Part shown: piece after piece, positions 1 to 64,000 of the stretch | How the letters are laid out: every line of letters starts with the position of its first letter | Position numbering within the stretch: position 1 is the stretch's first letter | Origin: Glycomyces sp. YM15 | GTDB lineage: Bacteria; Actinomycetota; Actinomycetes; Mycobacteriales; Micromonosporaceae | DNA: 64,000 bases | Direction of reading: 5' to 3' | NCBI RefSeq assembly: GCF_016918015.1 | Contig: NZ_JAERMK010000009.1 | Coordinates: forward strand, 62,001-126,000 | Made by a program: the position numbers and the translations under genes | Notes under the pieces: model-generated | Told to the model about the DNA's origin: nothing | Database searches by the model: none | What the model saw: the letters and a program-made list of their open reading frames with translations, nothing else

Positions 1-1
1 C

Positions 2-1084
2 CAGCATTTCGACGTCGTGTTCGTCTCGAACTTCAACCTCGGCGGCGGCACGACGCAGAGCAACCGCAACGAGATCGAGATGCTGCGGGCCGCGGGTAAG
101 CGGGTCGGCCTCATCCACCACCCGCTGTATCAGAACCACAGTGCACGCCCGATCAACGCCAAGATCCTGAACCTGGTGGACGGGGAGCAGGTGCGGCTGA
201 TCGAGGGCGACCGGAAGCTCTCGTGCGACCTGCTGCTCATGCGGTTCCCGCCGTTCGCCTCGCGGCTGCGGGACGACCTGCCGGAGATCGACGCCGCCCG
301 CAAGATGCTCGTCGTCAACCAGGCGCCGATGACCTACTACAGCCTCGGCACGGGCCACCGCCCCGTCTGGGACGTGCAGACCGTGCACCGCAACCTGCGC
401 GACTGGATCGGCGACCACCACTGGCGCACGGTCGGCCCGCTGGTGCGCCAGGCGCTCACCGACTGCCACGGGAGCGAACTCCGCGAGGTCGACCTGTCGT
501 CGGGGCACTGGTATCCGTCGTTCGACACCGCGGCCGTCCCGCGGCGGGACGAGTCACCGGTCCCGGGCGTCGCGCGCGTCGGCAGGCACTCGCGCGACCA
601 CGTCTCGAAGTGGCCCGAGCTCGCCGCCGACCTGCGCAGCGCCTATCCCGACCGGGAGGACGTGGCGGTCCGCGTGCTCGGCGGCGTCGAGATCCCGCGC
701 CGCATCCTCGGGCGCCTGCCGCGCAACTGGTCGTCGACCGCGTTCGACTCGGTCGACGTCGGCGAGTTCCTGCAGCACCTGGACTTCTATGTCTACTTCG
801 TGAACTCGGCGCTGCTGGAGGCGTTCGGCCGCGCCCCGGTGGAGGCCATGGCGGCCGGCGTGCCGACCGTGCTCCCGCCCCGGTTCCGGCCGGTCTTCGG
901 CGACGGCGCCCTGTACGCGGAGCCCGCGGAGGTCGCCGGGGTCCTCGACGATCTGCGCGGCGACCACGACCGGTACCTGAAGCAGCGCCGGATCGGGCGC
1001 GACACGGTGGAGCGCTTGTTCAGCCATGAGGCCCATCGCAGTCGATTCCGATCGCTCGGCATCGACCTCGACGGGCCTCAGTGA
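2..1084 (+). CDS. Glycosyltransferase, GT4-like (5' end outside window)
   Basis: The reading frame is open from base 2 and reads FDVVFVSNFNLGGGTTQSN before the first possible start (GTG at 17), so the true start lies upstream and about 360 C-terminal residues are present. The GGG loop near the visible N-terminus and the E-x7-E pattern EAFGRAPVEAMAAG followed by a nucleotide-sugar pocket near the C-terminus are hallmarks of GT-B retaining glycosyltransferases (GT4). Such enzymes transfer a sugar from a nucleotide donor to a lipid-linked or surface glycan at the cytoplasmic face of the membrane. It converges with a lipoprotein and acyltransferase and lies beside an ABC-2 polymer exporter, so a role in surface polysaccharide assembly is likely. 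Donor and acceptor cannot be read from sequence. Confidence 0.8.
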   Translation, partial: QHFDVVFVSNFNLGGGTTQSNRNEIEMLRAAGKRVGLIHHPLYQNHSARPINAKILNLVDGEQVRLIEGDRKLSCDLLLMRFPPFASRLRDDLPEIDAARKMLVVNQAPMTYYSLGTGHRPVWDVQTVHRNLRDWIGDHHWRTVGPLVRQALTDCHGSELREVDLSSGHWYPSFDTAAVPRRDESPVPGVARVGRHSRDHVSKWPELAADLRSAYPDREDVAVRVLGGVEIPRRILGRLPRNWSSTAFDSVDVGEFLQHLDFYVYFVNSALLEAFGRAPVEAMAAGVPTVLPPRFRPVFGDGALYAEPAEVAGVLDDLRGDHDRYLKQRRIGRDTVERLFSHEAHRSRFRSLGIDLDGPQ

Positions 1085-1093
1085 CGGGTTCGA

Positions 1094-1705
1094 TCAGGCG
1101 GCCGCGCCGGCCGCGGTCCATTCCTCAGGGTAGGGGAACGAGGCCGTCAGGTCGGCGCAGGCCGCCTCGACCTGCGAGTAGTGGGCGTCCCACTGGCATG
1201 AGATGTTGATGAGGCCCCGGTCGGCGAAGAGGAAGAAGTCGCGCCACTTCACCTCGACGTCGCCGATGACCTTCTCCCCGTAGCGGTAGATGCCATGGTG
1301 GCGGTGCACGAGCGTCGCGTGGAAGTTGTTGAGCGAGACCGTGCTGCCGAGCTTGCTGAAGTAGTCGGTGACCATGCCGGCCTGGATGTCGTACGTGGAG
1401 GTGTCGGCCCCCTCGCTCAGCAGGTACGAGGTCACGGTGATCTTGTCCTGGCCGCCTTCGGCGCCGGCCACGTAGAACACGTACGAGACGTGCTCCTCGG
1501 TGAACAGGATCTCGCGGTCCTCGCCGCTCGTGGCGGTGAAGCCCGGCGGTGGTTCGATGGCGAGCTCGACCGGCGCGGTCGGCGCAGCGGCACCGGTGGT
1601 CGCGTCGCCGATGGGCGTCTCGGGATCCTCACCGCCTCCGTCACCGGTGCAGGCTGCGACGGCGAACAGCAGGGCCATGGTCGCCAAGGCGGTCAACCTG
1701 CGCAT
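1094..1705 (-). CDS. Secreted lipoprotein of unknown function
   Basis: 203 residues. ATG at 1705 is chosen because a purine-rich Shine-Dalgarno (GAGAGGAAG) lies just upstream and the first residues MRRLTALATMALLFAVAAC form a lipoprotein signal peptide with lipobox AVAAC (Cys about 19). A longer open frame upstream is only the shadow of the acyltransferase gene. The mature protein has an acidic, Gly/Thr-rich linker and then a domain of about 150 residues with two Cys (ISCQW, EAACADL). The general layout resembles small actinobacterial lipoproteins of the LpqN/LpqT kind, but I cannot assign it firmly. It would be anchored on the outer face of the membrane. It converges with the upstream glycosyltransferase gene. 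Confidence 0.75.
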   Translation of the reverse strand: MRRLTALATMALLFAVAACTGDGGGEDPETPIGDATTGAAAPTAPVELAIEPPPGFTATSGEDREILFTEEHVSYVFYVAGAEGGQDKITVTSYLLSEGADTSTYDIQAGMVTDYFSKLGSTVSLNNFHATLVHRHHGIYRYGEKVIGDVEVKWRDFFLFADRGLINISCQWDAHYSQVEAACADLTASFPYPEEWTAAGAAA

Positions 1706-1785
1706 GGGGCTTCCTCTCAGGGTGCTTGGGTTATCCGGAACCGGGGCTCCCCGAGCGGGGAGGGGATCGATACACACTGTACCAA

Positions 1786-1805
1786 GACCGGGCGACGGCC
1801 CGGTC
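1786..1805 (-). terminator. Hairpin downstream of the acyltransferase gene
   Basis: Perfect 8-bp stem GACCGGGC / GCCCGGTC with a 4-nt loop, about 77 nt past the acyltransferase stop on the minus strand. The trailing T-run is short, so termination efficiency is uncertain. Confidence 0.4.
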
Positions 1806-1881
1806 CCGCGAGGAAGCCGGGGCGTGCTCGGTCTCAGGGTCGATTCGCAGCTCACGGGCGTACGTTCCGTGGGTCTTCGCC

Positions 1882-4206
1882 TCACGGCGGCGGCAGCGCT
1901 TCGCCCAGCAGGGCACTGAGCGAGCGGGCGTACGGGGTGCTGATGTGGTGCGAGTCCCGGTAGACCAGCGTGTTCCCGGTGATGACCGGGCATGCTCCGG
2001 AGATGCAGAACCAGCCCACGGTGTCGATCACGGTGGCGCCGGCCTCCTGCGCCGCGCCCATGGCGGCCTCGCGGTTGCCGGAGTCGTCGATGGCCTCGGC
2101 CCGGTCCATGACGCATTCCTGGACCGCTTGCTGGTGTGTGGCGACGCATTCGGGAATGGAATCGCCGGTGGGGCTGCGAGGCGTGTCGGTGAGCGTCACG
2201 GTCTGGCCGGCGGCCGCGGTGACGCGTCCCAGGGTGTCGGCCCACACCTCGGCCCAGCCGTCGGGGCCCGAGGGTTCGCCGTCGGCGATGGTGGGCGAGT
2301 CCTCGCTGCTGAGGATCACCATGGCGGGCTTGATCGCCTCGATCTCGCTGAGGACGCTCTCGCGCCATTGGTCGCATTCGGAATAGTCGCGTTCGAACGT
2401 CTCGTTGTACGGGGTGATGTCGGCTGCGCTGCAGGCGCTCTTGGTGCGGGAGAGGAGCTTCCAGCCGCGCTCCTCGGCGATCGGCTCGAGCGCGGGGAAC
2501 CACTGCGCGGCATGGGAGTCGCCCATGAGGACGACGACGGTGCCGCTCTCGGTGTCGCCGTAAGCGCACTCGGACGGCGGCTCGATGCCCTCGTAGCCGA
2601 GGTGGCACTTGTCGCCGTAGATGGCGGGCTCGTCGTTCCCGACACCGGTCAGCGAGGGTTCGAGAGCGGCCGGCACCGAGGTGACCTCCAGGCCGGCCTG
2701 GAGGCGCTGCTCGATCTCGGAGACGTCCTCGACCTCTTCGACGGCGTCGAGGTCGACGGGCGGTTCGTCGACCGGGTTGCTCCTGGAGAAACTGACGGTC
2801 AGCGTGATGACCATGCCGATCGCCAGCAGCGAGCAGACGACACCGGTAACGAGGCCCCACATGTTGCTCGTCTTCAGGGGCCGGGAGTTGCGGATCGGCT
2901 CCTCGATGTACCGGTAGGACAGTTGCGCGACGGCGACGGCGGCCACAATGAGGACCGTGTAGAGGCCCACGGACGGCTCAGCGTCCAAGGCGAGCGGGAT
3001 GAGGATGAGGATCGGCCAGTGCCACAGGTAGAGGCTGTAGGAGATCTTCCCGAAGAACTGGAACGGGGCGGTGCCGAGGAGCGAGGAGACCGGGTTGCCT
3101 CCCGCTCCCGAGCCCGCGATGATGACGAGCGCGGTGCCGAGGACCGGGAGCAGCGCGGTGTATCCGGGGAACGGGGTCGCATCGTCGAAGACGACGCCCG
3201 CGGCGATGATCGCGGCGAGGCCGCCGATGCCGAGGACCCAGCCGAGTGCCTTCGGCGTCTTCTTGAGCGTCGGGAGGGTGAGCGCGAGGAATGCTCCCGC
3301 CGCGAGTTCCCAGGCGCGGGTGTGGGCCGCGTAGTACGCGGTCGGCTGGGCCTGCTCGGTGACGAGCGCCGAGAGGACGAGGCTGAGCGCGAAGATCACG
3401 GCGGAGGCCGCGATGCCGATGTCCACGAGTTTGCCGGGATGGCGCTTGACCAGGAGGAGCAGGCCCAGCAGGAGCAGGGGCCAGACGATGTAGAACTGCT
3501 CTTCGACGGCGAGGGACCAGAACTGCTGGAACGGCGTGGGCATCTGGTCGGCGTTGAGGTACTCGGACTCTTGGGCGATGAGCCGGTAGTTCACGAAGTA
3601 GACGATGACCGTGAACGCGTCCTGCATGACCGCTTCGAAGCGGGTCACCGGGAACCACAGCCAAGCCGCGATCGCGGTGGCGATCGTGACGACGCTCGCG
3701 GCGGGGAGGATGCGGCGGGCGCGGCGGGCGTAGAACCCGGCGATCGAGATCCGGCCGGTGTCGAAGACCTCCTTGACGAGCAGGGAGGTGATGAGGAATC
3801 CGGAGAGGACGAAGAACACGTCCACGCCGACGTATCCGCCTTGGAAGTACGAGAAGCCGGCGTGCCCGAGGAGCACCAGGATCACGGCGATCGCGCGCAG
3901 GCCCTGGATGTCCGGGCGGAATCCGACGCCTTCCCAGCGGGTCGGTGGGGCCGGCTGCGGCGGGGCGGCGGGGCGCGGGTGGCCGCCGGTGTCGGCCGGG
4001 CGCGGCGGGGCGGGGGTTTGGAAGGCGGGTCGCTGCGGGTAGGGGCTCGGGGCAGTGCGCTGCGCCCCGGCGGTGGGCATGCCGAGCGCGGGTCCGTTCG
4101 CCGACGTGCCCGGGGTGGCGACCGTCGGCAGGTGGAGGGTCTCCTCGTTGACTCCCGGGCCCGGGGCGGCGCTGTGCGGGGGCCTGGGGGCCTGGGGCGA
4201 GGTCAT
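1882..4206 (-). CDS. Membrane acyltransferase (OafA/YrhL type) with C-terminal SGNH domain
   Basis: 774 residues. Residues 1-90 are a Pro/Ala-rich, probably disordered cytoplasmic segment. From about 95 an Acyltransferase_3 domain begins (FRPDIQGLRAIAV, with the conserved His in LLGHAG near 115 and VFFVLSGFLIT), followed by about ten membrane helices. The extracytoplasmic C-terminus is an SGNH-hydrolase-like domain with the block I serine in LMGDSHAAQW (about 562) and the closing Asp/His in RDSHHIS (about 751). This architecture is that of proteins that O-acetylate peptidoglycan or surface polysaccharides, moving acyl groups across the membrane and placing them on a glycan. ATG at 4206 has a modest upstream GGAGAA. 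It lies next to a polymer exporter and a glycosyltransferase. The unusual part is the long N-terminal tail. Confidence 0.9.
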   Translation of the reverse strand: MTSPQAPRPPHSAAPGPGVNEETLHLPTVATPGTSANGPALGMPTAGAQRTAPSPYPQRPAFQTPAPPRPADTGGHPRPAAPPQPAPPTRWEGVGFRPDIQGLRAIAVILVLLGHAGFSYFQGGYVGVDVFFVLSGFLITSLLVKEVFDTGRISIAGFYARRARRILPAASVVTIATAIAAWLWFPVTRFEAVMQDAFTVIVYFVNYRLIAQESEYLNADQMPTPFQQFWSLAVEEQFYIVWPLLLLGLLLLVKRHPGKLVDIGIAASAVIFALSLVLSALVTEQAQPTAYYAAHTRAWELAAGAFLALTLPTLKKTPKALGWVLGIGGLAAIIAAGVVFDDATPFPGYTALLPVLGTALVIIAGSGAGGNPVSSLLGTAPFQFFGKISYSLYLWHWPILILIPLALDAEPSVGLYTVLIVAAVAVAQLSYRYIEEPIRNSRPLKTSNMWGLVTGVVCSLLAIGMVITLTVSFSRSNPVDEPPVDLDAVEEVEDVSEIEQRLQAGLEVTSVPAALEPSLTGVGNDEPAIYGDKCHLGYEGIEPPSECAYGDTESGTVVVLMGDSHAAQWFPALEPIAEERGWKLLSRTKSACSAADITPYNETFERDYSECDQWRESVLSEIEAIKPAMVILSSEDSPTIADGEPSGPDGWAEVWADTLGRVTAAAGQTVTLTDTPRSPTGDSIPECVATHQQAVQECVMDRAEAIDDSGNREAAMGAAQEAGATVIDTVGWFCISGACPVITGNTLVYRDSHHISTPYARSLSALLGEALPPP

Positions 4207-4402
4207 GGTGCAGGGTTCTCCGTCTAGCCGGGCGCGTCGGGTCGCCCCATCCTAAGCGCTCGGTTCCCGCCGAGCGCCGCAGCGTGTGCCCGCTCGGCTG
4301 TCCGTGCACACCCGTTACGGAGCCGCGGACCCATCGTACCGAAGTCGGGCGAAGCCCGCGGCCCTGCTTGGGCCCCAAAGGAACGGTGCTGAGGTGCAGA
4401 AA

Positions 4403-4431
4403 GGCCCCGACCTCGGTGCGAGGTCGGGGCC
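4403..4431 (-). terminator. Terminator of the ABC-2 permease transcript
   Basis: Perfect 13-bp inverted repeat GGCCCCGACCTCG / CGAGGTCGGGGCC with a 3-nt loop, starting 12 nt beyond the permease stop codon. On the minus strand it is followed by TTTCTG, a short U-tract. Confidence 0.75.
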
Positions 4432-4443
4432 GCCGTGAGTTCG

Positions 4444-6096
4444 TTAGAGCGCCTTGAGGACTCGGGGTTCGACCCGGTAGAAGATCCAGCGGCCGAAGAA
4501 CATCAGGAACGCCGAGAAGCCGATGGCGACGCAGAGCTGGTACGTGTTCGGGGCGAATTCCGGAATGAAGACCGCGCGGTGCATCGAGAAGATGCCGATG
4601 AGCGGGTTCGTCGAGAAGATGTCGAACAGCCAGGGGTTCTCTTCCATGGTGGGCGCTTCGGAGACCTTGGTGACCGGGTAGATGATCGCCGAGGCGTAGA
4701 AGAGCACGCGCATGATGAGCGGCAGGAACCGTGAAACGTCCTTGTAGAGGACGTTGAGTCCGGCGAGGATGAACACCATGCCGGCCAAGAGCATCGTCTG
4801 CACCAGGATCGCCGGGAACAGCCACAGCAGGTTGAATCCGAAGGTGCCGCCCTGCCAGATCGCGACCGCGAGGAGGATCGGGAAGCCGACCGCGTACTCC
4901 GCGAAGCGCGCGAAGACCTTCGAGACCGGGAAGACCTCTCGTGGGACCTTCATGACCGTGATCAGCGCCGACTGGCCGCCGAGGGACTTCGCGCCCTCGT
5001 TGACCGCGGAGGCGAACCACTGGTAGGCGAAGATGCCCGAGACGATGAACAGCAGATACCCCACGCCGTCGGGCATGGCCTTGCCGCCGCCGAAGACGAG
5101 GTCGAACACGAACCAGTAGATGACCGTGAGGCCGAGCGGTTCGATGAGCGACCAGACGTAGCCCATGAACGTCGACTGGTACTTGACCGCGAGGTCGCGG
5201 CGGACCAGGACCGACAGCGCGTACCGGTGGCGCATGAGCGCGGTGAAGCCGGTCGTGAGCGGGAACTTCCGCTTGAGCGGCTTGACTTCGGCAGTCCGCA
5301 AGCCCGGGCTCTCGTCGCTGCGGGCCGAGTCGAGGAACGCCGGGAGCTCGGCGGTGTCGTCGAGGTTGCGGCGGATGTGGGAGGCACCGGCCACCGGCAT
5401 GTCGCGGTTGGGTTCGACGCGGGTCGCGTAGGGCGCCTGCGGGACCTGGCCGGCCGGGTGCTGCTGCGCGGGCTGCTGGCCTTGGGGGGCCGCAGCGGGA
5501 GCCGGGGGCGTCTGGCCGTGCGGGGCCGGCGCCGTCGCCGGAGGCGGCGGGGGCTGCTGCGGCTGGTAGTGGCCCGGCGCGGGCGGCTGGCCGTACGGGT
5601 TCGGCTGGCCGGGACCGGCGTTCACCGGGCCGGGGCCGTGCGGCTGCGGCGACCCGTAGGGCTGCGGCTGGCCGGGACCGTGCGGCGGGGGCGGCGTGCC
5701 GTACGGCTGCTGCCCTTGGGGCGCACCGTAACCGGGGTTCGGAGCCGGACTCGGGTGGGGCGCCGGGGCGCCGTACGCCTGCGGCTGCCCGGCGGGCGCG
5801 GTGTACGAAGCCGGGCCGTAGCCCTGCTGCGGCTGCGGCGCCTGGGGAGGCGGAGCCTGACCGGCGTTCGGCCCCCCCGGGTGGCCCGGGGTGATGCCGG
5901 GCGCCGCGGAGGGCGGCGGACTCGCGAAAGCCGCCGAACCGGAGCTCAAGGCCCCCGGCGGGTATCCCGCGGGGGTGGCCGAAGGCCCGGGACCGAAGCC
6001 GCCCTGGGGGGCGGCCGCATCGGAGTTGTCCGGGCTCCCGTCGTTGTTTCCGGCCGGGCCGGAGACGCCTTCGGGGTGCGGGCTAATCGAGCTCAT
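4444..6096 (-). CDS. ABC-2 polymer exporter permease (TagG/RfbD-like) with 280-residue disordered N-terminus
   Basis: 550 residues. Residues 1-270 are almost entirely Pro, Gly, Gln and Ala (repeated GQPQPYG-like units) and should be disordered and cytoplasmic. The transport module starts near 281 (HRYALSVLVRRDLAVKYQST), with the amphipathic entry helix, GYVWSLIEP and six membrane helices typical of the ABC-2 permeases that export teichoic acids or O-polysaccharides. Family members are normally about 260-280 residues, so half of this protein is an extension. No ATP-binding partner is present in the window, so its ATPase must be elsewhere. The start ATG overlaps the upstream dehydrogenase gene by 14 nt with GGAGA upstream, which implies translational coupling within a three-gene operon. 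Confidence 0.88.
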   Translation of the reverse strand: MSSISPHPEGVSGPAGNNDGSPDNSDAAAPQGGFGPGPSATPAGYPPGALSSGSAAFASPPPSAAPGITPGHPGGPNAGQAPPPQAPQPQQGYGPASYTAPAGQPQAYGAPAPHPSPAPNPGYGAPQGQQPYGTPPPPHGPGQPQPYGSPQPHGPGPVNAGPGQPNPYGQPPAPGHYQPQQPPPPPATAPAPHGQTPPAPAAAPQGQQPAQQHPAGQVPQAPYATRVEPNRDMPVAGASHIRRNLDDTAELPAFLDSARSDESPGLRTAEVKPLKRKFPLTTGFTALMRHRYALSVLVRRDLAVKYQSTFMGYVWSLIEPLGLTVIYWFVFDLVFGGGKAMPDGVGYLLFIVSGIFAYQWFASAVNEGAKSLGGQSALITVMKVPREVFPVSKVFARFAEYAVGFPILLAVAIWQGGTFGFNLLWLFPAILVQTMLLAGMVFILAGLNVLYKDVSRFLPLIMRVLFYASAIIYPVTKVSEAPTMEENPWLFDIFSTNPLIGIFSMHRAVFIPEFAPNTYQLCVAIGFSAFLMFFGRWIFYRVEPRVLKAL

Positions 6097-7138
6097 GCAT
6101 CATCTCCGTCAGGTGTCGCTCCAGCGCCACCGAGTCCAGTTCACGATGTTCGAGAATCGTATAACGGCCTGGCCGGGTCCTCGGCGCGTAGGCCACCGCT
6201 GTGGCGAGCTCCGCGATGTTCAACCCGAGTTCACTCGCGGTACGCGGCAGACCGTGCCGTTTCATGGCGGCTGAAAGCTCCTGGAACAGGGCTTTGTCAC
6301 CGCGCAACCACGTGCAGACCAGCGCCCCGACCCCGCCTTGGGCCCCGTGGGAGGCCAGGCCGGGGTGGAGCGCCTCGAGCGCGTGGGCGATCTCGTGGCA
6401 GCCGCCCGAGCACGGCCGGGACGATCCGGCCATGCTGGAGGCGAGGCCGCCTTGGATGAGCGCGTCCGCGAGGGTGGCCAGGAACGAATCGTCGGCGATG
6501 GTGCCGGGGTGGCGCAGCACGGCCTCGGCCCCGGTGCGGGCGATGGCGGCGGCGAGGCCGTCCACGGGTTCGCCGTTCACCTCGTGCGAGAGCTGCCAGT
6601 CGGCGACGGCCGAGAGGTTCGTCAGGGCGTCGCCGATGCCCGACTGCAGCTGGTGCGCCGGGGCATGGCGGATGAAGTCGAGGTCGGCGAGGACCGCGAG
6701 CGGCGGGTGGACCCCGTACGAGACCGAGACGCCGTCCCGCTCGAGCGAGGCGGTCGGGGACGCGAGGCCGTCGTGGGCGAGGCTCGTGGCGACCGAGACC
6801 ATGGGCAGTCCGAGGTCGGACGCGGCCCATTTCGCGGTGTCGAGGAGTTTGCCCCCGCCGATGCCCACGAGGGCGTCGACGCGGTGGTCGTCGCGCAGGC
6901 GTTTGGTGAGCTCTTTGGCGCTGGTGAGGCTGCCGGGGGCGACGGTGTGGACGGTGGCGTCGGGCAGGTGGTCGAGTTCGGCGGCGATGCTCTCGCCGAG
7001 GCCGGGTCCGAGGGCGACGGCGACGCGCCCGCCCGAGGAGATCCGGGAGTCGGCGAGCAGTTCGGGGAGCCGTTTGAGTGCCCCGGCCGAGACTTCGACG
7101 GTGATCGGCGCCAAGACGGTGCGCGCGAAGGTCGGCAA
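6083..7138 (-). CDS. Iron-containing alcohol dehydrogenase, sn-glycerol-1-phosphate dehydrogenase-like
   Basis: 351 residues. The nucleotide-binding motif GIGGGKLLDTAKWAA (about 93-107) and the metal-site region SSRPCSGGCHEIAHALE, followed by HPGLASHGAQGG, match the glycerol-1-phosphate/glycerol dehydrogenase branch (EgsA/AraM-like) of the Fe-alcohol dehydrogenases. These reduce dihydroxyacetone phosphate or a similar keto-phosphate with NAD(P)H. The start is TTG at 7138, one nucleotide after the stop of the upstream cytidylyltransferase gene, which indicates coupling. Together with that gene and the ABC-2 permease it suggests synthesis of a CDP-activated polyol phosphate for a surface polymer. 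That pathway assignment is inference. The substrate could also be another small polyol or ketone. Confidence 0.85.
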   Translation of the reverse strand: MPTFARTVLAPITVEVSAGALKRLPELLADSRISSGGRVAVALGPGLGESIAAELDHLPDATVHTVAPGSLTSAKELTKRLRDDHRVDALVGIGGGKLLDTAKWAASDLGLPMVSVATSLAHDGLASPTASLERDGVSVSYGVHPPLAVLADLDFIRHAPAHQLQSGIGDALTNLSAVADWQLSHEVNGEPVDGLAAAIARTGAEAVLRHPGTIADDSFLATLADALIQGGLASSMAGSSRPCSGGCHEIAHALEALHPGLASHGAQGGVGALVCTWLRGDKALFQELSAAMKRHGLPRTASELGLNIAELATAVAYAPRTRPGRYTILEHRELDSVALERHLTEMMHELD

Positions 7139-7139
7139 A

Positions 7140-7868
7140 CTAAAGACCCTTCGCGATCTCTTGGGCGGCGGCCCAGTCGGCGTGGTCGTCGACCTCGGTC
7201 CAGGCCACGGGCCCGGTGGAGACGGTGCCGATCTGCCCGGCTTCGGCGAGGAGCTGGTAGGCGTCCTCGTAGTAGAGCGTCGAGTCGCGGGTGAAGGTCG
7301 CCTCGAGGGCCTTGGTGAGGTCCGCGGCGAGTCCGGCGGGGATGAGGCTGACGCCGATGTACTCGCCGGCGGCGGTCGCGATCGGCTGCTGCTTGTGGAT
7401 GAGCTCGACGCCGCCTTGGCCGACGCGGACTTTCATCGCCTCGTCGGTGAGCTGCTTGTGGTCGTCGAGCGCGAGGAGCAGCCGCGGGTCGGTCTCGGCG
7501 GCGGCGAGGAGGTTCCGCTCGATGCTCGTGGGGTGCACGGTGTCGCCGTTGACCAGGAGCGCACCTGCTTTGTAGTGGTCGCGGGCGGTCCACAGCGAGT
7601 ACGCGTTGTTCCAGTGCGGCTTGTCGTTGTCGACGATGGCGACGCTGACGCCGTAGCGGTCCTCGAGGACCGGGGCGTGCTCGCGGATCTTCTCGGCGGC
7701 GTGGCCGACGGTGATCGCGAGGTCGGTGACGCCGACCTCGGCCAGGCCCCGCACGATCGTGTCGAGGATCGTCTCCGTCTCGGTGACCGGCAGGAGGGTC
7801 TTGGGGAGCGCGTCGGTGTCGGGGCGCAGGCGCTGCCCCTGTCCGGCGGCGAGGATGACGCCTCTCAC
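7140..7868 (-). CDS. Nucleotidyltransferase, phosphocholine/polyol-phosphate cytidylyltransferase-like
   Basis: 242 residues, single NTP_transferase domain. The N-terminal signature MRGVILAAGQGQRLRP with the downstream Lys in LPKTLLPV is the nucleotide-binding loop. LVNGDTVHP is the metal-binding Asp motif, and YYEDAYQLL near 205 fits the LicC-like branch. The reaction is NTP plus a phosphorylated alcohol or sugar to give an NDP-activated precursor. The start is GTG at 7868 with GGAAGG ten nt upstream. It is the first gene of the operon with the G1P-dehydrogenase-like and ABC-2 permease genes (1-nt gap, then 14-nt overlap). The activated substrate is not determined by sequence. Glycerol-1-phosphate is a reasonable guess because of the next gene. 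Confidence 0.85.
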   Translation of the reverse strand: MRGVILAAGQGQRLRPDTDALPKTLLPVTETETILDTIVRGLAEVGVTDLAITVGHAAEKIREHAPVLEDRYGVSVAIVDNDKPHWNNAYSLWTARDHYKAGALLVNGDTVHPTSIERNLLAAAETDPRLLLALDDHKQLTDEAMKVRVGQGGVELIHKQQPIATAAGEYIGVSLIPAGLAADLTKALEATFTRDSTLYYEDAYQLLAEAGQIGTVSTGPVAWTEVDDHADWAAAQEIAKGL

Positions 7869-7930
7869 GAGTTTGCGGCCTTCCGATCGTCGGCTGTGAA
7901 CCCGCCTAGTTTACAAGTCCCGAAAGGGGG

Positions 7931-7975
7931 GAGGCCCCGGCCGAGTGTGCGCCTGCACACGTCGGCCGGGGCCTC
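7931..7975 (-). terminator. Terminator of icd
   Basis: Strong inverted repeat GAGGCCCCGGCCGA / TCGGCCGGGGCCTC (14 bp) continuing into TGTGC/GCACA around a small loop. It lies about 140 nt past the icd stop and just ahead of the cytidylyltransferase promoter region. It is followed on the minus strand by CCCCCCTTTC. Confidence 0.7.
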
Positions 7976-8117
7976 CTTCTGGGAAGGGGCGACAATCGCG
8001 AAGCTCGCGAGCGGTTCGATGCGCTCGGTCGCGGAGCGGTTGCCGCTTCCTCCTACAACGAGCCGCCGCGGGCCCGGTTACGCGCGATTTCGCACTCTCG
8101 GCGAAGTTCGCGGGCCA

Positions 8118-9341
8118 TTACTTGGCGGCGATCGCCTTGGCGAGGTTCTCCGACAGCGTGTCGAGGAACTCGTCGGTGGTCTGCCATTCGGCCTCGGGGC
8201 CGATGAGGAGCGCCAGGTCCTTGGTCATCTTGCCGCCCTCGACGGTGTCGATGACGACCTTCTCGAGCTCGTTCGCGAAGCCGGTGACCTCGGGGGTGCC
8301 GTCGAGCTTGCCGCGGTGGGCCAGGCCCCGGGTCCACGCGAAGATCGAGGCGATCGGGTTGGTCGAGGTCTTCTTGCCGGCCTGGTGCTGGCGGTAGTGG
8401 CGGGTCACGGTGCCGTGGGCGGCCTCGGCCTCGACGGTCTTGCCGTCGGGGGTCATGAGCACGGAGGTCATGAGGCCGAGCGAGCCGAAGCCCTGCGCGA
8501 CGATGTCGGACTGGACGTCGCCGTCGTAGTTCTTGCAGGCCCAGACGTAGCCGCCCTGCCACTTGAGCGCCGCGGCGACCATGTCGTCGATGAGGCGGTG
8601 CTCGTAGGTGAGGCCCTTGGCCTCGAAGTCGGCCTTGTAGTCGTTGTCGAAGATCTCCTGGAAGGTGTCCTTGAACATGCCGTCGTAGGCCTTCAGGATG
8701 GTGTTCTTGGTGGACATGTACACCGGGTAGTTCCGGGCCAGGCCGTAGCGGAACGAGGCGTGGGCGAAGTCCTCGATGGACTTCTTGAAGTTGTACATGC
8801 TCAGGGCGACGCCGCCGCCCTCCGGGTAGCGGGCGACCTCGAACTCCATGGGCTCGGTGCCGTCGTCCGGGGTGAAGGTGACGGTGAGGGTGCCGGGGCG
8901 GTCGACCTTGAAGTCGGTGGCGCGGTACTGGTCGCCGAAGGCGTGGCGGCCGACGATGATCGGCTCGGTCCAGCCCGGGACCAGGCGCGGTACGTTGCTC
9001 ATGATGATCGGCTCGCGGAAGATGGTGCCGCCGAGGATGTTGCGGATGGTGCCGTTCGGGGAGCGCCACATCTTCTTGAGCCCGAACTCTTCGACGCGGG
9101 CCTCGTCGGGGGTGATGGTGGCGCACTTGACGCCGACGTTGTACTGGCTGATCGCGTTGGCGGCGTCGACCGTGACCTGGTCGTCGGTGGCGTCGCGGTG
9201 CTCGATGGAGAGGTCGTAGTACTTGAGGTCCACGTCCAGGTAGGGGTGGATCAGCTCGTCCTTGATCTTGCTCCAGATGATGCGGGTCATCTCGTCGCCG
9301 TCGAGCTCGACGACCGGGTTCGCAACCTTGATCTTCGCCAT
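8118..9341 (-). CDS. icd: NADP-dependent isocitrate dehydrogenase (eukaryotic-type subfamily II)
   Basis: 407 residues, full length for the homodimeric IDH1-like subfamily. The N-terminus [20 protein letters not shown], the substrate loop [19 protein letters not shown], and [13 protein letters not shown] are diagnostic. The conserved acidic metal-binding region ([23 protein letters not shown]) and the coenzyme loop [15 protein letters not shown] follow. It converts isocitrate to 2-oxoglutarate with NADP+ in the citric-acid cycle in the cytoplasm. ATG at 9341 has an AGGAGAGG ribosome-binding site. It is monocistronic, with its own terminator and a divergent promoter region shared with the peptide ABC operon. 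Confidence 0.97.
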
Positions 9342-9420
9342 AGTCTCGCTACCTCTCCTCGCGCCTACCTGCGCCTGGGTTGACTGCGCCGCTAGTGGGC
9401 GCCGGAGCCATCGCCCCTAA

Positions 9421-9436
9421 CAGTACGAGCGTACTG
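9421..9436. promoter_or_regulatory. 16-bp palindrome upstream of icd
   Basis: CAGTAC-GAGC-GTACTG is a perfect 6-4-6 inverted repeat 80 nt ahead of the icd start. It is a candidate operator for icd. The protein that would bind it is unknown. Confidence 0.4.
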
Positions 9437-9557
9437 GCTTTACCGTGGAGAGCCGCGCCCGGCCCCGGGAGTCAATGGTCACAGCACGGGCGCGCCGATA
9501 ACGATTCCGTCTCAAGGCTGGCGTGCGCAGGGTCACGACGGGTAGCTTCTCTAACTA

Positions 9558-9581
9558 GAAACAATCTTTCCAATTTGTTTC
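9558..9581. promoter_or_regulatory. Inverted repeat in the AT-rich leader of the ABC uptake operon
   Basis: GAAACAA and TTGTTTC arms separated by 11 nt, about 75 nt before the first permease start. The low GC and symmetry suggest a regulator site, possibly substrate-responsive. Confidence 0.4.
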
Positions 9582-9655
9582 GCCCCCCGTCGTCCGAGGC
9601 TCACCGGCTCTTCTCGAGCCGGAGTCCCGATTAGCGCACGAAGGAGTGCCCCGAG

Positions 9656-10753
9656 GTGACCGCACCTGCCGCACCCCCTCCCCAACGCCGCGTTGAGGAA
9701 CGTACGCCGCCCCGCACCGCCGCCCGCGTGGTCCGGCGCGTGTGGACCTCCTACGTCTTCCGCCGCGTCCTGCAGTCCGTGTTCGTGGTCTGGCTCGTCG
9801 CCACCATCACCTTCATGCTCATGCAGCTCATGCCGGGCGACCCGATCGAGATCATGGCCGGCCGCCTCAACAGCTCGGGCATGTCGCACGACCAGGCCAT
9901 GGCCACCGCCGCGAACATCGTGAGCTACGACCCGGACGCGAGCGCCTGGTCGCAGTACCTCGGCTTCCTCAAGGGCCTGGTCACGCTGGACCTGGGCAAC
10001 TCGCTCACCAGCCCCAGCACCTCGGTCTTCGAGCACGTCATGGAATACCTGCCCTGGACGCTCTTCGCCGTCGGCACCGGCATCGTCCTGGCCGCCGTCA
10101 TCGGCCTCTCGGTCGGCATGGCCACGGCCTACCGGCGCGGCTCGGTCCTCGACCACACCATGACCTCGGTCGGCTCCTTCCTCACCGGCGTGCCGAACTA
10201 CATCCTCATCGCCGCGGTGGTCGTCCTCGGCTACACAGTGCTGGGGATCCTGCCGTTCCTCGACATGCGGGGCCGCGTCACGGCGGGCGTCGAACCCGGC
10301 TTCGACCCGGTGTTCTTCGGCGACGCGCTCTTCCACGCGATCCTGCCGATCATCGCCTTCGCGTTCACCTCCACCGGCGCGTTCATGCTCAACATGAAAG
10401 CCGCGACCACCGAGGTGCTCACCGAGGACTACGTCACGGTGGCCCGCGCCCGCGGCCTCAAGCCCGGCCGCATCAGCCGCAACTACGTGGGCCGCAACGC
10501 CCTGCTGCCGGTGGTCCCGCAGATCGCCCTCCAGCTGGGGATGCTCGTGGGCGGCTCGATCGTCATCGAGCAGATCCTCAACTACCCCGGGGTCGGCCAG
10601 ATGCTGATGCAGGCCATCGGCAACCGCGACTACCCGGTGGTGCAGGCCGCCGTCATCATCCTCGCCACCTCGGTGGTCATCACGAGCCTCATCGTGGACC
10701 TCCTGCTGGTGAAGATCGACCCGCGCATCAAGTCCGAGAACCAGGAGGCGTGA
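9656..10753 (+). CDS. ABC uptake permease, DppB/OppB type
   Basis: 365 residues. About 30 polar Pro/Arg-rich residues lead into the classic DppB-like N-terminus (YVFRRVLQSVFVVWLVATIT, then LMPGDPIEIM). Six membrane helices follow, with the EAA-loop motif ATTEVLTEDYVTVARARGLK (about 251-270) that docks onto the ATPase. GTG at 9656 is chosen because AAGGAG sits nine nt upstream. This family imports peptides, nickel chelates or oligosaccharides using a dedicated binding protein. First gene of a five-gene operon (permease, permease, ATPase, ATPase, binding protein). Confidence 0.93.
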   Translation: MTAPAAPPPQRRVEERTPPRTAARVVRRVWTSYVFRRVLQSVFVVWLVATITFMLMQLMPGDPIEIMAGRLNSSGMSHDQAMATAANIVSYDPDASAWSQYLGFLKGLVTLDLGNSLTSPSTSVFEHVMEYLPWTLFAVGTGIVLAAVIGLSVGMATAYRRGSVLDHTMTSVGSFLTGVPNYILIAAVVVLGYTVLGILPFLDMRGRVTAGVEPGFDPVFFGDALFHAILPIIAFAFTSTGAFMLNMKAATTEVLTEDYVTVARARGLKPGRISRNYVGRNALLPVVPQIALQLGMLVGGSIVIEQILNYPGVGQMLMQAIGNRDYPVVQAAVIILATSVVITSLIVDLLLVKIDPRIKSENQEA

Positions 10754-10755
10754 GC

Positions 10756-11655
10756 ATGACCGCCGTCGAAGCGCCGGCCGCGAAGCCCCGCCGCACGTTC
10801 CGGGAGAGCACGCTGGGCCAGATCTGGACCGGGCTCACCCGCTCCCCCGCCGGTTTCGCCGGCACCGTACTCGTGCTCGCCATCGTCGGGTTCTCCTTCA
10901 TCGGCCCGCTCGTGGTCGACCAGGACAACCCGACCGACACCTCGATGATCTGGACCGCGCCCTCGGGCGAGCACTGGCTCGGCACCCAGTACGAAGGCAA
11001 GGACACCTTCACGATCCTGGTGAACTCCGGGGCGGAACCGATCTGGGTCGGCGGCATGGCCGCCACGATGGCGGTCATCGTGGCCGTCGTCCTCGGTTCG
11101 ATCGCCGGGTACTTCCGCGGCAGGATCGACGCGCTCCTGCTGCAGCTCACGGACGTCACCGTCACGATCCCGCAGTTCCTGCTCATGATCGCGGTCGTCG
11201 CGTTCTTCGAGGACATCCCGCCGTGGGGCGTGGCGATCGTGGTGGGCTCCACCATGTGGGCGTTCCTGTTCCGGTCCATCCGGGCGCAGGTCATGTCCCT
11301 CAAGGAACGCGAGTTCGTCGAAGCCGCGAAGCTCCAGCACCTCGGCACGATGCGGATCGTCTTTCGGGAGATCCTGCCGAACATGGCCGGGTTCATCTTC
11401 GTGAACTTCGTGATCGCCGTCAACCAGGCCATCTACGCCATCGTCGGCCTCTACGTCCTGGGCCTCATGCCCTCGGGCACCCCCAACTGGGGCTTGATGA
11501 TCCACCTGTCGTGGCAGAACAACTTCTTCCTCCTCCCGGTCGCGATGCCGTACGTGCTCGCGCCGCTGCTCATGATCGTGCTCTTCACGATCGGCCTCGT
11601 CACCATGGGACGCGGCCTCGACCAGGCGCTCAACCCGCGTCTGAGGGATAGGTGA
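10756..11655 (+). CDS. ABC uptake permease, DppC/OppC type
   Basis: 299 residues starting at ATG 10756, three nt past the upstream stop, with AGGAGG seven nt before it. It has an N-terminal OppC_N segment (STLGQIWTGLTRSPAGFAGT), then a periplasmic stretch with EHWLGTQYEGKDTF typical of DppC proteins. The transmembrane domain carries the EAA-loop LKEREFVEAAKLQHLG, which contacts an ATPase subunit. It pairs with the DppB-like protein to form the membrane channel. The much longer open frame in this phase that begins inside the upstream gene is not coding. Confidence 0.93.
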   Translation: MTAVEAPAAKPRRTFRESTLGQIWTGLTRSPAGFAGTVLVLAIVGFSFIGPLVVDQDNPTDTSMIWTAPSGEHWLGTQYEGKDTFTILVNSGAEPIWVGGMAATMAVIVAVVLGSIAGYFRGRIDALLLQLTDVTVTIPQFLLMIAVVAFFEDIPPWGVAIVVGSTMWAFLFRSIRAQVMSLKEREFVEAAKLQHLGTMRIVFREILPNMAGFIFVNFVIAVNQAIYAIVGLYVLGLMPSGTPNWGLMIHLSWQNNFFLLPVAMPYVLAPLLMIVLFTIGLVTMGRGLDQALNPRLRDR

Positions 11656-11659
11656 GACC

Positions 11660-12748
11660 ATGACCGACCCGATTCTCAGCGTCCGCGACCTCTCGATCGC
11701 GTACAAGACCGGCCGCAAGGAGTCGGTGACCGCCGTCAGCGGCATCGACCTGGACCTCTACGAAAGGCAGTCCCTCGCGCTCGTCGGCGAGTCCGGCTGC
11801 GGCAAGACCACGCTCGGCCTGGGCCTGCTGCGCCTGCTGCCGGGCCTGGGCGAGATCACCTCCGGCTCCCTGACGTACCGGTTGAAGGACGGCTCCACGG
11901 CGGACCTCCTGAAGATGAAGCCCGAGCAGTTGCGCCGCTTCCGCTGGGCCGAGGCCGCGATGGTCTTCCAAGGCGCGATGAACGCCTTCAACCCGGTCAT
12001 CAAGATCGTCGACCACTTCGCCGACACGCTCCGCGACCACTCGGACGGCAAGCGGAAGTGGACGAAGGCCGCCGTCGAGGCCCGCGCCGGGGAGCTCCTG
12101 GAGACCGTGCGGCTCGACCCCGACCGGGTGCTCCAGTCCTACCCGCACGAACTGTCGGGCGGCATGAAGCAGCGCGCCCTCATCGCGCTCGCCATCGCCC
12201 TCGACCCGCAGGTGCTCGTCCTCGACGAGCCCACCACGGCCCTCGACCTGCTCACCCAGCGCTCGATCGTGCAGCAGCTCCACGAGCTCCGCAAGAAGTT
12301 CGGCTTCACGATGGTGTTCATCACCCACGACCTCGGCCTCGCCGCCGAGCTCGCCGACCGGGTCGCCACCATGTACGCCGGCCGCATCATCGAGACCGGC
12401 TCGGCCCGCGACATCTTCTACGAGCCCAAGCACCCGTACACGGCCGGACTCATCAACGCCGTCATGCCCGTCAAGGGCCTCCGCCCGCAGCTGGAGTCGA
12501 TCCCCGGCTACCCGCCGAGCCTCAAGGCCATGCCGAGCGGCTGCGCGTTCCACCCGCGGTGCGCGTTCGCCACCGACGCGTGCAAGAACGAGCGGATCGA
12601 CCTCGACCTGCTCACCGAACGCCCGCTCGGCATGAGCCACACGGCCGCGTGCCTCCACCACGACCAGGTCCGCTTCGAGCGCAAGTGCACTGACACGAGC
12701 GCTGCGCGGCCTGCGAGCATCGTCGAAAGCGAGACCGCCGATGTCTGA
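11660..12748 (+). CDS. ABC uptake ATPase, DppD/OppD type
   Basis: 362 residues. Walker A GESGCGKTT (about 45), Q-loop MVFQGAMNAFNPV, signature LSGGMKQRALIAL (about 165), Walker B VLVLDEPTTALD and the switch His in FITHDLG are all intact. The C-terminal oligo_HPY extension carries the usual Cys-rich GCAFHPRCAFATDAC. It hydrolyses ATP to power the DppBC-like channel at the inner face of the membrane. It starts four nt after the upstream gene and overlaps the next ATPase gene by 8 nt. Confidence 0.94.
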   Translation: MTDPILSVRDLSIAYKTGRKESVTAVSGIDLDLYERQSLALVGESGCGKTTLGLGLLRLLPGLGEITSGSLTYRLKDGSTADLLKMKPEQLRRFRWAEAAMVFQGAMNAFNPVIKIVDHFADTLRDHSDGKRKWTKAAVEARAGELLETVRLDPDRVLQSYPHELSGGMKQRALIALAIALDPQVLVLDEPTTALDLLTQRSIVQQLHELRKKFGFTMVFITHDLGLAAELADRVATMYAGRIIETGSARDIFYEPKHPYTAGLINAVMPVKGLRPQLESIPGYPPSLKAMPSGCAFHPRCAFATDACKNERIDLDLLTERPLGMSHTAACLHHDQVRFERKCTDTSAARPASIVESETADV

Positions 12749-13811
12749 GACACCGCTGCTGAAGCTGTCGGGCCTGGAGCAGGTCTTCGACACCCGCAAG
12801 GGCCCGGTCGCCGCCGTCGGCGGCGTCGACCTCGAAGTCAAGGCCGGCAAGGTCCTGTGCCTGGTCGGCGAGTCCGGCTGCGGCAAGACCACGACCGCCC
12901 GCGCGGCCGCCGGGATCACCCGGCCCACGAGCGGCGCCGTCGAGTTCCGCGGCAAGCCCCTGACCGCGATGAACGCGGCCGAACGAACCGAATACCGGCG
13001 CTCGGTGCAGTACATCCACCAGGACCCGTACGCCGCACTGAACCCGACGCGCACCGTCTACTCGACGCTCACCGCCGGACTCAAGCGGCACGGACTGGTC
13101 AAGGGCCGCACCGAAGCCCGCGCCAAAGCCGCCGAACTGCTGCGGCTCGTGGACCTCACCCCGCCCGAGTCCTACCTGGACGCCTACCCGCACCAGCTGT
13201 CGGGCGGCCAACGCCAGCGCGTCAACGTCGCGCGGTCGCTGGCGATGGACCCGAAACTGCTCATCTGCGACGAGTCGACGTCCATGCTGGACGTCTCGAT
13301 CCGGGTGAGCCTGCTCAACACCCTCGGGCGGCTGCGCGACGAGCTCGACGTCGGCTTCCTGTTCATCACCCACGACCTGGCCGTCGCGAAGTACTTCGCG
13401 TGGGACGGCGAGATCGCGGTCATGTACCTGGGGAAGGTCGTCGAGCACGGCCCGACCCCGGAGGTCATCGGGAACCCCCAGCACCCGTACACCAAGGCGC
13501 TCATCGGCGCGGTGTGCGAGCCGGACCCGGACCTCGCGAAGGCGAACCGCTCAGCGGAGCAGCTCCGCTCGGCGGAGATCCCGAGCCTGCACGACCTGCC
13601 CGCCGGGTGCGCCTTCCACCCGCGGTGCCCGGCATTCGAGCCGGGCGTGTGCGACGGCGAGCGGCCGCTCCTGCAGCTCGCCGAGCGAAGGAACGTGGCG
13701 TGCCACGTGGTCGCGCGCGACCGCCGGCGGGCCGCGGCGCCGGATGACCGGACGCTCACCTTCGACGCCGTACCCGGCTCGCGGCGCCCCGAACCCGAAT
13801 CAGCCATCTGA
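12741..13811 (+). CDS. ABC uptake ATPase, DppF/OppF type
   Basis: 356 residues. Walker A GESGCGKTT, Q-loop YIHQDPYAALNP, signature LSGGQRQRVNVARSL and switch FITHDLAVAKY are present. The Walker B/D-loop reads ICDESTSMLD, where the usual Pro-Thr after Asp-Glu is Ser-Thr. The catalytic Asp and Glu are kept, so it should be active. The C-terminal oligo_HPY motif is GCAFHPRCPAFEPGVC. It starts inside the end of the DppD-like gene (8-nt overlap) and forms the second ATPase of the heterodimer. The last 30 residues are a variable polar tail. Confidence 0.93.
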   Translation: MSETPLLKLSGLEQVFDTRKGPVAAVGGVDLEVKAGKVLCLVGESGCGKTTTARAAAGITRPTSGAVEFRGKPLTAMNAAERTEYRRSVQYIHQDPYAALNPTRTVYSTLTAGLKRHGLVKGRTEARAKAAELLRLVDLTPPESYLDAYPHQLSGGQRQRVNVARSLAMDPKLLICDESTSMLDVSIRVSLLNTLGRLRDELDVGFLFITHDLAVAKYFAWDGEIAVMYLGKVVEHGPTPEVIGNPQHPYTKALIGAVCEPDPDLAKANRSAEQLRSAEIPSLHDLPAGCAFHPRCPAFEPGVCDGERPLLQLAERRNVACHVVARDRRRAAAPDDRTLTFDAVPGSRRPEPESAI

Positions 13812-13876
13812 CCTCGGTACCCCTGCTCCACCACAAGAACATCACTGCACTCTCTACTGATTGAAAGGAAACGGCG

Positions 13877-15658
13877 ATGACCTCTCAGCGATTCGAGCTC
13901 AGCCGACGCAACCTCATGCAGGCGGTCGGCCTCGGCGCCGGCGCCGTTGCGACCGCGGGCGTCCTCGGTGCCTGCCAGGCCGAAGGATCGGAAGGCGAAG
14001 GCGCCAGCGGCACCTTCGTCTACGTCTACCCGTTCGACATCACCACCCAGCACCACAACGCGGCGATCAACAACGCCGCCCTGCTGGTCCCGGCGCCCGT
14101 GGCGGAGCTGTTCCTGCCCCGCCCGGCGATCCTCGACTGGGACACCCTGGAGTGGATCCCGCAGCTGGCCGAGTCGGTCGAACTGGTCGACAAGACCCTC
14201 ACGATCAAGCTGCGCTCCGGTGTCAAGTGGACCGACGGCAACGCCGTCACCGCGAAGGACGTCGTGGGCACCATCTACCTGCAGAAGCTCAACGCCGCGC
14301 AGGGCACCGTCGGCTGGGACCAGCTGGTCTCGGCGACGGCCGACGACGACACCACGGTCACCGTCACGTACTCGGCGGCGTTCCCCGGCGTCGAGCACGG
14401 CGCGTTGAAGGCGCAGATCCTGCCGCACGCCCGCTACGGCGAGTGGATGGACGAGGCGCAGGGCCTGGTCGAGGCCGGTGCGGTGCAGGGCAGCCCGGAG
14501 CAGTCGGCGCTGGCGGAGAAGATCGCGGCCGTCGACTTCAAGGACGAGGACCCGATCACCAGCGGCGCCTACCAGTTCGACCAGATCGGCGAGACCGTCA
14601 TCTCGTTCAAGGTCCACCCGGACGGGCTGTTCGCCGACCAGGTGAAGTTCGCGAAGATCGAGGTCCAGAACGGCGACAACGCCGCCGCGGTGCAGATGCT
14701 GCTCTCGCAGGAGATCGACTACTGCACGCAGGTGCTGGGCGCGGCGGACCGCCAGACGATCGCGAGGGTCGAGGGGCTCAAGGAGCTGTCGACGCCGGGC
14801 TTCGACGGCATCGGCCTGATGCTCAACCAGGGCCGGTTCCCGGAGTTCGCCGACGCGCGGGTGCGCAAGGCGTTCATGTACATCCTCGACGGCGAGTCGA
14901 TCGGCGAGATCGCGAAGGGCAACGGCGGCTACTACATCCCGAACACGTACTCGGGTCTGCCCGACCCGCACGCGGAAGGCCTGTTCGACGACGTCGAGCT
15001 GGAGTACTACACGCCCGACCACGCGAAGGCGACCGCGCTGTTCGAAGAGGCCGGCTGGAAGAAAGAGTCCGACGGCTGGCACACCCCGGCGGGCGACCTG
15101 GCCGAGTACGCGATCATCGGCGTGGAAGGCTGGACCGACTTCGTGCTCTCCGGTGAGCAGGCCGCGGCCCAGCTCAAGGAGTTCGGACTCCAGGTCACCT
15201 ACAAGAGCGTCCCGGAGGACAACCCGTGGGGCATCTGGGGCACCGGCGACTTCGACATCGCGGTGCGCCAGTGGGCGAACCCGTTCGTGCCTTACGCCTA
15301 CGGCTCCTGGCAGATGGCGTGGTTCACCGACAACGCCGGCACCGCCGACAACGCGGGCATGGGCATCCCGACCGACGAGGTCGACTCCCCCAGCCAGGGC
15401 AAGGTGAACGTCGCCGAGGTGTTCCTCAAGTCCCAGCAGGGCACCGAGGAGGAGCAGGCCGCCGCGAACAAGACGCTCGGCATCGTGTTCAACGAGACCC
15501 TGCCGCGCCTGCCGCTGTTCCTGAACCAGCGCGTCAGCTACGGCATCGAGGGCGTCCGCGTGAAGGCGATCGACCCGGGCTCGTACGCGCTCAACGACGT
15601 CTACTTCGACAACCCGATCATGGTCCGCGTCCTCGACGGCGCCATCGAACCGGCGTAG
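13877..15658 (+). CDS. ABC uptake solute-binding lipoprotein, family 5 (SBP_bac_5)
   Basis: 593 residues. The N-terminus ELSRRNLMQAVGLGAGAV is a twin-arginine signal followed by lipobox LGAC (Cys about 35), so the protein is probably exported by Tat and lipidated. The mature part has the family 5 layout (TLTIKLRSGVKWTDGNAVTA, domain II, then a C-terminal lobe). It captures the substrate outside the cell and hands it to the DppBC-like channel. ATG at 13877 has AAAGGA eight nt upstream. It is the last gene of the operon after a 65-nt gap and before a strong terminator. Peptides are the default substrate guess. Family 5 proteins also bind oligosaccharides. Confidence 0.93.
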   Translation: MTSQRFELSRRNLMQAVGLGAGAVATAGVLGACQAEGSEGEGASGTFVYVYPFDITTQHHNAAINNAALLVPAPVAELFLPRPAILDWDTLEWIPQLAESVELVDKTLTIKLRSGVKWTDGNAVTAKDVVGTIYLQKLNAAQGTVGWDQLVSATADDDTTVTVTYSAAFPGVEHGALKAQILPHARYGEWMDEAQGLVEAGAVQGSPEQSALAEKIAAVDFKDEDPITSGAYQFDQIGETVISFKVHPDGLFADQVKFAKIEVQNGDNAAAVQMLLSQEIDYCTQVLGAADRQTIARVEGLKELSTPGFDGIGLMLNQGRFPEFADARVRKAFMYILDGESIGEIAKGNGGYYIPNTYSGLPDPHAEGLFDDVELEYYTPDHAKATALFEEAGWKKESDGWHTPAGDLAEYAIIGVEGWTDFVLSGEQAAAQLKEFGLQVTYKSVPEDNPWGIWGTGDFDIAVRQWANPFVPYAYGSWQMAWFTDNAGTADNAGMGIPTDEVDSPSQGKVNVAEVFLKSQQGTEEEQAAANKTLGIVFNETLPRLPLFLNQRVSYGIEGVRVKAIDPGSYALNDVYFDNPIMVRVLDGAIEPA

Positions 15659-15720
15659 TCCGCCTGCACGGGACCTGCCTTCCGTGCGGTCCAAGGGCCC
15701 GGCCCCCCCGCCGCGGCCCT

Positions 15721-15753
15721 GCTCCCCGGGCGACCTGCTCGCGCCCGGGGAGC
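15721..15753 (+). terminator. Terminator of the ABC uptake operon
   Basis: 12-bp perfect stem GCTCCCCGGGCG / CGCCCGGGGAGC with a 9-nt loop, 63 nt after the binding-protein stop. The tail CCTTGTCCCC is only weakly T-rich. Confidence 0.65.
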
Positions 15754-15865
15754 CCTTGTCCCCAATTGAAAACCAAGTGAATACAAGCTCGGACCGGGTC
15801 TACGACCCCGGCCCGGAGCCGCGCCAGACCGAGGCGGGTCCAGGCGCGGCGAACGAGAGAAGCAA

Positions 15866-15893
15866 GGCCCCGACCGGATTGCCGGTCGGGGCC
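15866..15893. terminator. Isolated hairpin
   Basis: Perfect 12-bp stem GGCCCCGACCGG / CCGGTCGGGGCC with a 4-nt loop. No gene ends nearby on either strand, apart from the ABC operon about 210 nt earlier. It may be a back-up terminator or the end of an unannotated transcript. Confidence 0.45.
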
Positions 15894-16095
15894 CTGCTGC
15901 ATGTTCGATTGCAGCGCAAAAGACCTTGGCGGCGAACAGGAGCGGAGCCCACACCATCAGCGCCGCCATGGATCTGCACACCGACGGCTTACCGGCGACG
16001 GCTGTCAGAGGAGCGAGTGTCCCGCTGTGCCTGAGAAACTCACCAACGGCCCTGAATCCGGCGACAAGCGTGAGCAGCGGCATTCCTGCCAGTCC

Positions 16096-16139
16096 TGCCG
16101 GTGTTCCGCCGGTGTTTCGCCTGTGTTTCGCCTGTCAAT
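16096..16139. repeat. Four 11-bp direct repeats, helically phased
   Basis: Units TGCCGGTGTTC, CGCCGGTGTTT, CGCCTGTGTTT and CGCCTGTCAAT follow one another without gaps. The 11-bp spacing, about one helical turn, places each unit on the same DNA face. This is typical of sites for cooperative binding upstream of a promoter. It lies 137 nt before the first secreted-protein gene. Confidence 0.55.
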
Positions 16140-16275
16140 AGGTCTCTTGTGCAGGAAGGATGGTCTCGAAGGCTCACTACACGCTCGATCCAGCCGCATT
16201 TCCAGATCGTTGAAGCGATCGGACCGGCCATTGTCTGATGAGCCTCCAAAGAACCCGCAAGGAAGAAGGTAGTTC

Positions 16276-16821
16276 ATGACCATCAGATCGAGACTGTGGG
16301 CTTCGCTGGCTGTGGCGCTCGCAATGATGCTCGCGGCCGGACTGGGAGTCGCCGGGCCTGCTGCGGCCGATTCCGGCACAGGCGATCTCGCCGCAGCAGA
16401 CGCTGCCGAGCTCGGCGCTCTGCTCGATGTCGAGTATATGCCGCAACCCGACGGCTATATCGAGATCACCGAGTACGAGAACGCCACTGAAATCACGATG
16501 GTCGCAGCAGATTGCGAGAGGACTGTGCGCGCGAACAAGCCCACGAAGTCCACGTCACGCATCCGCGGCAGCGGCTACTACAGCATCTCAGGGTGCGGCA
16601 GCAGCCCATATGAGGTCATCATCAGCCTCGAGATCTATGTCAACGGATACTGGCTGTCACAGCGCTCGTGGAGCTTCCTGACCTACCCCCCGATCAGTGG
16701 CGAGCCCAGCATCAGCACGCCCTGCAAAAGGGGGGGCTGGACCACCACGATGAACCTCACGAAGAACGGCAGCTCGGTTAAGTACCTGAGAAGCAACGCC
16801 CTGAACGTGACATCGTGCTGA
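16276..16821 (+). CDS. Small secreted protein with four cysteines, unknown
   Basis: 181 residues. MTIRSRLWASLAVALAMMLA and the following AGPAAA-DS form a Sec signal peptide with cleavage near residue 32. The mature protein has a short acidic pro-like stretch and then a Ser/Gly/Tyr-rich domain with four Cys (DCERT, GCGSS, PCKRGG, terminal TSC), which could form two disulfides. No enzyme motif is visible. ATG at 16276 follows an AAGGAAGAAGG ribosome site. Base composition is less GC-rich than the flanking operons. It is followed after 20 nt by a second secreted four-Cys protein, so the two probably form an operon and may act together outside the cell. Confidence 0.75.
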   Translation: MTIRSRLWASLAVALAMMLAAGLGVAGPAAADSGTGDLAAADAAELGALLDVEYMPQPDGYIEITEYENATEITMVAADCERTVRANKPTKSTSRIRGSGYYSISGCGSSPYEVIISLEIYVNGYWLSQRSWSFLTYPPISGEPSISTPCKRGGWTTTMNLTKNGSSVKYLRSNALNVTSC

Positions 16822-16841
16822 ACGGCCGAGAGGAGCAAACC

Positions 16842-17228
16842 ATGAAGTATCGACGATGGATCGCAAAGATGGCGGTGGCGCTGATGGTCTTCGGGATCGG
16901 CGCGGTCAGCGCGACCATACCGGCCTCGTCCGCATCAGCCGCCGGCTGCACCCTCACCACCAGTATCAGCGGACCGAACAAAGTCGGATCGAAGGTCAAC
17001 GGCATCTTGAACATCAAAGTGTCCGGTTGCTCAGGCCGTTACTGGACGGAGTACAGCTACCTCAACGGCCCCACGAACGACGGACGTACGGTGACCTACA
17101 GGGGCGACCGAGACTACTCGGTCCTTCTCAGCGCGCCGTGCCGAACCGGAACCTACAGGCTCATCCTGCAGATCCGCGGCGACGGATTCGACTCCTATGA
17201 CGAGCAATCGAAGTACATCCGATGCTGA
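16842..17228 (+). CDS. Small secreted protein with four cysteines, unknown
   Basis: 128 residues. ATG at 16842 is chosen over an in-frame upstream start at 16815 because GAGAGGAG lies just before it and MKYRRWIAKMAVALMVFGIG begins a clean Sec signal peptide (cleavage near ASA-AG, about residue 31). The mature part of about 97 residues has four Cys (AAGC, VSGC, APCRTG and the last residue), and alternating hydrophobic residues that suggest a beta-sandwich. It resembles its neighbour in size, Cys count and a C-terminal Cys, but the sequences do not align clearly. Function unknown. Secretion is the only firm inference. Confidence 0.75.
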   Translation: MKYRRWIAKMAVALMVFGIGAVSATIPASSASAAGCTLTTSISGPNKVGSKVNGILNIKVSGCSGRYWTEYSYLNGPTNDGRTVTYRGDRDYSVLLSAPCRTGTYRLILQIRGDGFDSYDEQSKYIRC

Positions 17229-17451
17229 CCTTAATGCCTTGAGCCGGTTCCGGATCTCCGCACACGCAGCCGCCCCGCATGAGACCCAGGGGCTTTCAAG
17301 TCGTCCTTCATACCCGCCACATGGGTGATGGGAGCCTGCGCCGACTCATGGTGACGACTCTGGGGTGTTCGCACCTTTCGATGCCGGGCCCGGCGAGAAC
17401 GGACTCGCGGTGATGCCGCCTGCTCGCGCCTCATCAGACCCGAGAAGTTCA

Positions 17452-17484
17452 GGCCCGGACTCCGCGTTGAGCGGGGTCCGGGCC
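17452..17484. terminator. Bidirectional terminator between convergent operons
   Basis: 14-bp stem GGCCCGGACTCCGC / GCGGGGTCCGGGCC with one T-G wobble and a 5-nt loop. It sits between the plus-strand secreted-protein pair and the end of the minus-strand operon that stops at 17493. Confidence 0.7.
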
Positions 17485-17492
17485 CTTCGAGT

Positions 17493-17966
17493 TCAGTCCT
17501 CAGGTCGGCCGAGGATCCAGGTGGTCATGCGTTTTCGCGCGTAGTGGACGAGGTGTTCCGGGTTCGCTTTGAGCCATGGGTGGCGGGCGAGTTCGTGGGC
17601 GAGCGCTGAGTAGTGCGCTTGGCTGCGTCGCTGCTCGGACAGCGGTTCGGCCAGGTGCGGTTCGCCGTAGAGCGCCCGCGTGACGGCTTCGACGGCGAGG
17701 TGGTCGGGCGGCGGGACGGTCCCGCGGCCGGCCTGGCGCAGTTCGGTCATGAACTCGCCCAGGCGGTTGTAGTCGATCAGGCCCGCTCCGAGTCCGGCGC
17801 CGGGTCCGAAGCGGTATTCGAGGACGACGGCGACGGCGGCACGAAGGTGTTCGGCGGCGATGCCGTGGTCTTTCGCCTGGAACTGATGCCGGAGTCTCGC
17901 GGCCGTGTCGACTTCGCCGGTGACGAGCGCCGTGAGGTGCGTGCGGTGGAGCGCTTCGGGTGTCAT
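17493..17966 (-). CDS. Unknown helical protein, paralogue family A (third member)
   Basis: 157 residues. ATG at 17966 overlaps the upstream stop as ATGA and has AAGGA eight nt before it. The long frame extending further upstream is a shadow. The protein is soluble and mostly helical. Its central part (YRFG at 51-54, then HLAVEAVTRALYGEP at about 89-103 and LSEQ) lines up with the EPDP/EAMIRAV/EIPH region of the 197-aa neighbour and with the 143-aa protein encoded at 20770-21201. This indicates three copies of one domain family. I recognise no named family. Last gene of a four-gene operon. Confidence 0.7.
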   Translation of the reverse strand: MTPEALHRTHLTALVTGEVDTAARLRHQFQAKDHGIAAEHLRAAVAVVLEYRFGPGAGLGAGLIDYNRLGEFMTELRQAGRGTVPPPDHLAVEAVTRALYGEPHLAEPLSEQRRSQAHYSALAHELARHPWLKANPEHLVHYARKRMTTWILGRPED

Positions 17967-18556
17967 GCGTCGGTTCCTTCCTCGGCGGGAGTGGCCGGGT
18001 CTGGATCGCCCTGGGCGGGCTCGGTTTGGACGGGCTCGGTTTGGACGGGTGCGGTTTGCACCGGTGCTGCCGGCTCGCGCTTCGGCGAGTTGAGCTCTGG
18101 CGAATCGAGGGCTCTGCCGAGCAGGTCTTCGCGGGCTTCTTCGACGAGGTCGAAGAGTTCGTCCAGGTCGGCTTCGGTCAGTTTCGGGTCGGCGAGGTCG
18201 TCGATGACGGCCCACATGTAGGCGGCCTGCTCGGTGTGCGGGATCTCGGTGAGCAGGACTGATTCGGCGGTGACGGCCCGGATCATGGCCTCGGCGCGCA
18301 GCGCCTCGAACGGGCGATCCGGACGGAAATGCTTGTCGTGCAGGCGCTTGGTGAGCGCGGCGAGGTCAGTCGGGTCGGGTTCGTAGCCGAGTTCTTCGAC
18401 CACGAACTGGGTGAAGAGGGTCAGCGTGAACAGCAGGTGGCTCATGCGCTGCTCGTCGCTGATCTGCGCGGCGAGGCGGGCGGCTTCGGTGGTGTCGCCG
18501 GTGAGGCGGGCGGCGGCATGGGCGCGGAACAGCGCCGTGCTCTCGGTGTAGTCCAT
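17963..18556 (-). CDS. Unknown helical protein, paralogue family A (second member)
   Basis: 197 residues from ATG 18556, which has AAGGA five nt upstream. An ATG at 18562 would overlap the preceding stop as ATGA but leaves no room for the ribosome site, so either could be used. Residues 1-120 are an acidic helical domain with EPDP (59-62), EAMIRAVTAES (89-99) and EIPH (104-107), all shared with the 143-aa protein at 20770-21201. The last 45 residues are a disordered tail with the repeated pentapeptide-like unit PVQTE. No enzymatic motif or membrane segment is visible. Confidence 0.7.
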   Translation of the reverse strand: MDYTESTALFRAHAAARLTGDTTEAARLAAQISDEQRMSHLLFTLTLFTQFVVEELGYEPDPTDLAALTKRLHDKHFRPDRPFEALRAEAMIRAVTAESVLLTEIPHTEQAAYMWAVIDDLADPKLTEADLDELFDLVEEAREDLLGRALDSPELNSPKREPAAPVQTAPVQTEPVQTEPAQGDPDPATPAEEGTDA

Positions 18557-18558
18557 GG

Positions 18559-18945
18559 TCATCCTTCGCATTCGCGTTGGGCCACATGCCAGGCCGCGAC
18601 GGCTTCGCGTTTGAGCGCGGCAGCCCGTCCGGGCTGGCGGGCCCAGTCGAGGTGGTCGAGTCCGGTGATGTGCAGTTCCGGGCATGCGGAGCCCGATGCG
18701 GTGGTGTCGAAACCGGTGATGAAGCCCAGGACGGGCGGCACGTGTTCGGGGAGCGTGATCCACAAGCGCGGGATCGCGTACAGCACCCCGAAGCGGACCT
18801 GGCGGCCGAAGACCTCGGTCTCGGCGACGGTGGTGAGGCCGTCGGGGTCGATCCCGCCGAACGACCTCACCGGCAGCGGGATCTCCCTGAGCGCCTGGTC
18901 ATACCGGGCGCGGATGCGGTACGGAGCGAGGCGGCCTACGCCCAT
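18559..18945 (-). CDS. Unknown 128-aa protein
   Basis: 128 residues. ATG at 18945 is supported by GGAGG six nt upstream and lies inside the end of the preceding gene (10-nt overlap). The upstream extension of the frame is Arg/Pro-rich shadow. The sequence has alternating hydrophobic strands (FGVLYAIPRLWITLPEHVPP) and a helical C-terminus (RAAALKREAVAAWHVAQ), so a compact alpha/beta fold is likely. One Cys (SACPEL) and one near the end. No family recognised. It is the second gene of the operon starting at 20462 and is tightly coupled on both sides, so it very likely works with those neighbours. Confidence 0.65.
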   Translation of the reverse strand: MGVGRLAPYRIRARYDQALREIPLPVRSFGGIDPDGLTTVAETEVFGRQVRFGVLYAIPRLWITLPEHVPPVLGFITGFDTTASGSACPELHITGLDHLDWARQPGRAAALKREAVAAWHVAQRECEG

Positions 18946-20462
18946 GCCGCACCTCCGGACGCGCGGGTTCCGGTCCCGGGCACCGACATTCCAGGCGCGA
19001 ACACGGGCGCTGTGCGTCGGGGCACCGATGCCTCGGTGCGGGCCCGCTGCGCTCCGCGCACGGCCCCGGCGAACCGGGCGGTCCGGGCCGCGAGCGCGGT
19101 GTGGCGGTCGGGTGGCGCCGGCTTCTCCGCGCGTGGCTTGGGCCGGTGGCGGAGGAGCCCGATGGTCAGGCGGATGCCGCGTGCGATCCTGCCGATGGTC
19201 GGGCCGCATTCGCGTTCGATCACGGTCGGCGAGCGGTGGGCGGCGGCGAGGTCAGCGGACTTCTCGATGAACCGGTCCCAGGCGTCTTCGCGCAGCTTGC
19301 CGAACCGGTGCGGTGAATCCTCGGGGATGCCGGTAGGGACATCGGTCGCGCGGCGATCCGCCTGACGCGGCAGGTGAGGATGGTGCTGCGGGCGCACTTG
19401 ACGTGCCACGGGTTCGCGGATCGGTTCGCGGATCGGTTCGCGCGCTTGGGGTTCGGTCTCGGGCCGCGCCCAGGGCTGAGGCCGGGGCCCCGGTTGCGGA
19501 CTGGGACGCTCTTCGGAAACCGGCGGCCGGGACGGTGGTTCGGGAGGGTCCGTGTTGTCGCGGTCGGCGCCTTCGCCTGGTGTGGAGGGTCGGCGGTCGG
19601 TGGCATCGCGGTGATTGACCTCCCGGTGATTGGCTTCCCGGGCTTCCTGGGCTTCGCGTTCGCGGGTGATGCGGGTGCGGCGGTCGTAGAGCGCTTCGGC
19701 GCGCTCGGCCCACTCGGCTTTCTCGGGGTCCTCTTCGATCTCCCACCAGGGGATCGGGTCGGGGAGCTCGTCACGGCGGTGACGGCCGGTCCGGCGGTCG
19801 GGGAACCATCCCGGGGAGCCGAACGGGCCCGGGTCGAGGACATCGTAGGGGCGGGTCTTGTCGATCAACCAGTCATCGCCTGGCTTGTGCCGCAGGTGGT
19901 CCGGCTCGTAGCGCGGCGACCAGGGGTCGTCATCGGCGGCGTCGAGGACGCACAGGTCTGGACGGGTCTGGTACCGGTAGGCCCCGGGTGTCATCGGATC
20001 GGGAGAGCCGTCGGACAGGAAGAGGCGACGGCCCGCCCAGTCGTAGTAGCCGTCTACCTCCCCGAAGAGCCCGGGGTTCTTCGGGTGCGGGTAGGCCGGG
20101 TTGTGGCGAGGGTCGGACGAGACCGGCCCGGCTTTCCCCGGGGTGAATCGCGGCGTGGGGAGCGGTTCGGTGCGCGGCTCGGTGTGCAGCGCGGGACGCG
20201 GTTCGGGACCCGGTTCGGAACGCGGCACAGGACATGGTTCGGTTTGCGGCGCGGCATGTGGCTCGGTGTGCGGCACGGAATCGCGGACGGCGATGTTGCG
20301 GAGCCGAGCACGCAGGATCGCCGCGAGTTCCTCGTCGCTGCCGGGGATCGGGCCGGACTCGGGGTTGGCGGGTGCGGTGGAGTAGGCGGCGGCTTCGGAG
20401 GTGAAGCGGCGGGAATGGCTGTTTTCAGGTACGCCGGAATAGCGTATCGTCGTAGACGACAC
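18936..20462 (-). CDS. Large Pro/Arg-rich protein of unknown function
   Basis: 508 residues from a GTG at 20462 with AAGGAG seven nt upstream. Residues 55-105 contain repeated (T/S)EP units. A more ordered, Trp/Tyr/Asp-rich core follows at about 115-260 (NPGLFGEVDGYYDWAGRRLF, then DPWSPRYEPDH, DPIPWWEIEEDPEKAEW). A second disordered Pro/Arg/Glu stretch precedes a C-terminal helical segment (HRFGKLREDAWDRFIEKSAD) and a basic tail. No membrane segment or catalytic motif is visible. The layout suggests a scaffold or adaptor rather than an enzyme. First gene of the operon, transcribed from the palindrome-containing promoter at 20536-20565. Confidence 0.65.
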   Translation of the reverse strand: MSSTTIRYSGVPENSHSRRFTSEAAAYSTAPANPESGPIPGSDEELAAILRARLRNIAVRDSVPHTEPHAAPQTEPCPVPRSEPGPEPRPALHTEPRTEPLPTPRFTPGKAGPVSSDPRHNPAYPHPKNPGLFGEVDGYYDWAGRRLFLSDGSPDPMTPGAYRYQTRPDLCVLDAADDDPWSPRYEPDHLRHKPGDDWLIDKTRPYDVLDPGPFGSPGWFPDRRTGRHRRDELPDPIPWWEIEEDPEKAEWAERAEALYDRRTRITREREAQEAREANHREVNHRDATDRRPSTPGEGADRDNTDPPEPPSRPPVSEERPSPQPGPRPQPWARPETEPQAREPIREPIREPVARQVRPQHHPHLPRQADRRATDVPTGIPEDSPHRFGKLREDAWDRFIEKSADLAAAHRSPTVIERECGPTIGRIARGIRLTIGLLRHRPKPRAEKPAPPDRHTALAARTARFAGAVRGAQRARTEASVPRRTAPVFAPGMSVPGTGTRASGGAAWA

Positions 20463-20486
20463 GGAAGGACTCCTTCTGTTGTTGGA

Positions 20487-20534
20487 GCCGCCCGGCGGAA
20501 CCAGGTTTTAGCGGACTCAGGCCCGCCGGGCGGC
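20487..20534. promoter_or_regulatory. 12-bp inverted repeat near the start of the 20462 transcript
   Basis: Perfect arms GCCGCCCGGCGG and CCGCCGGGCGGC with a 24-nt spacer, ending 24 nt ahead of the GTG start. The predicted transcription start (about 20529) falls inside the outer arm, so the symmetry may act in DNA, or as a leader hairpin if transcription starts further up. Confidence 0.45.
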
Positions 20535-20535
20535 G

Positions 20536-20565
20536 ATTACATTCTGACCTATCAGAATTGGTCAA
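20536..20565 (-). promoter_or_regulatory. Promoter with operator-like palindrome in the spacer
   Basis: On the minus strand TTGACC (20565-20560), an 18-bp spacer, and TGTAAT (20541-20536) make a good vegetative promoter for the gene starting at 20462. The spacer is mostly the palindrome ATTCTGA-TAGG-TCAGAAT (20541-20558, 7-4-7). A dimeric repressor bound there would block RNA polymerase directly. Confidence 0.6.
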
Positions 20566-20601
20566 TGCGATCTGGATGCTTCGTAACAAGCTCCGTTCGA
20601 G

Positions 20602-20682
20602 ACGTAAGAACTTGGCCCGCAAGAGATTGCGAGTGCCGGTCCTTCGATGATGACTCATCAAAAACTTACGTGTCAACTTACG
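20602..20682. repeat. Three CTTACG boxes
   Basis: AACTTACG occurs at 20663-20670 and again at 20675-20682 (12-bp period). The same core occurs inverted as CGTAAG at 20603-20608. It lies upstream of the promoter at 20536-20565 and could serve an activator. Confidence 0.4.
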
Positions 20683-20715
20683 ATGCAAGAGTGTCTAGAA
20701 GTTTTTGAGAGCTTA

Positions 20716-20746
20716 AGGGGGCCAAGGGCTTTGCCCTTGGCCCCCT
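20716..20746 (-). terminator. Terminator of the 22249-20770 operon
   Basis: 14-bp perfect stem AGGGGGCCAAGGGC / GCCCTTGGCCCCCT with a 3-nt T loop, 24 nt after the stop of the 143-aa gene. It separates the two minus-strand operons of unknown genes. Confidence 0.75.
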
Positions 20747-20769
20747 AGAGATGCTGTGGCGATGACCGA

Positions 20770-21201
20770 CTACCGATTAGCCCTTTCGATGGCCTTGTCG
20801 ATGAGTTGGTCGACTTGATCCGGAGTGAACCCAAGCTGCTTGACCATCAGATACGACGCCGAAGGCATCACCGTGTTCGCAGTGGCATGCGGGACCTCAT
20901 CGAACAGGTCCGACTCGCCAAGGACCGACCGGATCAGCATCTCAACATGGATCGGCTTGACCTTTTCGGCGGAGTTGTTGACTCCGACCATGAAGGCATC
21001 GACAAAGGCCTTGATTGCGCGGGGGTCGGGTTCCTTGCCGAAGCGTTGTCGCACCGACAGGCCGAAAAGGGCCGTATTGAGCCGACCCGACCCCGGCCAT
21101 TCGCCGTCAGGAAGGTCGTTGAAATGCCGCGCGGAGCTTTCGAAGTCCTGCTTCAGCAGGGCGCGAAGGTACTCGACGTACTTCGCCAGCAGCTCATCCA
21201 T
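20770..21201 (-). CDS. Unknown helical protein, paralogue family A (first member)
   Basis: 143 residues. ATG at 21201 has AGGAGG four nt upstream and overlaps the preceding gene by 8 nt. The protein is predicted helical and soluble. FGKEPDP (54-60), HVEMLIRSVLGES (85-97) and DEVPH (101-105) match the corresponding stretches of the 197-aa protein at 17963-18556 (GYEPDP, AEAMIRAVTAES, TEIPH), and more weakly the 157-aa protein. Family not recognised. As the last gene of an operon with two coiled-coil proteins, one membrane-anchored, it may be their cytosolic partner. Confidence 0.7.
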   Translation of the reverse strand: MDELLAKYVEYLRALLKQDFESSARHFNDLPDGEWPGSGRLNTALFGLSVRQRFGKEPDPRAIKAFVDAFMVGVNNSAEKVKPIHVEMLIRSVLGESDLFDEVPHATANTVMPSASYLMVKQLGFTPDQVDQLIDKAIERANR

Positions 21202-21982
21202 CGTTCCTCCTGAATCGGTTCACTAGCTTCTTAGTTGCGTAGGCCGCTCCGACCCCGGCTACCGCCAGCGAGGCGGTAAGGCTGGCCTTGCTGAACGGCG
21301 GTGGGTTGAAAGGGATCGCGGTGCTTACAGCTCCGTCGTCTTGGATGGTGATCGTGCGAAGTTCGCTCGGTGCCGGCCCTCGTTCGAGGCCCTTAACAAT
21401 GTTATCGAGCGAGTCGGCGACGTTCTTTGTGCCGTCGGACAAGTCATCGGATTTGCGCATCAACCGGTCGAATTCGTCGTCTTCATCCTCGAATTGGAGG
21501 ATCGCGGGCGGCTGCGGCACAGCCTCCCACGGCTCGATCTGGTCGCCGTTCCGGTACTGCAGCTCAGGAGAGGAGACGCAGTCAGAGCCTTCAGGTGTGT
21601 TCTCGCCATCTGAGCTCGGCGCTGCGGGAGTGAGCGGATCGTTCGGAAGCGGGCCGCTACCGCCCCCGGCCGCTCCGGCGTTAGCGGAGCTGTCAGGTGC
21701 CGAGCTTCGTGCTCCCGGTCCAAGGGTGCCGTGGATGGCCGACAGCACAATGAAGTGCGCCTTCACCAACGCGCCCTGCAACGCAGCGCGCATCGACTCG
21801 GCCTCCTCGATCTTCTCGACCACGCCGCGCATCCGCTCGGACGCGACCTCGACACCAAGCCCGCCAAGAGCCCTGGCCGTGTGCTCGGCCTGCCCCTTCG
21901 ACGAATTGATCGGTCCGGCGACCGCCTCGACCGCAGCCCGATCGGACTCGATCTTGGCGGCCAAGTCCTGCAGACGCGCCAC
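21194..21982 (-). CDS. Tail-anchored coiled-coil protein of unknown function
   Basis: 262 residues from GTG 21982, nine nt after the stop of the 85-aa gene. No clear ribosome site is visible, so coupling is likely. Residues 1-85 are helical and align with the whole 85-aa neighbour (shared pattern V..V.G.I..SK, LGVE, SM.AALQ). Residues 90-215 are a polar, Ser/Pro/Asp-rich linker. Residues about 232-251 (KASLTASLAVAGVGAAYATK) are one membrane segment followed by a basic tail (NRFRRNDG). This suggests a C-terminal tail-anchored membrane protein with a cytoplasmic coiled coil. It is reminiscent in layout of small secretion-type or ESX-like helical proteins, but no WXG or LXG motif is present. Confidence 0.7.
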   Translation of the reverse strand: MARLQDLAAKIESDRAAVEAVAGPINSSKGQAEHTARALGGLGVEVASERMRGVVEKIEEAESMRAALQGALVKAHFIVLSAIHGTLGPGARSSAPDSSANAGAAGGGSGPLPNDPLTPAAPSSDGENTPEGSDCVSSPELQYRNGDQIEPWEAVPQPPAILQFEDEDDEFDRLMRKSDDLSDGTKNVADSLDNIVKGLERGPAPSELRTITIQDDGAVSTAIPFNPPPFSKASLTASLAVAGVGAAYATKKLVNRFRRNDG

Positions 21983-21991
21983 GACCGATAC

Positions 21992-22249
21992 TTACTGCTG
22001 CTTCGCAGCCGCCGCCGCAGCCATCGCCTCGTTCAGCTTGTTCTGCAACGCAGCAGCCATCGCGCTGCACTCTTCCAGCGCTTCCTTACAACCCGACAGC
22101 GCCGCCATCGCACCCTCGACGCCCAAGGCCTGCAACTGACCCAGGGTCTCCTCGGTCATCGCCTTGCTGCCCTCGATCTGTCCCTGAACCTCCGTCACCG
22201 CGTTCGCATTCGCACTGACCGAGGCGATCACATCATCAATCGAAGCCAT
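21992..22249 (-). CDS. Small coiled-coil protein of unknown function
   Basis: 85 residues, helical throughout, ending in an Ala/Lys/Gln tail. ATG at 22249 is chosen because a GGA lies seven nt upstream. An in-frame ATG at 22261 would add four residues. The size and two-helix appearance recall WXG100-like proteins, but the Trp-x-Gly turn is absent. The central pattern (EVQGQIEGSK, QLQALGVE, CSAMAAALQNKL) is repeated in the N-terminus of the next gene product, so the pair may hetero-oligomerise. First gene of the three-gene operon. No function can be assigned. Confidence 0.7.
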   Translation of the reverse strand: MASIDDVIASVSANANAVTEVQGQIEGSKAMTEETLGQLQALGVEGAMAALSGCKEALEECSAMAAALQNKLNEAMAAAAAAKQQ

Positions 22250-22420
22250 GGGAGCATCCATTCGCGCTGGTTCCGGTTGGGGCACAGGTGATCGCGAAGT
22301 CGTACAACCGCTCCGCGAACCGCCGTCGCGGCCCACGTTACCCGACCCGGGTCAACCGCGCATGACACGCTGACGGTCATCGACCCGAACCACGGTTGGC
22401 TCCCAACGCTCCGGAATGAA

Positions 22421-22456
22421 AAGAGGGCCCGGACGCTTGCGCATCCGAGCCCTCTT
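22421..22456 (-). terminator. Terminator of pknB
   Basis: Interrupted stem with outer 8-bp arms AAGAGGGC / GCCCTCTT and inner GC pairs. It begins 12 nt after the pknB stop and is followed on the minus strand by a TTTTC-like tail. It ends the pknA-pknB transcript. Confidence 0.75.
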
Positions 22457-22467
22457 CGCTTGCTCTG

Positions 22468-24390
22468 CTAGCCGTTGCCCTGGTCGCAGGGCGGCGTGTC
22501 CAGCGGGTTGCTGCAGGTCTCCGACGGGGACTCCGAGGTCTCGTCGTCGCCGCCTCCGCCGCCGTCTCCAGCGGCGGCGGTGATGGTGACCTCGGAACCG
22601 GGCTTAACGGCCATGCCGCTGGTGATCGGCCCGTCCTCATTGGTGACCGCCTCGATGGTCTCGGCGGTCGGGTCACCCTCGATCGTGGCGGTGAGCCCGA
22701 GACCCTGCAGGGTCGTCTGGAGCTGCTCCGGCGTGGTCGCGGCGTCCCAGGTGATCACCACGCCCTGGGCGGTGATGGTCACCGTGGTGCCGTCGGACTC
22801 GGTCGAGCCCTGGCCCGGATCCTGCTTGAAGACGACGCCCGTCGAAGTGCCCGCCTGGACGCCGTACTCGACCGCCACCTCGAAACCGGCCTCGTTCAGC
22901 GTGGTGGTCGCCCGCTCGACGGTCATGCCGAACACGTCGGGCACCTTGGTCTGGCCGCCCGCCGACACCACCAGCGTGACCTCGGTAGTCGGCGGGACTT
23001 CGGTCCCGGCCTTGGGATCCTGGGACAGCACCTGGCCGGACGGCGCGGTGTTCGACTCTTCCTTCTTGACGACCTTCAGGCCCTGGGCTTCGAGGGTCGC
23101 CTTCGCCTCTTCGAACTGCTCGTCCACGACGTTCTCGACCTTGACGTTCTCGGGCGCGACCATCACGGTGAGTGTGATCGTCTCGCCCTCGTCGACCTCA
23201 GTGTTCGGTTTCGGGTCCTGGTCGGTGACGTGGTCGATGTTCGTGTCGTTCGGATCGGTCGCGGCCACTTCGGTGAACTTCACCTCGAAGCCGTCATCGG
23301 TGAGCGTCTTCTCCGCCACCGCACGTTCCTGCCCGACGACGTTCGGCACCGCCACCATCGCCGACGTCTCGAGCAACTTCATGATCCCCCACGACGCCGC
23401 CGTGACCGCGACGAGCGCGAGGATCACCCCCAGGGCGATCAGCCACGGGCGGCGCTTGCTCGACGAGGTCGCGATCGGCGTGATCGGAGCGGTCGAGTCG
23501 GGGCCGGCGAGCATCTGGGTCCGGTCGCCCGCGCTCATCACCGCGGGGGCCATCACGGCCTGCCCGCGCGCGGCGCGGATGAGGTCCTCGCGCATCTCCC
23601 CGGCCGAGTGGTACCGGTTCTCGGGGTTCTTCGCGAGCGCCTTCATGATCACGGCGTCCACAGAGGCGGGAATGGCCGGGTTCAGTTCCGAAGGCGGCCG
23701 CGCCTCTTCCCGCACGTGCTGGTAGGCGACGGACACGGGGTTGTCGCCGGTGAACGGCGGGTGCCCCACGAGCAGTTCGTAGAGGACGCAGCCGACCGCG
23801 TACACGTCCGAGCGGGCGTCGACGGTCTCGCCGCGCGCCTGCTCGGGCGAGAGGTACTGCGCGGTGCCGATGACGGCACTGGTCTGGGTCATGGTCGCCT
23901 GGCCGCTGGCCAGGGCCCGGGCGATGCCGAAGTCCATGACCTTGACCTGGTTGGTGTCCGAGAGCATCACGTTGCCGGGCTTGACGTCCCGGTGGATGAT
24001 GTGGTGCTTGTGGCTGAAGTCGAGGGCCGAGCACATGTCGGCCACGACCTCGCAGGCCGTCGCCGGGTCGAAGCGGCCCTCGGCCATCAGGACTTCTTTG
24101 AGGGTCCGGCCGTTGACGAACTCCATCACCATGTACGGGATGCCGGCGTCCTCGCCGGTGTCGAAGACCGCGACGATGTTCGGATGGTTGAGCGACGCCG
24201 AGTTCTGGGCCTCGCGCTGGAACCGGATGAGGAAGGACTCGTCGCGAGAGAGGTCGGCCCGCAGCAGCTTCACCGCCACGTCGCGGCCGAGTCGCAGGTC
24301 CCGGCCACGGTGGACTTCAGCCATCCCCCCGTAGCCGACGACCTCGCCGATCTCGTATCTGCCGCCTAGGAGGCGGGGCTCTGTCGTCAT
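22468..24390 (-). CDS. pknB: Serine/threonine protein kinase PknB with four PASTA repeats
   Basis: 640 residues. The kinase domain (about 11-275) has Gly loop VVGYGGMAEV, catalytic Lys41 (VAVKLL), HRD 133-135 with Lys137 and Asn140, DFG 153-155 and an APE-like SPEQARG. A single membrane helix lies at 315-338. Four extracellular PASTA domains (about 345-605) follow, then a Gly/Asp/Ser tail. The PASTA units sense peptidoglycan fragments or lipid II, and the kinase phosphorylates cell-wall and division proteins. ATG at 24390 has GAGGA ten nt upstream. It lies 73 nt after pknA in the usual actinobacterial order. The fourth PASTA begins GVVITWDAATTPEQL and is more divergent than the others. Confidence 0.96.
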   Translation of the reverse strand: MTTEPRLLGGRYEIGEVVGYGGMAEVHRGRDLRLGRDVAVKLLRADLSRDESFLIRFQREAQNSASLNHPNIVAVFDTGEDAGIPYMVMEFVNGRTLKEVLMAEGRFDPATACEVVADMCSALDFSHKHHIIHRDVKPGNVMLSDTNQVKVMDFGIARALASGQATMTQTSAVIGTAQYLSPEQARGETVDARSDVYAVGCVLYELLVGHPPFTGDNPVSVAYQHVREEARPPSELNPAIPASVDAVIMKALAKNPENRYHSAGEMREDLIRAARGQAVMAPAVMSAGDRTQMLAGPDSTAPITPIATSSSKRRPWLIALGVILALVAVTAASWGIMKLLETSAMVAVPNVVGQERAVAEKTLTDDGFEVKFTEVAATDPNDTNIDHVTDQDPKPNTEVDEGETITLTVMVAPENVKVENVVDEQFEEAKATLEAQGLKVVKKEESNTAPSGQVLSQDPKAGTEVPPTTEVTLVVSAGGQTKVPDVFGMTVERATTTLNEAGFEVAVEYGVQAGTSTGVVFKQDPGQGSTESDGTTVTITAQGVVITWDAATTPEQLQTTLQGLGLTATIEGDPTAETIEAVTNEDGPITSGMAVKPGSEVTITAAAGDGGGGGDDETSESPSETCSNPLDTPPCDQGNG

Positions 24391-24463
24391 CGCGTTTTAC
24401 GTCCTCGTGTTCCGTTCATCGCGGCTTGATTCTAATCGCTGCGGCAGGCCCGAAAGCCCGCTA

Positions 24464-25810
24464 TCAGTCACAGTTGGCACCGATGCAGTCACCCACGCCC
24501 GGTCCGTCACCGGTCGGTCCTCTACCGGTCGGCCGACCGTCGTCGGCGGGACTGATGTCCTCCGCGTCGGGCGACGTGTCCTCGTCCTCGCCCTCCACCG
24601 ACTCGGACACGGTCGGAGTCGTGTCCTCGCCCCCGTCGCCGGGGGTGCCGCCGCCGTTCAACTGGAGCAACAGCAACACGATACCGCTCAGCACCACAAG
24701 CGCCACCACACCGGCGACCGCCATCACCAGCGGCCGCTTCGCCACGGGCTTGGACGCCGGCGGGGGCGTCGCGGCTCCCAGATCGATGCCCGGAGGCGAG
24801 GAGCCCGGCGGGACCTGGCCTCCCGCGTGCATCTGGTTCGCCTGCATCTGGCCTTGCGGCTGCTGCGGGGCGGCGGGCATCGGGTCGGCGACGCCCGCAG
24901 GGGGCCCTCCCATGGTCACGACGCCGGCGCGGCGCGGCAGCTGCCCGACCGGCGGCATGACCGAGGTCGACATCGGGTTGGCGTCGACCGCGACGCGCGC
25001 GAGCGCCGCCATCTCGGTGGCGCTGGAGAAGCGCTGATGCGGGTCCTTGAGCAGGGAGCGCTCGACGAAGGCGCGCACGCCCGGCGGGATGTCGGGCGGC
25101 AGCGGCGGGGGCGGGGTGCGCACATGGTGGAGTGCGAGCTCGATCGGGTTCTCGGCCTGGAACGGGCGGTGCCCGGTGAGGCCGTGGAAGGCCACCACGC
25201 CGAGCGAGTACATGTCCGAGGCGGGCAGTACGCCCGTGCCTTCGGCCTGTTCAGGGGCGATGTATGAGGCGGTGCCCATGACCGAGCCGGTGGCGGTGAG
25301 GTCGCCGGAGGCGCCCGAGCGGGCGATGCCGAAGTCGGTGAGCACGGCCTGGCCGTCGCGGGCGCGCACCAGGATGTTGCCGGGTTTGATGTCGCGGTGG
25401 ATGATGCCCCGCTCGTGGGCCTGCTGGAGCGCCTCGGCGGTGGCGGCGATGATCGGCATGAGTTCGCGGGCGTCGACGCGGCCGCGTTCGGCGATGAGGT
25501 CGGCGAGGGACTTGCCCTCGATGAACTCCATCACCAGGTAGGCGGTGGTCTCGCCGCTGGGCAGGTCGGCGTTGCCGAAGTCGTGCACGTTGACGATGTG
25601 CGGGTGGGTGAGGGCGGCCACGGTCTTGGCCTCGGCGGCGAAGCGCTTGGCGAAACCGGGCTCGTTCAGGAGCGCGGGGAGCATCGCCTTCACGGCCACG
25701 GTGCGTTCGAGCACGGTGTCCTCGGCCCGCCAGACCTCGCCCATGCCGCCTACGGCAATGCGTTCGCGCAGGCGATAGCGTTGCCCGAGGAGCATTTCGG
25801 GGCTCAACAC
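24464..25810 (-). CDS. pknA: Serine/threonine protein kinase PknA
   Basis: 448 residues from GTG 25810 with GAGGAG five nt upstream. Kinase domain about 12-270: Gly loop IAVGGMGEV, Lys41, HRD 138-140, DFG 159-161, and activation segment MGTASYIAPEQ. A Pro/Gln/Met-rich juxtamembrane linker leads to one membrane helix (361-384) and an acidic extracellular tail of about 60 residues with two Cys near the end (GDCIGANCD). There are no PASTA repeats, as expected for PknA. It phosphorylates division and shape proteins together with PknB. It follows pbpA after 226 nt in which TAGACT (minus strand, 25874-25869) is a possible -10 element. Confidence 0.94.
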   Translation of the reverse strand: MLSPEMLLGQRYRLRERIAVGGMGEVWRAEDTVLERTVAVKAMLPALLNEPGFAKRFAAEAKTVAALTHPHIVNVHDFGNADLPSGETTAYLVMEFIEGKSLADLIAERGRVDARELMPIIAATAEALQQAHERGIIHRDIKPGNILVRARDGQAVLTDFGIARSGASGDLTATGSVMGTASYIAPEQAEGTGVLPASDMYSLGVVAFHGLTGHRPFQAENPIELALHHVRTPPPPLPPDIPPGVRAFVERSLLKDPHQRFSSATEMAALARVAVDANPMSTSVMPPVGQLPRRAGVVTMGGPPAGVADPMPAAPQQPQGQMQANQMHAGGQVPPGSSPPGIDLGAATPPPASKPVAKRPLVMAVAGVVALVVLSGIVLLLLQLNGGGTPGDGGEDTTPTVSESVEGEDEDTSPDAEDISPADDGRPTGRGPTGDGPGVGDCIGANCD

Positions 25811-26036
25811 GGCGTCTCCTCATTTCTTCGGGAGGTATCAGCTCCGGGGGATCGGCGCTCGGCGCTTCAGTCTACTGTCAGGCCGCCCAGCTCCTGGTTC
25901 GTCAGGCGGCGGCACTGGAGCGCGGCACCTCGGCTCCGACCTCTCCGAGGATCCACGTTCGGGAGCGCTGTTGGGTTGCTGCGTCCAAGGATCGTGAGGG
26001 AACTGTGTCTTTGCCGCAATCATTCCCGGGCGGCCG

Positions 26037-27494
26037 TCAGTCCTCGGCGCCTTCCAGGACCTGCTGCATGAGGTCCCCGGAGATCTCGGCGGCCTTCGCC
26101 GAGGCCCCGTCGCCGTAGGAGTCGAGGAACACGCAGACGGCGACGGCGGGCTCGCCGTCCTTGTCCATGGCCCAGCCGTGGAACCAGCCGTGGTCCGGGT
26201 CGGGGTTCTCGCCGTCCTCGGAGTGCTCGGCGGTGCCGGTCTTGCCGCCGACGGTGTAGCCGTCGATCTGGGCGGTCCGGCCGGTCCCGTCCTCGACCAC
26301 GGCCTCCATGAGGATCTGCAGCTCCTGGGCGGTGTCCAGGTCGATCGACCGGCCGAGGTTGTCCTCGGCGAACTTCTGGACGGTGTTGCCCTCGGAGTCG
26401 GTGAGCTCGGCGACGATCTGCGGGGCCATCCGGTCGCCGCCGTTGACGATGGTCGCGGCGACGAGCGCGTTCTGCAGGACGGTCTCACGGACCTCCTGCT
26501 GGCCGATGCAGGCTTGGGCGCGGAAGGCTTTCTCGGAGAGGTCGCCGGTCTTCGACGGCACCGTCGACAGCGGGGTCTCGTAAGCCTCGCCGAAACCGAA
26601 CGCCTCGGTGATCTCGGTGATCTGCTCGACGCTCAGCTCCTCGACGCACAGCCGCGCGAACGTGGTGTTGCACGAGAGCGCGAAGGCCTCTTCGAGCGTG
26701 TACTCCTGGTTGGGGCACTGGCCCGAGGAGTTCGTGATCTCGTGGTTCGTGTCGGGGGCGGTGTAGCCGTTGCCGGCCGGGACCATGTCGCTGGCCTTGC
26801 CGCCGTTCTCGATGTACGCGGCGGAGACGATGGTCTTGAACGTCGAGCCCGGCGGGAAGAACTCCTGGCGGGTGAGGTCGAGCATGTCGCCGGACTCGTC
26901 GAGCGCGACCTTGGCGTCCTCGGAGGTGTCGCCGTTGTTGGAGGCGACCTCGGTCGGGTTCCAGCCCGGGTAGGAGGCCTGGGCGAGGATCTTGCCGGTC
27001 TTCGGGTCGATCACGACCGCGCCGCCTTTGACGCCGGTGTCCGCGATCGCGTCGTACGCGGCCTTCTGCAGGTCGGCGTCGATGGTGGTGACCACGTTGC
27101 CGCCGATCTTGCGCTCCTTGAGGATCGTGGCCATGAAGTCGTCCAGGGCCAGGAGCGAGCTGGTGCCGTTGAGCAGCGAGTTCTCAGCGTATTCCAGATT
27201 GGACGAGCCATAGCGGAGGGATTTGAAGCCGGTGATGTTGCCGAAGTAGTCGCCTTCGGGGTAGTCACGCATGTACTCGTAGTCGCCGCCGTCGGTGGGG
27301 ACCGACTGCGCGATCACGACGTCGCCGGCCAAGATCAGGCCGCGCGGCACCGAGTACTCGGCGACGATGCTGCGGCCGTCGAGCTGGCCCTGGTAGTCGT
27401 CGTGGTGGAAGAAGCCCACCCACGTGGACTGGACGATGAGGGCGCCCAGCAGGATCAGCGCCAGGACGCCGGTACGGCGGATGGCCGGGTTCAT
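26037..27494 (-). CDS. pbpA: Class B penicillin-binding protein PbpA (peptidoglycan transpeptidase)
   Basis: 485 residues. ATG at 27494 overlaps the rodA stop as ATGA. The longer frame upstream is a shadow. Residues 5-28 are an N-terminal membrane anchor, followed by a dimerisation region and the transpeptidase domain. The three catalytic motifs are complete: STFK (Ser217-Lys220), SCN (274-276) and KTG (418-420). It cross-links peptide stems outside the membrane, partnered with the glycan polymerase RodA encoded just upstream. The set rodA-pbpA-pknA-pknB is the conserved actinobacterial cluster for growth and septation. Confidence 0.96.
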   Translation of the reverse strand: MNPAIRRTGVLALILLGALIVQSTWVGFFHHDDYQGQLDGRSIVAEYSVPRGLILAGDVVIAQSVPTDGGDYEYMRDYPEGDYFGNITGFKSLRYGSSNLEYAENSLLNGTSSLLALDDFMATILKERKIGGNVVTTIDADLQKAAYDAIADTGVKGGAVVIDPKTGKILAQASYPGWNPTEVASNNGDTSEDAKVALDESGDMLDLTRQEFFPPGSTFKTIVSAAYIENGGKASDMVPAGNGYTAPDTNHEITNSSGQCPNQEYTLEEAFALSCNTTFARLCVEELSVEQITEITEAFGFGEAYETPLSTVPSKTGDLSEKAFRAQACIGQQEVRETVLQNALVAATIVNGGDRMAPQIVAELTDSEGNTVQKFAEDNLGRSIDLDTAQELQILMEAVVEDGTGRTAQIDGYTVGGKTGTAEHSEDGENPDPDHGWFHGWAMDKDGEPAVAVCVFLDSYGDGASAKAAEISGDLMQQVLEGAED

Positions 27495-29470
27495 TCGCTG
27501 CCCTCTTTCCTGTTGTCGTCGTAGCCTGTCGGGGGCTGGGGCCGGTAATCGAAGGCAGAGCTCGGCGGGGGCGGCGGCGTCTGCGGGGCCGGGCGGGTCG
27601 GGTCGCCGGGAGGCGGCGGTGGCGGGCTGCCGTACGCGGAGCCGGGCGGCGGCGGGGGTGTCTGCGGCGGCTGCTGGGGGCCTCGGGCGTTCGGGTTGCC
27701 GGGGTGTCCCGGCCGGCCGGTCGGGCCTCCGGGCTGGCCGGTCGGGCCTCCGGGCTGGCCGGTCGGGCCTCCGTACTGGCCGCCGCCCTGCGGGGGCGAC
27801 GGGGGCGGCGACATGGGAGGGGACATCGGCGGGCCGGAGACCGGGCCGCCCGGAGGCGGGCTGAGCACGTCCTCCTCCATGGTCCCCTGCGTCGGGCCGC
27901 CGCCTTGGAGGTGGCCCGGGATGATGAGCTCGGTCGGCTGGTCGCCGCCCGGGATCGGCCCGGAGTCCATAACCCCGGCGAGCGCCGCCTGCTCGGCGGC
28001 GCGCTTGGCGGCCTGCTCGGCGAGGAACTCCGGCGGGGCCTCGGTCTTCTGCAGGCCGAACGAGGCCTGCCAGGGTTTGCGGGCGTCGTCCGAGACGCGC
28101 ACGAGCAGGCCGATCAGCAGCCACGAGCCGACGAGCGAGGAGCCGCCCGCGGCGAGGAACGCCGTCGTCTGGCCGGTCATCGGGATGAGCCCGGTGACGC
28201 CGCCGAACACCACGAACAACTGGAACGCGACCAGGAACGCCAGGCCCCCGGCCATGAGCGAGCCGAACTGGTCGCGCGACATGATGCCGATCTTGAAGCC
28301 GCGTTCGACGAGGACCGCGTACAGCAGCAGGATCGCGATGAGGCCGATGAGGCCGACCTCCTCGCCGATCGCGGCGAGGATGAAGTCCGATTCGGAGGCG
28401 GGGATGCGGTTCGGGTTGCCCGAGCCGGGCCCGTTCCCCAGAATGCCGCCGGAGTTGAGCGCGACCAGGCCCTGCACGAGCTGGTACGAGGAGGTCACCG
28501 GGTCGTCGACGTACGCCCAGGGGTCGAGCCAGATCGCCACGCGCACTTGGAGGTGCGAGAAGAACGGGTAGATCGCGACGCAGCCGCCGATGAACATCGT
28601 CAGACCGATGACGATCCACGAGGCGCGGCGCGTGGACATGTACAGCATCGAGAGGAAGATGGAGAACAGCAGCAGCGAGGTGCCGAGGTCGCGCTCCATG
28701 ACGAGGATGATGAGGCTGGCGGCCCAGACGATGACGATCGGGCCGAGGTCCTTCATGCGCGGCAGCTGCAGGCCCAGGATCTTCTTGCCGGCCACCGAGA
28801 GCATGTCCCGCTTGCGCACCAGGTACACCGCGAAGAAGATCAGCAGCATCAGCTTGGCGAACTCGGAGGGCTGGACCGAGAAGCTTCCCAGGCGGATCCA
28901 GTTCTTCGAACCGCCCGAACCCGAGATCGAGTACGGCAGGAAGCCCGGGATCGCCGCGAGGAAGATGCCCGCGAACAGCAGGATGTACGCGTAGCCGCGC
29001 AGTACCCGGTGGTTGCGGACCACCACGAGGAGCACGGTCAGCAGGACGACGGCGGCCATGTAGTACATGAGCTGGCGCCCGCCCTGCCCGGCGAAGATGC
29101 CCGCGTCGGCCGGGAGCGGGTCCTCCCTCGCCGCGGTGCGGTCGATGCGCCGGATGTAGACGATGCCGATGCCGGTGAGGAACGCGGCGATGGGCACGAG
29201 CAGCGGGTCGGCGTACGGGGCGAGGAACTTGACGGCGGTCCACGCGCACATCGAGACGATGAAGATCAGCAGCGGCAGCAGGTAGGTCACCGAGGTGGTC
29301 TCGTCGGTGAGCGCGACGTCGATCGTCAACTGGAACAGGAAGACCGCGACCCCGCCCATGATCATCATGACGATCTCGCGGAAGACGCGCTTGGGCATGC
29401 CCGTCAGCGGTGTGAGCGGCGGTTCGGACGGTCCCGCCGGCCGGGCGGTCGCCGACATCGGCTGGGCCAT
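27491..29470 (-). CDS. rodA: RodA/FtsW-family SEDS peptidoglycan polymerase with disordered C-tail
   Basis: 659 residues. About ten membrane helices span roughly 35-465. The SEDS signature lies in the GNGPGSGNPNRIPASESDFI stretch, and the Asp of ASESDF is in a conserved loop. The final 170 residues are a cytoplasmic Pro/Gly tail containing tandem GPTGQPG units. The tail is long for the family and may dock FHA or kinase-regulated partners. It polymerises lipid II into glycan strands. ATG at 29470 follows AAGGGGAACTG. It lies between pstP (54-nt gap) and pbpA (ATGA overlap). Confidence 0.95.
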   Translation of the reverse strand: MAQPMSATARPAGPSEPPLTPLTGMPKRVFREIVMMIMGGVAVFLFQLTIDVALTDETTSVTYLLPLLIFIVSMCAWTAVKFLAPYADPLLVPIAAFLTGIGIVYIRRIDRTAAREDPLPADAGIFAGQGGRQLMYYMAAVVLLTVLLVVVRNHRVLRGYAYILLFAGIFLAAIPGFLPYSISGSGGSKNWIRLGSFSVQPSEFAKLMLLIFFAVYLVRKRDMLSVAGKKILGLQLPRMKDLGPIVIVWAASLIILVMERDLGTSLLLFSIFLSMLYMSTRRASWIVIGLTMFIGGCVAIYPFFSHLQVRVAIWLDPWAYVDDPVTSSYQLVQGLVALNSGGILGNGPGSGNPNRIPASESDFILAAIGEEVGLIGLIAILLLYAVLVERGFKIGIMSRDQFGSLMAGGLAFLVAFQLFVVFGGVTGLIPMTGQTTAFLAAGGSSLVGSWLLIGLLVRVSDDARKPWQASFGLQKTEAPPEFLAEQAAKRAAEQAALAGVMDSGPIPGGDQPTELIIPGHLQGGGPTQGTMEEDVLSPPPGGPVSGPPMSPPMSPPPSPPQGGGQYGGPTGQPGGPTGQPGGPTGRPGHPGNPNARGPQQPPQTPPPPPGSAYGSPPPPPPGDPTRPAPQTPPPPPSSAFDYRPQPPTGYDDNRKEGSE

Positions 29471-29524
29471 CAGTTCCCCTTGCGTCTCAATACGGAATGC
29501 GTAGCGAGCCTATATCGGCCACGC

Positions 29525-30790
29525 TCAGTCGTCGCGACAGTCCTTTGCAGCCGCCGGAGCGGCCTCCGACTCGCCTTCCGCGGTGGCGCACAGCGGGTCG
29601 AGGCTCTCGTTTCCGGCATCGGGGTCGACCAGGGCGCTCAACTCGTCCTCGGCGGCGCCGCCGTCGACGGTGATCCCGTTCTCGAGATCGGACTCGACCG
29701 AGTCCACGGCGTCCTCGGCGGGCCGACCGGTGTCCGTGTCGAGCCACGCCAGCCGGTATCCCGCCACCTCAAAAGGGAGGCCTCGGAAGAGGCTGATGGT
29801 GCCCGCCTCTGAGACGCCGATGAAGTACTGCGTGCGCGCCCACCACACGCCGCCGCCCGCGATGAGCGTGAGCACGATGAGGCAGGCCAGGATCGTGCGC
29901 CACACCCGGCCCTGCTTGCGGGCCTTCGGCTGCGGGTCGGTCGTCTCGGACTCGCCGTCCGCGTCGGCCGACGCCTCGGCCTCCTTGACCGCTCGCAGGA
30001 CGGCCGTGTCGGACTCGGCCAGTCGCGCGTCGGCGGCCGCGCCGCCGATGAGCTGGCGCTGCTCGCCCGGGTCCTCGGCGACGACGTCGGCGACGAGCAC
30101 CGTCACGTTGTCGGGCGCGCCGGCGTCGAGCGCCTGCTGGACCAGGGTCTCGGCGGCCTCCTGCGGGGACGCGGCGTTTTGCAGGGTGCGGGCGATGTCG
30201 GCGTCGGAGACGGGCCCCGAGAGGCCGTCCGAGCACAGGACCAGGCGGTCGCCCGGGACGCCCTTGATGGTCTGGAACGCGGGCTCGACCTCGGCCGCGC
30301 CGAGCGCGCGCAGCAGCAGGGAGCGCTGCGGGTGCCGCTCGGCCTCCTCGGCGGTGATGCGGCCTTCGTCGACGAGCATCTGCACGTACGTGTCGTCGAC
30401 GGTGATCTGCTCGAAGCCGCCCTCGCGCAGCCGGTAGGCGCGCGAGTCGCCGATGTGCACGAGGTTGAACCACTCGCCGTCGAACCACAGGGCGGTGAGC
30501 GTGGTGCCCATGCCCTCCTTCTGCGGGTCGTCGGCGACCTGGCGGCGGATGGCGCGGTTGGCATCGGCGACGGCGTCGGCGAGTTCGTCCACGACCGAGT
30601 CGGCGGGCGGGGGCACGTCCAGCCGGGCGACGGTGTTGATGACGATGGCCGAGGCGAGGTCACCGGCGGCCATGCCGCCCATGCCGTCGGCCACGGCGAT
30701 GAAATGGGGACCGGCGAACACCGAGTCCTGGTTGCCTTGCCTCACCACCCCGCGGTCGGAGATGGCCGCGTATCGCAGGTGCAAACTCAT
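29525..30790 (-). CDS. pstP: PP2C-type Ser/Thr phosphatase PstP
   Basis: 421 residues. PPM/PP2C metal-binding residues are visible: RQGNQDSVF (14-25), VADGMGG with Asp35, CSDG with Asp188 and APDNVT with Asp227. A cytoplasmic catalytic domain (1-240) is followed by an acidic linker, a membrane helix (about 298-316) and an extracellular C-terminus with a final pair of Cys. It dephosphorylates PknA, PknB and their substrates. ATG at 30790. It is encoded directly after fhaB and before rodA, the standard order. Confidence 0.96.
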   Translation of the reverse strand: MSLHLRYAAISDRGVVRQGNQDSVFAGPHFIAVADGMGGMAAGDLASAIVINTVARLDVPPPADSVVDELADAVADANRAIRRQVADDPQKEGMGTTLTALWFDGEWFNLVHIGDSRAYRLREGGFEQITVDDTYVQMLVDEGRITAEEAERHPQRSLLLRALGAAEVEPAFQTIKGVPGDRLVLCSDGLSGPVSDADIARTLQNAASPQEAAETLVQQALDAGAPDNVTVLVADVVAEDPGEQRQLIGGAAADARLAESDTAVLRAVKEAEASADADGESETTDPQPKARKQGRVWRTILACLIVLTLIAGGGVWWARTQYFIGVSEAGTISLFRGLPFEVAGYRLAWLDTDTGRPAEDAVDSVESDLENGITVDGGAAEDELSALVDPDAGNESLDPLCATAEGESEAAPAAAKDCRDD

Positions 30791-30861
30791 GAATCAACCG
30801 CCGTAGCGCGGGCACGCCCGCTGTTCGATGTCGACATCGCCGTCTCTCGTTCCGCGGGCTG

Positions 30862-31356
30862 CTAGGGACGCAGCTCGAAGGAGGAACGCCCGATCCGGAT
30901 GGGCACCCCGAGCGGGACCGGCGTGGGTGCAGTGACTCTAGCGCGACCCAGGTAGGTGCCGTTCGTGGAGCCCAGGTCCTCGACCACCCACTGGCCGTCC
31001 TGCGGGCGCACGCGGGCGTGCCGGTTGGAGGCGAAGTCGTCGCGGATGACGATCGTGGAGTCGGCGGCGCGGCCGATCGAGATGGGCTGGCCGGAGAGCA
31101 CGAACCGGCGGCCCTGGAGTTCGCCGGTGGTGACGACCAGCCACTGCGCCGCCGCCTGCGGGGCCTGCGGGCGGGCGCCGCGTCCGCCCGGAGCGGGCGG
31201 GGCCGAGACGGGGCCCGCGCCGGCGGCGGGGCCGGCGGTCGCGGGGCGGCGCTGGGCGAGCAGGTCGCGGGTGATCGTCCGGGCGGCGGCGAACACGAAC
31301 AGCCACAGCAGCACGAGGAACCCGAACCGGGCGACGGTCTGGACTATCTCAGGCAT
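30862..31356 (-). CDS. fhaB: FHA-domain protein FhaB (FipA)
   Basis: 164 residues. ATG at 31356 is chosen because GGGAG lies six nt upstream and the protein then begins MPEIVQTVARFGFLVLLWLF, a membrane anchor as in other FhaB proteins. A Pro/Ala/Gly linker leads to an FHA domain (about 85-164) with the phosphothreonine pocket residues in SIGRAADSTIVI, SNRHARV and DLGSTNGTYLG. It binds phosphorylated Thr residues made by PknA/PknB and connects them to the division machinery. Next to fhaA (upstream) and pstP (downstream, 71-nt gap). Confidence 0.94.
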   Translation of the reverse strand: MPEIVQTVARFGFLVLLWLFVFAAARTITRDLLAQRRPATAGPAAGAGPVSAPPAPGGRGARPQAPQAAAQWLVVTTGELQGRRFVLSGQPISIGRAADSTIVIRDDFASNRHARVRPQDGQWVVEDLGSTNGTYLGRARVTAPTPVPLGVPIRIGRSSFELRP

Positions 31357-31716
31357 TCGGCGCTCCCAGCCAATGAACGATCGGTCCCAGACACGGTAGC
31401 CCACCGCGGCACGGGCGAAAAGGCGAGCCGCCGGGCCCGCCCGCCGGGGACGCGCCGACCCGAGCCGCTGAGACGGTCAGAGGCACAAGGTTTCCCGGGC
31501 CGCGTGACGCGGCGCCGGAGGCGCCAGGTCCGCGCGACAGCCCGAGGCCCGCCCACTCGCTGTCACTGATCGCCCTGGCCCGGGCCGGAGGAGAACCCTT
31601 CGGACCGAATGCGGACCTGGCGCGTGCCGCGCCGTCACGCAGCCCGGGGAACCTTACTTCCCCCGGCAGCACGAAGCCCCGGTCTGCCGGACCGGGGCGT
31701 CACGTACTCACGGGCG
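31357..31716. other. Intergenic region between fhaA and fhaB
   Basis: About 360 nt. It holds the fhaA terminator and a second imperfect hairpin (31641-31669, GCCCGGGGAA / TTCCCCCGGC). The remainder should include an internal promoter for fhaB and the genes after it. No gene is seen. Confidence 0.5.
31676..31698 (-). terminator. Terminator of fhaA
   Basis: 9-bp stem GCCCCGGTC / GACCGGGGC with a 5-nt loop, 18 nt after the fhaA stop on the minus strand, followed by TTCGTG. Confidence 0.6.
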
Positions 31717-32430
31717 TTAACCCGCTTGCAGCGTCAGGGAGGTGGTGCCGATCTGGATCACGTCACCGGGCTGCATGGAGACCGTGGCGATCCGCTGGCC
31801 GTTGACCAGCGTGCCGTTGGTCGAGCCGAGGTCGGTGACCGAGACCTGGCGGCCGTCGAAGTCAACGCGCACATGGCGACGCGAGATACCGACATCGGGA
31901 AGCCGGATCTGGGCCTGCTCGCCGCGGCCGATGATCGTGGCGCCGTGGGCGACGGTGAACTGGCGGCCGTCGGCGGTCACCAGCACCGGCCCCGTGGGGG
32001 CCTGCTGCTGGGCGGGGCCGTAGCCGCCGCCGGAGACCGGCTGGTCCATACCCTCGTTGAGGGCCGCGACCTCAGCGGTCACACGGAACATGCCGGTGTC
32101 GAGCCCTTCACCGCGCTCGATCTCGACGATGACGTCGCCGTACACCGTCCAGCCGTTCTCGCCGATGAACTCGGCCTGGGACTGGGCCAGCTCCTGCGCC
32201 AGCGCCGCCGCATAGGGGGCGAGGCGGTCGTGGTCGGGCGGGGAGAGGTCGATGACGTAGCGGTTCGGCACCAGCACGCGCCCGCCGGCGAGGACCGCCT
32301 TGTGGGTCTCCGCCTCGCGCTGCATGGCGCTGGCGATCTCGACCGGGTGCACAACGCCCTTGAACATCTTGTTGAAGGTGCCTTCGAACAGGCCCTCCAG
32401 TTGTTTCTCCAAGCGTTGCAGAACGCTCAC
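31717..32430 (-). CDS. fhaA: FHA-domain protein FhaA (DUF3662-FHA)
   Basis: 237 residues from GTG 32430, preceded by AGGAGGAG. Residues 1-118 form the DUF3662/FhaA N-terminal domain (MSVLQRLEKQLEGLFEGTFN through the VYGDVIVEIE strand). A short Gln/Pro linker leads to a C-terminal FHA domain (about 150-237) with IIGRGEQAQIRLPDVGISRR and DLGSTNGTLVNG. Orthologues bind phosphorylated MurJ/MviN and RodA-type partners and regulate lipid II supply. The linker is much shorter than in mycobacteria, giving a compact protein. First gene of the cluster and divergent from an XRE regulator. Confidence 0.95.
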   Translation of the reverse strand: MSVLQRLEKQLEGLFEGTFNKMFKGVVHPVEIASAMQREAETHKAVLAGGRVLVPNRYVIDLSPPDHDRLAPYAAALAQELAQSQAEFIGENGWTVYGDVIVEIERGEGLDTGMFRVTAEVAALNEGMDQPVSGGGYGPAQQQAPTGPVLVTADGRQFTVAHGATIIGRGEQAQIRLPDVGISRRHVRVDFDGRQVSVTDLGSTNGTLVNGQRIATVSMQPGDVIQIGTTSLTLQAG

Positions 32431-32669
32431 CGGTTCTCCTCCTCGTCAGACGCCATCCGGTCCGTGACGCTCCCTTGAATAGCCGCGTCGTCTCCCGATG
32501 GTATCGGCTGGGTTCCGGCGACGGCGAGCGGTTGAGACGCAACCCTTCCCCGAGTCCGATTCATATCGTCTGATCGGGTGAGGTCGCTGTCAGCTGGTAG
32601 TACCGAATGCTGACAAGGCCAGGCAGGGGCGGGTGGCGATCCCGGTCGAAGGCGCGTAGGGTGACGCGG

Positions 32670-33008
32670 GTGACAGATCGCGACTTCAGCTCATTCGTCC
32701 GGGACGTGCGCAAACGCGCCCACGTCTCGTTCCGCGAGCTCTCCGACTCCGCCGGGGTCTCCAACCCCTACCTCCAGGGCGAACGCGGCGTGCGCCGCCC
32801 CAGTGGCGCGGTCCTGCGGCAGCTGGCGCTGGCGCTCCGGGTGACCACCCCGATCATGTACCTGCGGGCGAACCTCACGTCCGAGAACGGCTCCGCCACC
32901 CCGCTGGCCATCGCCACCGACCGCGAGCTCACCTCGAAGCAGAAGCAGACCCTCGCCGAGATGTACGAGGCCTTCTGCAGCGAGAACGAGCGCGGCTCGG
33001 CGAAGTGA
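32670..33008 (+). CDS. XRE-family helix-turn-helix regulator
   Basis: 112 residues from GTG 32670, which has AGGG eight nt upstream. An ATG at 32607 would add 21 basic residues and has no good ribosome site. The HTH occupies about residues 5-62 (FVRDVRKRAHVSFRELSDSA, then GVSNPYLQGERGVRRPS). Homologues typically read NPYLSQVERG or NPYLSQIERG. Here one residue of the turn after helix 3 is missing. The C-terminus (RELTSKQKQTLAEMYEAFC) is the helical tail typical of this actinobacterial group. It is divergent from fhaA, so it may control the cell-division cluster, but that is inference. Confidence 0.82.
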   Translation: MTDRDFSSFVRDVRKRAHVSFRELSDSAGVSNPYLQGERGVRRPSGAVLRQLALALRVTTPIMYLRANLTSENGSATPLAIATDRELTSKQKQTLAEMYEAFCSENERGSAK

Positions 33009-33014
33009 TCGGAG

Positions 33015-33037
33015 CCGGGCGCCGGTGGGGCGCCCGG
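33015..33037 (+). terminator. Terminator of the XRE regulator gene
   Basis: 9-bp stem CCGGGCGCC / GGCGCCCGG with a 5-nt loop, seven nt past the stop. Confidence 0.55.
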
Positions 33038-33055
33038 ACTCCCCCTCGACCATGA

Positions 33056-33089
33056 CCGAACGCGGCACCGGTCCCGGTGCCGCGTTCGG
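33056..33089. terminator. Bidirectional terminator between convergent genes
   Basis: Perfect 16-bp arms CCGAACGCGGCACCGG / CCGGTGCCGCGTTCGG around a tiny loop, between the XRE gene (+) and the aminotransferase gene (-). Confidence 0.8.
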
Positions 33090-33097
33090 TCGCTGTC

Positions 33098-34159
33098 CTA
33101 CGCGTCGGCGTCGATGAACGCCCGCAGCGCCTCGAGCAGGGCGTCGTTCTCCTCCGGCAGTCCGATGGTGACGCGCACGCCGTCGCCTCCGAAGGGCCGC
33201 ACCAGGATCCCGCGTCCCTCGCAGTGCGCCGCGAACTCGACGGCCTTGTCGCCCAGCGGCAGCCAGAAGAAGTTCGCCTGCGAGTCCGGCACGTCCGGCA
33301 CCAGTTCCCTTGCGGCCATCACGGTGCGCTTGCGCTCGGAGGTCACCAGCGCGACCCGGCGGCGCATCTCCCCCTCGGCCTCCAGCGCCGCGAGCGCCGC
33401 CCGCTGCGCGGCCGCGTTGACCGCGAACGGGATCACGCACCGGCTCACGGCGTCGGCCACCTCGGACCGGGCCACCATGTAGCCCACCCGGAGTCCGGCC
33501 AGGCCCCAGGCCTTCGAGAAGGTCCGGAAGATCACCGCGTTCGGCCTGTCGGCATAGCGTTCGATCGCGTCCGGGCAGGCCGGGTCGGTCACGAACTCGC
33601 GGTAGGCCTCGTCGATCACGACGAGCACGTCCTCGGGGACCGAGGCGAAGACCCGGTCGAGCTCGTCACTCGTGACGGCCGGCCCGGTCGGGTTGTTGGG
33701 GCTGCAGATCACGATCGCGCGGGTGTCGGGGCCGACGGCGGCGAGCATCGCGTCGACGTCGTGGCGGTGGTCGGGCGTGTTCGGCACCTGGACGCTCTTG
33801 AGTCCGGCCACGGTCGCGGCGATCGGGTAGGCCTCGAACGACCGCCACGAGTAGACGACCTCGCTGCCGGGCTTCGCGACCGCCTGCATGAGGTGCCCGA
33901 TGAGGGCGACCGAGCCGGTGCCGGTCACGATCCGCTCGACGGGCAGCCCGAGCCGCTCGGACAGGACGCCCCGCAGCTCGACGACGCCGAGGTCGGGGTA
34001 GCGGTGCACGCTCTCGGCGGCAGCCGAGATCGCTTCCACCACACCGGGAAGCGGGCCGTACGGCACCTCGTTGCTGGAGAGTTTCACGGCATTCGGGATC
34101 GCCTTGCCGGGAACGTAGCGGGGGATGGACTCGAGGTCTTCACGCAGAGGATCGCTCAT
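33098..34159 (-). CDS. Class I/II aminotransferase, HisC/Pat-like
   Basis: 353 residues. PLP-dependent fold-type I enzyme. The N-terminus has KLSSNEVPYGP, the cofactor Asp-Tyr region is VVIDEAYREF (about 180-189), SPNNPTG lies at 153-159 and the Schiff-base Lys216 sits in TFSKAWGLAGLRVG. The length and motifs fit histidinol-phosphate aminotransferase and the related aromatic aminotransferase Pat, which cannot be separated here. It is not in a histidine operon, which favours the aromatic/second-copy role. ATG at 34159 overlaps the stop of the upstream RDD gene as ATGA. Confidence 0.9.
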   Translation of the reverse strand: MSDPLREDLESIPRYVPGKAIPNAVKLSSNEVPYGPLPGVVEAISAAAESVHRYPDLGVVELRGVLSERLGLPVERIVTGTGSVALIGHLMQAVAKPGSEVVYSWRSFEAYPIAATVAGLKSVQVPNTPDHRHDVDAMLAAVGPDTRAIVICSPNNPTGPAVTSDELDRVFASVPEDVLVVIDEAYREFVTDPACPDAIERYADRPNAVIFRTFSKAWGLAGLRVGYMVARSEVADAVSRCVIPFAVNAAAQRAALAALEAEGEMRRRVALVTSERKRTVMAARELVPDVPDSQANFFWLPLGDKAVEFAAHCEGRGILVRPFGGDGVRVTIGLPEENDALLEALRAFIDADA

Positions 34160-35052
34160 CGTGGAGGCTCCTTCTCAAGGTCGGCCTTCTCGCCGCTCAC
34201 ATCGACGACGGCGGTGCCAGGGGATTTGTCGTGGAGGCATTGGCGGAAGGGTTGGTCTCGGATGCACCATATCCCGTCGAGGATCCAGATCACCGCGCCG
34301 AAGGGGAAGCAGACGAGCGGCAGCGCGAAGTACGACCAGCGCAGCAGCAGCCGCCCCCAGCCGAGTTTCACCGGAGCGAGCGAGACCACCTTGATCCCCA
34401 TGAGCCGCTTGCCGATCGTCTGCCCGGTGTTGAGCGTCGCCGGGACCTCGTAGGCGAACCACAGCCCGAGCGCGATGAGCAGCACCACCCACAGCTGGTC
34501 GGAGAGGCGCGAGGGCACGGCGACGTCGCCGGCGTCCGGGGCGGCCACGACTTCGAGGAAGTACGGCCAGAACGTCTGCAGCATCTGGTAGATGAAGTAG
34601 CCGTTGACGACCGCGTTGAGCGCCAGCATGCACAGCAGGTCGACGATCCGGGCGACGAAGCGCTGGCCGGGGTGGGCGAGGACGCGGCCGCCGAGGATGC
34701 GGTGGATGTCGTGGCGGGTTATCCACCCCACGGTCACGCCGAGGGAGCGGATGGGGACGGTGTCGGGCGGTTGGATCGCGCCGGGGGTGCGCTGGATGAC
34801 GCGGGGCGGCGGGCCGTCGCCGTACCGGCGGTCGGGCGGGAGCGCCTGGAAGGCGGGGTCCGGTGTGGAGGCGTCCCGTCGCGGGGCGGGGAGCGGTTCC
34901 GGTTCGGGATCGAGCGGCTCGGGTTCGGCGGGGGGCTCGGCGTCGGCGGGGACGGGCTTGCCGATCCAGGCGCCGCCGTCCCAGTAGCGTTGGGTGGCCG
35001 GGTCGGCGGGGTCCGGGTACCAGCCGGGTTCGATCGTGGTCATCGAGGCCAT
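34156..35052 (-). CDS. DUF2510 plus RDD-family membrane protein
   Basis: 298 residues. ATG at 35052 is preferred over 35043 because GAGG lies eight nt upstream. Residues about 7-33 (EPGWYPDPADPATQRYWDGG) are a DUF2510 module, a short Trp-rich motif common at actinobacterial N-termini. A Pro/Glu-rich linker follows, then an RDD domain (about 150-285) with three or four membrane helices (GQRFVARIVDLLCMLALN, NTGQTIGKRLMGIKVVSL). RDD proteins are thought to act in transport or envelope functions. It is coupled to the aminotransferase downstream with no obvious biochemical link. Confidence 0.85.
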   Translation of the reverse strand: MASMTTIEPGWYPDPADPATQRYWDGGAWIGKPVPADAEPPAEPEPLDPEPEPLPAPRRDASTPDPAFQALPPDRRYGDGPPPRVIQRTPGAIQPPDTVPIRSLGVTVGWITRHDIHRILGGRVLAHPGQRFVARIVDLLCMLALNAVVNGYFIYQMLQTFWPYFLEVVAAPDAGDVAVPSRLSDQLWVVLLIALGLWFAYEVPATLNTGQTIGKRLMGIKVVSLAPVKLGWGRLLLRWSYFALPLVCFPFGAVIWILDGIWCIRDQPFRQCLHDKSPGTAVVDVSGEKADLEKEPPR

Positions 35053-35545
35053 TCTTGCAGCCTCGTTCCCGCATTCCCAGTCAGTTCGGCCACAGTGCCC
35101 TCGCGGCCGTCCGAACCGGTCTGAAGACAACGACACGGCCCAGTCGGCTACTGCCGCGACTGGGCCGCTCGCAACTAACTGCACTTCCGACCGAGTTACC
35201 AAGCGTGAAGTCTTTTATAGCGGTGACTGGCCCCTAGGTGCTGGTCCCGCTGTGCCTCCCGACGGCTCAGGTCGCACGTGGGTGCTCGGCGGCGGTGCAC
35301 GAATCCTTCCGGTCTGCGGAGACCGTGTCCCCGGGAAGTCCTTCCGGATCCGTAACTCATTTCTACTCGTCTACTGACGGGTAGTAAACCCCTAACCGCA
35401 AAAAATCCGAACGGACTTCTCGAATGTCCGCTCCGGCTCCGGGAGACGGGACCACCGGTTCCCCTGAATCCCCACGGGCCAGCGGTATCTGGTCTACCTT
35501 GCGGGACATCGGGGCCGAACGCCCGCACCAGACGAGGAGGCCGCC
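35053..35545. other. 493-nt region without a gene
   Basis: No supported gene on either strand. It contains a good hairpin at 35136-35167 (CGGCCCAGTCG / CGACTGGGCCG, 10-nt loop) that follows no gene. It also has a small imperfect palindrome at 35368-35387 (TACTCGTC-TACT-GACGGGTA) and an A-run near 35400. The promoters of the RDD gene (-) and the DUF4190 gene (+) must lie inside. An unannotated small RNA ending at the hairpin is possible. Confidence 0.45.
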
Positions 35546-36229
35546 ATGACGACATACCCGCCGACCCCGGGGCCACCCGAACCCGAACCGCCCGAACCGG
35601 AGCGGAAGGACGAGACCGAGGACGGCGGGACCCCGTTCTCCGGCAACGAACCCGGCCCGCCACCGTACGAATCCAGACCCGACAGGGAACCCCGTGAAGC
35701 ACGACCCGACCGACGAGAGGGGGAAACGCCCGAGCGACCGCCTGGATCGACGCCTGGTGAGACCCCCGTAGCGCCATCCGACCGGCCGCAGAGCGGGATG
35801 CCCTCCGCGTTTCCGCATCCGGGCTCGAGCCCGGACGCACCGCCGCCCGCCGGCGGCGGGTACAGCCCCTACGCGGGCGGGATGGTCCCGCCGCCCCCAC
35901 CGCCGCCGCCGGCCTTCAACGGCGACGGTCCGCTGCGCGGCCAGGAACCGCGCAACGGCCTCGGCACCGCGGCCCTGGTCTGCGGCATCATCGCGGTCGT
36001 CCTCTCGTTCATCCCGTTGATCAACACCTTCACGTGGCCGCTGGGCGTCCTCGCGATCGTCTTCGGCTCGGTCGGCTGGGCCCGCGCGAACAAGGGGATC
36101 GCCACCAACAAGCCGTTCGCGATCGCCGGCCTGATACTCGGCATCGCCTCGTTCCTCACGTTCTGCCTGATCTACGCCCTCATCGGCGCGAGCGGCGGCA
36201 TGCAGTACGACGCCGCACCGATGCTCTGA
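35546..36229 (+). CDS. DUF4190 membrane protein with Pro-rich N-terminus
   Basis: 227 residues. ATG at 35546 follows GAGGAGG. Residues 1-130 are a Pro/Glu/Arg- then Pro/Gly-rich disordered segment ending in eight consecutive Pro. Residues 136-218 are a DUF4190 domain (NGLGTAALVCGIIAVVLSFI, a loop, then IAGLILGIASFLTFCLIYAL) with two membrane helices and the intervening GxVGWARANKG. The function of DUF4190 proteins is unknown. They are widespread in Actinobacteria. Confidence 0.85.
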   Translation: MTTYPPTPGPPEPEPPEPERKDETEDGGTPFSGNEPGPPPYESRPDREPREARPDRREGETPERPPGSTPGETPVAPSDRPQSGMPSAFPHPGSSPDAPPPAGGGYSPYAGGMVPPPPPPPPAFNGDGPLRGQEPRNGLGTAALVCGIIAVVLSFIPLINTFTWPLGVLAIVFGSVGWARANKGIATNKPFAIAGLILGIASFLTFCLIYALIGASGGMQYDAAPML

Positions 36230-36240
36230 CGGCAGGAAAG

Positions 36241-36281
36241 CGAGCGGGGGGGGGGGGGGGGGGGCCCCCGCCCCCCGCTCG
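36241..36281. terminator. Terminator with a 19-G homopolymer
   Basis: CGAGCGGGGGG pairs with CCCCCCGCTCG, forming a hairpin between the convergent DUF4190 and nagA genes. The left arm is a run of 19 G (36246-36264), whereas the right arm is CCCCC-G-CCCCCC. Confidence 0.7.
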
Positions 36282-36289
36282 TCGATGGC

Positions 36290-37405
36290 TCAGACCTGCA
36301 GCCACGCCCCGCGCCGCATCACCGACACCAGGTTGAGGTCGTCGTCGAGGACCACCGCGTCGGCGTACTTCCCCGTCTCGATCGCCCCGACCTCGCTCAG
36401 GCCCAACAGCTCCGCGGGCGTCGCCGAGGCCATCTGCGACGCGGACGCCACCGACTGCCCGGCCAGGCGCACGGCGTTGCGGAACGCGTCCAGCAGCGTG
36501 ATCGTCGAACCCGCGATGACGTCGGTCCCCGCGACCGTGGCGACGCCGTCGGTCACCTCGACCTCGTGACGGCCCAGCATGTAGCGGCCGTCGTCGAGCC
36601 CGGCCGCGTCCATCGCGTCGGAGACCAGCAGCGTCCACGCCGGCAGCGACGTGTCGAACGCGAACCGCATCGTGCCCGGGTGCAGGTGGACCGGGTCGGC
36701 GACGATCTCGGAGAAGATCCGCTCATCGTCCAGGAGCGCCGGGATCGGCCCCGGCTCACGGTGGTTGAAAGCGCGCATCGCATTGAACAGGTGCGTGGCC
36801 GCCTGCGCGCCCGCGTCGATCCCCGCCGCGGTCTGCTCATAGCTCGCGTTCGTGTGCCCGATCGCGGGCACGACCCCGCGCTGGTCCAGGAACTCGATGG
36901 CCTCCAGCGCGCCGTTCAGCTCGGGCGCGATCGTCACCATCTTCACCGCCCCGTTGCCGGCCTCGATCAGCTCCGTCAGCTCCGACAAGTCCGGGTCCCG
37001 CAGCACCTCCACACGGTGCGCCCCGCACTTCGCCGCGGAGATGTACGGCCCCTCGTAGTGGACCCCCGCGAGCGTCCCGTCCGCGACCAGCGGCTTGAGC
37101 GCCCGCGTCGCATCCAGCAGGAAACCGTGCGTGGACGACACCAGCGAAGCGACCAGCGTCGTCGTCCCGCGCGCGGCGTGGAACGCCGCGGCCCCCCGCG
37201 CCGACTCCGGGTCGCCGTTCGCCAGCGAGAAACCCCCGCCGCCGTGGCAGTGCACGTCCACGAAGCCGGGCAGGACCCAGCCCGTCGGCTCGCCCTCACG
37301 CTCGAGAATCCCCTCGAACCGGTCGCCGTCGACGATCAGGGTCCCGTTGACGATCCCGTCGGGAGTGACGATTCGGCCCACGGCCGGCAGCAAAACGCCG
37401 TCCAC
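36290..37405 (-). CDS. nagA: N-acetylglucosamine-6-phosphate deacetylase
   Basis: 371 residues from GTG 37405, chosen because AAGGAG lies four to five nt upstream. The open frame extends further but without features. It belongs to the amidohydrolase superfamily: HCH (His52, His54) in FVDVHCHGGGGF, the metal-binding Glu in VHYEGPYIS, His in AIGHTNASYE and HLFNAMRAFNHREPG, and the catalytic Asp in LVSDAMDAAG. It removes the acetyl group from GlcNAc-6-phosphate during amino-sugar catabolism or cell-wall recycling. It is divergent from a DeoR/GlpR regulator that probably controls it. Confidence 0.95.
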   Translation of the reverse strand: MDGVLLPAVGRIVTPDGIVNGTLIVDGDRFEGILEREGEPTGWVLPGFVDVHCHGGGGFSLANGDPESARGAAAFHAARGTTTLVASLVSSTHGFLLDATRALKPLVADGTLAGVHYEGPYISAAKCGAHRVEVLRDPDLSELTELIEAGNGAVKMVTIAPELNGALEAIEFLDQRGVVPAIGHTNASYEQTAAGIDAGAQAATHLFNAMRAFNHREPGPIPALLDDERIFSEIVADPVHLHPGTMRFAFDTSLPAWTLLVSDAMDAAGLDDGRYMLGRHEVEVTDGVATVAGTDVIAGSTITLLDAFRNAVRLAGQSVASASQMASATPAELLGLSEVGAIETGKYADAVVLDDDLNLVSVMRRGAWLQV

Positions 37406-37473
37406 GGCGCTCCTTCCAATCGATCCGGCGTGTATGGGCCCACCCCGGTGCGGCACAATGATCGTGAGCGCGC

Positions 37474-37495
37474 GAGCATGACTTGAGCATCACTC
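37474..37495. promoter_or_regulatory. Tandem 11-bp direct repeat between nagA and its regulator
   Basis: GAGCATGACTT followed at once by GAGCATCACTC, with a third partial GAGCG. The one-turn spacing fits an operator for the adjacent DeoR-family protein controlling both divergent genes. Confidence 0.5.
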
Positions 37496-37572
37496 GAGCG
37501 CCAGAAGACGTACAACGAACACTATCGCGCAGACCGCGGCCCGCCCGCCGCGATCCCGACCCGAGGAGCGAC

Positions 37573-38358
37573 GTGGACCGCTATGCCCGGTGGAACACCC
37601 TGCTGGAGATCCTCGCAGAGACCGGACGCATCACAGTGGAGGAAGCGGCCGAGCGGCTCGGCGTCTCGCAGGCCACCATCCGCCGCGACTTCGACCAGCT
37701 CTCCCAGCAGCAGATGATCACCCGCACCCGCGGCGGCGCCGTCGCCGGCGGCATCTCGTACGACCTCCCCCTCCGCTACAAGACCGCCCGCCACGTCGAA
37801 GAGAAACACCGCATCGGCACCGCCGCCGCGGGCCTGGTCAGCCCCGGCCAGGTCATCGCCCTCAACGGCGGCACGACCATCACCGAAGTGGCACGCGCAC
37901 TCGCGACCCGGACCGACCTCGTCGCGACCCCCGGCTCCACCGGTCTGACCATCGTCACGAACGCGCTCAACATCGCCAACGAACTGATCGTCCGCCCGCA
38001 CCTGAAAGTGGTCGTCGTCGGCGGCGTCGTCCGCCCGCAGTCCTACGAACTCATCGGCCCGCTCGCCGCGCCGATCCTCCGCGAGATCACCCTCGACATC
38101 GCCTTCCTCGGCGTCGACGCCATCGACATGAAGCTCGGCGCGACCAGCCACCACGAAGGCGAAGCGGCCATCAACGCGCTCATGGCCGCCCGTGCCCGCA
38201 AAGTCGTGGTCATCGCCGACGGCTCCAAGATCGGCGGCCACGCCTTCGCCCGCATCTGCCCGACCGACCGCGTCCACACCCTCGTCACCGACGGCAACGC
38301 CCCGCAAGAGCAGCTGCGCGGCTTCGAAGAAGCGGGCATCCGCGTCATCGTCGTCTAA
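37573..38358 (+). CDS. DeoR/GlpR-family transcriptional regulator
   Basis: 261 residues from GTG 37573, which has GAGGAG four nt upstream and gives the family's usual length. The frame extends 30 codons upstream, but that part is Arg/Pro-rich. Winged HTH at 1-55 (RITVEEAAERLGVSQATIRR). The C-terminal DeoRC sensor domain (about 75-235) has LNGGTTITEVARAL and DIAFLGVDAID. These regulators bind a phosphorylated sugar. The divergent nagA gene suggests an amino-sugar phosphate as effector. It is followed by a broken DUF1707 gene. Confidence 0.92.
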   Translation: MDRYARWNTLLEILAETGRITVEEAAERLGVSQATIRRDFDQLSQQQMITRTRGGAVAGGISYDLPLRYKTARHVEEKHRIGTAAAGLVSPGQVIALNGGTTITEVARALATRTDLVATPGSTGLTIVTNALNIANELIVRPHLKVVVVGGVVRPQSYELIGPLAAPILREITLDIAFLGVDAIDMKLGATSHHEGEAAINALMAARARKVVVIADGSKIGGHAFARICPTDRVHTLVTDGNAPQEQLRGFEEAGIRVIVV

Positions 38359-38403
38359 CCGACAGGCCCGACGCGCCCACCGGTGAGAACAAAGCGGCGA
38401 GCG

Positions 38404-38624
38404 ATGGCAACCCCCGACCCGAACATCCGCATCTCCAACGCCGAACGCGAAACCGTCATCGGCAGGCTCCACGCCGCCACCGAAGAGGGCACCTGCATGG
38501 CGGCCGCGTGGTCAACAAGAGCCGCGACAGCGGCGACGGCCTGCGCTTGCACCTCACCGGCAGCACCCACATCGCCCCGATCACGGTCCGCTACGAACGC
38601 CGCTTCCTCTGGTGGCGCTGGTAA
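38404..38624 (+). pseudogene. Decayed DUF1707 gene
   Basis: The ATG at 38404 opens a DUF1707 start (DPNIRISNAERETVIGRLHA, then ATEEG). The frame then runs into a Ala/Thr-rich nonsense stretch up to 38646. The expected continuation is not there. A second frame carries a plausible tail of the same protein, from about 38506 (GRVVNKSRDSGDGLRL) to the stop at 38624 (ITVRYERRFLWWRW). This indicates an internal deletion with a frameshift near 38495-38505. DUF1707 proteins are small membrane-associated proteins of unknown role. Confidence 0.65.
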
Positions 38625-38642
38625 CCCGTCGAAACGCTTGCG

Positions 38643-38972
38643 CTAGCGGTCGTCGCCGCTCCCGCCGAGCACGCCCCTCCTCTGGCGGTCGGCGAGCTTC
38701 GCGATGTTGTGCTCGGCGACGTCATCGAGTGACAGATCGAAGTGGTCGGCGATGACGGCGAGGTACCAGAGCGTGTCGCCGAGTTCCTTCTTGACGTCCT
38801 CGGTGTCCCACTGTGAGAAGTCGCTGCCCTTGTCGCGGACGATCTTCTTCGCTTTCTCGGCGATCTCGCCGGTCTCGCCCACCAGCCCGAGCAGGAGGTG
38901 GAACAACTCGTTGAGCTTGTCCCGCGGCGCGGCCGTCCGCAGCGCCGCCTGTTGATACTCGTCCATGTTCAT
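38643..38972 (-). CDS. MazG-like nucleotide pyrophosphohydrolase
   Basis: 109 residues. The metal-binding pattern LVGETGEIAEKAKKI (E-x-x-E, about 30-44) and the partner KKELGDTLWYLAVIADH (E-x-x-D, about 62-78) are intact. It is a single all-alpha domain that hydrolyses (d)NTPs to the monophosphate plus pyrophosphate, a house-cleaning role. ATG at 38972 has AGGGTGG upstream. A start two codons later is also possible. It is monocistronic. Confidence 0.88.
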   Translation of the reverse strand: MNMDEYQQAALRTAAPRDKLNELFHLLLGLVGETGEIAEKAKKIVRDKGSDFSQWDTEDVKKELGDTLWYLAVIADHFDLSLDDVAEHNIAKLADRQRRGVLGGSGDDR

Positions 38973-39302
38973 GCCGCCACCCTAGGAACCCCCTCTGAGC
39001 GGTACGAAGCCGCCGTCCTGCGACTGCGAACGAACGACTGCAGTCACCTGGGACTCCCGACCCGATCGGGACCTGATTCAGGCGATCGGCGACGAAGAGG
39101 CGGGAAGGAGCGTGGGTCGATTCCTGGCTTCCCGGCTCGATCCGGCCGAGATTCAATCGGGCGGCGACAACGAGGTGGCGGCAGGGCCCTGGTCGCTCTC
39201 GGGCTTCCCGGCCTGATCGGGCCGAGGTTCAGGCTGGCAGCGATGAAGAGGTGAGAGAGGGGCGGGTTCGTTTCCGGCTTCCCGGCCTGGTCGGGTCGGG
39301 GT
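38973..39302. other. Intergenic stretch made largely of tandem repeats
   Basis: No gene. From 39054 on it is occupied by an approximately 75-bp repeat (listed separately). The first 80 nt carry the mazG-like promoter region. Confidence 0.6.
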
Positions 39303-39350
39303 TCAGTCCGGCGGCGATGGTGGGGTGTGTGGCTGGGGTGGGGTGGGTTT
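39054..39350. repeat. Four imperfect tandem repeats of about 75 bp
   Basis: Copies begin at 39054, 39128, 39204 and 39278 (spacing 74, 76, 74). Each starts with CTTCCCGGCCTGATCGGG or a close variant, followed by a GAGGTTCAG-like block and a GGCGGCGATGAAGAGGTG-like block. The periods are not multiples of three, so it is not a coding repeat. The last copy runs into the 3' end of the HNH endonuclease gene, whose stop codon (39303) lies inside it. Confidence 0.7.
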
Positions 39351-41087
39351 CCTGGTGTGGGCATGCTGAGGGGCCGAACCCTCGCTTGGGGTTCGGGCTG
39401 CGCTGCGTGGTGTGTGCGGCGCTTCCCCCAGCAGTCGCCTGCTGGGGCAGCCTAAGAACGGCGGGTCGCCGTAGTCGTCGGTCGCCGACCCTGCAGCTGC
39501 CGCAGTCGCTGTCGGTGGTGCGGGTGCCTGGACTGCTTCCTCGGCCCCCGGGGGTTGGCTGATGCTGAACTTGGCTCGGCATCGCGCTTTCGAGTCTCGC
39601 ATGGCTTTGATCGCCCGGTCGCGGTCGATCATCTCGGCGATCCCGTCGAGGTCGGGCTTCAACGTCTCGGACCATTCGGTGCGGTAGAGCCCGGTCGGGA
39701 ACACATCCCAGTCCGAGCCTGCATGCTCCGCATCCATGTCGGCATCGGTACGCCAGTCGGCGCACCCGCACCCGCCCGAGGCACCGACGGACCCGCCCTG
39801 GCCTTGACCGCCTTGGCCGCCGTCATGGCCGTCGTGGTGGGTGATGAGCGCCTGACCGGGCCCGGTCTTCTCCACACTCCACCCGGGGGTGTGGATGCGG
39901 CCGTGGTGGAAGCGGCACAGCAGGATCAGATTCTCCGCGACCGTGGGGCCGCCGTCGGCCCAGTGGGTGATGTGGTGCGCCTCAGTCCAGGCGATGGGCC
40001 GGTCACAACCGTGCCAAGCGCAACCCCCTGGCTGCTCGAGCTCGAGTTTGCGCCGCAGGGCCGCGTTCGGGAGGCGCAGCGCCCGACCGAGCTCGACCGC
40101 TTCACCCTTGGCGTAGTTGAACACCGAGGGGATGATGACGCCTTCACAGGCCAGCAGCCGGGCACGGGCTAGGGAGATCGGTTGGCCTTCCAGGAGGGGG
40201 AGGCGCCCGGTGTCCTTGCCCTGCAACGTCTCGATGTCGACGGTGAGGTCGAGGGTGGCGGTGTGCCCGTGCCGGGTCGCGGCCTGCGGGGAGGACCCGT
40301 ACCCGGCCAGGAGCTGATGGAGAGCCTCGGCATGCCGGTTCGCCTGCGGCGGCAGCAGACCGCCGTCCTCAGGGTCGCCCTCATCCTGGCGGGGTGGCGG
40401 GCAGGCGGTCTGCAGGTACTTGTCGAGCATCCGCCCGGTCGCATTCGAGAGGTGCCCTTCCAGCGCCCACATGCCATTGCCGCACTCGATCAACTCCAGG
40501 CGCTGCATCGACTGCTCGCCGAGCCCATCAAGCAGCTCGGTCTCTCCGGCGATCGCGGCCCACAGCCCCTCAAGGTGACGACGCAGGTCCTTGAAGGAAG
40601 CATGAGCGCAGTACTCGACCACCATCGCCTCCGGCGTCGCACACGCCACCGCCGGGTCGAAGGGAGAGACGACCGGGGCCTGGAAGGGAGTGCGGGCGAA
40701 CACGCGCATGGCCGGAGTCTGGTCAAGCTGGCGGACGGCGTAAGCGACCTGGTCGATCCGGGCCTGCCCCGACACCGCCGCCTGCGCCAGCAGCGAGAAC
40801 TTCCCCGACAACCGCGCGATCGCCGCGATGGCGCTGGCGGTGTTGAAGGTGAAGTCGAACTGGGACAGGAGCAGGTCGCGGAGGGCGGAGAAGCCGAACT
40901 CGGAGCGGTGCAGGTTCGCCTCCTTCATCGCGATGACCGAGGCGAGGACCGCCGCGTGCTGGGCGTTGATGAGGGACGCGGCCTCATTGAGAGTCGAGCG
41001 GATCGCCGCAGCCTGGGAGCGGCGGTCGGGACGGGAGCCGGTGAGGGGGCTCGGGGTGGTGGTGGTGGAGCTGGTGCAGTGGCTCAT
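39303..41087 (-). CDS. DUF222/HNH endonuclease (13E12-repeat family)
   Basis: 594 residues from ATG 41087, with AAGGA just upstream. The frame extends 23 codons further without features. Residues about 10-330 are the helical DUF222 domain. An HNH nuclease module follows near 385-425, with WTEAHHITHWADGGPT and NLILLCRFHHGRIH, the paired His and the Asn of the metal site. Two Cys (GCAWHGCD) may bind zinc. A Pro/His-rich tail of about 100 residues follows. The 13E12 family is highly multiplied in Actinobacteria and linked to mobile-element-like spread. Its role is not settled. The tail lies within the tandem repeats. Confidence 0.88.
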   Translation of the reverse strand: MSHCTSSTTTTPSPLTGSRPDRRSQAAAIRSTLNEAASLINAQHAAVLASVIAMKEANLHRSEFGFSALRDLLLSQFDFTFNTASAIAAIARLSGKFSLLAQAAVSGQARIDQVAYAVRQLDQTPAMRVFARTPFQAPVVSPFDPAVACATPEAMVVEYCAHASFKDLRRHLEGLWAAIAGETELLDGLGEQSMQRLELIECGNGMWALEGHLSNATGRMLDKYLQTACPPPRQDEGDPEDGGLLPPQANRHAEALHQLLAGYGSSPQAATRHGHTATLDLTVDIETLQGKDTGRLPLLEGQPISLARARLLACEGVIIPSVFNYAKGEAVELGRALRLPNAALRRKLELEQPGGCAWHGCDRPIAWTEAHHITHWADGGPTVAENLILLCRFHHGRIHTPGWSVEKTGPGQALITHHDGHDGGQGGQGQGGSVGASGGCGCADWRTDADMDAEHAGSDWDVFPTGLYRTEWSETLKPDLDGIAEMIDRDRAIKAMRDSKARCRAKFSISQPPGAEEAVQAPAPPTATAAAAGSATDDYGDPPFLGCPSRRLLGEAPHTPRSAARTPSEGSAPQHAHTRKPTPPQPHTPPSPPD

Positions 41088-41437
41088 GGTTCCTTCGCCT
41101 CCCTTCCGCTGTTCTCGAATGTCCTGCCTGTTTTCGGTTCCTTGTTCGTGCTTCAATGATGACAGAATGCTGTGCCGGTGTCATCACCCAACCGGGTGAA
41201 CATTCCATGAGGGACACTCACGCCCCACACTCGCTCCACTTGGGGTGCAAAGCAAACCAGGGGCCAAATGGGCCTCCGCCACCCCTCCCCCCGCGCTGCG
41301 GGGCAGCCGCACCGCACACCCCACCACCACGAGACCCTTTTGTCGCCGCCCGCTTGAACCTCAACCGAGACGGCGCCGCCTGCCACAGCAAACAGCCGGC
41401 CACCCGAAAGGGCAGCCGGCCGCTTCCTGCTCGCCAA
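41088..41437. other. 350-nt intergenic region
   Basis: No supported gene. It contains the promoter region of the HNH gene and, at its end, the terminator of the membrane-protein gene that stops at 41438. Short open frames here lack family features. Confidence 0.5.
41395..41420 (-). terminator. Terminator of the RbsC-like gene pair
   Basis: 11-bp stem GCCGGCCACCC / GGGCAGCCGGC with two G-T wobbles and a GAAA loop. On the minus strand it is followed by TGTTTGCTG, 18 nt past the stop. Confidence 0.7.
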
Positions 41438-42718
41438 CTAACGTTGCGGTGACACCTCGTCGGGCAGAGTCGGATCGAACCGACCGGAGCCGTCAGGGCT
41501 GTCGGCCGGCTCGAAGGGGTGCATCTCCTGCGTGTAGACGCCACTGTCGGATTCAACCGTCTCCTTCGGACGCCCGAGGCGATCGAGCGCGAAGGACACG
41601 AAGAGAGCCACCAGCAGGATGCCGACATCGATCAGCGGCGCGAAGTCGTCCTGCCAGGAAGCATCCCCGGCCGCGATCATCGCGTGATTCCACAGCACCA
41701 TCCCGGCCCACACGGCGAGCACCGCGAGCACCGTGCCGAGCACGCCACCGCGGCGGCCCCACAGGCTCGTTCCGCCCAGCAGCGTCGCGGCGAACGCGAG
41801 GAGCTGCAGATCGACAGAGGCCGAGCCGATACCGTACGGGCCGAAGCCGAGCGAGGTCGGCTCCGTGCTCGGCGTGAGCGAATACGCGAACATCAGGAAG
41901 CCCGCACCCGCGGCGAGCAGCATCGACAGGACCGTGCCGCCCAAGAGCAGGAACACGGCTCCCGCGCTTCGCTCGCCGCCATCGGACATCTGCTTCACTC
42001 CGCTGAAGCCGTCGCGCACACCGGGAGCGAGGCCGATCAGCCCGCCCACGACCGCGAAGACGACCGCCCCGGCGAACACGTACAGCCCGTTCGGCGGGTC
42101 CCACAGCGCGACCGAGTCGATCCCGCGCGACGCCGCGAGACGCTCGACGGCCTGCGCCGACGCGAAGAAAGCGGCCGCCAGCGCGAGGCCCGCGAACCAC
42201 GGCGGCACCCGGAAGGCCGCCACGAGCAGCACGAACACGAGCGCGGCCACGACGGCTGCCCCCGCGACGAACCCGGCGTAGACCCATAGGTTCGCGTCCA
42301 CCGGCCGGGCGATCCAGCCCACGGTGATCGCGATCGCCGGGACCGCCAGGTTCACCGCACCGAGGCGCAGCGACAAGCCGATCGCCAAGGTCGCCAATAG
42401 GACCGGCGCCAGATACAGGGCGTGCCGTTCGAGCGCGTCCACCAGGGACCCGAACTCGTCGCCGAACAGATCGGCTTCGCGGCGGTAGACCAGGAACAGC
42501 GCGTTCAACGTCAGCAGCAGGAGGATTCCCTCCCAGATGAACTGGAAGGCGAGCCGGTCGCGCGGCACCGTCGGCTCGGTGTGCTCGACGGCCGCGGGCC
42601 CTTGGCCCGCGAACGGATCGATCGGGCCGCCGCCGGTGACGGGCGGCGGGGGCGTGAACTCGAGCTGGCGGGTCTCGTCGAGGGCGGGTTCGTCTCGGTC
42701 AGGGGGTATGTAGGTCAT
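41438..42718 (-). CDS. RbsC-like ABC permease homologue without partners (copy 2)
   Basis: 426 residues. A polar N-terminus of 58 residues precedes about nine membrane helices. LSLRLGAVNLAVPAIA and the later LLGGTSLWGRRGGVLGTVLA are the two signature loops of the BPD_transp_2 (ribose/branched-chain) permease family. The usual EAA-contact and coupling regions are poorly kept, and no ATPase or binding protein is encoded nearby, so transport by a classical ABC mechanism is uncertain. It is paralogous to the next gene upstream, 23 nt away, with which it forms an operon. The C-terminus is an acidic polar tail. Confidence 0.78.
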   Translation of the reverse strand: MTYIPPDRDEPALDETRQLEFTPPPPVTGGGPIDPFAGQGPAAVEHTEPTVPRDRLAFQFIWEGILLLLTLNALFLVYRREADLFGDEFGSLVDALERHALYLAPVLLATLAIGLSLRLGAVNLAVPAIAITVGWIARPVDANLWVYAGFVAGAAVVAALVFVLLVAAFRVPPWFAGLALAAAFFASAQAVERLAASRGIDSVALWDPPNGLYVFAGAVVFAVVGGLIGLAPGVRDGFSGVKQMSDGGERSAGAVFLLLGGTVLSMLLAAGAGFLMFAYSLTPSTEPTSLGFGPYGIGSASVDLQLLAFAATLLGGTSLWGRRGGVLGTVLAVLAVWAGMVLWNHAMIAAGDASWQDDFAPLIDVGILLVALFVSFALDRLGRPKETVESDSGVYTQEMHPFEPADSPDGSGRFDPTLPDEVSPQR

Positions 42719-42741
42719 GCGTCCGTCCTTTATGGGGGGTG

Positions 42742-44037
42742 TCAGCGGCCGGGGCGCGGCGAACCGTAGCCGTCGCGGGGAGCATCGCGCAGATCGTCGA
42801 AGACGCCCGACGCACCGAACGGATCAGCCGTCGCGCTCTGCTTCGGGATGCCGCCGGTGGTGCGGATACCGCCCGTGCTCGACCACGGGTCGCCACCCGC
42901 CCCGAGACCCGCGAAGTCCTCGTCGTACTCCTCGAAGGAGTCCGTGCGGTCGCGATCGGCCGGCGGCGGATCGTCCTCACGGAGGTCCTCGATCGAACCG
43001 GCACGGCGCGTGGAAGCCGCCTCCGTCTCGTCAGCGGTGTTCATGACCTCGACCAGACGCGTGACCAGGAACCCGGCCACAATGGCGCCCAACGCGATCC
43101 AGCTCGGATCGAAGGTCCAGCCACGGCCCTCCGCCAGCCACATCAGGCCCAGCACCAGCGCCGACGCGAACACCGTCCCGCACACGCCGCCGCGGCGGCC
43201 CATGAGGCTCGTCCCGCCCAGCAGTGCCGCACCGAGCGCGACCACCGTGAGCAGGATCGGATCCGGAAGCGCGGCCGCGCCGCCCTCGGGAACCGCGGTC
43301 CACGCCGCGACCACACCGGCCGCACCGGCGAGCGTCGACGACAGCAGCACACCGAAGAAGACGAGCCCGCCCCTGCCGTGCCGCTCGCCCACCGGAGTCT
43401 CCCGGATCGGCGCGAGCCGCCCGCGAACCGCGCCGAACCCACCGACCAGGCCCAGGAACAGCGACACACCGGCGGCCGCACCGAGCGCCGCGAGCACACC
43501 GGTGCCCGGCAGCTCGGCGAGCATGAACGCCGAAGGGTCACCGGTGTGCCCGGCCCACAGGCCGATCGCACCGCCGACCGCGCCGCTCGCGGCCCAACCG
43601 GGCACCCGCAGCCAGGCCGTCAACGTCGCCAGCACGATACCGATGAACGCGGCCACACCGAGCCCCACGCCCAGCGCCATGGCCGAGCCGGAACCGGAGG
43701 CGTCCACGAACATCCACGCGGCGATCAAGGCGATCGGACCCACCGCCAGGTTGACGGCACCCACACGCAGGGACACGGCCATCGCACTGGCCAGCAGGAT
43801 CACCGGAGCGAGCGCCGCGAACAGACCCGTCCACGAGCCTTCGGCGAAAGGCCCGCCACCGGACTGGGTGAGGGCGAACAGGACACCGCCCGCGAGGAGC
43901 AGGAGACCGATCTCCCAGACCACATGGACGGCCATGCGGTCGGACGGGGACTCGTCGTCGCCCGACGGCGCCGACTTCCCTCCGTCAGGTTTGATGAGCG
44001 TCGTCGAATCGTCTCGACTTGGGGAGTCAAACTTCAT
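42742..44037 (-). CDS. RbsC-like ABC permease homologue without partners (copy 1)
   Basis: 431 residues from ATG 44037, which has AGAGGTG at a normal distance. A GTG at 44046 overlaps that site and is less likely. About nine membrane helices, with VSLRVGAVNLAVGPIAL and LLGGTSLMGRRGGVCGTVFA at the same places as in the downstream copy, so the two are duplicates that have diverged. The last 110 residues are a charged, disordered tail. The pair could make a heterodimeric channel, but neither an ATPase nor a substrate-binding protein is encoded within this window beside it. The next gene upstream is DUF3180 (66-nt gap). Confidence 0.78.
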   Translation of the reverse strand: MKFDSPSRDDSTTLIKPDGGKSAPSGDDESPSDRMAVHVVWEIGLLLLAGGVLFALTQSGGGPFAEGSWTGLFAALAPVILLASAMAVSLRVGAVNLAVGPIALIAAWMFVDASGSGSAMALGVGLGVAAFIGIVLATLTAWLRVPGWAASGAVGGAIGLWAGHTGDPSAFMLAELPGTGVLAALGAAAGVSLFLGLVGGFGAVRGRLAPIRETPVGERHGRGGLVFFGVLLSSTLAGAAGVVAAWTAVPEGGAAALPDPILLTVVALGAALLGGTSLMGRRGGVCGTVFASALVLGLMWLAEGRGWTFDPSWIALGAIVAGFLVTRLVEVMNTADETEAASTRRAGSIEDLREDDPPPADRDRTDSFEEYDEDFAGLGAGGDPWSSTGGIRTTGGIPKQSATADPFGASGVFDDLRDAPRDGYGSPRPGR

Positions 44038-44102
44038 GGGGCGCACCTCTAAACGCGCGAAATATTGGGGATATGGGGGATGGGTTCAGCGATCGGGGTC
44101 GG

Positions 44103-44675
44103 TCAGGGACGGGTCGGCTCGTCGGCGTCCCGCTCGCGCTGCTCATCGTCCTGCGGGGGGATGCGGCAGGAGTGCTCGAGCCAGAGCGCGGCAGCCGTGA
44201 GCGCGGCGCACGCGATCGTGCCGAGGACCGCGTGGGGCAGGTCATCGGCGGCGGCGGTCAGACGCCCGGACTGCACCGCGAGCCACACGGTGAAACCCAG
44301 GTAGGCGCCGAAGAAAGCGGCACCGGCGATTGCGGCGGCCTTGGCCAGCACCGCGAACCGGGCGATCTGGAGCGCGTGCTCCGGACCCTCCAGCCCGCCG
44401 GACACGCGAGACGGCACGCCGCCCGCGCTCGCACCCTGCGTCCGACTACGGCTGGGGCGCAGGGTCTTGCGAGTGGTCCAAGCCATCCACGCCAGCAGCA
44501 CCGCCAACGCGAGCAGGACTGCGGCGTTGTACCAGGAGAGTTCGGGGGCGTGCTGGTAATACCGGGCGACGAGCAGCAGTGTCAGCGCGGCTCCGACCAG
44601 TCCGACCACCGCGAGGGTGGACGGGGAGGTCGGTTTCAGGCTCGGTCGGGGACCGTGTTCGTCGTCACTTCTCAT
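44103..44675 (-). CDS. DUF3180 membrane protein
   Basis: 190 residues from ATG 44675, which overlaps the folK stop as ATGA and has AGGTG upstream. Four membrane helices: two before a basic loop (RKTLRPSRSRTQG), two after (AKAAAIAGAAFFGAYLGFTV, then AVLGTIACAALTAAALWLEH). DUF3180 genes directly following folK are a conserved actinobacterial arrangement. Function unknown. Confidence 0.88.
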   Translation of the reverse strand: MRSDDEHGPRPSLKPTSPSTLAVVGLVGAALTLLLVARYYQHAPELSWYNAAVLLALAVLLAWMAWTTRKTLRPSRSRTQGASAGGVPSRVSGGLEGPEHALQIARFAVLAKAAAIAGAAFFGAYLGFTVWLAVQSGRLTAAADDLPHAVLGTIACAALTAAALWLEHSCRIPPQDDEQRERDADEPTRP

Positions 44676-45193
44676 ACTGCACCTGACCATATCGGGTGGA
44701 GCCTGCGGAGTGCACGCGCATCCGCCGCCACGGACTCGTCGCGTAGCAGCTCCCTCACCCGACCGCGACCCGGCACCTCCGCGTCGCGGTCGATCGCGAA
44801 CCACGGGACCAGCACGAACGCCCGCACATGCGCGAGCGGATGCGGCAACATCAGATGCGGTTCCGCAGAGAGCACCGGCGTCCCGTCGTCTTCTGTCACC
44901 GCGATCAGATCGACATCGAGGGTCCGCGGACCGTACGGCCGCTCAGGGTCGCGGACACGACCCGCTTCGGTCTCGAGACGCTGGCCGAGGGCCAGCCAGT
45001 CCTCCGCGGAGCGATTCGGGTCGGAGGCGATGACCGCGATGTTGTAGAAGGTCGGCTGCTCGTCGTCGCCGCCCCACGGCAGGGTCTCGTAGACCTCCGA
45101 GACCGCTTCGGGGTTCACGGCGGCGATGGCGGCGGTGAGCACGGCTTCGCGATCGCCGAGGTTGGAGCCCATGCTGAAGACGACGCGGGTCAT
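44672..45193 (-). CDS. folK: 6-hydroxymethyl-7,8-dihydropterin pyrophosphokinase
   Basis: 173 residues from ATG 45193, overlapping the folB stop as ATGA. The start MTRVVFSMGSNLGDREAVL is the HPPK N-terminus. The catalytic Mg-binding pattern YGPRTLDVDLIAV and the preceding QPTFYNIAV are complete, as is LPHPLAHVRAFVLVP. It transfers pyrophosphate from ATP to hydroxymethyl-dihydropterin in folate synthesis. Confidence 0.95.
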   Translation of the reverse strand: MTRVVFSMGSNLGDREAVLTAAIAAVNPEAVSEVYETLPWGGDDEQPTFYNIAVIASDPNRSAEDWLALGQRLETEAGRVRDPERPYGPRTLDVDLIAVTEDDGTPVLSAEPHLMLPHPLAHVRAFVLVPWFAIDRDAEVPGRGRVRELLRDESVAADARALRRLHPIWSGAV

Positions 45194-45555
45194 CGCTCTG
45201 GCCTTTCGATGGTGACGGATACGTCGGTGAAATGCTGCGCGATGGGCGCCTGGGGCTTGTGGACGGTGACGACCGCCGATTCGACCCGGTCCAGGGCCAG
45301 GCACGCATCGGCGAGGCGCCCGGCCAGGGTCTCGATGAGATTGACGGGTTCACCGGCGACGATGTCGGCCAGCGTGTCGGCGAGCGCGCCGTAGTCGACG
45401 GTGTGCTTGAGATCGTCGCTGGCGGCCGCTTCAATGGTCGAGGTGCGCAGGGAGACGTCGATGATGAAGTCCTGCCCGGCCTCCCGCTCATGGTCGAACA
45501 CGCCGTGGCGACCGTGCACCCGCAGGCCGGTCAAGGTGATCAGGTCGGTATCCAC
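45190..45555 (-). CDS. folB: Dihydroneopterin aldolase
   Basis: 121 residues from GTG 45555. The upstream sequence is GC-rich with only a weak ribosome site. The conserved Tyr/Lys/Glu chemistry is seen in LRVHGRHGVFDHEREAGQDF, TVDYGALAD, LIETLAGRLAD and TVHKPQAPI (catalytic Lys). It forms a homo-octameric enzyme making 6-hydroxymethyl-dihydropterin. First gene of the folB-folK-DUF3180 operon. The folE, folP and ftsH genes commonly found nearby are not in this window. Confidence 0.94.
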   Translation of the reverse strand: MDTDLITLTGLRVHGRHGVFDHEREAGQDFIIDVSLRTSTIEAAASDDLKHTVDYGALADTLADIVAGEPVNLIETLAGRLADACLALDRVESAVVTVHKPQAPIAQHFTDVSVTIERPER

Positions 45556-45608
45556 CCGCCCGAGCCTACTCGAACGGGCGGCCGCCGAGAGGAAGGACGA
45601 TGCGCAGG

Positions 45609-46265
45609 CTATTCGGCCTCGCCCTCCGTCGCCTCGGCCTCACCGCCCACCTCCCTGGCGCGCACCACCAACCAGGTCGCGACAGCAAGGATGACACCCG
45701 CGACGAGGATCGGCACCAGGCGGAGGTTCCCTTCGATCCAGGAGAGCAGCGCGAGGTACTGCGAGGTGGGATCGACGAGCACAAGGGCGGTGAAAAGGGC
45801 GGCGATCCCTCCGACCGCCATGACCGCCCACGACCGCCAGCCCCCGACGATCCCGAAACGCCGCCCGAGCACCTGAGCGGCGTTGAAGATCCGTTTCGCG
45901 CGCAGCACCCGAATCGACCCGACCAGGGTCACCAGACGCAGCACCTGCGCGCCTCCGGCCGCCACCACCAGGCTCACGAGCGTCAGCAGGCAGACCACGA
46001 GCATCCACTTGTGCCGCCACAGCCAATCCCGCTTGTGCTCGGCCGCCAGCAGCAGAATGATCGACTCGACCCAGAGCACGATCCCGGCGGCCCACCCGAT
46101 CACCTTGCCCGCCATGGCCATCTCGCCATCGGACCAGAGCGTGAGGAAGACGGCGGGCACCGACGCGCACACGGCGACGATGACGGGCAGCCGCAACTTG
46201 AACTGGAGAAAACGGGCGAACACGGTGAGCTTGTCGGGACGCCCAGGGGGCAAAGGGGTCACCAC
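45609..46265 (-). CDS. Voltage-sensor-like four-helix membrane protein
   Basis: 218 residues from GTG 46265. A second GTG one codon later is possible. Five or six membrane helices are visible. The fourth contains RLVTLVGSIRVLRAKRIF, with Arg/Lys at about every third position, as in the S4 segment of voltage-gated ion channels, followed by an amphipathic linker and a further pair of helices. No K+ selectivity filter is visible, so it may be a voltage-sensing proton channel/sensor or a degenerate channel rather than a K+ channel. It lies between folB (- strand, 53-nt gap) and a tRNA gene. Confidence 0.6.
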   Translation of the reverse strand: MVTPLPPGRPDKLTVFARFLQFKLRLPVIVAVCASVPAVFLTLWSDGEMAMAGKVIGWAAGIVLWVESIILLLAAEHKRDWLWRHKWMLVVCLLTLVSLVVAAGGAQVLRLVTLVGSIRVLRAKRIFNAAQVLGRRFGIVGGWRSWAVMAVGGIAALFTALVLVDPTSQYLALLSWIEGNLRLVPILVAGVILAVATWLVVRAREVGGEAEATEGEAE

Positions 46266-46357
46266 TCCAATCTACGGAAACACTGCACGTGACGAGGTAC
46301 TGGCCCGGCCCGTCGAACATCGCAGAACACCCGCCAGATCGGGGCCATGCGATGCGT

Positions 46358-46363
46358 TAAACT
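46358..46363 (+). promoter_or_regulatory. -10 element of the tRNA-Arg gene
   Basis: TAAACT ends 11 nt before the mature tRNA 5' end, so transcription would begin near 46370. No good -35 is seen. Confidence 0.5.
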
Positions 46364-46374
46364 CGTGCACTGCC

Positions 46375-46447
46375 GCCCCCGTAGCTCAGGGGATAGAGCG
46401 TCGGTTTCCTAAACCGTGCGTCGCAGGTTCGAATCCTGCCGGGGGCA
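46375..46447 (+). tRNA. tRNA-Arg (anticodon CCT)
   Basis: 73 nt cloverleaf. Acceptor GCCCCCG pairs with CGGGGGC (46440-46446) with discriminator A at 46447. The D-arm is GCTC-AGGGGATA-GAGC, the anticodon loop TTCCTAA gives CCT, reading AGG codons, and the T-arm is GCAGG-TTCGAAT-CCTGC. CCA is not encoded, as is frequent in Actinobacteria. Confidence 0.97.
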
Positions 46448-46451
46448 CAGC

Positions 46452-46471
46452 ATATTCATGATCTTGAATAT
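46452..46471 (+). terminator. AT-rich hairpin after the tRNA
   Basis: ATATTCA / TGAATAT, 7-bp stem with a 6-nt loop, beginning 5 nt after the tRNA and followed by ATTTCATTC. Confidence 0.5.
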
Positions 46472-46630
46472 ATTTCATTCACCGCGCGGGCCGACGACCA
46501 GTAGGATCCAGGCCCGTCGATCCTGGAGCTGCGCCTCAGGGACAGGGGTGGTGAAAGGACTGATTGCTGCAGCTCCCGCTGGCGGGCATGGTCCGCGGGT
46601 GCCTGGGCACGATCGATATCGGTGCGTGGG

Positions 46631-48280
46631 TCATCCGGCGACTTTCGGAGTGCGCTGGGCAACCGTGGCGGCACCGAGACTGCCGAGCACGGCGACGCTC
46701 AAGAGGACGACCGTTCCTGCGACCGGCGGCAGCTCGAGATAGGGATTGCCGAAGGCACCGAAGAGGGAGATCCGGTTGACCCAGTCGGGCCAGGCGAACA
46801 GCGGGACCAGGTACACCACCAGATAGGACAGGCCGACGAAGACTGCGAGGGCGCCGACTGCGGCAGTGCTGCGCAGCCAGGCCACCGCGAGCGCGGCGAC
46901 TGCGGCGAGCGCGGCGGCCAGCAAGAGCGTATCGGCAGCCAGGCGCGCCAGCCCGGCGCCGTCGAGGCCGGTGCCGTTGGCGGCGGCCACCACAGCGAGT
47001 CCGCCGATGCCGGCGCCGGCGACGAGCGCAGCGCCGATCAGGGCGGCCAGGAGGCGCTGCGCGACGAGTCGGGGCCAGGACAGCGGTGACGAAAGCAGCA
47101 GCTCGACGTGCCCCTGCCGCAGCTCGCCGACCCAACCCGCGGCCTGGGTGATGATGTAGGCGGTGACGATCGGCATGATGAGCTGGCCGGCGAAGGCCAG
47201 GTACCGGTCGGTGAGACTGTGACCGGAGTCGGGGCCGAGAAGGCCCTGGGTGTAGGAGAACTCGTCGAACATGTCTGCGAAGGCGGGCTCCAGCCGACTG
47301 AGCAGCGCCAGGTATGCCGCGGCGGCCAGCATCCAGGAGAGCAGCCCGGTGCGGTGGCGCAATAGCGTGGCCGACCAGACGGCTCGCAGCGCCGGCCGCT
47401 GCACGTTCCGGACCGGGCGGTGCGGGCGGGCGCGGTGCGCGAACAGGCCCGATGCGTAGTCGCGACGCCGGTAGACCAGGGCTGCGGCCGCCAACAGCGC
47501 CAGGCTCACGGCGAACAGGATCAGGCTCGGAGCGAGGTCGAGGCCTCGGCCCGGGACGAGCGCACGGGAGTAGTTCGCGTAGTGGAACGGCGACAGGAAC
47601 CGCACGGCTCCTGCCGGACCGATTTCCGACCAGATGTTGGTCAACAGGTAAAGGGTGGTCAGCAACAGGACCGCGAGTCCCGTTCCCGTCCGCAGCCCGG
47701 GCGTCAGTTGCCCTAGCAGCATGCCCAATCCGTAACCCGCGTACGCGCACAGGCCCATCACGAGCGCAGTGGTGAACGACCCGCTGGTGTCCGGTTCCCC
47801 GCCGAGCGCCATGGCCGCGGCGATCCCCGCGCCGAGCCCCAGGCAGATCACCGAGAGGACGGCGGCGAAGCCGATCGCCCGATCGACCAGGGCCGCCGTG
47901 CGGGGCCGACCGGCGGCCAGGATCTCCGCCTGTACGCCGCGGGTCTCCGCCGTACGGATCGCGTGAGCGCCCTGCACCGCGCCGTACGCCGCCAATCCGA
48001 GGCTGAACAGGGTGACATTGTGGTAGGCCAGGTAGCCGCCCAGGGTGTCGATGCGCTCCGCGGGCCAGCGCAGCAGGCGCATCGCCTCGACGCCGGGTCG
48101 CATGCCGGCGGCCATCTCCACTGCGCCGCCGGGGAACCGCTCGACCTCCTCGATGAAGCCGAGCCCGATGGTGAGCATGGCGACCGCGCCGCCGACGATC
48201 CAGGCGAGCGCGCCCCAGCGGTGTGCGCGGAGCGTGTCAGTGATCAGCGGTCGGGCCGGTCGGAGCGGCGAACTCGCCAA
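46631..48280 (-). CDS. ABC-2 exporter permease, polyketide-antibiotic-transporter type
   Basis: 549 residues. Twelve membrane helices in two related halves of six (FHYANYSRALVPG between them), which is the layout of the tetronasin/polyketide exporter permeases found in antibiotic producers and relatives. The start appears to be TTG at 48280 with GAGGTG at a proper distance, inside the end of the ATPase gene (44-nt overlap). No ATG or GTG fits better. It would form the pore for the ATPase encoded upstream. The substrate could be a drug, lipid or secondary metabolite. Confidence 0.85.
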   Translation of the reverse strand: MASSPLRPARPLITDTLRAHRWGALAWIVGGAVAMLTIGLGFIEEVERFPGGAVEMAAGMRPGVEAMRLLRWPAERIDTLGGYLAYHNVTLFSLGLAAYGAVQGAHAIRTAETRGVQAEILAAGRPRTAALVDRAIGFAAVLSVICLGLGAGIAAAMALGGEPDTSGSFTTALVMGLCAYAGYGLGMLLGQLTPGLRTGTGLAVLLLTTLYLLTNIWSEIGPAGAVRFLSPFHYANYSRALVPGRGLDLAPSLILFAVSLALLAAAALVYRRRDYASGLFAHRARPHRPVRNVQRPALRAVWSATLLRHRTGLLSWMLAAAAYLALLSRLEPAFADMFDEFSYTQGLLGPDSGHSLTDRYLAFAGQLIMPIVTAYIITQAAGWVGELRQGHVELLLSSPLSWPRLVAQRLLAALIGAALVAGAGIGGLAVVAAANGTGLDGAGLARLAADTLLLAAALAAVAALAVAWLRSTAAVGALAVFVGLSYLVVYLVPLFAWPDWVNRISLFGAFGNPYLELPPVAGTVVLLSVAVLGSLGAATVAQRTPKVAG

Positions 48281-49184
48281 GGAACACCTCTTCCAGAGAA
48301 AGCTCGTGACTGTCCAGCTCGACTACGTCGGCGTCCTGGAGGAGGCGCAGCAACGGGGCGACCGTGCCGCTCACGGAGCAGGTCAGGCGGTGGTCGTCGA
48401 TAGTCGGGCCGGTGACGCCGGGAACGTTTGCGAGGTCGCTTTCGGACAGGCGTCCGGCGAACACCGCCTCGATCCGGTGGGTGCGCAGCGGCCGCAGCTC
48501 GTTGAGCGAGCCGACACGTTCCAGCCGGCCCGCTCGGATCAGTCCGATCCGGTCGCAGACCAGCTCCACCTCGGACAGCACGTGCGAAGAGAGGAACACC
48601 GTGGCGCCGTCGGCGACCGACTCGGCGATGAGCTGGCGGAACTCGCGTTGGATCAGTGGGTCCAGTCCGAGCGTCGGCTCGTCCAGGATGATCAGCTCGG
48701 GGCGGTGCATGAACGCCTGGATCAGTCCGACTTTCTGTTTGTTCCCGTGCGAGAGGCCTTCGTACCGGCGGCCGAGATCCACGTCGAGCTGTTCGGCGAG
48801 GGAGGTGATGCGGGCCGGGTCGACACCGCCTCGGATACCGGCGAGCAGACCGATCAGGTAGCCGGCGGACACCCCCGGGAACTGCACCAGTTCGCCTGGC
48901 AGGTAGCCGACCCGGCGTTTGACGGCGAGGCTGTCGCGGCGGGAATCCAGGCCGAGCAGCGTCGCCGTTCCGCTGCTCGGGCGGATCAAGTCCATCAGGA
49001 GCCGGATGGCGGTGGTCTTGCCGGCGCCGTTGGGGCCAATGAATCCGAACACCTCGCCTTGCGCGATGGTCAAGTCGAGGTCGAACACGCCATGGCCATT
49101 GCCGTAGTCCTTGGTGAGGCCGGTGCAGGTGATCGCGGCCGTGGCAGTCGGTCCTGAGCGTTCCATTGCGTTGCGCGACACCAT
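48237..49184 (-). CDS. ABC exporter ATPase, drug-resistance type (DrrA/TnrB2-like)
   Basis: 315 residues. Walker A IGPNGAGKTTAIRLL (about 50-64), Q-loop YLPGELVQFPG, signature LSHGNKQKVGLIQAF, Walker B ELIILDEPTLGLDPL and switch VFLSSHVLSEVE are complete. The C-terminal domain (about 230-315) is typical of exporter ATPases. ATG at 49184 has no ribosome site. A possible -10 (TACGTT, minus strand) ends seven nt before it, so the mRNA may be leaderless. It partners the permease encoded downstream. Confidence 0.9.
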   Translation of the reverse strand: MVSRNAMERSGPTATAAITCTGLTKDYGNGHGVFDLDLTIAQGEVFGFIGPNGAGKTTAIRLLMDLIRPSSGTATLLGLDSRRDSLAVKRRVGYLPGELVQFPGVSAGYLIGLLAGIRGGVDPARITSLAEQLDVDLGRRYEGLSHGNKQKVGLIQAFMHRPELIILDEPTLGLDPLIQREFRQLIAESVADGATVFLSSHVLSEVELVCDRIGLIRAGRLERVGSLNELRPLRTHRIEAVFAGRLSESDLANVPGVTGPTIDDHRLTCSVSGTVAPLLRLLQDADVVELDSHELSLEEVFLGEFAAPTGPTADH

Positions 49185-49188
49185 TCGT

Positions 49189-49569
49189 TCAACGTAGTGC
49201 CCGGTGTGGCAGTGGATACTCGTTTTGGCGTGGACATTCTGCGAGCGGTGCCGAAGCAGGGGCGATCGGAAGCCGCGGCGGCCCGGCTTGGACGATCAGC
49301 GCGAGCCGATCCACGGTGACCCGCCGGCCGACCCGTGCGGGGCGGCCCGAGCCGCCGGTACGCGTTCCACAGTCGCCACGGGGCACTCGCGCTCGACCTT
49401 CCCATTTCCCGTCCGCGCTGCGCGAAAGCAGCCACCGAGTCTCGCGAATCAGCTTCTTGACGCTGGTCGATCCGATGCCGTATTGCTCGGCCAGCGCCGG
49501 CTGGCGCACTCCGGCCCGGTAGGCCGCGACCAGCGCCTCGATTTGAGTTGGGGTCAAGCGCTGGTGCAT
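49189..49569 (-). pseudogene. Remnant with recombinase-type HTH
   Basis: The first 46 codons (RLTPTQIEALVAAYRAGVRQ, then LAEQYGIGSTSVKKLIRE) form a helix-turn-helix like the C-terminal DNA-binding part of serine recombinases and small transposase-type HTH proteins. After that the frame turns into Arg/Gly/Pro-rich low-information sequence. It stops 4 nt before the ABC ATPase start. No catalytic recombinase domain is nearby. I read it as a decayed mobile-element fragment. A small bona fide regulator cannot be ruled out. Confidence 0.5.
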
Positions 49570-49689
49570 CGAACGCGGCCGGTGTGACTCCTCAGCGGGG
49601 GCGGAGCTGGACGCAACTTGGCCGAATCGGCACGCTCAATCGGCGTTCCAACGCCTCATGCAGGGCTACGACCTGCGCCAATGTGTTCG

Positions 49690-49726
49690 ACGGCCCCTGA
49701 CCAGGGATTTCCCGGTCAAGGGCCGT
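49690..49726 (-). terminator. Terminator of the LppU-like gene
   Basis: 13-bp arms ACGGCCCCTGACC / GGTCAAGGGCCGT with a single mismatch and an 11-nt loop that can itself pair (GGG/CCC), 16 nt past the stop. Confidence 0.7.
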
Positions 49727-49742
49727 TCTGCTACCCGTCGTC

Positions 49743-50672
49743 TCAGAGCCAGGCCCAGCACACCGTGTAGGCGTGCTCGGGGAAGTCGGCGCTCCGCCAG
49801 GTTGCCCAGCCATAGCCGTCGCAGAAGCCGGTGGCGTCGTACTCCCCGGTGCGGCCGACCACGTAGGCGTTCGACTGGGAGCAGTCGGCGAACTCGAAGG
49901 TCAGGTCGTCGTCGGGGCCGCTCGCGTAAAGGCAGGTGTCGACCTCCGCGTAGCCGATGTCGTCGGAGTACACCATCCGCATGCACAGCAGCATGTCCTG
50001 GTCGTCGATGTACCCGGGGAAGTCGAGCGACCCGTTGTAGTACTCCCACTCGGCGCAGGAGTTCGAGTCCTCGCCACCCCAGAGGCGTTCGAGCACTTGG
50101 TACTTGCCCGCGGAGCAGTCGGCGATCACGTACGCGTCGCCGCCGCGGCCCACGCACTCGCCGGCCTCCGCCCAGTAGGCCTCGCCCCATGGGTGCAGGT
50201 AGCTCAGGCACAGCACCGAGCCCGATCCGGGCGCGTACCCGAAGGACGAGCGGTGGACGCCGTCGCAGTCGTCGGGGTCGTCGCCGCCGTAGACCTCGAC
50301 GACCTCGAACGCGCCGGGGTCGCAGCCGGAGGACTCCAGGTCGAACTCGTCGGTGGTGCCCGCGTTCCAGAAGCAGTCGCCCTCTTCGGCGACGTCGACC
50401 GGGTCGGTCGTGGGGTCCTCGGAAGGCGGGTCCGGACTGGGCGTCCAGGCCGGGCCGTCGCCGTTGGCCGGTTCGTAGGAGTACGACGGCGTCGGCCCGT
50501 CGGATGAAGGCGTGTCCGGGGGCCGATCGTGGCCGCCGAACTGGAATATCAGGCCGAGGACGGCCATGACGAGCCCGGCCAGGACTTCGATGACGACGGC
50601 CGCGCCCACCTTGTCGAACAATCGCGAACCGAGGTCGCCGGAGGTTTTCGTGTCAGTCGAGGAGTCGGTCAT
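49743..50672 (-). CDS. Membrane-anchored protein with three LppU-like repeats
   Basis: 309 residues from ATG 50672. The frame extends upstream with no features. Residues about 22-45 are one membrane helix (AAVVIEVLAGLVMAVLGLIF). An acidic Pro/Ser/Asp stalk then precedes three repeats of about 60-70 residues. Each begins with a Cys (EGDCFWNAG, EAGECVGRGG, VDTCLYASG), has a second Cys before V.E or VVG, and ends with a C-terminal Cys-aromatic strand (LCLSYL, LLCMRMV, VCWAWL). This Cys pattern is that of LppU/SCO3897-type extracellular domains. About 14 Cys are present, so disulfides are likely. Function unknown. Confidence 0.75.
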   Translation of the reverse strand: MTDSSTDTKTSGDLGSRLFDKVGAAVVIEVLAGLVMAVLGLIFQFGGHDRPPDTPSSDGPTPSYSYEPANGDGPAWTPSPDPPSEDPTTDPVDVAEEGDCFWNAGTTDEFDLESSGCDPGAFEVVEVYGGDDPDDCDGVHRSSFGYAPGSGSVLCLSYLHPWGEAYWAEAGECVGRGGDAYVIADCSAGKYQVLERLWGGEDSNSCAEWEYYNGSLDFPGYIDDQDMLLCMRMVYSDDIGYAEVDTCLYASGPDDDLTFEFADCSQSNAYVVGRTGEYDATGFCDGYGWATWRSADFPEHAYTVCWAWL

Positions 50673-50753
50673 GAGGGTCTCGCAATCTTCCCCGCCCCAC
50701 CGGCGGGAGGGACGGTGCGGCACGGCGATGTCGGACGCCGCGCCGCACCGGGC

Positions 50754-51821
50754 TTACGGGTGTTCGAGATCGTCCATGATCAGCGAAACGAAGTGATGCA
50801 TGTCGGCCCTGAGACAGGGCAGTTGCGCATGCTTTCCGGTGCATCCGGGGGCCCACGAGGAGCCGTCGCCGTAGTCGAGGAAGTCGTACGGTATGCCCGC
50901 GGCGTCGAGGTAGTCGGAGGTCACCAGGGCCATCACGCGGGCGCGGTGCTCCACGACCGCTTGGACCGGGTTCACCGTGAGGTCGCCGCCGTTCCCGACG
51001 TACAGCGCGACGCCCATGCCGCGCAAGGAATCGACGTGCTGTGCCGGGCTCAGGCGGTTCCAGGTGCCGTCGAACGGCCAGATCGGGGTCCCGAAGACCG
51101 CGTCGAGCGCGACCGTCGGGGTCCCGTAGGCCGCCAGTTGCGTCGAACCCAGCACCGCGGCCCGCATCTCCTGGTTGAGCAGGTCGAGCCCTCCGGAGAA
51201 GCTGCCGACGTAGCTGAACAGGTCGGGCCGCCGCTCGGCGTACCCGAAGGCGCCGAGGCCGCCCATCGAGTGGCCCGAGATCGCCCGGCCCTCCCTGGCG
51301 TCGATCGTCGCCAGGTTCGCGTCGATGAACGGGATGAGCTGCTCCAGGTGGAACGTCTCCCAGTTCTGGACGCCGAGGGCGCCTGGGTAGACCCAGTCCG
51401 TGTACCAGCCGCGGCCGCCGCCGTTGGGGGCCACGGTGATCACCGGCTCCCCGGCAGTGGCGTCCTCGACGACGTCCCTGAGCCACACGGCGTTCGGGTA
51501 GTCGCCGCCGCCGTGGAGCGTGTAGTGGACGGGATACTCGGTGCCGCCGTCGTACCTCTCGGGGAGGGTCACCATGACGACGTGCTCGCCCGAGACCTGG
51601 CCCGGCATCACCGGGTACGCCGGGACCTCCTCGGTGCCCACCGTGAAGGTGAAGGTGCGTTCGGACCCGTCGGCCCACGCCGGCTGGTCGATCACGGTCA
51701 GCCCGTGGGCATCCGCGAACTCCGGCGGCATCTGGGCCGCGTTCGCCGCGGGGACCGCGACGCCCCCTGCCGCCGCCACGCCCACGAGCGCGACGGCCAG
51801 GATCATCGCCCTGCGGATCAT
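50754..51821 (-). CDS. Secreted alpha/beta-hydrolase esterase (esterase D / antigen-85-like)
   Basis: 355 residues. ATG at 51821 overlaps the stop of the serine-hydrolase gene as ATGA and has GGAGG seven nt upstream. MIRRAMILAVALVGVAAAGG starts a Sec signal peptide (cleavage near residue 28, ANA-AQ). The catalytic Ser lies in ISGHSMGGLGAFGY (about 167-180), and a C-terminal His in RADMHHFVSL. The oxyanion region is LHGGGDYPNA. The fold is that of esterase D, which includes mycolyltransferases, but mycolyl activity is not implied. It acts outside the cell with the neighbouring beta-lactamase-like protein. Confidence 0.88.
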   Translation of the reverse strand: MIRRAMILAVALVGVAAAGGVAVPAANAAQMPPEFADAHGLTVIDQPAWADGSERTFTFTVGTEEVPAYPVMPGQVSGEHVVMVTLPERYDGGTEYPVHYTLHGGGDYPNAVWLRDVVEDATAGEPVITVAPNGGGRGWYTDWVYPGALGVQNWETFHLEQLIPFIDANLATIDAREGRAISGHSMGGLGAFGYAERRPDLFSYVGSFSGGLDLLNQEMRAAVLGSTQLAAYGTPTVALDAVFGTPIWPFDGTWNRLSPAQHVDSLRGMGVALYVGNGGDLTVNPVQAVVEHRARVMALVTSDYLDAAGIPYDFLDYGDGSSWAPGCTGKHAQLPCLRADMHHFVSLIMDDLEHP

Positions 51822-52936
51822 GACGCGGCCTCCTCGCAGAGCGCGGCGTCGAGCAGGTCGACGCGGCTCAGGGTCGGCTCGCTCGAGGCCCACGCGTTGG
51901 TCACCATGGAGGCGAAGCGGCCGTCCTCGGTGACCATCGTGATCGAGGAGGTGCCGGTCGGGATGTTCCCGGCGTGGCCCCACGCCTCGCCGCCGCACGA
52001 GAGCTCCCAGCGCATGAAGCCGAGGCCGTAGTCCGCGCCGTACGCGGTGGACGGCACGGTCGTCCGCATCTCGGCGAGCGACGCCGGCGACACGACCTCG
52101 CCGGCCAGGAGCGCCCGGTCGAACGCGACGATGTCGCGCAGGGTCGAGGTCATCGCACCGGCCGGGCCGTAGACCGACATGTCCTGGTTGGAGGTCACGT
52201 CGATCCAGAGGAAGAACGGGCCGAGGCGGCCGCCGGAGTAGCCGGGGAGGTACGGGCTCGGGAGCGTCCCGTCGTCGGGGACGGGGTACGAGGTCCCGGT
52301 CAGCCCGAGCGGTTCGATGATCCTGCCGGTGATCGCCTCGCCGACCGTCTGCCCGGTCAGCTCCTCGATCAGCAGGCCCGCCAGGAAGTAGTTGACGTTC
52401 GAGTAACCCCAGCCCGTGCCGGGCGCGAACTGGGGCGGCTGGGCCAGGCCCGCGCGGACCAGTTCCTGGAGGGTGTAGCTCCCGTCCGGCTCGGCCGTGG
52501 CGCCGACGGCGTCGCGCGCGATTCCACTGGTGTGACGGAGGATCTGGCGCACCGAGATGGCGTCCCCGTCGTAGTCGGCGTTGTCGACCACGCCCGGCAG
52601 GTACCGCCCGATCGGGGCGCCGAGGTCCACCAAGCCCTCGTCGACCAGTTGCAGGACTACCGCGGCGGTGAACGTCTTGGTCTGGCTCGCGATGCGGAAG
52701 TGGTCGTCCGCAGTGAGCGCGCGGTTCTGGAAGATCGTCGCCGTGCCGCTGCTCAGCGTCCAGGAGCCGGTCACGTCACCGGCGTAGAGGCCCGCGCCCG
52801 GACCGGCCTGGCTCCGGTACTGGTCGAGCAGGGCCTGGATATCGGCGTGGTCCTGTGCCTGCGCCCGTGCGGCCGGCAGCACCACCGCGATCGCGAGTGC
52901 GACCGCCGCGAGCCACCGCATGCATTTCCCTGTCAT
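51818..52936 (-). CDS. Secreted serine hydrolase, beta-lactamase/DD-peptidase family (class C-like)
   Basis: 372 residues from ATG 52936, which has GGAGG eight nt upstream. A Sec signal peptide (MRWLAAVALAIAVVLPAARA) follows a short lead. The active-site motifs are complete: SQTK (in RIASQTKTF), YSN (GWGYSNVNYF) and HAG (AWGHAGNIP). Family members include D-Ala-D-Ala carboxypeptidases, esterases and class C beta-lactamases, which cannot be told apart here. It is coupled with the downstream esterase (ATGA). Confidence 0.88.
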   Translation of the reverse strand: MTGKCMRWLAAVALAIAVVLPAARAQAQDHADIQALLDQYRSQAGPGAGLYAGDVTGSWTLSSGTATIFQNRALTADDHFRIASQTKTFTAAVVLQLVDEGLVDLGAPIGRYLPGVVDNADYDGDAISVRQILRHTSGIARDAVGATAEPDGSYTLQELVRAGLAQPPQFAPGTGWGYSNVNYFLAGLLIEELTGQTVGEAITGRIIEPLGLTGTSYPVPDDGTLPSPYLPGYSGGRLGPFFLWIDVTSNQDMSVYGPAGAMTSTLRDIVAFDRALLAGEVVSPASLAEMRTTVPSTAYGADYGLGFMRWELSCGGEAWGHAGNIPTGTSSITMVTEDGRFASMVTNAWASSEPTLSRVDLLDAALCEEAAS

Positions 52937-53112
52937 GTCGGCTCCCTCCTTGACCGCGGACCGCCGGCGCCCTTGCGACCCCGGCCGTTCCGCGCCTGCC
53001 CGCCGGATCTCGGCGGTGTGGACCTCTCGATCGTCGCGTCGAGCCATCGTGGAGGCCAGGATCCTCAGCCGGTCATCGATCGGTCATTCATGTCCGACGC
53101 CGCTGGCTGCGG

Positions 53113-55359
53113 CTATGCGGCCCCGGAGCGGTCGCCGGACAGGTGGCGCTGGAGTCGCGCGTGGCGGAACTGGTAGACGACGCCGGCCCGGCGAAGCACG
53201 CCGCGCTGGTAGGCGTCGTCCAGGAAGGCGGGCACCGCCCACGGCAGGCGGCCGGTGAGCGGCAGCCAGAGGCGGCCGAAGACCAGCCACCGGCCCCACA
53301 CCGTCAGGGCGAGCACGTACCCGATCGGGCCCATGGTCGCGGCGTACGCGCCGATGAGGAGTCCGAACGCGAAGTCCCAGCGCCATTCCCCGAACACCGG
53401 CGGGAGGGCTTGCAGCACTTGGACCACGGCCCAGCCGGTGCCGGGGACGACGACGGCGAGGACGGGCGCGAAGACGACGGCCTGCGCGAGGGCCGTTCGG
53501 CGACAGGCCCGGAGGAGGTCGACGGGGCTGTGCACGGACTCGAAGTCCATGGGCCGCTCCCACAGCGACAGGAGGACGTAGGTGGTCCCGGTCGAGAGGC
53601 CGACCGAGCCGCCGAAGGCGACCACATCGGCGGTCAGGATCGTGGCCACGAAGCCGGGCGGCAGGTCGAAGACGAAGCCCTGCACGAGGTCGCGGGCGCC
53701 GATCGCGGCCGCGGCGAGAAGGAACCCGGCGGTGAAGCCGATCCTGAACCGCCGCCCGAGATGTCTGCGTCCGCCGGTGCGCGCGCCGCGGAACCGGATC
53801 TGGACGCCGGAGGGCGCGAGCGCGCGGCCGTCGCGCCCGGCGAGGAGCGTGTGCGCGATGGCGAAGGCCGTGCCCGCGGCGAGGTCGACGGCGGCGATCA
53901 AGGCGATGTCGAGCGCACCGAAGCCCGACAGGAGGCCGACCGCGACCGTGTCGAGCACGGTGAACACCAACCCGACCGTCAGCGCCATCACCGCGGCACG
54001 GGCGAGCCGGTGCATGGAGGTCCCCAGCTCCCACCAGGCGAGGTCGTGGCTACCGAGCCGTTCGAGGTGACGGGCGAGACGGCCGAGCCAGTGCCGAGCG
54101 CGATCGGGTTCGAAGCGGCGCCCCTCGGTGCTGCGGCGGTAGGCGGCAGGGACGAGCTGCTCCATCAGGTGCGTCTCGATCGACCCGGGGGTGGGGAACC
54201 GGCGCGGTTCGATGAGCTCGGCCGGGTCGCGGTTCGGCGTGCCGCCGTATACGGTCCGGGCCAGGGTGAGCATGAGCGGGGTCGCGAGCGCCGCGGCGAC
54301 CGCTTCGCCCGCGGGCGTGCGGGGCTCGCGGCGCATCTCGTCGAGGACCGGCTGCCACAGCGGGACTCCCTGGTCGGACTTGCGAGCGGTGAGCCGCAGG
54401 AACTCGGCGAGGTCGTCGAGGCCGAGCTGCTCGAGTTCGACGCAGGGGGCGCCGGTGAGCGGCTTCGTCGCGTCCACGGCGGCCCGGTACTCCTCGGTGC
54501 GGCTCGTCAGCACCAGCGGCATTCGCGACGCGTCGTCGAGCCGCGCGAGCGCGTCGGTTTGGAGGCCGGGGGCGATCTCGTCGAAGCCGTCGAGGATCGG
54601 GAGGATGAGGTCGTGCTCGACGAGGGCGGCGGCGAGCGTGGTCCCGTCGGGGAACGGCGCACCGAGGCCAGGGTGGTCGCGCAGGATGCGGGCGGTGATC
54701 CAGGCGCGCAGGTCGGTCCCGGGGTGCCACGACTCCAGGCCGAGGATCACCGGGACAGCGCCGTCGTCCTCTCGGATGTCCAAGAGTCCCATGGCGAGCC
54801 GCATCGCGAGGACGGTCTTGCCCGATCCGGCTTCGCCGGTGACGACGAGACGACGGGAGGGGACGCCGCGGTAGACGTCGACGACCTGTTCCAGGCGCGC
54901 GTCCAGGTCCATGGGGCGCGGCGCCTCGCCGGTCGCGGCGAAGACGTTCTCCCAATGGTCGGACAGGTGCTCAGCGGTGCGCCAACCTACCGGCAGCGGC
55001 GCGATGTGGACCTTGCGCTGCTCCTCCTCGCGCCGCCAGCGCGGTATCAGCTCGCCGGCGAGCTGCTTGGCCGCCTCCACGAGCCGAGCGTCGAACTGCC
55101 CCAGTGGCGCACCGGCGGGCGGTTCGGCACGATGGACCGGGAACCCGGCTGCCGCCGACAGCTCGGTCACCTCGTGCGGTGCCAGATCCAACGCGCGGGC
55201 GAGGAGTTCAACGGTGTCGGCCTTCGGGGTGCTGCGCGCGTTGGCCTCATACCGGCCGATCGTGCGAACGGCTACCCCAGCCTTATCGGCCAGCTGCTGC
55301 TGTGTGAGATTCGCACGCTCCCGCAGATCTCGCAGCATTAAACCGAAAGGGGTAGGCAC
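53113..55359 (-). CDS. XRE-NACHT NTPase with C-terminal membrane domain
   Basis: 748 residues. An XRE helix-turn-helix (about 6-65, LRERANLTQQQLADKAGVAV, then RTIGRYEAN) is followed by a NACHT NTPase module: Walker A GEAGSGKTVLA (Lys181), Walker B ILPILDGFDEIAPG (253-265, Asp260/Glu261), sensor-1 LVLTSRTEEYR and a helical part to about 440. Residues about 450-720 carry six to eight membrane helices. NACHT proteins are STAND NTPases that oligomerise on sensing a ligand. The bacterial ones (bNACHT) act in anti-phage defence or in regulation. GTG at 55359 lies 6 nt behind a perfect-looking TATGAT, so the mRNA is probably leaderless. No adjacent effector is seen. Confidence 0.85.
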   Translation of the reverse strand: MPTPFGLMLRDLRERANLTQQQLADKAGVAVRTIGRYEANARSTPKADTVELLARALDLAPHEVTELSAAAGFPVHRAEPPAGAPLGQFDARLVEAAKQLAGELIPRWRREEEQRKVHIAPLPVGWRTAEHLSDHWENVFAATGEAPRPMDLDARLEQVVDVYRGVPSRRLVVTGEAGSGKTVLAMRLAMGLLDIREDDGAVPVILGLESWHPGTDLRAWITARILRDHPGLGAPFPDGTTLAAALVEHDLILPILDGFDEIAPGLQTDALARLDDASRMPLVLTSRTEEYRAAVDATKPLTGAPCVELEQLGLDDLAEFLRLTARKSDQGVPLWQPVLDEMRREPRTPAGEAVAAALATPLMLTLARTVYGGTPNRDPAELIEPRRFPTPGSIETHLMEQLVPAAYRRSTEGRRFEPDRARHWLGRLARHLERLGSHDLAWWELGTSMHRLARAAVMALTVGLVFTVLDTVAVGLLSGFGALDIALIAAVDLAAGTAFAIAHTLLAGRDGRALAPSGVQIRFRGARTGGRRHLGRRFRIGFTAGFLLAAAAIGARDLVQGFVFDLPPGFVATILTADVVAFGGSVGLSTGTTYVLLSLWERPMDFESVHSPVDLLRACRRTALAQAVVFAPVLAVVVPGTGWAVVQVLQALPPVFGEWRWDFAFGLLIGAYAATMGPIGYVLALTVWGRWLVFGRLWLPLTGRLPWAVPAFLDDAYQRGVLRRAGVVYQFRHARLQRHLSGDRSGAA

Positions 55360-55365
55360 CGGACA

Positions 55366-55371
55366 ATCATA
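55366..55371 (-). promoter_or_regulatory. -10 element for a leaderless NACHT transcript
   Basis: TATGAT on the minus strand with exactly six nt before the GTG start, so transcription should begin at the start codon. There is no ribosome-binding site upstream. Confidence 0.55.
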
Positions 55372-55553
55372 CGGTCACAGCCGTTCCCCGCTCTCCGAGG
55401 TGGCACACCACGGGCCTGGAAATCGCCGTGCATGCAGAGGGGAAAGCACCCGGGCGGCGCCTCGGCCGCGATGGCGGGGGCGAGCCGTGATCGGCCGCAC
55501 CGAAGACCTCCTGCGCCCGCTCGCGGCGCGGGCAGCCGGTGCAGGTTAGAACG

Positions 55554-55916
55554 GTGAGTACCGATACGAGGTTCCCTCAATCCGTGTACGGGACCGGCAG
55601 CGAGCCCGATCCCCGGTTCAGCCTCGCCAACGAGCGCACCTACCTCGCGTGGGTGCGCACCTCCCTGGCGCTGTTCGCGGCCGGGGTCGCACTGGAAGCG
55701 CTCGAGGTGCCGGTCGCGCCCGGGTTCCGGGCCGGCTCGGCGGCGGTGTTCGTGGGTCTCGGCTTCATAGCCGCCGTCCAGTCGTGGGTCGGTTGGATGC
55801 GCACCGAGCGCGCGCTCCGCGAGGGCCGAAGCCTGCCCGGCAGCTCGATCGGCATCGTCGTCGTGTCGGGGGTCGCGGTGGGAATGCTGCTCCTCGTCGC
55901 GGGGATGTTCGTGTGA
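55554..55916 (+). CDS. DUF202 (YidH-like) membrane protein, first of a pair
   Basis: 120 residues from GTG 55554. A GTG at 55539 would add five residues. DUF202 signature FSLANERTYLAWVRTSLALF at about 24-43, then three membrane helices (GSAAVFVGLGFIAAVQSWVG, SSIGIVVVSGVAVGMLLLVA). Its last codon overlaps the start of the second DUF202 gene. YidH-type proteins are small inner-membrane proteins of unknown function, usually paired as here. Confidence 0.88.
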   Translation: MSTDTRFPQSVYGTGSEPDPRFSLANERTYLAWVRTSLALFAAGVALEALEVPVAPGFRAGSAAVFVGLGFIAAVQSWVGWMRTERALREGRSLPGSSIGIVVVSGVAVGMLLLVAGMFV

Positions 55917-56242
55917 GTGACGCACCCTTCGACCCCGGCCTGCAGCCGGAGCGGACCCTGCTGGCCTGGAAGCGCACCTGCCTCGCGCTTGGTGTGGCCG
56001 CCGTCGTGGCCGTGCGGTTCGCGGCCGAGGCCCTCGGACCGTTCGCGGCAGTCCTCGGCGCGGTGGGAATAGCCGCGGCGCTCGCGTCCTACCTTGTGTC
56101 AGCTCGCCGGTATCGGACGGCGCAGGCTGCGCTCAAGGACACCGGTCGCATCCCGGTCGACGGGGCAGCCCTGGGACTGCTCACGGTTACCTTGCTCGTC
56201 ACCGGCGCCGGCGCCGCGATCTACCTCCTCGGAGCGAGCTGA
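55913..56242 (+). CDS. DUF202 membrane protein, second of a pair
   Basis: 109 residues. The start GTG overlaps the stop of the first DUF202 gene (GTGA). LQPERTLLAWKRTCLALGVA is the DUF202 motif, followed by three membrane helices. It probably forms a hetero-oligomer with the first partner in the membrane. The function of the pair is unknown. Confidence 0.88.
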   Translation: MSDAPFDPGLQPERTLLAWKRTCLALGVAAVVAVRFAAEALGPFAAVLGAVGIAAALASYLVSARRYRTAQAALKDTGRIPVDGAALGLLTVTLLVTGAGAAIYLLGAS

Positions 56243-56558
56243 GCCCCTGACTCGGAGCGCAGACAAGACGGCCAGTCCTGCGGACCAGCGGCTCAGAGGA
56301 GGCCGCGCCGATGAAGATGCAGCCGACCGAAATCGCTTCGCGTCCGAGCACGAGGCAGGGAATGGCGTTGGCGGCGAAGGTGACCGGCTGATGCGCGAGT
56401 TCAGAGCAGATGGACTCCCGGTGCTGTTGCGGCGGGCGCTCGGGCGGCGGCCTCATGATCGGACGGTGCGCGCAGCGCTCCGCAATGGCCCGTCAGGTTG
56501 ACCAGGTCGGGACGATTCGGGGAGCCCGCGGACCCGGATGCGTTGTTAGCCTGGGGGA
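56243..56558. other. 316-nt intergenic region
   Basis: No gene supported. Ends with the -10 element of the following gene. TTGACC at 56498-56503 is a -35-like sequence but is too far from that -10 for a standard pair. No strong hairpin after the DUF202 pair. Confidence 0.45.
56547..56552 (+). promoter_or_regulatory. -10 element before the 751-aa gene
   Basis: TAGCCT lies six nt before the ATG at 56559, a spacing that implies transcription from the start codon. The intervening GGGGGA could alternatively act as a close ribosome site. Confidence 0.4.
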
Positions 56559-58814
56559 ATGGCAGACCCCTCGCCTTCGCTCGCTTCCGTCCATGAACCG
56601 TTGAGCGCCGCGGCGACCGCCGCGATCGAAGCGTTCGCCCTTGAAGATCCCATCCCGCTCTCGGACCACCTCGCCTCGCTGAGCGTCGACGTAGAGCGGC
56701 TGTGGCGGCTGCCGCGGTGGAACGACGAGCCCGATGCCGATGAGCAGCAAGGCCGCTCAGATCGCGAAGAGCGAGAGACCGCGATCGGCGAGGCCTTGGA
56801 CGTGCTCCGCGGCGAACCGGCCGGCGCTGCGCTGCTCGCTCTGCACGTGTGGAACCTGTGCGCGGAGGAGTGGGAGCACACCTACCAGTTCGACCGCATG
56901 CTCGGCACCCTCGAATCGTTCGCTGCACTGTGGACCGCTCGGCGTACGAGTGAGCCCGATGGCGACGCCCGGGCCGCGGGCGACGCCGGCGCGGCACTGG
57001 CGCGGCTGCAGATCCTGGAGATCGAGGCCGAGGCGGCGATGTGCCGTGGCGACCTGACCCGGCAGGCCGACGCCACCGCGGACACGCTGCAAGCCGCCGA
57101 GGAACTGCTCGAAGCGAGCGCCGTGATCGGCGACCGGTTCACGTCCCTGCGCGCCTACCTCCAGACCCTGGCCGAGGCACGCATCGTCTACTACGGAGCG
57201 CTCCGGGCCGCCGTCGCGGCGGCGGCCGAGGCCCTCCGGGGGCGCGTCGACGGGCTCGGGGCCGGCGTCCAGGCCCTCGCCGAGGCCGAACGCCGCCCGG
57301 AACTCTCGCTCATCGAGCGCAGCGAGCTGCGCGCCCACCGGTTCAGCCTCGAGCGGCTCGCCGCCGCCGCCGGCGAGGAATGGCTGACGGTCGACAGTGC
57401 CGAGGTCACGTTCGTGTTCCCCTTCGGGCTCAACGGCCGCTCCCCGGTCGACGCGGTCGAAGAGCTGCGCGCCATGGACGCCCCTCCGCCGGTCGCCGGG
57501 GTCGAGTCCCGCGCCCTGCGCCGGTCCTTCCAGCTCGACGACGTCTGGGCCGGGGCCGACTACCTCGAACGCCGCTTCGAAGGCGCCGCACTGGAACTCC
57601 CCCCGGTGTGCCTGCGCCACCTCGACGGCGCGCCGATCACCGAGTTCACCGCCGAAGTCCGACTCTCGCAGCTAGGGAACCACTACCTGCGACTGGAGAC
57701 CGAGATCCACGACGCCGACCCCCACGAAACGCAGATGACGCTCTTCCGCGCCGAACGCGGGCACGGACGCATCACCGTCGAGTGCGGCCAGCGCCGGTGG
57801 GACCGCCTCGCCGACTTCGTCACCGACCTCCAGTCCGGAGTGGCCGACCTGCTCTCGGGCACCGCCCCCGCGACCGCCGCGGTCACCGCCCGCCCCGGCC
57901 GCTACCACGTCCTCGTGGCGCTCCACGAGCTCAGCGCAGGCACCGGGCCCGGAGCACCCGCGCACCAGCGCCGGCCCGTCACCTCCGGCGACGACCTACT
58001 CGGGCTCTTCGGCTCCCAAGCGGTGCTGCACCCGGTCCCCAACGGCATCGGCTCGGTCGGCGACTGGAGCCGCTACGCGATCGACCCCGCACAGCTGCTG
58101 CACGACGTCCGCAAGCGGGGCGACCTGGTCGCGGCCACGGAGAACACCACCGTCATCGCACTGTTCGGCAGCCCCAGCTTCATGATCGGGACCTACCGGA
58201 CCCTCGCGGAGTTCGTCGGCTCCCTCGACGGCCTCTTCAGCACCTGGCACGACCGCCTCGCCGCCCACCACCCCCGCGTGGTCCACCTGATCGGCGAATC
58301 GACCGATGAGCAGAGCGTCGAGGCGCTCGCCCGCTATAGCGAGCGCCTGCACCTGGAGCAGCTCTCGCTCCACGACTTCGCAACCGAGACCCGGTCGGTG
58401 CTCTCGCTCATCCACTCGCCCAACCTGGTCACCTCGCCCACCGACGCCGCGGCGCTGGCCGTCCTGCTGCGCGCCGCCGAGATCGAGCAGCAGGAGCTCG
58501 ACTTCGCCACCAAGCTCCGCGAGCTGCTCAGCGACCGGATCGAAGTACGGATCGACGCCATGGCGACCAAGCTGCAGCAGCGGATCGAGGCCGATCGAGC
58601 CCGCCAGGAACGCTTCAACCGCGGGATCGTCGACGCCCTGCTCGCGGCCATCGCGGTCTTCGGCGTCTCCGGTGTGGTGCAGATCCTCCAGGCCGCCGGG
58701 CTCACACGGCCGGGCTTCGCCGGCTGGGCCGTCGCCGGGATCCTGGTGATGGCGACCGTGTGCAGCCTGGCCGTCTTTCGATGGTCCCGGTCGGCCGGGA
58801 ACGGCCGGGAGTGA
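56559..58814 (+). CDS. Large unknown protein with C-terminal coiled coil and two membrane helices
   Basis: 751 residues. The N-terminal 270 residues are helical, Ala/Glu-rich. A middle alpha/beta part (about 280-600) contains EVTFVFPFGLNGRSPVDAVE and TTVIALFGSPSFMIGTYRTL. The end has a long coiled coil (EIEQQELDFATKLRELLSDR) and two closing membrane helices (about 685-705 and 722-742). The alpha/beta domain-coiled coil-two-helix ending resembles in layout, not in sequence motif, the CorA-type magnesium channel superfamily. No GMN motif is present. No family is recognised. Downstream GNAT gene starts 21 nt later. Confidence 0.75.
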   Translation: MADPSPSLASVHEPLSAAATAAIEAFALEDPIPLSDHLASLSVDVERLWRLPRWNDEPDADEQQGRSDREERETAIGEALDVLRGEPAGAALLALHVWNLCAEEWEHTYQFDRMLGTLESFAALWTARRTSEPDGDARAAGDAGAALARLQILEIEAEAAMCRGDLTRQADATADTLQAAEELLEASAVIGDRFTSLRAYLQTLAEARIVYYGALRAAVAAAAEALRGRVDGLGAGVQALAEAERRPELSLIERSELRAHRFSLERLAAAAGEEWLTVDSAEVTFVFPFGLNGRSPVDAVEELRAMDAPPPVAGVESRALRRSFQLDDVWAGADYLERRFEGAALELPPVCLRHLDGAPITEFTAEVRLSQLGNHYLRLETEIHDADPHETQMTLFRAERGHGRITVECGQRRWDRLADFVTDLQSGVADLLSGTAPATAAVTARPGRYHVLVALHELSAGTGPGAPAHQRRPVTSGDDLLGLFGSQAVLHPVPNGIGSVGDWSRYAIDPAQLLHDVRKRGDLVAATENTTVIALFGSPSFMIGTYRTLAEFVGSLDGLFSTWHDRLAAHHPRVVHLIGESTDEQSVEALARYSERLHLEQLSLHDFATETRSVLSLIHSPNLVTSPTDAAALAVLLRAAEIEQQELDFATKLRELLSDRIEVRIDAMATKLQQRIEADRARQERFNRGIVDALLAAIAVFGVSGVVQILQAAGLTRPGFAGWAVAGILVMATVCSLAVFRWSRSAGNGRE

Positions 58815-58835
58815 ACCCGGTGCGAGAATGCAGTC

Positions 58836-59561
58836 GTGAACGCCGTGGACATCGCCGCGATCGAACCAGGGGACGCCCGGCTCGCATCGATCTACCGTGA
58901 CCTGCTGGCACCCGCGTTCCCGCCCGATCAGCTCGACACCCTCGCCGACCTGCGCGATGCCCACGACACCGGACAAGCGCACATTCTCGCCGCGCTCGAT
59001 GCGGCCGGTCGGCCGCTCGGCGCCGCGATCGCCGAATGGTACGACCGAGCCGGCGTGGTACTCCTGGCCTACCTCGCGGTCGACCCCGCGCACCGCTCGC
59101 ACGGCATCGGCGGGCATCTGCTGGAGACAGCCCTCGACGCCTGGGTCCGCCGCTTCTCCCCCAGCCTGATCGTCGCCGAGATCGAGCGGCCCGACCGCGC
59201 CGCGGACCGCCCTGAATGGGGCGACCCGGCTCGCCGGCACGCCTTCTACAAACGGCACGGCGCCCAGACGCTCGAGCTGCCCTACTTCCAGCCCGCCCTG
59301 CGCGAAGGCAGCCACCGCGAGCGCGGCATGCTGCTCATCACCCTCCACATCGACCCGTCCGTGGATGCCGGTCCGGGCCGCGTCACCGCCGCGCCCGTCC
59401 GCGACTTCCTCCACGCCTACTTCACCGCCACCGAAGGGCGCATGCCCGACGACGAGGAGACCGCAGCCCTCATGCGCGCCGCCACCGCACCAGACGGGAT
59501 CCCCATCACCGCACCCACCGGCAACCACCCGCACGGCAGCACGGCAACCGCCCCTTCCTGA
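58836..59561 (+). CDS. GNAT-family N-acetyltransferase
   Basis: 241 residues from GTG 58836. The acetyl-CoA-binding motif A reads LAVDPAHRSHGIGGHLLETA (about 85-104), followed by RRHAFYKRHGAQTLELPYF, motif B. The final 60 residues are an extension beyond the usual GNAT length and end in a Thr/Gly/His-rich tail. Substrate unknown. It lies 21 nt after the 751-aa gene, so the two are likely co-transcribed. Confidence 0.85.
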   Translation: MNAVDIAAIEPGDARLASIYRDLLAPAFPPDQLDTLADLRDAHDTGQAHILAALDAAGRPLGAAIAEWYDRAGVVLLAYLAVDPAHRSHGIGGHLLETALDAWVRRFSPSLIVAEIERPDRAADRPEWGDPARRHAFYKRHGAQTLELPYFQPALREGSHRERGMLLITLHIDPSVDAGPGRVTAAPVRDFLHAYFTATEGRMPDDEETAALMRAATAPDGIPITAPTGNHPHGSTATAPS

Positions 59562-59687
59562 CCCGGCGGCCGCTCTCGGAGCGCCCTCGCGTCCCCTCCC
59601 CCGGGTGAGAACCGGCCGCACACGATGATCGAACCCCGGACAGGCTTCGCCCCAGTGTGAACCGCAGCGCCCATAGGCGGGAAGGAC

Positions 59688-59713
59688 GGGCACGGACCCA
59701 GTGGCCCGTGCCC
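59688..59713 (-). terminator. Terminator of the CNNM/CorC gene pair
   Basis: 8-bp stem GGGCACGG / CCGTGCCC with a 10-nt loop, 15 nt past the stop of the second gene. Confidence 0.5.
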
Positions 59714-59727
59714 GCCGTAGTCGTTCG

Positions 59728-60771
59728 TCAGGCCTTGGCGGTGGCGTCCTGGACTTCGCCGATGAGTTCTTCGACGATGTCTTCCAGGAACAGCACGCCG
59801 GTGGCAGCGCCGTCCGGGCCGGTCACGCGGGCGACGTGGGCGCCCTCGGCGCGGATCTGCGCCAGGCCGTCCTCCAGCTCGGCGGCACCGGCCACCACGG
59901 GCAGGTCACGCAGGCGCTCGGCGGGGATCGGCGCGTCGAGCTCGTCGGGACCGGTCAGGTCGAGCACGTCCTTGAGGTGCAGGTACGAGCGCGGCGTCCG
60001 ATCGGGATCCGCGATCACGTAGCGGGAGTAGCCGGCGCGCGCGACTGCCTGCTGCACATCGCGCGGGGTCGCGTTCGCAGGAAGCAGCACCAGGTCGGAC
60101 AGAGGCACCTCGACATCGGCGACGGTCTTCTCGGTGAACTCGAACGCGGCGGTCAGCGTCCCCGAGTCGTCCACCAGGGTGCCCTCGCGCTGCGATTCCT
60201 CCACAATGGTCGCGACCTCGTCGATCGTGTAGGCGCTCTGTGCCTCGTCCTTCGGCTCGACCCGGAACAGCCGCAGCGCGCCGTTCGCGATCGCGTTCAG
60301 CGACCAGATGACCGGGCGCACGACCCGGGAGACGAACACCAGCGGCGGCGCCAGGATCAGCGCCGCGCGGTCCGGGACCGAGAACGCGAGGTTCTTCGGG
60401 ATCATCTCGCCGAAGACCACGTGCAGGAACGTCACCAGCAGCAGCGCCACCGCGAACGCGATCCCCGTGACGGCGGCCGGGGAGAGCCCGGTCCAGCCCA
60501 GCGGGTACTCGAGCAGGTGGTGGATGGCCGGTTCGGAGACGTTGAGGATCACCAGGGAGCACACGGTGATGCCGAGCTGGCTGGTGGCCAGCATCAGGGT
60601 CGCGTGCTCCATGGCCCACAACGTGGTCTTGGCGGCGCGGCTGCCGGCGGCGGCGCGCGGTTCGATCTGGGACCGGCGCGCCGAGATGACGGCGAACTCG
60701 GCGCCCACGAAGAAGGCGTTGGCGGCCAGGAGGACGACCAGCCAGACCAGTCCGGGGACATACTCGCTCAT
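59728..60771 (-). CDS. CNNM/CorC-family (HlyC/CorC) transporter-associated protein, short form
   Basis: 347 residues. A DUF21/CNNM membrane domain (about 1-170: ANAFFVGAEFAVISARRSQI, then ATSQLGITVCSLVI and VFGEMIPKNLAFSVPDRAAL) is followed by a CBS pair (about 200-330, ending GVLFLEDIVEELIGEVQDA). The terminal CorC_HlyC domain seen in the partner is absent. These proteins act in Mg2+/Co2+ export or homeostasis. ATG at 60771 overlaps the upstream partner's stop as ATGA. The two may form a heterodimer. Confidence 0.88.
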   Translation of the reverse strand: MSEYVPGLVWLVVLLAANAFFVGAEFAVISARRSQIEPRAAAGSRAAKTTLWAMEHATLMLATSQLGITVCSLVILNVSEPAIHHLLEYPLGWTGLSPAAVTGIAFAVALLLVTFLHVVFGEMIPKNLAFSVPDRAALILAPPLVFVSRVVRPVIWSLNAIANGALRLFRVEPKDEAQSAYTIDEVATIVEESQREGTLVDDSGTLTAAFEFTEKTVADVEVPLSDLVLLPANATPRDVQQAVARAGYSRYVIADPDRTPRSYLHLKDVLDLTGPDELDAPIPAERLRDLPVVAGAAELEDGLAQIRAEGAHVARVTGPDGAATGVLFLEDIVEELIGEVQDATAKA

Positions 60772-62135
60772 CGGGTGGCCTCCTGCTCGAACGTTTCCAT
60801 GACGCGCTCGCGCGTCCCGCCGAAGGCCGGATCGGTCGCCTTGTCATCGGGGAGGTAGCGCAGGCGCTCGATCCGCGAACCGGTCAGCCGGTCCACTCGC
60901 AGGCGCCCGCGTTCAAGTCGGACTTCCTCGCCGGGGGCGGGGATGCGTTCGAGCACGTCGAGAACGTAGCCCGCGACGGTCTCGTAGTCCTCACCCTCGG
61001 GGATGCGCACACCCGCGCGCTCCCACAGCTCGTCGGGCCGCAGCGAGCCCGCGATCAGGATCGAGTCGGCCTGCTTCAGGATCTGGCGCTGGGCCTGATC
61101 GTGCTCGTCTTGGACCTCGCCGAGCAGCTCCTCCACGAGGTCTTCGAGCGTGACGATGCCGGCGGTACCGCCGTGCTCGTCGATGACGACCGCGATCTGG
61201 AAACCGCGTCCGCGCAGCGTGCCCAGCAGCGAGCCGACACCCGCGGTCTCGGGGACTTTCAGCGGCTCGGACATGACCTCGGTGACCGGAACCGAGGCTC
61301 GCTGGTCGAAGTCGACGCCGTAGGCGGTCTTGACGTGGACGACACCGATGACGTCGTCGACGTCTTCGCCCAGCACCGGGAAGCGGGAGTGCCCCGAAAC
61401 GGCGGACTGGGCGATCACGTCGGCCGCGGTGGCGGTCCGATCGAGCGTCGCCATCCGCACGCGCGGTGTCATGACTTCTTCGGCAGTGTGCGTCGAGAAC
61501 GTCAAGGTGCGGTGCAGCATCGCCGCCTCGTCGCGATCGAGCGCGCCCTCGGTGGCCGAGCGCCGGATCAGAAAGCTCAGCTCCTCGGCACTGCGCGCAC
61601 CGGAGAGTTCTTCCTTCGGCTCGATGCCCATCGACCGAATCACCCGGTTCGCCGTCCCGTTGAAGAACACGATCACCGGCTTGCATACGAAGGTGAATCC
61701 GATCTGGAACGGGACGACCAGCTTCGCGGTGGCCAGCGGGACCGCCAGCGCGAAGTTCTTCGGGACCAACTCGCCGAGGATCATCGAGAACAGGGTCGCC
61801 ACCGTGATCGAGACGATCGCGCCGACCGCGGGGACCGCGGGCTCGGCGACGCCCAGGCCCGTCAGCGGATCGCGCAGGAGCGATGAGATCGCCGGCTCGA
61901 ACGTGTAACCGGCGAGCAGTGTGGTGAGGGTGATGCCCAGCTGCGCGCTGGACAGGTGGGTCGAGGTGACCTTGAGGGCCTTGATGGTCGGGCTCAGGCC
62001 CTTCTCGCCCTGGGAGCGGCGACGCTCCAGCTCGGGCCGGTCGAGGTTGACCAGGGCGAACTCGGAGGCGACGAACAGGCCGGTGCCGACGGTCAGGATG
62101 ACACCCGCGAGGATGCCCCAGACTTCCGTACTCAA
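60768..62135 (-). CDS. CNNM/CorC-family transporter protein, full-length form
   Basis: 455 residues from TTG 62135, with GAGGTG four nt upstream. It has a CNNM/DUF21 membrane domain (about 1-190; TGLFVASEFALVNLDRPELE, then STHLSSAQLGITLTTLLAG and ILGELVPKNFALAVP). A CBS pair follows (about 205-330, EEVMTPRVRMATLD and GTAGIVTLEDLVEELLGEV), then a C-terminal CorC_HlyC domain (about 345-425, with EDYETVAGYVLDVLERIP). It is likely a divalent-cation (Mg2+) transporter/regulator in the membrane, forming a pair with the next gene product. Confidence 0.92.
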   Translation of the reverse strand: MSTEVWGILAGVILTVGTGLFVASEFALVNLDRPELERRRSQGEKGLSPTIKALKVTSTHLSSAQLGITLTTLLAGYTFEPAISSLLRDPLTGLGVAEPAVPAVGAIVSITVATLFSMILGELVPKNFALAVPLATAKLVVPFQIGFTFVCKPVIVFFNGTANRVIRSMGIEPKEELSGARSAEELSFLIRRSATEGALDRDEAAMLHRTLTFSTHTAEEVMTPRVRMATLDRTATAADVIAQSAVSGHSRFPVLGEDVDDVIGVVHVKTAYGVDFDQRASVPVTEVMSEPLKVPETAGVGSLLGTLRGRGFQIAVVIDEHGGTAGIVTLEDLVEELLGEVQDEHDQAQRQILKQADSILIAGSLRPDELWERAGVRIPEGEDYETVAGYVLDVLERIPAPGEEVRLERGRLRVDRLTGSRIERLRYLPDDKATDPAFGGTRERVMETFEQEATR

Positions 62136-62493
62136 CGCTCACCTCGCTGCGACATGGCTGGGTCCGGCATGGGCCGCCCCGAGGTGAGCCAGGGTTTATG
62201 GCTGGGAGAATCGTCCATGCCGACGAGCATATCGGCGGGCGACAACGCCATCACAGTGACGGCGGCCGAATCGCATCGGGACCCGTCCACTGTCCGATGG
62301 GACCTGCAATCCACTGCTCTCCGAAGCGACTCGTCGGCGAGGACCGGGTCGCCCGGTGCGGCGCGCATGTCGACATCGGCGGGGCGCCGTTCTCGAACGC
62401 CCACGGCCCGGCGGCCGGCAAGGAATGGCAGTCCTCCAGCCGCGCGGCGCCGGAACGGCCATGCTGAGGTCATGGGCGAATCGAGCAAGCGCG
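62136..62493. other. Divergent intergenic region before the P-type ATPase gene
   Basis: About 358 nt between divergent cation-transport genes. No gene and no strong hairpin seen. Both promoters should be here. An in-frame upstream ATG for the ATPase lies at 62461. Confidence 0.45.
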
Positions 62494-64000
62494 ATGGCCG
62501 CGGCTGACCCCGCCTCCCGCCCCGAGTACCACACCTTGGCGGCGCACGAGGTGCTGCTGTTGCTCGGTACCGACGCGCGACGGGGCCTGACCGATCGGGA
62601 GGCCGCCGAGCGCTACGCCAGGTTCGGGCCGAACACCCTGCCCGTCGCCGAAGTCGCCGGGCCGTTGATGCGGCTCCTCCATCAGATCCACCACCCGCTG
62701 ATCTACGTGCTGCTCGGTGCCGGAGCGGTCGCGGCCGGGCTGGGCGCATACACCGACGCCGGCGTGATCTTCGGCGTGGTCGTGGTCAACGCGATCGTCG
62801 GGTTCGTTCAGGAGTCCAAGGCCGAGGCCGAACTCGGGAGCCTGCGGTCGATGGTGCGGACTCGCGCCGCGGTGATCCGCGACGGACGGCGCAGGACCGT
62901 GCCCTCCGACGAACTCGTCCCCGGCGACCTCGTCCTCATCGAGGCCGGCGACAAGGTCCCCGCCGACATGCGGCTGACCCTGGTGGACGGACTGCGGGTG
63001 GACGAGTCGGCGCTGACCGGCGAATCGACTCCGGTGGACAAGGACGAGATCGTGCTGCCCGACCCGGCGCCCGTGTCCGACCGCCGCAACATGGTCTACT
63101 CGGGCACCCTCGTCACGACCGGCGCCTGCGAGGGCATCGTGTGCGCTACCGGCGCGGAGACGGAGCTGGGGCAGATCCACCGGCTCATCGGCACCGTGCA
63201 GGTCCTGACGACACCGCTGACCCGGAAACTCGCGAGGTTCAGCAAGCTCCTGACCGTCGGCATCCTCGCGCTCGCGGCGCTCGCCTTCGCGATCGGGCTG
63301 CTGCGCGGCCAGGAGCCGGTGGCGATGTTCACCGCGGCCCTCGCGCTCGCGGTCGGCGCGATCCCCGAAGGACTCCCCGCAGCGGTCACCATCACCTTGG
63401 CCATCGGCGTCGCCCGGATGGCGCGGCGGCGCGCGGTCATCCGGCACCTGCCGGCGGTCGAGACCCTGGGGAGCACCACGGTCATCTGCACCGACAAGAC
63501 CGGCACGCTGACCAGGAACCAGATGACCGTCCGGGCGGTCTGGACGCCCCAGACCCGGTACGGGGTCAGCGGCTCCGGCTACTCGCCGGACGGCGCGGTG
63601 CACGACGCGACGGGCGCCACGGCGGTGGTCGACGCCGACCAGGCGCTGCGCTGGACCCTCCTGGCCGGCGCGGCGTGCAACGACGCCGCACTGGCCGAGC
63701 GCGAAGGCTACTGGGGCGTGGTCGGCGACCCCACCGAAGGAGCGATGCTCGTGGTCGCCAAGAAGGCGGGCCCCGGGACGGACCCGGCCGACGGGCTCGG
63801 CCCCCGCGTGGCGACCGTGCCGTTCAACTCCGCGAGCCGGTTCATGGCGAGCCTCCACCCGGTGGCCGAGGGTCCGCTCCCGACGCGGCACCTCGCACTC
63901 GCGAAAGGCGCTGTCGAACGGCTGCTCGACCTCTGCCGCGGCCAGATGGACGCCGACGGCACGGTCCGGCCCCTGGACCGTGCGGCCGTCGTCCGTGAGG
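62494..64000 (+). CDS. P-type cation-transporting ATPase (P-II/CtpF-like), 3' end outside window
   Basis: 502 residues are visible and the frame is still open at the window end. ATG at 62494 is used; ATG 62461 would add 11 residues and cannot be excluded. Cation_ATPase_N (about 9-65: HTLAAHEVLLLLGTDARRGL), two membrane helices, and an actuator domain with VDESALTGESTPVDK are present. PEGLP (AVGAIPEGLPAAVTITLAIG) lies in the M4 ion-site helix. The phosphorylation motif ICTDKTGTLTRN has its Asp at about 334. PEGLP is typical of Ca2+/Mn2+-type P-II pumps. The ion cannot be fixed without the C-terminal helices. Its position beside the CNNM/CorC pair suggests a shared role in divalent-cation balance. 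Confidence 0.92.
   Translation, partial: MAAADPASRPEYHTLAAHEVLLLLGTDARRGLTDREAAERYARFGPNTLPVAEVAGPLMRLLHQIHHPLIYVLLGAGAVAAGLGAYTDAGVIFGVVVVNAIVGFVQESKAEAELGSLRSMVRTRAAVIRDGRRRTVPSDELVPGDLVLIEAGDKVPADMRLTLVDGLRVDESALTGESTPVDKDEIVLPDPAPVSDRRNMVYSGTLVTTGACEGIVCATGAETELGQIHRLIGTVQVLTTPLTRKLARFSKLLTVGILALAALAFAIGLLRGQEPVAMFTAALALAVGAIPEGLPAAVTITLAIGVARMARRRAVIRHLPAVETLGSTTVICTDKTGTLTRNQMTVRAVWTPQTRYGVSGSGYSPDGAVHDATGATAVVDADQALRWTLLAGAACNDAALAEREGYWGVVGDPTEGAMLVVAKKAGPGTDPADGLGPRVATVPFNSASRFMASLHPVAEGPLPTRHLALAKGAVERLLDLCRGQMDADGTVRPLDRAAVVRE

Follow-up and report, generated by a model that had tools for sequence, protein, structure and literature searches.

Seven adjacent genes of Glycomyces sp. 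YM15 form an accessory cassette of two separable modules, which is found at shifting chromosomal sites within Glycomyces. The second module (B) is preceded by a leader that is a structured RNA, i.e., two hairpins (H1 and H2) with compensatory changes lie ahead of the start codon of its first gene. We give a chance of roughly 40% to the reading that the first module (A) encodes a protein complex onto which the RNA-controlled module B docks. All coordinates refer to the window, that is, the whole analysed stretch of 64,000 nt.

Organisation of the locus

The seven uncharacterised reading frames are all open on the minus strand (Table 1). Their tight coupling, which had been proposed in a preliminary description of this DNA, is evident from overlaps of 8 nt (262- and 143-aa genes), 10 nt (508- and 128-aa genes) and 4 nt (197- and 157-aa genes). 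The same description placed a terminator and a palindrome-rich promoter region between two operons. The latter is real and holds the structured leader; a single sigma70-like site (20676-20647) is located inside the putative promoter/operator stretch. For the former, a GC-rich hairpin is present, but it lacks a T run and is absent from the list of the terminator scan.

Table 1. Features of the two modules within the window.
Feature	Position	Strand	Remark
P6 (85 aa)	21992..22249	-	first gene of module A; helical hairpin judged by eye
P5 (262 aa)	21194..21982	-	module A; hairpin, Pro-rich linker, C-terminal stretch
P3 (143 aa)	20770..21201	-	module A; predicted eight-helix bundle
GC-rich hairpin, possible terminator	20717..20745	-	from sequence; separates modules A and B
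Putative promoter/operator	20541..20700	-	conserved (alignment, nhmmer); repeated TTACG motifs; 5' of leader
Structured leader, model R1	20420..20540	-	extends into first P7 codons
Leader hairpin H1, 12 bp	20487..20534	-	compensatory changes
Leader hairpin H2	20464..20476	-	covers ribosome-binding site
P7 (508 aa)	18936..20462	-	first gene of module B; Pro-rich with conserved islands
P4 (128 aa)	18559..18945	-	module B; predicted sheet with helices
P2 (197 aa)	17963..18556	-	module B; member of the P3 helical family
P1 (157 aa)	17493..17966	-	module B; member of the P3 helical family

The preliminary description recognised none of the protein families, and searches against Pfam, NCBIfam, PADLOC and PHROGs likewise leave all seven proteins without a name. 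Known families also return nothing usable for ten proteins from related loci of other genera. At the RNA level, Rfam gives no match up to E 1 for window positions 17200-22500 and none at gathering score for six further loci. Literature searches on type VII secretion in Glycomyces, on riboswitches or structured RNA in Glycomyces, on DUF6244 and on tail-anchored proteins of Stackebrandtia returned nothing.

The structured leader of module B

The leader comprises about 117 nt. Among 101 genomes, strong matches to it are confined to Glycomyces, and 18/18 of them are located in front of P7 or P4 genes. H1 is paired at 99.7% with two-sided changes at 5/12 base pairs and H2 at 80.7% with two-sided changes at 5/5 base pairs (74.0% and 4/5 in alignment A10), compared to 31-55% pairing in slid controls; the counts of pair changes are inflated by the relatedness of the sequences. 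Alignment A9 holds 31 sequences, i.e., 40 minus seven without anchor and two dropped by hand, while A10 (30 sequences) is A9 without L132. Variants of H2 that keep the pairing are GAAGG/CCTTC, GAAAG/CTTTC and GAGAG/CTCTC. A second leader subtype shows the same design with a different H1 sequence. Within type I leaders, two partners are available to the upper 5' arm of H1, namely its own 3' arm and a loop segment; in the alternative hairpin formed with the latter, pair 20-27, which does not belong to H1, shows two-sided changes in 11/30 sequences.

Synonymous constraint acts on P7 codons 1-18, for which the identity of 4-fold third bases is 0.91 compared to 0.51-0.63 elsewhere in P7; P4, P2 and P1 show values of 0.54-0.58. 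Furthermore, the start codon appears to be hidden by the leader fold, given its predicted unpaired probability of 0.04 vs. 0.46 for 195 control starts. The respective values for the SD stretch are 0.49 and 0.44, i.e., its accessibility is not reduced, such that the start codon alone stands out. A helix formed by the start codon itself (H3) was not retained as proven, since it shows no two-sided changes.

Two sets of paralogues

The 143-, 197- and 157-aa proteins (P3, P2, P1) had been described as three members of one undescribed helical family, with weaker kinship of P1. Profile-profile comparison agrees and places the three-way paralogy beyond chance, with 99.8% (E 5e-30) for the 197-aa vs. 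the 143-aa family, 99.7% (E 3e-25) for 157 vs. 143 and 99.0% (E 5e-18) for 197 vs. 157. P2 and P3 of the window also match each other directly (phmmer E 9e-5 and 5e-4). The window's P1 has no direct phmmer match to P2 or P3 at E <= 0.01; its kinship becomes visible via orthologues and profiles. The P3 family carries an E-x3-R-x3-G-E motif, of which E87 is invariant and R91, G95 and E96 are conserved to at least 90% among 83 sequences; in the window's P2 its G is replaced by A. Within the family tree, P2 and P1 branch as one clade from inside the P3 family of module A; one sequence labelled as module A (L022:950-1414) groups with P1.

The helical bundle predicted for P3 is confident (pLDDT 95.4), and the P4 model reaches a pLDDT of 84.1. 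As for the shared fold that had been suggested as a check, P3 alone of the three paralogues was structure-predicted, and P1 and P2 were compared by profile. Against the PDB, Foldseek provides no clear match for P3 (best E 0.58, not VP30) and a best E of only 0.51 for P4, while sequence searches yield best E-values of 0.035 (P3 alignment) and 0.88 (P4 alignment). The top row of VIA-align for P3 is the VP30 C-terminal domain (Z 6.3, rmsd 4.8, 95 residues), which lies below the level that the tool regards as telling for helical bundles, and the best for P4 is Hat1 (Z 7.3, rmsd 4.0 over 86 residues). Both likenesses are too weak for use.

A second paralogue pair, overlooked in the preliminary description, is formed by P6 and the N-terminal part of P5 (1e-8 and 1e-7). 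The membrane association that had been suggested for the system is possible in view of the P5 relatives, of which 26/27 show a hydrophobicity peak near the C end followed by a basic tail. The window's P5, however, has its most hydrophobic stretch at residue 67 and no dominant C-terminal one.

Distribution of the modules

The seven genes had been suggested to form one dedicated system. The two operons are indeed neighbours, but they represent two separable modules. A survey of gene neighbourhoods, which had been proposed to support a single system, does so in part: among 17 loci with the 197-aa gene, 13 have A-type genes within 5 kb (a single P3-like gene only in L072), but 4/17 carry B without A. 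One indivisible operon was thus dropped, as the modules occur apart. Module A (the 85-, 262- and 143-aa genes) is spread across the bacterial family and occurs in other genera without B genes; the P3 gene is found in 121/300 sampled genomes of that family. The P7-P4 pair is restricted to Glycomyces among the matches listed and often stands without the other genes. Both P2-P1 and module A are missing from the vicinity of many P7-P4 pairs, such that docking on A is not the general role of these pairs.

At the window's site, both modules are absent in 20/20 other Glycomyces. P7-P4 was rejected as part of a pknB cluster, because no A or B genes are found behind pknB in 20/20 other Glycomyces (the comparison spans about 1.5 kb, but about 0.7 kb in L315). 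The idea that P4 is always followed by the same third partner was rejected, too: just 16/74 distinct P4 genes have a gene of the P3 family within the next 140 bp. Beyond these, L065, L066, L076 (P2 missed by the gene caller) and L247 (contig start) are P4 loci with a P3-family gene, and the remaining P4 genes have mixed followers or no same-strand gene in the examined stretch. P4 counts rest on at most 14 scored candidates per genome, and on all candidates in four genomes. The in-house gene caller, for which the window served as training sequence, overlooks genes of low GC3 such as P5. One Glycomyces genome (G015) holds about 20 P4 loci.

Alternative readings and known systems

WXG100/ESX operons encode paired small helical-hairpin proteins plus a further small protein. 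WXG100 proteins carry W-x-G at the turn of the hairpin, combine two hairpins into a four-helix heterodimer and are defined by a secretion motif Y-x3-D/E after the hairpin. We consider it unlikely that the cassette is a type VII (ESX)-like substrate operon with P6/P5 as WXG100-like secreted partners, P3 as chaperone or immunity protein and P7-P4 as accessory pair. The likeness consists of a single operon in which two hairpin proteins precede a small helical one, and of weak matches to Pfam WXG100 (PF06013) for 2/40 P5/P6 proteins at E <= 0.1 (best E 0.0012; one P6-family protein reaches 21.7 bits vs. a cut-off of 27.3). Neither P6 nor P5 of the window matches PF06013, and P5/P6 proteins match other coiled-coil families equally often. 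W-x-G is found in 0/40 of them and Y-x3-D/E in 1/40 (first 130 residues), and the P3 fold is without clear match. EspC/WXG100-like genes are located within 10 kb of 8/44 P4 loci compared to 2.07 expected (p about 0.001; four Glycomyces genomes), but 36/44 have none at that distance, and within 5 kb it is 4/44 vs. 1.14 expected (p 0.027). This comparison uses 44/50 P4 matches (6 fragments or weak ones left out), assumes uniform placement and excludes one PF06013 match that is itself a P6-family protein. We know of no counterpart of P7-P4 and the RNA leader in ESX operons. Another likeness is that to DUF6244 (PF19757), i.e., small proteins of about 87 aa from the same bacterial family, which match 6/40 P5/P6 proteins weakly (best E 0.0031; cut-off 31.6 bits). 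However, the window's P6 matches no Pfam family at E <= 0.1 including DUF6244, there is no DUF6244 match in G000, and real DUF6244 genes are mostly located away from these loci (ten genomes).

A phage-defence or conflict cassette in variable chromosomal slots would fit the patchy, multi-copy distribution and the absence of A and B genes at the window's site in other Glycomyces. Single P4 loci are close to a type ISP restriction enzyme (L155), an NB-ARC/TPR protein (L152) and a trypsin/TPR protein (L293), but these neighbours were hand-picked rather than sampled. Given that Pfam and NCBIfam assign neither a nuclease or ATPase nor any other effector domain to the seven genes, that the best matches in PADLOC-DB 2.0.0 (E 0.011 and 0.047) span short stretches and are neither significant nor usable, and that P3 has no relative in the viral_contigs scan, we regard this as improbable. 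We expect as little from a DNA-level element, i.e., H1 as operator palindrome for a repressor and first-codon conservation of transcriptional origin. H1 is a long inverted repeat whose symmetry by itself would preserve the arm match, and conservation extends upstream of it. On the other hand, H2 varies in sequence yet keeps its pairing directly before the start, and the stretch on the 5' side of H2 agrees with the start codon and one additional base more often than after shuffling (17/63 exact vs. 9.0 shuffled; 3/5000 shuffles as high, relatedness ignored).

Among known regulatory RNAs, ribosomal protein operon leaders are structured 5' RNAs that control translation. The Glycomyces leader is similar in its 5' structure across ribosome-binding site and start codon but differs in that it has no Rfam match and strong matches only before P7/P4. 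The P7-P4 pair itself resembles the XRE-DUF397 pairs of actinomycetes, since both are small gene pairs that are bound to a genus or family and present in many copies per genome. In contrast to these, P7/P4 show no Pfam match to such domains and have a structured leader.

Proposed mechanism and significance

In the assembly-plus-leader mechanism, which we prefer, P6 and the P5 N-terminus are related hairpins that probably pair with each other, and the C end of P5 would hold the protein at the membrane, for which the signal is weak in the window copy. P3, for which a helical bundle is predicted, is probably the soluble partner of P6/P5. P7, which is of low complexity apart from its conserved islands, may serve as scaffold with P4 as its small partner, while P2 and P1 probably dock module B onto the A complex. 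The module B mRNA would begin with the GC hairpin H1, followed by H2 over the ribosome-binding site, such that translation stays off until some factor opens the leader. The simplest case would be a feedback of P4 or P7 on the leader.

More doubtful is the wider view that this is a new class of system, i.e., a paralogue-built, perhaps membrane-tethered assembly, to which Glycomyces added an RNA-controlled module that plugs in and derives from a copied helical subunit, with the leader as a new, perhaps bistable (type I), class of cis-regulatory RNA.

Judged by the missing Rfam match, the RNA design of the leader is undescribed, and it provides a handle on genes that no searched library names. 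The P3 helical family, without named relative in the searched libraries, is a target for structural and genetic work. If the start codon is locked, many of the P4 loci of G015 would stand behind one undescribed RNA design.

Architecture and setting of the cassette

The seven genes, encoding P1-P7, fall into module A (P6-P5-P3) and module B (P7-P4-P2-P1).

Features of the cassette and its surroundings in the window
Feature	Length	Position	Strand	Module
P6	85 aa	21992-22249	minus	A
P5	262 aa	21194-21982	minus	A
P3	143 aa	20770-21201	minus	A
Candidate promoter (TTGACA-18-CATCAT)		20676-20647
Leader RNA	~117 nt	20420-20540	minus
P7	508 aa	18936-20462	minus	B
P4	128 aa	18559-18945	minus	B
P2	197 aa	17963-18556	minus	B
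P1	157 aa	17493-17966	minus	B
Two small genes	181 and 137 aa (from first starts)	16276-17228
Peptide-binding gene		13877-15658

We surveyed the 17 loci with a P2 gene (the window and L061-L076). A-type genes lie at most 5 kb away in 13/17 of them, including L072, where a single P3-like gene is the sole A-type gene; none are found within 5 kb of the P2 gene in L061, L066, L070 and L074. Both modules point in the same direction or face each other (L071, L073). The preliminary description had suggested one dedicated system. This proximity speaks for it, but the modules are separable and P7-P4 is frequently found without P2-P1, such that the proposal stands only in part.

Flanks differ among most P2 loci, and shared sites are few (L061/L063/L064; L062/L065). 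In the stretch examined behind pknB, the peptide-binding gene is present in 12/20 other Glycomyces (8 long, 4 shorter alignments), and module A and B genes are absent from it in all 20. Since these genes are missing at the window's site in the 20 other Glycomyces, the cassette and the two small genes occupy a slot of varying content. By eye, the small genes appear to encode secreted proteins; they separate the cassette from the peptide-transport operon. Inspection of the window's gene list by eye revealed no integrase beside the cassette.

Paralogy, folds and distribution

Within the window, phmmer relates P2 to P3 (9e-5, 5e-4) and P5 to P6 (1e-8, 1e-7). Profile comparison based on orthologue alignments yields 99.8% for P2-P3, 99.0% for P2-P1 and 99.7% for P1-P3, which bears out the initial claim that P1, P2 and P3 are paralogues of one family. 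In the P3-family tree (83 members, 148 columns; 41/80 inner branches well supported), P2 forms a single clade (support 100/96). A group of 24 (98/95), comprising P1, P2 and two rows labelled module A, nests within the module A proteins; of the two rows, one falls inside P1. Given this nesting, the module B members P1 and P2 derive from the module A family.

P3 is predicted to fold into eight helices (pLDDT 95.4, 83 sequences) and P4 into an antiparallel sheet with helices (pLDDT 84.1, 46 sequences); neither predicted fold has a convincing match in the PDB.

The P3 family occurs in 121/300 genomes of the taxonomic family (20/44 genera) and phylum-wide in 4/296, i.e., the window's own and three matching over 47 columns only. 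A P5-profile match directly precedes the P3 gene in 12/20 loci from other genera. P4 was found in at least 18/300 genomes, every one Glycomyces (at least 18/22 sampled). With all candidates scored, four Glycomyces carry 8, 25, 7 and 10 P4 matches, fragments included.

Several neighbours were recorded along the way. XRE regulator and DUF397-like genes, named by eye, are often near P3 loci of other genera (L121, L122, L125, L128, L129, L130), and of the five DUF6244 genes of genome G080, two (G080:C1:1955355 and G080:C1:5021965) have P3-family genes ~2.2-2.5 kb away on the other strand. Hsp70-like proteins are encoded downstream of P7-P4 pairs (L163:11-6326, L170:4052-6816; the latter a Pfam HSP70 match). 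P4 genes stand in tandem at L239:6579-7620 and L240:6324-6947, with an overlap of a few bases between the first and the second, and a 288-aa ORF with a P4 domain at its end immediately precedes a type ISP restriction-modification enzyme (L155:6268-12165).

EspC/WXG100-like genes occur within 10 kb of 8/44 P4 loci (four genomes; expected 2.07, p ~0.001) and within 5 kb of 4/44 (expected 1.14, p 0.027). P5 and P6 lack the WXG100 sequence hallmarks. We regard a type VII connection as a lead, no more. At G012:C3:77667-78758, a P4-domain fragment lies ~300 bp from a true WXG100 gene pair on the same strand.

A structured leader RNA before P7

For shared 4-fold codons, the identity of the third base across nine loci (P2: eight) amounts to 392/432 = 0.91 in P7 codons 1-18, compared to 0.53, 0.51 and 0.63 in three other P7 parts, 0.58 in P4, 0.57 in P2 and 0.54 in P1. 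The DNA upstream of P7 and the gene's first codons are conserved more strongly than the protein would require.

For the alignment of 31 leaders, RNAalifold predicts helix H1 alone. H1 pairs in 99.7% of cells with two-sided changes at 5/12 pairs, H2 in 80.7% (5/5 pairs) and H3, over the first codons, in 89.6% (none). Without L132 (30 leaders), the values are 99.7% and 5/12 for H1 and 74.0% and 4/5 for H2. The observed helix score and percentage were reached by 0/500 shuffles, although for one measure, further pair types, the comparison with shuffles showed no excess (427/500 and 398/500). Single-sequence folding gives z=-4.5 for the window and -1.8 to -5.8 for 12 other leaders, the weakest being two type II leaders.

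Hairpins of at least 5 bp within the 22 nt preceding the start are found in 17/31 leaders vs. 21/196 other genes with a Shine-Dalgarno (SD) stretch (at least 4 bp: 25/31 vs. 66/196). The start codon's predicted unpaired probability averages 0.04 in leaders vs. 0.46 in 195 controls (p ~1e-14), while that of the SD stretch is no different (0.49 vs. 0.44, p 0.92). That is, the leaders are distinguished by predicted start-codon burial, not SD burial as such.

Promoter placement is uncertain: besides the scanned candidate, CAGAAT just 5' of H1 was noted by eye. Either would place H1 and H2 inside the transcript.

A switch between two structures is possible in type I leaders, where a loop segment offers a second complement to the upper 5' arm of H1. 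The alternative hairpin so formed is paired in 92.8% of cells. Two-sided changes occur in 11/30 sequences at pair 20-27, which belongs to this hairpin and not to H1. However, the number of two-sided pairs is not above shuffles (2 vs. 1.8), and single-sequence folds favour full H1.

Specificity and a second subtype

Searching 101 genomes of the family with the leader model gave 18 matches with E <1e-20, all in 5/6 Glycomyces sampled and each followed within 3 kb by a same-strand P7 or P4 gene (L283 and L290 with a short P7 and no recognised P4). Of eleven weaker sense matches in Glycomyces, ten (E 6e-10 to 0.007) stand before P4 genes as well, the exception being one in G011 (E 0.0014). Neither P7 nor P4 is near the matches from other genera (four genomes, best E 1.2e-5), and further matches among those listed fall at the same positions and reflect the palindrome on the minus strand.

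The 32 distinct sequences inspected among 34 weaker matches retain the design, but their H1 has a different sequence (GGYGGGCCGCC/GGCGGCCCRCC and variants, 11-12 bp); short hairpins lie ahead of the start, which takes the form (A/G)TGG. A perfect reverse-complement match to the start codon plus one base lies upstream in 17/63 leaders of both types (9.0 with shuffled starts; 3/5000 shuffles as high), which is supportive only, since the statistic ignores the leaders' relatedness. Some P4 genes are preceded not by a P7-like gene but by one for a protein of 83 aa that bears a Cys/His cluster (C-x2-C...HGC) and has no Pfam match (L165:5661-5912); upstream of this gene lies a type II leader.

The leader is a structured RNA absent from Rfam and is classed as a new family of a kind already known; the seven proteins are assigned to no class. 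The gene set with internal paralogy is real and richer than initially described: two separable modules, linked by evolution, in a cassette whose chromosomal position varies, together with a structured leader RNA.
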